Shown one piece after another: positions 1-14,852 of a stretch of 14,852 bases of DNA (position 1 is its first letter; every line of letters starts with the position of its first letter). Under the pieces are notes generated by a model, which did not search any database, was not told the origin of the DNA, and worked only from the letters and a program-made list of their open reading frames with translations. This stretch comes from Lachnospiraceae bacterium (GTDB taxonomy: Bacteria > Bacillota_A > Clostridia > Lachnospirales > Lachnospiraceae): contig QXWX01000135.1 in NCBI GenBank assembly GCA_009911175.1, positions 1-14,852 on the forward strand. Reading direction: 5' to 3'. A program made the position numbers and the translations under genes.

Positions 1-75
1 CAGGGAGCCGGATGCGGGAAAGCTGCACGTCCGGTTCTGAGAGGGGTAAGCCCCGCAAGGGACTTACCTACTTAC
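1..75 (+). ncRNA. Group II intron, 3' end (domains V and VI), partial
   Basis: The first bases match the conserved end of bacterial group II introns. Domain V spans about 5-37: it opens with GAGCCGG, which carries the catalytic AGC triad at 6-8, has a GAAA-type loop at 18-21, and closes with CCGGTTC. Domain VI follows as a hairpin, GGTAAG (45-50) pairing with CTTACC (63-68), capped by a GCAA loop. An unpaired A at 62 is the expected branch point. The intron should end 7 to 13 bases after that A, between about 70 and 75. The reverse transcriptase and the rest of the intron lie left of the window. The exact 3' splice site cannot be fixed without the 5' end or an empty site. Confidence 0.85.
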
Positions 76-89
76 CAGTTACTGTTCAC
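72..89 (+). repeat. 18-bp dispersed motif at the intron 3' edge, copy 1
   Basis: TTACCAGTTACTGTTCAC lies exactly where the group II intron ends. It recurs with 16 of 18 bases identical at 3236-3253. It may be part of the intron's 3' exon target or of a dispersed non-coding repeat. Confidence 0.5.
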
Positions 90-107
90 ACCCTTTGGGC
101 GCTCCAG

Positions 108-149
108 TATCCAGCCTATTTTAAGTCGCCTTCGGTGAGAGGCTGGATA
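108..149 (+). repeat. Inverted repeat / hairpin downstream of the intron
   Basis: TATCCAGCCT (108-117) and AGGCTGGATA (140-149) form a perfect 10-bp stem around a 22-base loop that contains CTTCGG. No T-run follows, so it is not a typical intrinsic terminator. It could be part of an old terminator or of the intron's insertion context. The rest of 150-230 holds nothing I can assign. Confidence 0.5.
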
Positions 150-234
150 TTATGGCAAATGTTACTTTACTGACCGGACGCCGTGCAGCAGCCGCGGGCT
201 TCGCAAGCGAAACGCAATGTCCTGCGACTGCTTT

Positions 235-300
235 TGTCAGATTTTGCATTGTGCCATGTCATGTTTTATACTGTGGATTTTCCATTCCAGATGCTATACT
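235..300 (+). promoter_or_regulatory. Promoter and predicted AraC half-sites of the GH43 gene
   Basis: A TATACT -10 box lies at 295-300. A poor -35 (TGTGGA, 272-277) sits 17 bases before it, which suits an activator-dependent promoter. Two TGTCA half-sites start at 235 and 257, exactly 22 bp apart, and the nearer one starts 38 bp before the -10. The symporter promoter at 4455-4520 has the same spacings and the same -10, although the spacer sequence differs. I infer binding by the AraC-family protein encoded at 3312-4355. Confidence 0.65.
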
Positions 301-326
301 GATTAAAAAAAGGAGGCCGCAAAAAA

Positions 327-1751
327 ATGAAATATTTCAAGAATATGAGAAACCCTGTACTACCGTTGGAATACCATGTGCCGGACAGCGAGGCGCATGT
401 GATGCCGGACGGGAAGCTCTACATCTACGGAAGCTTCGACGACCGGGAGGATGTATTCTGCAGTGAAAAATATCACGTTGTATCCACGCCGGATATGGAA
501 CACTGGACGGTCCATGACGTCTCGTTCACCGGGCAGCAGGTTCCCTGGTTCAACAATCCCGAAGCGCCGAAGTACCCCGGGATCGACTGGTCGAGGCCCA
601 CGCCCTTTATCCGGAAAATGCTGGAAGCTGCCCAGGAAAACGGCGATGACATGAAGGAAAAATTTGAACAGGACGGCGAAAAAGAGAAACCTGCATTGCT
701 GTTCGCGCCGGATTGCTTGGAGCATGACGGAACCTATTATCTCTACTTCTGTATGCCCGATGACAGCGAAGGCGTGGCGGTTTCCAACCATCCGGAGGGT
801 CCGTTTACGAACCCGGTACAGCTTCCCTGCGGCGGGATCGACCCGGCCGTTTTCATTGACGATGACGGGCAGGCTTACTATTACTGGGGACAATTATTTT
901 CTCACGGCGTCAGACTGAATCCGGACATGGTATCATTTGACCCGGACGGAATCCGGGACGATCTGGTCACGGAGGAGGAGCATTTCTTCCATGAGGGCTC
1001 CTCTATGCGGAAGATCGGGGATACCTATTATTATGTGTACGCCGATATGGAGCGGGGGAAACCCACGTCCCTCGGCTATTCCACAGGCAAGTCGCCGCTT
1101 GGGCCGTTTACCTACCGGGGGATCATCATCGACAACGACGGCTGCGACCCTGCAAGCTGGAACAATCATGGTTCCATCGAATGCGTCAACGGGCAGTGGT
1201 ATGTGTTTTACCACCGCTGCAGCCGGGGCGTGCGGCAGCACCGGAGGCTCTGCGTCGAGCCGGTCACGATCCATCCGGACGGAACCATTGATGAAGTAAA
1301 GATGACCTCCCAGGGGGCCGGAGCGCCGTTTGCGCCAGGGGAAAGGATATACGGCTATCAGGCCTGCGGGCTGAAAGGGACGGTATATATTGGAGCTGAG
1401 GACGCGGCGAGACAAAACAACGTTTTACCGGAAACGGAGACAGCCTCCGAAGCCGGAACAGGCAGTGTATATCCGGAAAAACTCACCTGCGTCTCACCGG
1501 GGGATGAAATCATCTTCCGCTATGTGAAAAAGGACACCCCATGGTCTGGGATAGAATGTACCTGCGCCGGGAGCGGAAGGCTGCAGGTGTTTCTGGATGA
1601 TGTGGCGGCGGGAACCGTGGCGGCCGAAGGAGCGCCAGGAAGCATCCAGACCGTGTCTGCCGGAATCTCGGCGCCGGCGGGAGAGTGCGAGCTGAAACTG
1701 AAAGCAGAAGAGACCGACGGACTGGAGATCATGGAGATCGTATTATACTGA
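327..1751 (+). CDS. GH43 family glycosidase with C-terminal CBM6-like domain
   Basis: A 474-residue enzyme of glycoside hydrolase family 43, the five-bladed beta-propeller family of inverting arabinosidases, xylosidases and galactosidases. The catalytic trio is visible. D20, just before the AHVMPDGKLYIYGS stretch, is the likely base. D172 in GGIDPAVFIDDDG is the pKa-tuning aspartate. E223 in HEGSSMRK is the acid. WNNHGSIE (278-285) supplies the conserved histidine. The propeller ends near residue 335. Residues about 390-474 look like a CBM6-type beta-sandwich. No signal peptide is seen, so the protein is probably cytoplasmic and acts on imported oligosaccharides. The ATG is set by AGGAGG at 311-316. 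The substrate cannot be named from sequence. It lies alone, but its promoter resembles that of the symporter operon, suggesting one regulon. Confidence 0.9.
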   Translation: MKYFKNMRNPVLPLEYHVPDSEAHVMPDGKLYIYGSFDDREDVFCSEKYHVVSTPDMEHWTVHDVSFTGQQVPWFNNPEAPKYPGIDWSRPTPFIRKMLEAAQENGDDMKEKFEQDGEKEKPALLFAPDCLEHDGTYYLYFCMPDDSEGVAVSNHPEGPFTNPVQLPCGGIDPAVFIDDDGQAYYYWGQLFSHGVRLNPDMVSFDPDGIRDDLVTEEEHFFHEGSSMRKIGDTYYYVYADMERGKPTSLGYSTGKSPLGPFTYRGIIIDNDGCDPASWNNHGSIECVNGQWYVFYHRCSRGVRQHRRLCVEPVTIHPDGTIDEVKMTSQGAGAPFAPGERIYGYQACGLKGTVYIGAEDAARQNNVLPETETASEAGTGSVYPEKLTCVSPGDEIIFRYVKKDTPWSGIECTCAGSGRLQVFLDDVAAGTVAAEGAPGSIQTVSAGISAPAGECELKLKAEETDGLEIMEIVLY

Positions 1752-1779
1752 GCGCCGGCAAGATAAATCTGCCGCTCAG
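1748..1779 (+). terminator. Hairpin over the stop codon of the GH43 gene (possible terminator)
   Basis: CTGAG (1748-1752) pairs with CTCAG (1775-1779), and an inner CGGC...AGAT/ATCT...GCCG stem with one bulged A fills the interior. The TGA stop lies inside the left arm. No T-run follows, so a terminator role is only possible. Confidence 0.35.
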
Positions 1780-1856
1780 TATCACAGGATGCGTACAGCC
1801 GCATAAGGAAAACAGCAGCCCATTGCCGCAGACAATTCAAAATGCGGCCTGAGTTA

Positions 1857-1885
1857 CAGGTCACGCCCGGTGAAGGTGTGACCTG
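1857..1885. terminator. Inverted repeat between convergent genes
   Basis: CAGGTCAC (1857-1864) and GTGACCTG (1878-1885) form a perfect 8-bp stem with a 13-base loop between two convergent genes. This is where a bidirectional terminator is expected, but neither side has a clear T-run. Confidence 0.4.
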
Positions 1886-1895
1886 CAACGATTGA

Positions 1896-3113
1896 CTACC
1901 CCGCTGTGGAATTGATTATTGCATCAATCAGATTTTGAATACTTTGTTCTAATTTTTCATTTCCCCAGCCCAATTCCCATTCTTCGTTTGTGCCGGAATC
2001 AGAGATGATATAGATACCTGTTGCCTTGCAAGAACGAAATTTAGCAGTCGTAAACAATCCGGCTCCCTCCATTTCAACACATTTAGCACCTTTTTCCTCA
2101 TAATACCGAATACTCCAATCCGTTTCCACATATCCCGCATCAGTGGTCCAGTGATAGCCTCTATGATATTTCAGCCCCGCCATATCCATCTCTTTGCATA
2201 AAGCTTCCGTTAATTCTTTTGATGTTTCTATAATCTCATCATGAAATCCATACAATCCAGCAATGGCTGTATCATGAAAAGCGCCATTGGAAATGACATA
2301 TTCTCCAATCCTTGTACCAATCCTTCCTCCGGCAAAACCAACATGGATTAATTCTTTCACCCCGGCTGCAAATAAATCTTCTGCTTGTGTCGCTATCCCT
2401 GGAGAGCACATTTCACCTTTTACAAACCCAATTTGGGTATTGTGAGTCATCACATAAAGTTCACCGCCAACTTGATATTTTAATGCACCAACATTTCTCG
2501 CAAGCGTTGTGTCATATAAGCTATCCGCTAAGAGATACACGCGGGACGGTATCTTGCTTCTAAGCTCATCATAATTAAGACCCTGCAATTCGCACTCTTT
2601 TTTTACAAGTTGGACAGGCGCGTTATAAACCTCTGGATCAATGTCAAAATGTCTTTTTTGCATAACCTCATAAGAAAGTATCTTTCCATTTGCCACTGGA
2701 TAATCTACATGCGTCTTTTGTACGTAATGCCTTTTCCTGTAGAATTCTCCTGCGGGTAATGATGCCTCTATTTCAACACTTCCGTGGCTTTTAATTATTT
2801 CATTTTCCAGGTAGTCCATAAGTGCGGAACCAATTCCTGCCCCCTGATGTTCAGGAAGCACATATACTCTTGAAATACGATTTCCCTCAATAGTGCCTGT
2901 ACCTGCGATCGTTTCCCCATGTGTGATCACATAGGTCTTTTCTTCTGAAATATCTTTTTCAATATTAGCCAATTGATGCAGTTCCAAAAAAAAGCAAACT
3001 ACTTCTTCCGGATAATAGTTCGTATAGATCTCTCGAATCGTAGTACTTACAATATCCGTGATAATTTTCGCCTGTTCCTTTTTCGCTTTATGTATCATTC
3101 TTTTATTGCTCAT
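1896..3113 (-). CDS. GNAT acetyltransferase fused to nucleoside phosphorylase
   Basis: A 405-residue two-domain protein. Residues about 10-150 are a GNAT acetyltransferase: SRVYVLPEHQGAGIGSALMD (81-100) is the acetyl-CoA pyrophosphate loop with the Q-x-x-G-x-G signature. Residues about 160-400 are a PNP/UDP-family nucleoside phosphorylase: GFAGG (259-263) as phosphate/ribose loop, TTDAGY (323-328), VEMEGAGLF (346-354) with the ribose-binding M-E pair, and SDSG (371-374) with the base-binding aspartate. The phosphorylase half splits a nucleoside with phosphate into base and sugar phosphate. What the GNAT half acetylates is unknown, and the pairing suggests a linked small-molecule modification or detoxification. 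It has its own promoter (TTGATT-17-TAAAAT) and AAGGA site, stands as a single-gene unit, and is AT-richer than its neighbours. Both domains look intact. Confidence 0.85.
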   Translation of the reverse strand: MSNKRMIHKAKKEQAKIITDIVSTTIREIYTNYYPEEVVCFFLELHQLANIEKDISEEKTYVITHGETIAGTGTIEGNRISRVYVLPEHQGAGIGSALMDYLENEIIKSHGSVEIEASLPAGEFYRKRHYVQKTHVDYPVANGKILSYEVMQKRHFDIDPEVYNAPVQLVKKECELQGLNYDELRSKIPSRVYLLADSLYDTTLARNVGALKYQVGGELYVMTHNTQIGFVKGEMCSPGIATQAEDLFAAGVKELIHVGFAGGRIGTRIGEYVISNGAFHDTAIAGLYGFHDEIIETSKELTEALCKEMDMAGLKYHRGYHWTTDAGYVETDWSIRYYEEKGAKCVEMEGAGLFTTAKFRSCKATGIYIISDSGTNEEWELGWGNEKLEQSIQNLIDAIINSTAG

Positions 3114-3175
3114 CCCTATATTCCTTTCCGATCCGCGGAATGTCTTCTTTTACATACTGCGGCACAGCTGGAAAT

Positions 3176-3204
3176 ATTTTAGAACAATACAGCAAAAAAA
3201 TCAA
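3176..3204 (-). promoter_or_regulatory. Promoter of the GNAT-phosphorylase gene
   Basis: On the minus strand TTGATT (3204-3199) is followed after 17 bases by TAAAAT (3181-3176). The start codon lies about 65 bases downstream. This is a good sigma-A-type match. Confidence 0.6.
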
Positions 3205-3235
3205 TGAAGTGTTTTCTTTTTTGACAGAACGATTT

Positions 3236-3253
3236 TTACCGGTTACTATTCAC
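3236..3253 (+). repeat. 18-bp dispersed motif, copy 2
   Basis: TTACCGGTTACTATTCAC differs from the copy at 72-89 in only two positions. No intron lies next to this copy. It directly precedes the hairpin at 3256-3279. Confidence 0.5.
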
Positions 3254-3255
3254 GG

Positions 3256-3279
3256 TGCCTTGCGCCCTGCTGCAAGGCA
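3256..3279 (-). terminator. Hairpin downstream of the AraC-family gene (possible terminator)
   Basis: TGCCTTGC (3256-3263) and GCAAGGCA (3272-3279) form a perfect 8-bp stem with an 8-base loop, about 30 bases past the end of the regulator gene. No T-run follows on the minus strand, so it could instead be part of a dispersed repeat together with the adjacent 18-bp motif. Confidence 0.4.
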
Positions 3280-3311
3280 TCCGTCTTTAGCATGGACAAG
3301 CACTATATGAC

Positions 3312-4355
3312 CTATTTTTGCTCCCGGTATTCCGCCGGAGTCATCCCATAATATTTCTTGAAAATCTGCCGGAAATTCCCGGAATCCATATACCCCAGCT
3401 CCTCCGCAATGGCCGAGACGGAAAGCTTCGGATTCATCAGCAGCCGTGCGGCCTGCTTCATTTTCAGCTTCTGGATATTCTGGCTGAAGCTCATTCCGGT
3501 GCAGCTCCTAATGATTCGCTGGATCTGCCGCTCGCTGTAATTGAAGAAATCCGCCAGCTCTTTCAAAGAGATCGTCGTATAATTTTCCTGCATATATTTC
3601 AAAATGAATACTACATTTTCATCATGCCCCTGGGAGTCCGCCTCCGGCACGATCACGTTGGAGCCGTGGTTGCGGAGCAGGACGATAAAAAACGCACCCA
3701 CGATGTTATTCAGGAAACGCTCCTTATACTGATGATTTTTCAGAAATTCCCGGTAAGCATAGAATACAAAATCAAAGACCTCCGGATCCCCGCCCGTGCG
3801 GAAAAACAGGTAAGGGTGAGTTTTCGAATGATACAGCGTATGTGTAAAAAAATCCGACAGCACGTCATTATCGGATAATACCCCGAAAAATACTTTTTCG
3901 AAGGTGCTGGTCCTCAGCACGATATTGATGATGATGCAGTCATCCGAAAATGCACTGATGGCATGTACAGTCTCCGGGGCTATGATGCAGATGTCGCCCT
4001 TACACATATGCAGCTCCTGATCCTGGATGTAGTTGACCGCCTGTCCCTCCACCACGCAGACCACCTCCAGGAAGGAATGGGAATGCCAGTTGGCGGGAAG
4101 GTAGCGCAGGTGCCGGTACAGCTCCGTATCAAATCCGCTGCGGAAGAACAGCTCCTCCTCCAGACGGTTTTCCAGAAGCTTATTCGGAAAGGAGTTGCCG
4201 GATTTTTGTGCGGCCAGCTTTAAGATATCACTCACATATTCACCGGAATGGGGGAGCTGCAGGTTCCGCTCCGGAAATTGTTCGTGAAGCTGCTTGAAGG
4301 TATTTTCCACGGGGATCATTTTTATCTGCTGTGGAAATGCGTCTTTGAATGTCAT
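3312..4355 (-). CDS. AraC-family transcriptional regulator with cupin sensor domain
   Basis: 347 residues. A cupin sugar-sensing domain occupies about 84-140, with WHSHSFLEVV (90-99) and the later PETVH carrying the typical metal or ligand histidines. The C-terminal 100 residues hold the two helix-turn-helix motifs of the AraC family: ISLKELADFFNYSERQIQR, then LSVSAIAEELGYMDSGNFRQ followed by FKKYYGMTPAEYR. AAGGAG seven bases upstream fixes the ATG. The gene is divergent from the symporter/GH43 operon and next to a second GH43 gene, so it is most likely their local activator responding to a sugar. Its own promoter (TTGACA-17-TTATAC) lies inside the shared operator, with one half-site between -35 and -10, suggesting self-repression. 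Confidence 0.92.
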   Translation of the reverse strand: MTFKDAFPQQIKMIPVENTFKQLHEQFPERNLQLPHSGEYVSDILKLAAQKSGNSFPNKLLENRLEEELFFRSGFDTELYRHLRYLPANWHSHSFLEVVCVVEGQAVNYIQDQELHMCKGDICIIAPETVHAISAFSDDCIIINIVLRTSTFEKVFFGVLSDNDVLSDFFTHTLYHSKTHPYLFFRTGGDPEVFDFVFYAYREFLKNHQYKERFLNNIVGAFFIVLLRNHGSNVIVPEADSQGHDENVVFILKYMQENYTTISLKELADFFNYSERQIQRIIRSCTGMSFSQNIQKLKMKQAARLLMNPKLSVSAIAEELGYMDSGNFRQIFKKYYGMTPAEYREQK

Positions 4356-4409
4356 GCTCTTGCTCCTTATGATTTCGGTGGGGGGAACAGTTAACGGATC
4401 GTGTTACAA

Positions 4410-4438
4410 GTATAAAATACGACATCATGGATTGTCAA
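4410..4438 (-). promoter_or_regulatory. Promoter of the AraC-family gene
   Basis: On the minus strand a perfect -35 TTGACA (4438-4433) is followed after 17 bases by TTATAC (4415-4410). The CGACATC half-site at 4420-4426 falls inside the spacer, a position suited to repression. Confidence 0.75.
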
Positions 4439-4481
4439 TTACGACACGAGAGGATGTCGAAAAACCCATCTATGCGTGTCG
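4420..4481 (+). promoter_or_regulatory. Four-half-site dyad operator for the AraC-family regulator
   Basis: Two CGACA half-sites face one way (CGACATC 4420-4426, CGACACG 4442-4448) and two the other way (GATGTCG 4453-4459, CGTGTCG 4475-4481). Members of each pair are exactly 22 bp apart and the whole array is symmetric about 4450.5. A spacing of two helical turns between direct repeats is typical of AraC-type binding. The left pair overlaps the regulator's promoter and the right pair ends just before the symporter's -35 region. Confidence 0.7.
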
Positions 4482-4491
4482 CCGGAGACTC

Positions 4492-4520
4492 TGTTTTTCA
4501 GAGGATTCCCCTGCTATACT
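4492..4520 (+). promoter_or_regulatory. Promoter of the symporter/GH43 operon
   Basis: TATACT at 4515-4520 is the -10. The -35 (TGTTTT, 4492-4497) is poor, which fits a need for activation. The nearer TGTC half-site begins 38 bp before the -10, as in the promoter at 235-300. Confidence 0.6.
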
Positions 4521-4626
4521 TGACCCATCACAGGAAAACAGCGGCGAGTGCAGAAAGCCTGTCTGCGGGAAGCTACCCGGGGAAATCGCACAGTCCGCGT
4601 GAAAAATCAGGAAGAGAGGTAAGAAA

Positions 4627-6006
4627 ATGGAAAAGATGCACAAGACTACATTTGCTGAAAAGCTGGGTTACGGACTGGGGGAACTGCCGGGGACAATGAA
4701 TGCCATCCTGGGAGCGGTCCTGACCATGTTTTACACGGACAGCGTAGGTCTGGCGGCGGGGATGGTCGGAACGATGTTTTTTATCTCCCGTTTATTTGAC
4801 GGGATCTCCGACCTGCTTGCGGGAAGCCTGATCGACCGGACGAGGACCAGGTGGGGGAAGGCAAGACCCTGGCTGCTATGGATGAGCGTGCCAACAGGTC
4901 TGGCACTGGCACTGATCTTCTGGATTCCGGCAAATGGATCCGACACCATGAAGATGATCTATGCATTTGTGACATACAACCTGTTTATATCCGTCTTATA
5001 TACGATCGTAGGCGTGGCGAAAAATGCGCTGATGCCGCTGATGACACAGGACGGTCCAAGCCGTGGCGCGCTGGCAAGATATTCCCTGATCTTTGGTCTG
5101 GGCGGTACGATCCTTGGAATATCCGTGACCTTTCCGTTTTTGTTTGCATTGGGCGGAGACCTGAAAGCATGGAGGACGATCTTCATCGTTTACGGTATCA
5201 TTACGACGGTTGGGCTTCTGCTCTCCTTTGCCCTGACAAAAGAGCATGTGCAGTCTGTTGAATCGGCTGCGAAAAAAGAGGAGAACATGTCGCTTGTAGA
5301 AAGCGTTAAGAACTTTGTACAGAATAAATATTTTATCTTTGCACTTGCAATGACCGTTTTCGTAAACTTTGCGGTACAGATCAATTCCGGTTCGCAGACC
5401 TATTTTTACACCTATGTAATGAATGATGTGATGTTGACCACATCGCTGAATATGGTGAACCTGATCCCGACGATCCTTGGCATCATGTTCCTATCCGGCC
5501 TTTCTCTGAAATTCTTTGGAAAGAAGAAAAGCATTTACATCGGAGCGACAGGGCAGATCCTTGGAAATATCCTGCGCGGGATCGCCGCACTGACAGCGAA
5601 TGTACCGGTGCTTGCAGTGGGAACCGTGATCAGTGCGCTTGCAACCGGCCCCCTGTCCGTACCGATCAACACACTGGTGGCGGATGCGGTGGATTACGGC
5701 GAATATCTGACCAACAAGCGGATAGAGGGAATGGGCTCAGCAATCGTTTCTTTTTCTCAGAAGATCAGCAACGGACTGGCGGCAGGCATGGTGGGATGGA
5801 TCCTCGCACTGACTGGCTACGTTGCAAATGAAGCGCAGAATTCCGCGACCGTTTTTGGGATTTCCTTCATGTTCGCATGGCTTCCGGTGATCCTGCTGGT
5901 GATCGTGATCCTCAGCTTTAAGGTCGTGTACAAATATGATGAAGAGGAAGCAGAGGTGCTGGCGGAATTAGCAAGAAGGAAAGAAGAGAATCGCAGTGAA
6001 AAGTAA
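4627..6006 (+). CDS. GPH-family sugar:cation symporter (MFS)
   Basis: A 459-residue, roughly 12-helix membrane transporter of the glycoside-pentoside-hexuronide:cation symporter family, the group that includes MelB and XynB-like permeases. The N-terminal AEKLGYGLGELPGTMN stretch and DRTRTRWGKARPWLLW (70-85), the conserved loop between helices 2 and 3, are diagnostic. A second family block follows later, around DAVDYGEYLTNKRIEGM. It imports a glycoside or oligosaccharide with Na+ or H+; the substrate is presumably the product handled by the two GH43 enzymes. The start is supported by AGAGAGG ten bases upstream. It is the first gene of an operon with the GH43 gene at 6077. A second, inactivated copy lies at 13078-14175. 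Confidence 0.93.
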   Translation: MEKMHKTTFAEKLGYGLGELPGTMNAILGAVLTMFYTDSVGLAAGMVGTMFFISRLFDGISDLLAGSLIDRTRTRWGKARPWLLWMSVPTGLALALIFWIPANGSDTMKMIYAFVTYNLFISVLYTIVGVAKNALMPLMTQDGPSRGALARYSLIFGLGGTILGISVTFPFLFALGGDLKAWRTIFIVYGIITTVGLLLSFALTKEHVQSVESAAKKEENMSLVESVKNFVQNKYFIFALAMTVFVNFAVQINSGSQTYFYTYVMNDVMLTTSLNMVNLIPTILGIMFLSGLSLKFFGKKKSIYIGATGQILGNILRGIAALTANVPVLAVGTVISALATGPLSVPINTLVADAVDYGEYLTNKRIEGMGSAIVSFSQKISNGLAAGMVGWILALTGYVANEAQNSATVFGISFMFAWLPVILLVIVILSFKVVYKYDEEEAEVLAELARRKEENRSEK

Positions 6007-6032
6007 ATGAGGAATCTGTCAATTTTATATCA

Positions 6033-6056
6033 GGCATCTGGTTTCGGCCAGATGCT
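6033..6056 (+). promoter_or_regulatory. Intercistronic UUCG hairpin, copy 1
   Basis: Bases 33-42 and 47-56 of this stretch (6033-6042 with 6047-6056) form a 10-bp stem, including two G-T wobbles, capped by TTCG. It lies between symporter and GH43, just before the GAGGAGG ribosome binding site. The same structure is kept at 14246-14269 with compensating changes. No T-run follows, so processing, mRNA stability or partial attenuation is more likely than full termination. Confidence 0.65.
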
Positions 6057-6076
6057 GCTATACGAGGAGGACACTT

Positions 6077-7138
6077 ATGTATCATTCCATCACACCCGGC
6101 CGGGTCTGGCTTGACACCGACGGAAACCGGATTCAGGCACACGGGGGCAGTATCATAACGGTAGGGGACACATTTTACTGGTACGGAGAAAATAAGGAAA
6201 AGACGACCGGAAAGGATCACATCTGGCACTGGGGCGTGCGCTGTTATTCCTCCAAGGATCTGTACAATTGGAAAAATGAGGGGATCATCATTCCGCCGGA
6301 TCCGGAGGACACATCGTCGCCGCTCCATCCCGCAGCCATGATGGACCGACCCCACATCATTTACAATGAAAAAACAAAAAAATACACGGTATGGCTGAAA
6401 ATTATGGGAGAGACGCCCTGCTTTGCGGTGCTGACAGTAGATTCTATTTTAGGCCCCTATATGATGGTGAATCCGAGGCTGAACCCCTGCGGGCTGGAGG
6501 TCGGGGACTTCGATCTGCAGGTGGACCCGGAGACAAAGAAGGGCTATCTCATCAGCCAGAAATCTCATACCTGTATCTACGTGGCAGAGCTTAATGAGGA
6601 GTATACGGATACGACAGGAACCTATACGGAACATTTTCCGCATACGGCGCCGCCGGAGGCACGGGAAGCGCCTGTGCATTTTATCCGGAACGGACTGCAC
6701 TATCTCATTACGTCCGGTACGACCGGATATTACTCCAACCCGTCGGAGGCGGCAAAGGCGGCGGACTGGAACGGCCCTTATGAGATGTTGGGAGATCCCC
6801 ATGTGGATGACAGCTCGAAGACCTCCTTCAATTCCCAGATCACTTCTGTGTTCCGCCATCCGGGGAAGAAGGATCTGCATATCGCGCTGGCGGACCGTTG
6901 GAAGCCGGAGATCTGCCGGATGGAGGGCTACGCGACCGGGGAATATTCTGACCGGATCCAGGAAAAATTCCGTCGGATCTTTGACCCGGAAGTGGAATTT
7001 GTTTTTACGGAAGAGGATGCAAAGGATATGAAGATCAATTCGTCGGTCTCCGATTATGTATGGCTCCCGCTGAAATTCGACGGGGACCAGGTAAGGATCG
7101 AATGGCGGGATGAGTGGACGATTGAAGAGTATGAATAA
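6077..7138 (+). CDS. GH43-like enzyme, exo-beta-1,3-galactanase type (subfamily 24-like)
   Basis: 353 residues, a single beta-propeller without signal peptide. The opening LDTDGNRIQAHGGSI (12-26) followed by FYWYGENK (33-40) and the CYSSKDLYNWKNEGI segment is the hallmark of the GH43 subfamily 24 exo-beta-1,3-galactanase type. E197 in EAPVHF is the likely acid. E38 sits at the conserved substrate glutamate. The usual N-terminal base aspartate is missing; in characterised relatives a glutamine replaces it, here probably Q254 in FNSQIT. It would release galactose from imported beta-1,3-galactan or arabinogalactan fragments, but the substrate is inferred from family only. It starts 70 bases after the symporter gene, behind GAGGAGG, so it belongs to that operon. 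A broken copy lies at 14290-14846. Confidence 0.85.
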   Translation: MYHSITPGRVWLDTDGNRIQAHGGSIITVGDTFYWYGENKEKTTGKDHIWHWGVRCYSSKDLYNWKNEGIIIPPDPEDTSSPLHPAAMMDRPHIIYNEKTKKYTVWLKIMGETPCFAVLTVDSILGPYMMVNPRLNPCGLEVGDFDLQVDPETKKGYLISQKSHTCIYVAELNEEYTDTTGTYTEHFPHTAPPEAREAPVHFIRNGLHYLITSGTTGYYSNPSEAAKAADWNGPYEMLGDPHVDDSSKTSFNSQITSVFRHPGKKDLHIALADRWKPEICRMEGYATGEYSDRIQEKFRRIFDPEVEFVFTEEDAKDMKINSSVSDYVWLPLKFDGDQVRIEWRDEWTIEEYE

Positions 7139-7208
7139 ATGCACGGGACCGAAGCAATAACAAAAAAACAGCCTGTGCATGTGGCTGACTTGCAAAAAAC
7201 TGTTTCTA

Positions 7209-7277
7209 TCCCTTAAACTGACCAAGATACCCTTAAAAACATGCCGATTTTAAGGGAATCCTGGTCGGTTTAAGGGA
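7209..7277. repeat. Four-box TTTAAGGGA dyad downstream of the Fic gene
   Basis: Boxes start at 7209 (TCCCTTAAA), 7229 (ACCCTTAAA), 7249 and 7269 (both TTTAAGGGA), at intervals of exactly 20 bp. The first two are inverted relative to the last two, and the array is symmetric about 7243. The sequence between outer and inner boxes is also largely complementary, giving a stem of almost 30 bp. It lies between the convergent GH43 and Fic genes. It may act as a protein-binding array and perhaps also as a hairpin terminator, although no T-run adjoins it. Confidence 0.75.
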
Positions 7278-7296
7278 ATACTCACTCCAGAAGAAC

Positions 7297-8343
7297 TTAT
7301 TTCAACCGGATATAGAAGGTTGACTTCCCAACCCCTTCCCGCTTAAACTCACCGTTTTCCACCAATTTCCGCAGAGAGCCTTCAATGGAGCTTATGCTCA
7401 AAGACGGGCACAATTCCCGGATATCCTGCTTCGTAAATCTTCCGATCTTATACTCTGCCGCTTTTTTTACCATATCAATGGCCGGTAGCTTTTCCTCTAC
7501 GATCGAAAAACGATCCCCAAAATCTTTATAAGCCGCAAGGATCGTGCTGAGAATATATTTTATAAAAGGAATCACATCCTCGGTGCCTTCGTGCCAGCCA
7601 TCCTGCGACCGGCTCAGCGCGTCGTAGTACAGATCCTTGTCTTTCGCAATCTTTGCTTCCAGAGAGATATACTTTCCTACATAAAATCCGCTGCGGTATA
7701 AGAGCAGCGTAGTCAGCAGCCGGCTCATCCTTCCGTTGCCGTCGTTGAAGGGATGGATACACAGGAAATCATGGATGAATACCGGTATGGCGATCAACGG
7801 TTCCAGCTCAAAATTCCCGATTACCTTGTTGTACTCTTCGCAGATCTTATCCAGCGCCTCCGGAGTCTCGTATGGGGCAAGGGGCGTGAACAAGATCTCC
7901 GAATGCCCGTCAGGATAGCTTGCGCTGATATAATTCTGGACATTTTTCGTCTGTCCTGCCAGGGGATTATTCATGTGGCTGTACATGATCTTATGCAGCT
8001 GGAGGATATAATTTTTCGTGATCGGAATGGCATCGAAGCTTTCGTGGATGATATTCAGGACATCACGGTAGCCGGCGATCTCCTGTTCATCACGGTTCTT
8101 CGGAGCGGTCCGCTCCTCCACAAGCTGCCGGATACGCGTATTGGTAGTAATAATGCCCTCAATCGCGTTGGAAGCCTTGGTGCTCTGAATCTTCGCGACC
8201 TCCACCAGCTTTTCAAGCTCCTTGGGCCGTTGCTTCAGGTATTGCTCCTGCTTTCCGGCTTCCCGGTAGATGGCCGCGATATATCCAAGTATGTCAGAAT
8301 CCCATTTTTGGTCTTTGATCAATGAATAATTGAACATCCTCAT
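7297..8343 (-). CDS. Fic family AMP-transferase with N-terminal inhibitory helix and C-terminal wHTH
   Basis: About 348 residues. The Fic active site HPFNDGNGRMSR is complete, with the catalytic histidine first. Upstream, SNAIEG matches the inhibitory-helix motif (S/T)xxxE(G/N), making this a class II, self-restrained Fic protein whose glutamate blocks ATP until relieved. The family moves AMP from ATP onto protein hydroxyls; the target is unknown. The last 70 residues (FTKQDIRELCPSLSISSIEGSLRKLVENG) look like a winged helix. Start choice is uncertain: the frame is open from GTG 8355, only a base or two after GGAG, so the ATG at 8343 or 8337 behind AAGGGA is preferred. Single-gene unit. TTTAAGGGA arrays flank both ends, so self-control through the wHTH is plausible. 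Confidence 0.9.
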   Translation of the reverse strand: MRMFNYSLIKDQKWDSDILGYIAAIYREAGKQEQYLKQRPKELEKLVEVAKIQSTKASNAIEGIITTNTRIRQLVEERTAPKNRDEQEIAGYRDVLNIIHESFDAIPITKNYILQLHKIMYSHMNNPLAGQTKNVQNYISASYPDGHSEILFTPLAPYETPEALDKICEEYNKVIGNFELEPLIAIPVFIHDFLCIHPFNDGNGRMSRLLTTLLLYRSGFYVGKYISLEAKIAKDKDLYYDALSRSQDGWHEGTEDVIPFIKYILSTILAAYKDFGDRFSIVEEKLPAIDMVKKAAEYKIGRFTKQDIRELCPSLSISSIEGSLRKLVENGEFKREGVGKSTFYIRLK

Positions 8344-8423
8344 TCCCTTATTCACACTCCTTTCCCTTAAAATATAGCATAATTTAAGGGAAAGTTCAAT
8401 GGATAAGTGTATTTTCCCTTATT
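8344..8423. promoter_or_regulatory. TTTAAGGGA box array in the Fic promoter/start region
   Basis: TCCCTTATT (8344-8352) and TCCCTTAAA (8363-8371) face TTTAAGGGA (8383-8391) and a weak GATAAGTGT (8402-8410). Intervals are 19, 20 and 19 bp and the centre is 8377, the same geometry as the array at 7209-7277. A further TCCCTTATT lies at 8415-8423. The first box touches the likely start codon and the second the AAAGGAG site, so a bound protein would block expression. Confidence 0.65.
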
Positions 8424-8495
8424 TTGGAAGGAAAATTAAGGTTAAATATGGTTGGTAATGGAATTTGAAACCATAAGGCAAAAGGATGTTATTTT

Positions 8496-8999
8496 TCAGT
8501 TTGCACCGATAGAGGGAAGAGTATACCTAAGGACACCTCGAAGGAAATGAAATTCATCTGCGGCCTCATTTTCCTTAATCCTCCCGAACCCCAGATGCTC
8601 CCGGACCACCCGGAAGATGAGATAATCAGCCCCGGTCCCCGCCGTAACCGACAGTGCCAGCGTAAATACAAAATACCAGATCCCCTCCCATGTGATCAGA
8701 TCCCGCACCTGCCTTCCGGATGCCCCGACCGCTTTCATTGCGGCAAATTCCCTCTGCCTGTCCAGGATGCTTACGCTCATGGTATTGATAAAATTCAGGA
8801 TCCCCACCGTGAACAGCACCACCGTAAGAAATGCGGACAGCTTCGACAGCGAGCTCTTCGCCTCCTCCAGCGATCTTGCCAGCTCAACCTTTGAAGTCCT
8901 GAATATGGCTGGGATGCCGTCGGTCAGTTCGACCACCTGCTCCAATACGCTTTCCTCATACTCGGACGGCCCGTCAAGCTGAATGGAATATTGTATTTA
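8496..8999 (-). pseudogene. Truncated FtsX/MacB-type ABC permease remnant
   Basis: The open frame reads from just after a TAA at 8999-8997 and has no convincing start; the only early starts are TTG-type. The protein shows the C-terminal half of a MacB/FtsX-type permease: a bit of extracellular domain (QLDGPSEYEESVLEQVVE), a membrane helix LSAFLTVVLFTVGILNFINT, then the very typical DRQREFAAMKAVGASGRQVRDLI loop and another helix. The N-terminal helix and most of the periplasm-like domain are missing, and the last helix is replaced by a short unrelated tail after FHF. It is therefore broken at both ends and presumably inactive. No partner ATPase is adjacent, and it is GC-richer than the ABC operon that abuts it at about 9000. 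Confidence 0.7.
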
Positions 9000-9010
9000 G
9001 TTTGTTTTTA

Positions 9011-9064
9011 CTATCTTTCAATCATACTGTAATGTTCCACTTTATTTCCATAAGCATTTCTCAT
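9011..9064 (-). CDS. Possible 17-residue ORF coupled to the ABC permease
   Basis: An ATG overlaps the permease stop codon as ATGA and opens a 17-codon frame (MRNAYGNKVEHYSMIER). The overlap is typical of coupled genes, but the peptide resembles nothing I know. It could be the stub of a lost second permease gene, cut near the junction with the FtsX remnant, or chance. Confidence 0.2.
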   Translation of the reverse strand: MRNAYGNKVEHYSMIER

Positions 9065-9849
9065 TTTATATCTTGCTTTCCAAAAAACATTGTTGTTACC
9101 GACATTAAAATCACTGTTAAAACCACTATAACAAATACAGATGTTAATACAGGTATCGTTGAAGCTGTGCCATTCAGAATAATTTGATTACTCCAATAAT
9201 TCGGAAATAGCCTTGAAACAAAATTTTCAGCACCAGCCAGATAATTTCCAGCATACATCATTACTATCGTTAAGATAAAAGTAACGAATGGATTGGCAAA
9301 CAGTCCAACAAAAAAAGTAATACTAATCAAGAGCAGATACATCATCATCTGCAAAGCAATGGAACTCAATACATTTATAGTGGAAAAACCATCCATTGCA
9401 GATGCGAATGTTCCTGTTCCCATTGGCAAGCCAGACACAAACAGATAATAAGAGCCAATACAGACCAGAATCGTTCCCACAATAAAAACAACTGTCGCAA
9501 TAATAACAGCCAAATATTTTCCCCAGACTACGGTTGACCTTTTTCCAATCCGTAAGAGCATCAATTTAATCTGACCACTTTCAATCTCCCCTGAGAATTG
9601 GAATGCCGCAAACAGAATGAGCAATATTCCTATGATGCCCAGCCCAGACAATACATTCCAGACGATAAAAACAAAATCCATGCAGGAGTAAATGCCTGTG
9701 TCGCCAGTTATTAGATTTAGTTCGATTACCCCATGCGCATATCCCAATGTAACAACGATTGCCAACAGCATAGGGATAAACAACATCAAGCTGCTCTTCC
9801 TCCGGCTGTTCTTATATAGTTCTGTTTTGATAACCTGTGCTAAACTCAT
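9061..9849 (-). CDS. ABC-2 type transporter permease
   Basis: 262 residues with about six membrane helices and the usual N-terminal MSLAQVIKTELYKNSRRKSSL amphipathic start of ABC-2 permeases, as seen in lantibiotic-protection and bacitracin-export permeases. The segment SGEIESGQIKLMLLR is the typical cytoplasmic loop that contacts the ATPase. GGGAGG nine bases upstream sets the ATG, and only 14 bases separate it from the ATPase gene. With that ATPase it should form an exporter in the cytoplasmic membrane. The LytTR/GHKL pair next door points to export of, or defence against, a peptide or antibiotic, but the substrate is unknown. Confidence 0.88.
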   Translation of the reverse strand: MSLAQVIKTELYKNSRRKSSLMLFIPMLLAIVVTLGYAHGVIELNLITGDTGIYSCMDFVFIVWNVLSGLGIIGILLILFAAFQFSGEIESGQIKLMLLRIGKRSTVVWGKYLAVIIATVVFIVGTILVCIGSYYLFVSGLPMGTGTFASAMDGFSTINVLSSIALQMMMYLLLISITFFVGLFANPFVTFILTIVMMYAGNYLAGAENFVSRLFPNYWSNQIILNGTASTIPVLTSVFVIVVLTVILMSVTTMFFGKQDIK

Positions 9850-9863
9850 GTTAGTTTTCCTCC

Positions 9864-10577
9864 CTATCTCATCAACTCTACAAAAGACTTGCCACTGTTT
9901 TTCATATCCATATATGTGTTGGAATACGCAATGATGCCATCATTCAAAATAATGATATCATCAGCAAGGTCGCAGACCTCGGTAAGCTGGTGGCTGGAAA
10001 AGATGATAGATGTTCCATTTTCCCGGCAAAGTTTACGCAACAGTTTTTTTACATCTTCAATCCCGATAGGGTCAAGCCCTACGAACGGTTCATCCAAAAT
10101 CAGCAAAGCAGGTTTGGTAATGATTGCCTGCGCAAGTGCCAGCCGCTGCTTCATTCCAAAGGAAAATGAGCGGACACTTTTTTTGCTGGATGATTCCAGT
10201 CCCACAAAAGAAAGAAGTTCATGGATGCGTTTATCCTGCTCTACAGCGTGAACGGCTTTTGTCAACATCATAATAACTTTCAAATTCTGATATGCAGTCA
10301 TATCATCATAAAAACTTACATCCACAAGAGAGCCAATTTCCGCTTTCAGCGTTTCATCTGAAAGTTTCATCTTCTTTCCGTGAAAGATGATTTCTCCCTG
10401 ATAATTGGTATTCAATCCAAGAATGGACTTCATCAACGTTGTTTTCCCTGCACCGTTCTTTCCAATCAAGCCAAGGATATGCCCCTGCTTAATTTGAAAA
10501 GATACGTCTCTCAATACAGGATATTTCTTGTATCCCTTTCGAAGATGCCGGACATCCAGAATAATATTTTCATTCAT
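9864..10577 (-). CDS. ABC transporter ATP-binding protein
   Basis: 237 residues from the ATG at 10577, which is chosen because AGGAGG lies nine bases upstream; the 20 extra codons of the longer frame overlap the preceding small gene. Walker A is GKNGAGKT (39-46), the signature is FSFGMKQR (138-145), Walker B is LLILDEP (158-164) with the catalytic E163, and the H-loop histidine is H196. The length and the FSFGMKQR form of the signature match BcrA/LanF-like exporters. A slight oddity is aspartate 86 where this family often has the Q-loop glutamate or glutamine. It works with the permease encoded directly downstream. Its ribosome binding site overlaps the stop codon of the 26-residue membrane peptide gene, so the two are tightly coupled. 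Confidence 0.93.
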   Translation of the reverse strand: MNENIILDVRHLRKGYKKYPVLRDVSFQIKQGHILGLIGKNGAGKTTLMKSILGLNTNYQGEIIFHGKKMKLSDETLKAEIGSLVDVSFYDDMTAYQNLKVIMMLTKAVHAVEQDKRIHELLSFVGLESSSKKSVRSFSFGMKQRLALAQAIITKPALLILDEPFVGLDPIGIEDVKKLLRKLCRENGTSIIFSSHQLTEVCDLADDIIILNDGIIAYSNTYMDMKNSGKSFVELMR

Positions 10578-10590
10578 ACAGTGATTCCTC

Positions 10591-10671
10591 CTATTTCTGT
10601 TTGAAATAAACCAGCACGGCAATGACAGCCAGTACAATCAAGATTAAAATTGCAAGAATTAGTTTTGGCAT
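10591..10671 (-). CDS. 26-residue single-helix membrane peptide
   Basis: A tiny gene with a near-ideal ribosome binding site (AAAAGGAGGG, six bases before ATG). The peptide begins MPKLILAIL, is almost entirely Leu/Ile/Val/Ala for about 20 residues, and ends VYFKQK, so it should span the membrane once with a positive C-terminal tail. Its TAG stop overlaps the AGGAGG of the ABC ATPase gene, so it is the first gene of the ABC operon and translation is likely coupled. I recognise no family. It could be a small accessory subunit of the exporter, a sensor link to the adjacent kinase, or a toxic or immunity peptide. The coding potential is supported by the ribosome binding site and overlap, not by homology. 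Confidence 0.7.
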   Translation of the reverse strand: MPKLILAILILIVLAVIAVLVYFKQK

Positions 10672-10692
10672 TCGTTTCCCTCCTTTTCTATA

Positions 10693-10754
10693 CGTATACT
10701 TTAACATACAAAAAAGCAGCTACCGCAACTGTCCTTAAAACAACGGGTAACTGC
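10693..10754 (-). promoter_or_regulatory. Candidate LytTR-controlled promoter of the ABC operon
   Basis: Reading the minus strand, GCAGTTACC (10754-10746) and ACAGTTGCG (10732-10724) are direct repeats exactly 22 bp apart. This is the spacing of paired LytTR sites, whose consensus centres on a GTT core. A possible -10, TATACG (10698-10693), follows 25 bases later without a recognisable -35, as expected of an activated promoter. The repeats also supply arms of the terminator hairpin described separately. Confidence 0.45.
10710..10754 (-). terminator. Intrinsic terminator of the two-component operon
   Basis: On the minus strand GCAG-T-TACC pairs with GGTA-G-CTGC (10754-10746 with 10724-10716) and is followed at once by TTTTTT (10715-10710). 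It starts nine bases past the kinase stop codon. The loop is long for a terminator. Confidence 0.65.
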
Positions 10755-10762
10755 CCTCGAAT

Positions 10763-12067
10763 TTATTGATAAAAAAGCATGATGCTTACAGTAAACATAT
10801 TCTTGTTATATTCATGCTCCATTGTTCCGTAATATTTTTCTACTGCTAATCTGACATTTTTCATTCCCCATCCATGATGCCTTTTATCTGTCTTGGATGT
10901 TTTAAAATTTCCTTTGCTGATTATCGGTTCTTCTATACAGCTATTCGCAATTTGTATAATAATGAATTGGTTAATACGCCGGATTGTTACGGAAAGTATT
11001 TTTGCGGATGCTTCCGGCAGCTTTCTACACGCTTCCATTGCATTATCCAGAAGATTTGTCAAGATTGTGCATAAATCAACCGGGTCTATCTTACAGTCTT
11101 TTGGATATTCCGCATGAATACTTGTTTCTATATTCTGCTGTCTTGCAAGTTCGGCTTTCTGGCTCAAAATATAATCAACAGCCTCAATGCCTGTAAACCG
11201 TTCTACAGAATAAGCAGCCCTGTCTTTGCCGAGCCTGTCAAGATATGCCCTTGCTTCCTCAACCTTACCGTCTGCCAGATAGCTTTGAATCATGGAAAAA
11301 TGATTTTCCATATCATGATACAAGCGGGCATTTGATTCATAAGATTCTTTCGCAACTTGATAATTCTTTGCTAGCAGCTCATTTTGCAGAGCAATACTTT
11401 CCTGTTCTTTCCGTATCTGGCATAAACGATAATAGAAATAAGCCGAACAGATAATAAAGACAAACGCCAGTGCTAAAATTGCCTGGAACAAATCCGCCTT
11501 AAAATTTGTTACGATATTTGTTGACATCCAATAAGTTGCGCTGACAAATCCTAATACAGCTCCCGCCAATGCAATTCGGACTTTCCCCAACTGTACTGTT
11601 GCCCTTTTTAATATAAAATGGACAATCCATATAATAAGCCCATCTACCAGTTTAAATAAGATAACCAAATATAAGCGCATTGTGCTGAAACCAGCTTGAA
11701 GTTGTGCTGAAACCGCATAGCCAGTAATATCCTCTATGAATCTTAAAATGGAACCTTCCACAAAATTCAGTCCTGTAAGATAAACCACCGCCACAAAAAG
11801 AAAACTAAAATAATTTCCCTTAAACAGTATACATGCACCAAATGAATATGCAAAAGCACCATAAACAATCGTTACGAGACTAAATGAAATATCTATAAAA
11901 TTCAACAAAATTACTCCAACAGTAATAATGTTTGCAACTGCCAAAAACATAATAATCTGCTTTTTCTTTTTGAACTGTGTTGGTGCTAACACATGAATAA
12001 TTGAAAAATAAAAAAACGATTCAACGAATGTTACCAGCCATTCCACACATATTTGAATGCCAATCAT
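10763..12067 (-). CDS. GHKL sensor histidine kinase (AgrC-like)
   Basis: 434 residues. The first 215 form about six membrane helices, the sensor arrangement of AgrC/ComD/VirS-like kinases that detect peptides. LYHDMENHF (249-257) contains the likely phosphorylated H251. A GHKL ATPase follows: N-box TNLLDNAMEAC (337-347) and G-box HHGWGMKNV (397-405). The ATG at 12067 is preferred over an upstream TTG because GGAGGA lies seven bases before it and because it overlaps the regulator's stop as ATGA, meaning tight translational coupling. It should sense an external ligand and phosphorylate the LytTR regulator. The adjacent exporter genes suggest the ligand is a peptide or antibiotic, but none is encoded recognisably here, except possibly the 26-residue peptide. 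Confidence 0.92.
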   Translation of the reverse strand: MIGIQICVEWLVTFVESFFYFSIIHVLAPTQFKKKKQIIMFLAVANIITVGVILLNFIDISFSLVTIVYGAFAYSFGACILFKGNYFSFLFVAVVYLTGLNFVEGSILRFIEDITGYAVSAQLQAGFSTMRLYLVILFKLVDGLIIWIVHFILKRATVQLGKVRIALAGAVLGFVSATYWMSTNIVTNFKADLFQAILALAFVFIICSAYFYYRLCQIRKEQESIALQNELLAKNYQVAKESYESNARLYHDMENHFSMIQSYLADGKVEEARAYLDRLGKDRAAYSVERFTGIEAVDYILSQKAELARQQNIETSIHAEYPKDCKIDPVDLCTILTNLLDNAMEACRKLPEASAKILSVTIRRINQFIIIQIANSCIEEPIISKGNFKTSKTDKRHHGWGMKNVRLAVEKYYGTMEHEYNKNMFTVSIMLFYQ

Positions 12068-12783
12068 ATTTGCTTCCTCCAAAAGCGAAGCATCTTTATC
12101 TTGAAATCGGAAATGTTCGCTTTACTGATTATAACACATTGATTGTCCGAAAAAAGTATACCAGCATCATCTATACCAATTACATTTACCAGATTTACAA
12201 TACACCCTCTGTCCGCAAAACAGAAATACTCCCTGCCTATTTCTTCAAAGACCTGCGACAGTGTTTTTCGTACCGATTGCGTTTTTCCTCCCGCCAAATG
12301 AAATACAGCATATTTTCCATCTTTTATAATATACAGTATTTCTCTATATGGTAACTGCTCAACATGATTTTTAATCTCAACTGTGTAAAATTCATTTCTT
12401 TCCAGACGGTACAGTTTATAATAATCCTCCAACGCAAACGGTAATTTTTCGTCTATGACCGTTTTGGGAATATACCGAAACACCGAAAATTCATAAGCTG
12501 TAATCGCATACTCCAAATGAGATGTGATAAAAATGATTTTCGCAGCGGGCATAGTATCGTAAATCACTTTTGCTAAATCCATCCCGTCCATTCCGGGCAT
12601 CTCTATATCCAGAAGAAGTAAGTCATAATGGATTCCATCCTGTAAGTCGTACAGCAAATTCTCACTGGATTGATATGTCTGAATTTTACAGTCCACGCAA
12701 TGCTCCTTAAAAAATTTATCGGTAATGGTTTCAGCGCAGGAAACGCTTTGTTTGTTATCATCGCAAATTGCTATATGTATCAT
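12064..12783 (-). CDS. LytTR-family response regulator
   Basis: 239 residues from the ATG at 12783. This start gives the canonical MIHIAICDDN beginning and follows GGAG at nine bases; ten more codons are open upstream. The receiver domain has acidic D8/D9, phospho-acceptor D59 in LLLLDIEMPGMDG, the switch threonine in IIFITSH and lysine in RYIPK. The C-terminal LytTR DNA-binding domain covers about 135-239 (VEQLPYREILYIIKDGKYAVFHL and FCFADRGCIVNLVNVIGI). It is the first gene of a two-gene operon with the kinase. Likely targets are the 22-bp-spaced CAGTT repeats ahead of the ABC operon. The promoter TTGAGA-17-TATAAT lies just upstream. Confidence 0.93.
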   Translation of the reverse strand: MIHIAICDDNKQSVSCAETITDKFFKEHCVDCKIQTYQSSENLLYDLQDGIHYDLLLLDIEMPGMDGMDLAKVIYDTMPAAKIIFITSHLEYAITAYEFSVFRYIPKTVIDEKLPFALEDYYKLYRLERNEFYTVEIKNHVEQLPYREILYIIKDGKYAVFHLAGGKTQSVRKTLSQVFEEIGREYFCFADRGCIVNLVNVIGIDDAGILFSDNQCVIISKANISDFKIKMLRFWRKQI

Positions 12784-12818
12784 TCGACTTTTCTCCATTT
12801 TCCTATATTCCATTCGAT

Positions 12819-12847
12819 ATTATACTGTACTTTGACATGGTTCTCAA
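12819..12847 (-). promoter_or_regulatory. Promoter of the two-component operon
   Basis: On the minus strand TTGAGA (12847-12842) is followed after exactly 17 bases by a perfect TATAAT (12824-12819). The regulator's start codon is 36 bases downstream. Confidence 0.75.
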
Positions 12848-12867
12848 TGGTAATCTTAAAGAAAATG

Positions 12868-12887
12868 GGAGTAGGCTATCCTACTCC
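12868..12887 (-). terminator. Perfect 8-bp hairpin, probable terminator of an upstream remnant
   Basis: GGAGTAGG (12868-12875) and CCTACTCC (12880-12887) pair around a 4-base loop. On the minus strand it is followed by CATTTTCTTT, a weak T-run. It lies between the remnant frame ending at 12935 and the promoter of the two-component operon. Confidence 0.5.
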
Positions 12888-12934
12888 TATATGTTACTGC
12901 ATAAGCATAGAAAAATTTTGTTCAGTAAATGCAA

Positions 12935-13042
12935 TCACTTCTTAAATGTCTTATAGTTCGGAATAGTGTGGTTCTGGCGGTCTATCTCTTGTTTTCGGTT
13001 ACTTGCTTCTTTACCGTACATGAGCATTCGGACAAGGCGTAT
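12935..13042 (-). pseudogene. Unrecognised C-terminal gene remnant
   Basis: An open minus-strand frame runs from the junction with the duplicated symporter region to a TGA at 12935. It reads IRLVRMLMYGKEASNRKQEI and then DRQNHTIPNYKTFKK. The charged, non-repetitive composition looks like a real protein C-terminus, and a hairpin terminator follows. The frame is cut exactly where homology to the symporter leader begins (13043), so it seems to be a gene truncated by that rearrangement. I do not recognise the family; a mobile-element protein is a guess. The ATG codons inside it could also start a 32-residue peptide. Confidence 0.35.
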
Positions 13043-13077
13043 AGTCTGCGTGAAAAATCAGGAAGAGAGGTAAAAAA

Positions 13078-14175
13078 ATGAAAAAGATGCACAAGGCGAC
13101 ATTAGCCGAGAAACTCCATCCTGGGGGCGGTACTGACTATGTTTTATACAGACAGCGTAGGACTGGCAGCAGGCATGGTAGGGACAATGTTTTTTAGCTC
13201 ACATTTGTTTGATGGTATTTCCGACCTGCTTGCGGGAAGCCTGATCGACAGGACCAGGACAAAATGGGGGAAAGCAAGGCCCTGGCTGTTATGGATGAGC
13301 GTACCAACAGGGCTGACCCTGGCATTGATCTTCTGGATTCCGGCAAATGGGTCCGAGTTTACGGTATCATTACTACGATTGGGCTTCTGCTCTCCTTTGC
13401 TCTGACAAAAGGGCATGTACAATCCGTGGAATCTGTTACAAAAAAAGATGAAAATATGACGTTTGCGGAAAGTGTTAAGAACTTTGTACAGAATAAATAT
13501 TTTATCTTCGCCCTTGCAATGACAGTGTTTGTCAACTTTGCGGTGCAGATCAATTCCGGTTCACAGACCTATTTTTACACTTATGTTATGAATGATGTGA
13601 TGCTGACCACCTCGCTGAACATGGTCAATCTGATTCCAACGATCCTTGGTATCATGTTCCTGTCCGGCCTTTCCCTGAAGTTTTTTGGAAAGAAGAAAAG
13701 CATCTACATTGGGGCAACAGGGCAGATCATAGGAAATATCCTGCGGGGGATCGCGGCGCTGACAGCGAATGTACCGGTGCTCGCGGCGGGAACTGTGATC
13801 AGCGCGCTGGCAACAGGTCCTTTGTCCGTGCCCATCAATACGCTGGCGGCGGACGCGGTAGACTACGGCGAGTATCTGACCAACAAGCGGATTGAAGGAA
13901 TGGGATCCGCCATCGTTTCCTTTTCCCAGAAGATCAGTAACGGTCTGGCGGCAGGCATGGTAGGCTGGATCCTGGCCCTGACCGGCTATGTGGCAAACGG
14001 AGTACAGAATTCCGCTACGATCTTTGGGATTTCCTTCATGTTCGCATGGCTTCTGGTGATCCTGCTTGTGATCGTGATCCTCAGCTTTAAGCTTGTGTAC
14101 AAATATGACGAGGAAGAACAGGAAGTCCTGGCAGAGCTGGCAAGAAGGAAAGAAGAAAGCAGCAGCGAAAAGTAA
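13078..14175 (+). pseudogene. Inactivated second copy of the GPH symporter
   Basis: Closely matches the symporter at 4627-6006 from about 13043 (the leader AGTCTGCGTG...) to the stop. Two deletions break it. About 38 bases are missing after codon 13 (matching 4666-4703; junction at 13116/13117). About 244 bases are missing at 13356/13357 (matching 4944-5187), removing roughly 81 residues, or about three helices. The first shifts the frame into a TAG at 13196-13198. The sum, 282, restores the original frame, so the distal part stays open to 14175. Most differences from the intact copy are silent third-position changes, so the copies diverged under selection before this one died. The upstream AraC operator and promoter are absent. 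Confidence 0.88.
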
Positions 14176-14245
14176 ATGAGAAAGCTGCGTAAACAGCGAA
14201 TCGTCTGCTGTTCTCAATCACTGTGAACCTGTCAATTTTATATCA

Positions 14246-14269
14246 GGCATCTGGCTTCGGCCGGGTGCC
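14246..14269 (+). promoter_or_regulatory. Intercistronic UUCG hairpin, copy 2
   Basis: A 10-bp stem (14246-14255 with 14260-14269) capped by TTCG, equivalent to 6033-6056. Several positions differ between the copies, yet all ten pairs are kept, for example T-G becoming C-G at the closing pair and G-T becoming G-C at the base. Confidence 0.65.
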
Positions 14270-14289
14270 ATTATACGAGGAGGAAGCTT

Positions 14290-14772
14290 ATGTACCATTC
14301 AATCACACCCGGCCGGATCTGGCTTGACACCGACGGAAACCGGATCCAGGCACACGGGGGCAGTATCATAACGGTAGGGGACACATTTTACTGGTACGGA
14401 GAGAATAAGGAAAAGACAACGGGAAAGGATAATATCTGGCACTGGGGCGTGTGTTGCTATTCCTCAAAGGATCTGTATAACTGGAAAAGCGAGGGGATCA
14501 TCATCCCGCCGGATACCAGGGATGAGTCGTCCCCGCTTCACCCTTCGGCCATGATGGATCGTCCCCACATCATTTATAATGAAAGGACAAAAAAAATATG
14601 CGGCATGGCTGAAGATCATGGGGGAACCGCCGTGCTTCGCGGTGCTGACGGCAGATTCGATCCTGGGGCCTTATGAAATGGTGAACCCGAAAGTAAATCT
14701 GCCAGATGGAAGGATATGAAACAGGAGCGTATTCCGACAGGATCCAGGAAAAATTCAGGCGGATCTTTGACC
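14290..14772 (+). pseudogene. Inactivated second copy of the GH43 subfamily-24-like gene
   Basis: Begins like the gene at 6077 (MYHSITPGRIWLDTDGNR) behind its own GAGGAGG site and is nearly identical for about 100 residues. A run of eight A after GGAC (seven in the intact gene) then shifts the frame near 14590. Beyond VNPKVN (about 14696) some 428 bases are missing, and the sequence resumes at the match to 6911, near CRMEGYATGEYSDRIQEK. The acid glutamate and the candidate base glutamine both fall in the deleted part, so no active enzyme can be made. Homology to the intact gene ends at 14772 after RRIFDP. Confidence 0.88.
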
Positions 14773-14846
14773 CAAAGATAGAAGGAATACACATGTATGC
14801 CAATGGCTATCAAGTAGTGTTGGACAATCTGAAAGCATATTTGTAA
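14773..14846 (+). pseudogene. C-terminal tail resembling an SGNH/GDSL esterase, fused in frame
   Basis: After RRIFDP the frame continues KIEGIHMYANGYQVVLDNL to a TAA at 14844-14846. The pattern GIHxxxxGYxxxxxxLxxYL is typical of the end of SGNH/GDSL hydrolases (block V, D-x-x-H), here with E in place of D. I infer that an esterase gene once followed GH43 and that a deletion joined the two. The identification rests on about 22 residues. Confidence 0.4.
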
Positions 14847-14852
14847 CAAGAG

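Follow-up and report, generated by a model that had tools for sequence, protein, structure and literature searches.

Background

Nearly nothing is known of the functions of class II Fic proteins, or of how their activity is controlled, according to the available parts of PMC9755527. Among the matches listed by a literature search for such box arrays at fic genes, the sources being accessible in part, the only close cases were CccR and CbFic2. In Yersinia pseudotuberculosis, CccR (PDB 7XUX) uses its HTH domain to repress its own promoter, as established by footprint, gel shift and a promoter mutant; its operator is a single pair of 10-bp boxes placed 26 bp apart, and the protein is also an effector secreted by the T6SS (PMC9755527). 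An array after the stop codon is not mentioned in the available parts of that paper. CbFic2 of Coxiella burnetii (PDB 8CIL) forms a dimer through its N-terminal domain and its AMPylation is stimulated by DNA binding; it was tested with random DNA and has a host histone target, while the available parts of the paper give no specific site (PMC10628234).

The present study concerns a fic gene within a 14,852-nucleotide stretch of Lachnospiraceae DNA, the whole of which is referred to as the window. Its predicted product resembles CccR in being a class II Fic protein with a C-terminal HTH and inverted repeats near the -35/-10 region (PMC9755527), although CccR and the model of the window protein share only about 20% identity, and the putative window operator differs from that of CccR in having four boxes of 7–9 bp with an inner spacer of 15 bp. 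The combination of a class II Fic domain with a C-terminal wHTH is likewise that of CbFic2 (PMC10628234). The SoFic (Sofic) anti-phage family is comparable in its Fic domain and its size; Sofic works as a dimer and has a small antitoxin gene, AS1, downstream (PMC12249575, available in part), whereas in the window family it is boxes that often lie past the stop codon. Annotated fic neighbours differed among the database records examined. Finally, a Fic protein of Bordetella bronchiseptica (PDB 8UQU) is close in fold, at 35–36% identity; the title of that entry refers to the N-terminal domain only, and a literature search under the code 8UQU found no paper.

The fic gene and its product

The fic gene occupies 7297–8343 on the minus strand and was taken from the list of open reading frames as encoding 348 aa, with its ATG at 8341–8343; a GTG located 12 bases upstream of this ATG is a possible alternative start. 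The protein contains a Fic domain (Pfam, E = 1.9e-17). The catalytic motif HPFNDGNGRMSR was located at residues 197–208, preceded by S58-xxx-E62-G63, which conforms to the (S/T)xxxE(G/N) pattern of the inhibitory helix; the columns of the former and residues S58, E62 and G63 of the latter were invariant in the same alignment of 33 sequences. With catalytic motif and N-terminal inhibitory motif both invariant, the protein was assigned by sequence to class II.

An AlphaFold2 model (mean pLDDT 85.8) placed a winged helix at the C-terminus, as in CccR, comprising helices at residues 288–297, 305–311 and 317–329, the last being the third helix, and wing strands at 333–336 and 343–346. The claim of a first-pass annotation that this Fic protein carries a winged-helix domain of its own therefore held in the model. 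The closest solved structure by sequence was 8UQU (4.1e-71), which was also the best match in structural comparison, with SoFic, CbFic2 and CccR among the next. PADLOC matched the protein to SoFic (PDLC03963, E = 1.4e-39); against the SoFic equivalog NCBIfam NF046030 it scored 62.1 bits, where the cut-off is 550. The PHROGs match was to a family of unknown function (8.6e-81). No Fic match of at least 60% identity was found among plasmid records, 399 of which fell below that value.

Arrays at both ends of fic

The downstream array (7209–7277) begins about 20 bp past the fic stop codon and contains boxes at 7209 and 7229 on the minus strand and at 7249 and 7269 on the plus strand. All four had been proposed in the first-pass annotation and all were recovered, those at 7209, 7249 and 7269 being exact and that at 7229 having one mismatch. 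The upstream array contains two exact copies of TTTAAGGGA, both conserved: an inner box on the minus strand (8363–8371) that touches the -10 hexamer, and an inner box on the plus strand (8383–8391) between -35 and -10. These are flanked by an outer box directly before the ATG (8344–8352, minus strand; position +30 in the ortholog layout), which retains the 7-letter core TAAGGGA exactly and differs in its two leading letters, and by a weak outer box (8402–8410, plus strand), which has two mismatches in the core and stands at the expected fourth place; since the ortholog layout count allowed one mismatch, this box was unscored there. In the general layout, successive boxes are 20, 22 and 20 bp apart, or about two helical turns. 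The annotation had named these four upstream boxes correctly and had missed a further one (8415–8423, minus strand; -41 in the window row of the ortholog layout), which occupies the position where many orthologs have a second, distal array upstream. Box number in the window was within chance, with eight at up to one mismatch against a shuffle mean of 4.67 (22 of 200 shuffles reached eight); the layout of the arrays, unlike this count, exceeds chance. A lone exact TTTAAGGGA was also present at 11816–11824, within a histidine-kinase-like gene (named by eye).

A sigma-70-like promoter was recognised by consensus match on the minus strand at 8371–8399 (TTGAAC-17-TATATT, with TG before the -10); the region contained three such consensus sites against a shuffle mean of 1.7 (sd 1.3), which is weak evidence alone. 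The upstream array covers the -35/-10 region of fic so defined, and thus its inverted repeats, like those of CccR, overlap the gene's own putative promoter. Among close homologs, 71 of 80 upstream dyads and none of 27 downstream dyads had TTGA before their left box, from which it follows that the downstream array does not serve as a promoter operator in the way the upstream one would; the use of the downstream array as operator of a neighbour's promoter was not favoured for the same reason. A TATAAT match of at least five letters discriminated less well (69/80 upstream, 17/27 downstream).

Conservation among orthologs

Conservation was assessed, without choice by box, in 101 nonredundant orthologs whose Fic domains were at least 75% identical and for which 60 bases upstream were available. 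The inner promoter pair was present in 93, and the downstream dyad in 35. In eight, therefore, no inner pair was found at one mismatch, though L130 is among them only through a start set too far downstream; in L041, with 54 bases upstream available, no boxes were seen by eye. Two sets drawn from these, of 98 and 99 orthologs, were chosen by box class, that is, for having a box near the promoter. In the first of these, 92 had the inner pair, 79 had at least three of the four boxes and 17 had all four, while a second upstream array, 53 bp farther out, retained both inner boxes in 44 cases and at least one of them in 67. The downstream dyad occurred in 35 of the 99, against a shuffled rate of zero. 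The 7-letter cores were centred at -31 and -11 (minus strand) and at +11 and +30/31 (plus strand) from one centre, with a mean of 0.17 matches at positions outside these peaks, the peaks being left out of the mean. When dyads with up to two mismatches and spacers of 13–17 bp were allowed, the inner spacer was 15 bp in all 80 upstream and all 27 downstream dyads found.

Some Fic match was present in 57 of 98 related genomes. Orthologs at 78–88% identity (the best 80 of 588 relatives) came from records spanning many genera, including Faecalibacterium, Megasphaera, Ruminobacter and Mailhella (loci L035, L068, L075 and L081), and the promoter dyad was present at these four loci. The first-pass annotation had described four-box dyads on both flanks of the gene, and these exist in the window. 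Its view of the arrangement as unusual fails if this means peculiar to this gene or to the Lachnospiraceae, given the records of other genera, and the matching of arrays at both ends, while true of the window, extends through the downstream dyad to about a third of orthologs only (35/101).

Association of the arrays with fic

Six genomes contained seven exact dyad sites, distributed among five of the six, and all seven were at fic. A search of 299 genomes of the family found the dyad in 17, against a single match for the reversed pattern. Sixteen of the 17 had it at fic: in 14 it lay beside a Fic match, in one beside a fic gene cut by the contig end, and in one as a remnant, judged by eye to be a leftover downstream array. 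The dyad without Fic, in G190, was a terminator-like hairpin beside an HTH gene. The annotation had proposed arrays tied to fic, to be abandoned if identical copies were scattered away from such genes; no such scatter was found in the 6 and 299 genomes, and a dispersed repeat was accordingly rejected.

Viral contigs contained 11 dyad-matching stretches, of which six were at fic and five (L183, L186, L188, L189 and L191) had no Fic match. By eye, there were three boxes in each of L188 and L191 and two in L186, while L183 and L189 looked like chance. The site in L186 (6420–6450) lies between terL and portal, that in L188 (3804) before a serine-recombinase-like operon, and that in L191 (3950) before a ParB-like/DNA-methylase-like gene (all names by eye). 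The three sites may be leftover arrays or targets in trans.

Properties of the downstream array

Downstream arrays were matched against the box of their own promoter, requiring at least two own boxes, and against foreign boxes as a control. In the AAGGG class, 44 of 99 loci had an own-box match where the control gave 5.4; the values were 3 of 5 against 0.3 for the TGGAYG class, and 5 of 28 against 1.1 for the TGCA class, where two were convincing by eye. The downstream array of L076 also matched its own box. One of three loci in the ATGATGGAG class had a match, which was counted as not convincing, and no downstream array was found in the TAGGNG (0/12), TGGGNG (0/6), GACGAG (0/6) or ATGGC (0/4) classes, nor in any of the remaining ones. 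The spacers of the two arrays at one locus were no more alike (0.342) than shuffled pairs (0.352, sd 0.019; 27 loci). With a downstream spacer unrelated to the upstream one, it appears that the boxes owe their retention to something that reads them. There was no sign of gene conversion between the two arrays, the spacers being unlike across these 27 loci.

As RNA, the downstream array of the window folds into a long stem-loop (-41.7 kcal/mol, z = -6.3), which none of 200 shuffles equalled. Across loci, the flanks of downstream dyads paired in 84 of 162 cases against 60.6 when shuffled (sd 5.7; 0/2000), and no excess was seen for upstream dyads (196/480 against 202.7). By eye, this pairing came from a subset (the window, L001–L004, L049, L070 and L098), while L035, L046 and L110 kept their boxes without pairing flanks. 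In several loci a separate terminator-like hairpin was seen by eye to follow the array; in the window, a possible hairpin with a T run lies beyond the array at 7162–7187 (minus strand), noted by eye and not reported by the terminator scan.

Box letters and protein lineage

The homologs that had a start and 60 bases upstream numbered 271; removal of redundancy left 198, and a box class was assigned to 172 of these, 146 by regular expressions and 26 by hand; the other 26 were left out of the class tests. As grouped here, the 172 fell into 13 classes, several having one to three members. Below 75% identity, an inverted repeat with other letters preceded the gene in 42 of 76 clusters (at least 8 of 9 pairs, a 13–17 bp spacer and at least three G/C; shuffles gave a mean of 1.1 and a maximum of 4), while 24 of the 76 cluster representatives had no assigned class. 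Box letters varied with lineage and included TAGGCG/TAGGAG, TGGACG, TGGGAG, TGACGAG, TAAGCGAT, ATGGC and TATGCAGA, among others.

At matched Fic-domain identity, recognition-helix residues were shared more often by same-box than by different-box pairs in every bin compared. In the 60–65% bin, the values for the helix were 0.66 and 0.47, while those for the Fic core were both 0.67; across bins, the core differed by at most 0.05 in either direction. Among 46 cluster representatives, the class effect was 0.188 for the recognition helix, 0.068 for the wing, 0.069 for helix 1 and 0.021 for the Fic core, and none of 500 label shuffles reached any of these; the effect for the recognition helix was thus roughly ninefold that for the core, even if the small core effect was itself beyond all 500 shuffles. 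Replacement of the whole DNA-binding domain was not favoured as the cause of box change, the helix 2 effect being 0.035 (reached by 29 of 500 shuffles), although that of helix 1 was 0.069 (0/500). The sequence pairs in these tests were not independent, and the classes nearly followed the tree (14 changes for 13 classes), so that the pair tests rest on few independent events. In a column-by-column covariation test the helix did not stand out (3 of the top 20 columns, P = 0.066), and in a first version of it most top columns were in the Fic domain.

One ortholog among the 100 labelled, L076, had switched its box. Its protein is 83% identical to the window Fic and its boxes read TGACGG, with four exact copies downstream and one exact and two near copies upstream, so that its promoter boxes fit this motif less well than its downstream boxes. 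Its identity was the lowest of the 100 both in the helix (0.65, mean 0.79) and in the wing (0.49, mean 0.69), while its Fic domain was ordinary (rank 84 of 100 from the lowest). R322, N339 and S340 of L076 were absent from the 99 other labelled orthologs. R322 occurred in all six proteins of the GACGAG class, whose box shares TGACG with L076, and also in all four ATGGC, three ATGATGGAG and two GATACY proteins; with R322 spread over other box classes too, residue and box are not linked by a simple code. Different-box pairs above 80% identity numbered 103, of which 99 involved L076 and thus represent one event. Taken as sequence patterns, boxes and Fic protein seem to have changed together in evolution.

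Genomic setting

Phage-gene matches were sought at 118 fic loci; a terminase large subunit was found at 25, a portal protein at 20 and both at 16. The fic gene stood between the two in 15 of these 16, L173 being the exception, and several box classes were represented. In L034, L068, L145, L147, L162, L171, L174 and L176, fic was between terminase and portal on the same strand. A GCATCT...AGGTGCTTTT hairpin was often seen by eye to follow the terminase-portal fic genes. The fic gene could plausibly serve as a phage-borne defence or conversion gene.

The window fic is outside this terminase-portal place, with a glycoside-hydrolase-like gene on one side and an FtsX-like fragment on the other (names by eye). 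The latter, a C-terminal piece of an FtsX-like permease at 8496–8945 directly upstream of fic (by eye), is probably a truncated ABC transporter gene. Elsewhere in the window, 13043–14773 is a second, partly deleted copy of 4592–6987 (77–83% identical), carrying sugar-transporter-like and glycoside-hydrolase-like genes (names by eye). At L137, in G001, about 1.7 kb of extra DNA separates the hydrolase gene from the array's outer edge, and is absent both from the window and from the G007 stretch compared.

Discussion

This class II Fic protein most likely represses its own gene through its winged helix, bound to operators that flank the gene; we place the probability of this reading at about 0.85. 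Sequence comparison shows that the array is conserved, that it lies at the promoter, that it is nearly confined to fic, that its letters change with fic lineage and that, in one case, box and recognition helix changed together; binding, repression, the oligomer and the role of the downstream copy we infer. The window fic most likely works as CccR does, with a different operator made up of four boxes. Fic subunits, two or more of them joined as dimers or tetramers, would each set the C-terminal winged helix on one of these boxes, which follow one another at about two helical turns, and the oligomer, lying across the -35/-10 region, would shut off fic transcription. Where a matched array exists past the stop codon, the same protein would bind it also, adding a promoter loop, a roadblock to read-through, or both. 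Self-repression, as suggested by the first-pass annotation, gains support as the likely function from the ortholog arrays at the promoter and from the winged-helix model. A further reading, which we consider rather doubtful, is that the paired arrays would serve, beyond repression, as a platform regulating the enzyme: Fic oligomers bridging promoter and 3' array would form a closed loop holding the AMPylase silent, or in an inactive or de-AMPylating state, until some disturbance, such as phage replication or late transcription through fic, both derepressed and activated it.

Among the alternatives, the strongest concerns the downstream array, which could act as RNA, as a stem-loop terminator or mRNA end, its likeness to the boxes being secondary. 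This is possible, although we think it the lesser likelihood: the strong fold in the window, which no shuffle equalled, and the excess pairing of downstream but not upstream flanks (84/162 against 60.6) are what it predicts, but the pairing is carried by a subset, L035, L046 and L110 keep the boxes without it, a distinct terminator-like hairpin follows the array in several loci (by eye), and the box letters switch with the protein class (L076, L008, L165, L304 and L305). The strong hairpin of the window, shared by some relatives, makes a terminator-like role a competitor of looping; the DNA-operator and RNA-hairpin readings may both be true.

It appears improbable that the arrays mark the termini or remains of a mobile cassette in which Fic is a passenger or helper. 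The 78–88% identity of orthologs across many genera (best 80 of 588) would fit movement of this kind, as would the fic-less array between terL and portal in L186, the beginning of G008 homology to the window at 7206, near the outer edge of the downstream array, and the interruption of G001 homology between 7137 and 7206. At the other end, however, homology continues past the upstream array and reaches 8813 in G008; the alignment to G007 extends across the array, and arrays were not multiplied in the genomes searched. We consider it more improbable still that another host transcription factor binds the boxes and that fic is merely its target gene. The case for binding by this Fic itself is indirect, which leaves room for such a factor, but the same array is found at fic across many genera and almost never elsewhere in the genomes searched, and the box type follows the fic lineage and, in L076, also the helix and wing of that protein.

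Judged from sequence, the features that set this family apart from CccR are the putative four-box operator and, in roughly one third of the orthologs, a further array beyond the stop codon. If the closed-loop reading were true, operator and recognition helix would together make up a code open to change, by which each mobile Fic stays private. The fic family is a large natural data set, with 13 box classes on nearly one geometry, a gene that is sometimes carried by phage and, in many cases, a matching array beyond the stop codon. It opens to direct test how wHTH-Fic proteins select their DNA and whether AMPylation activity is set by specific DNA binding.
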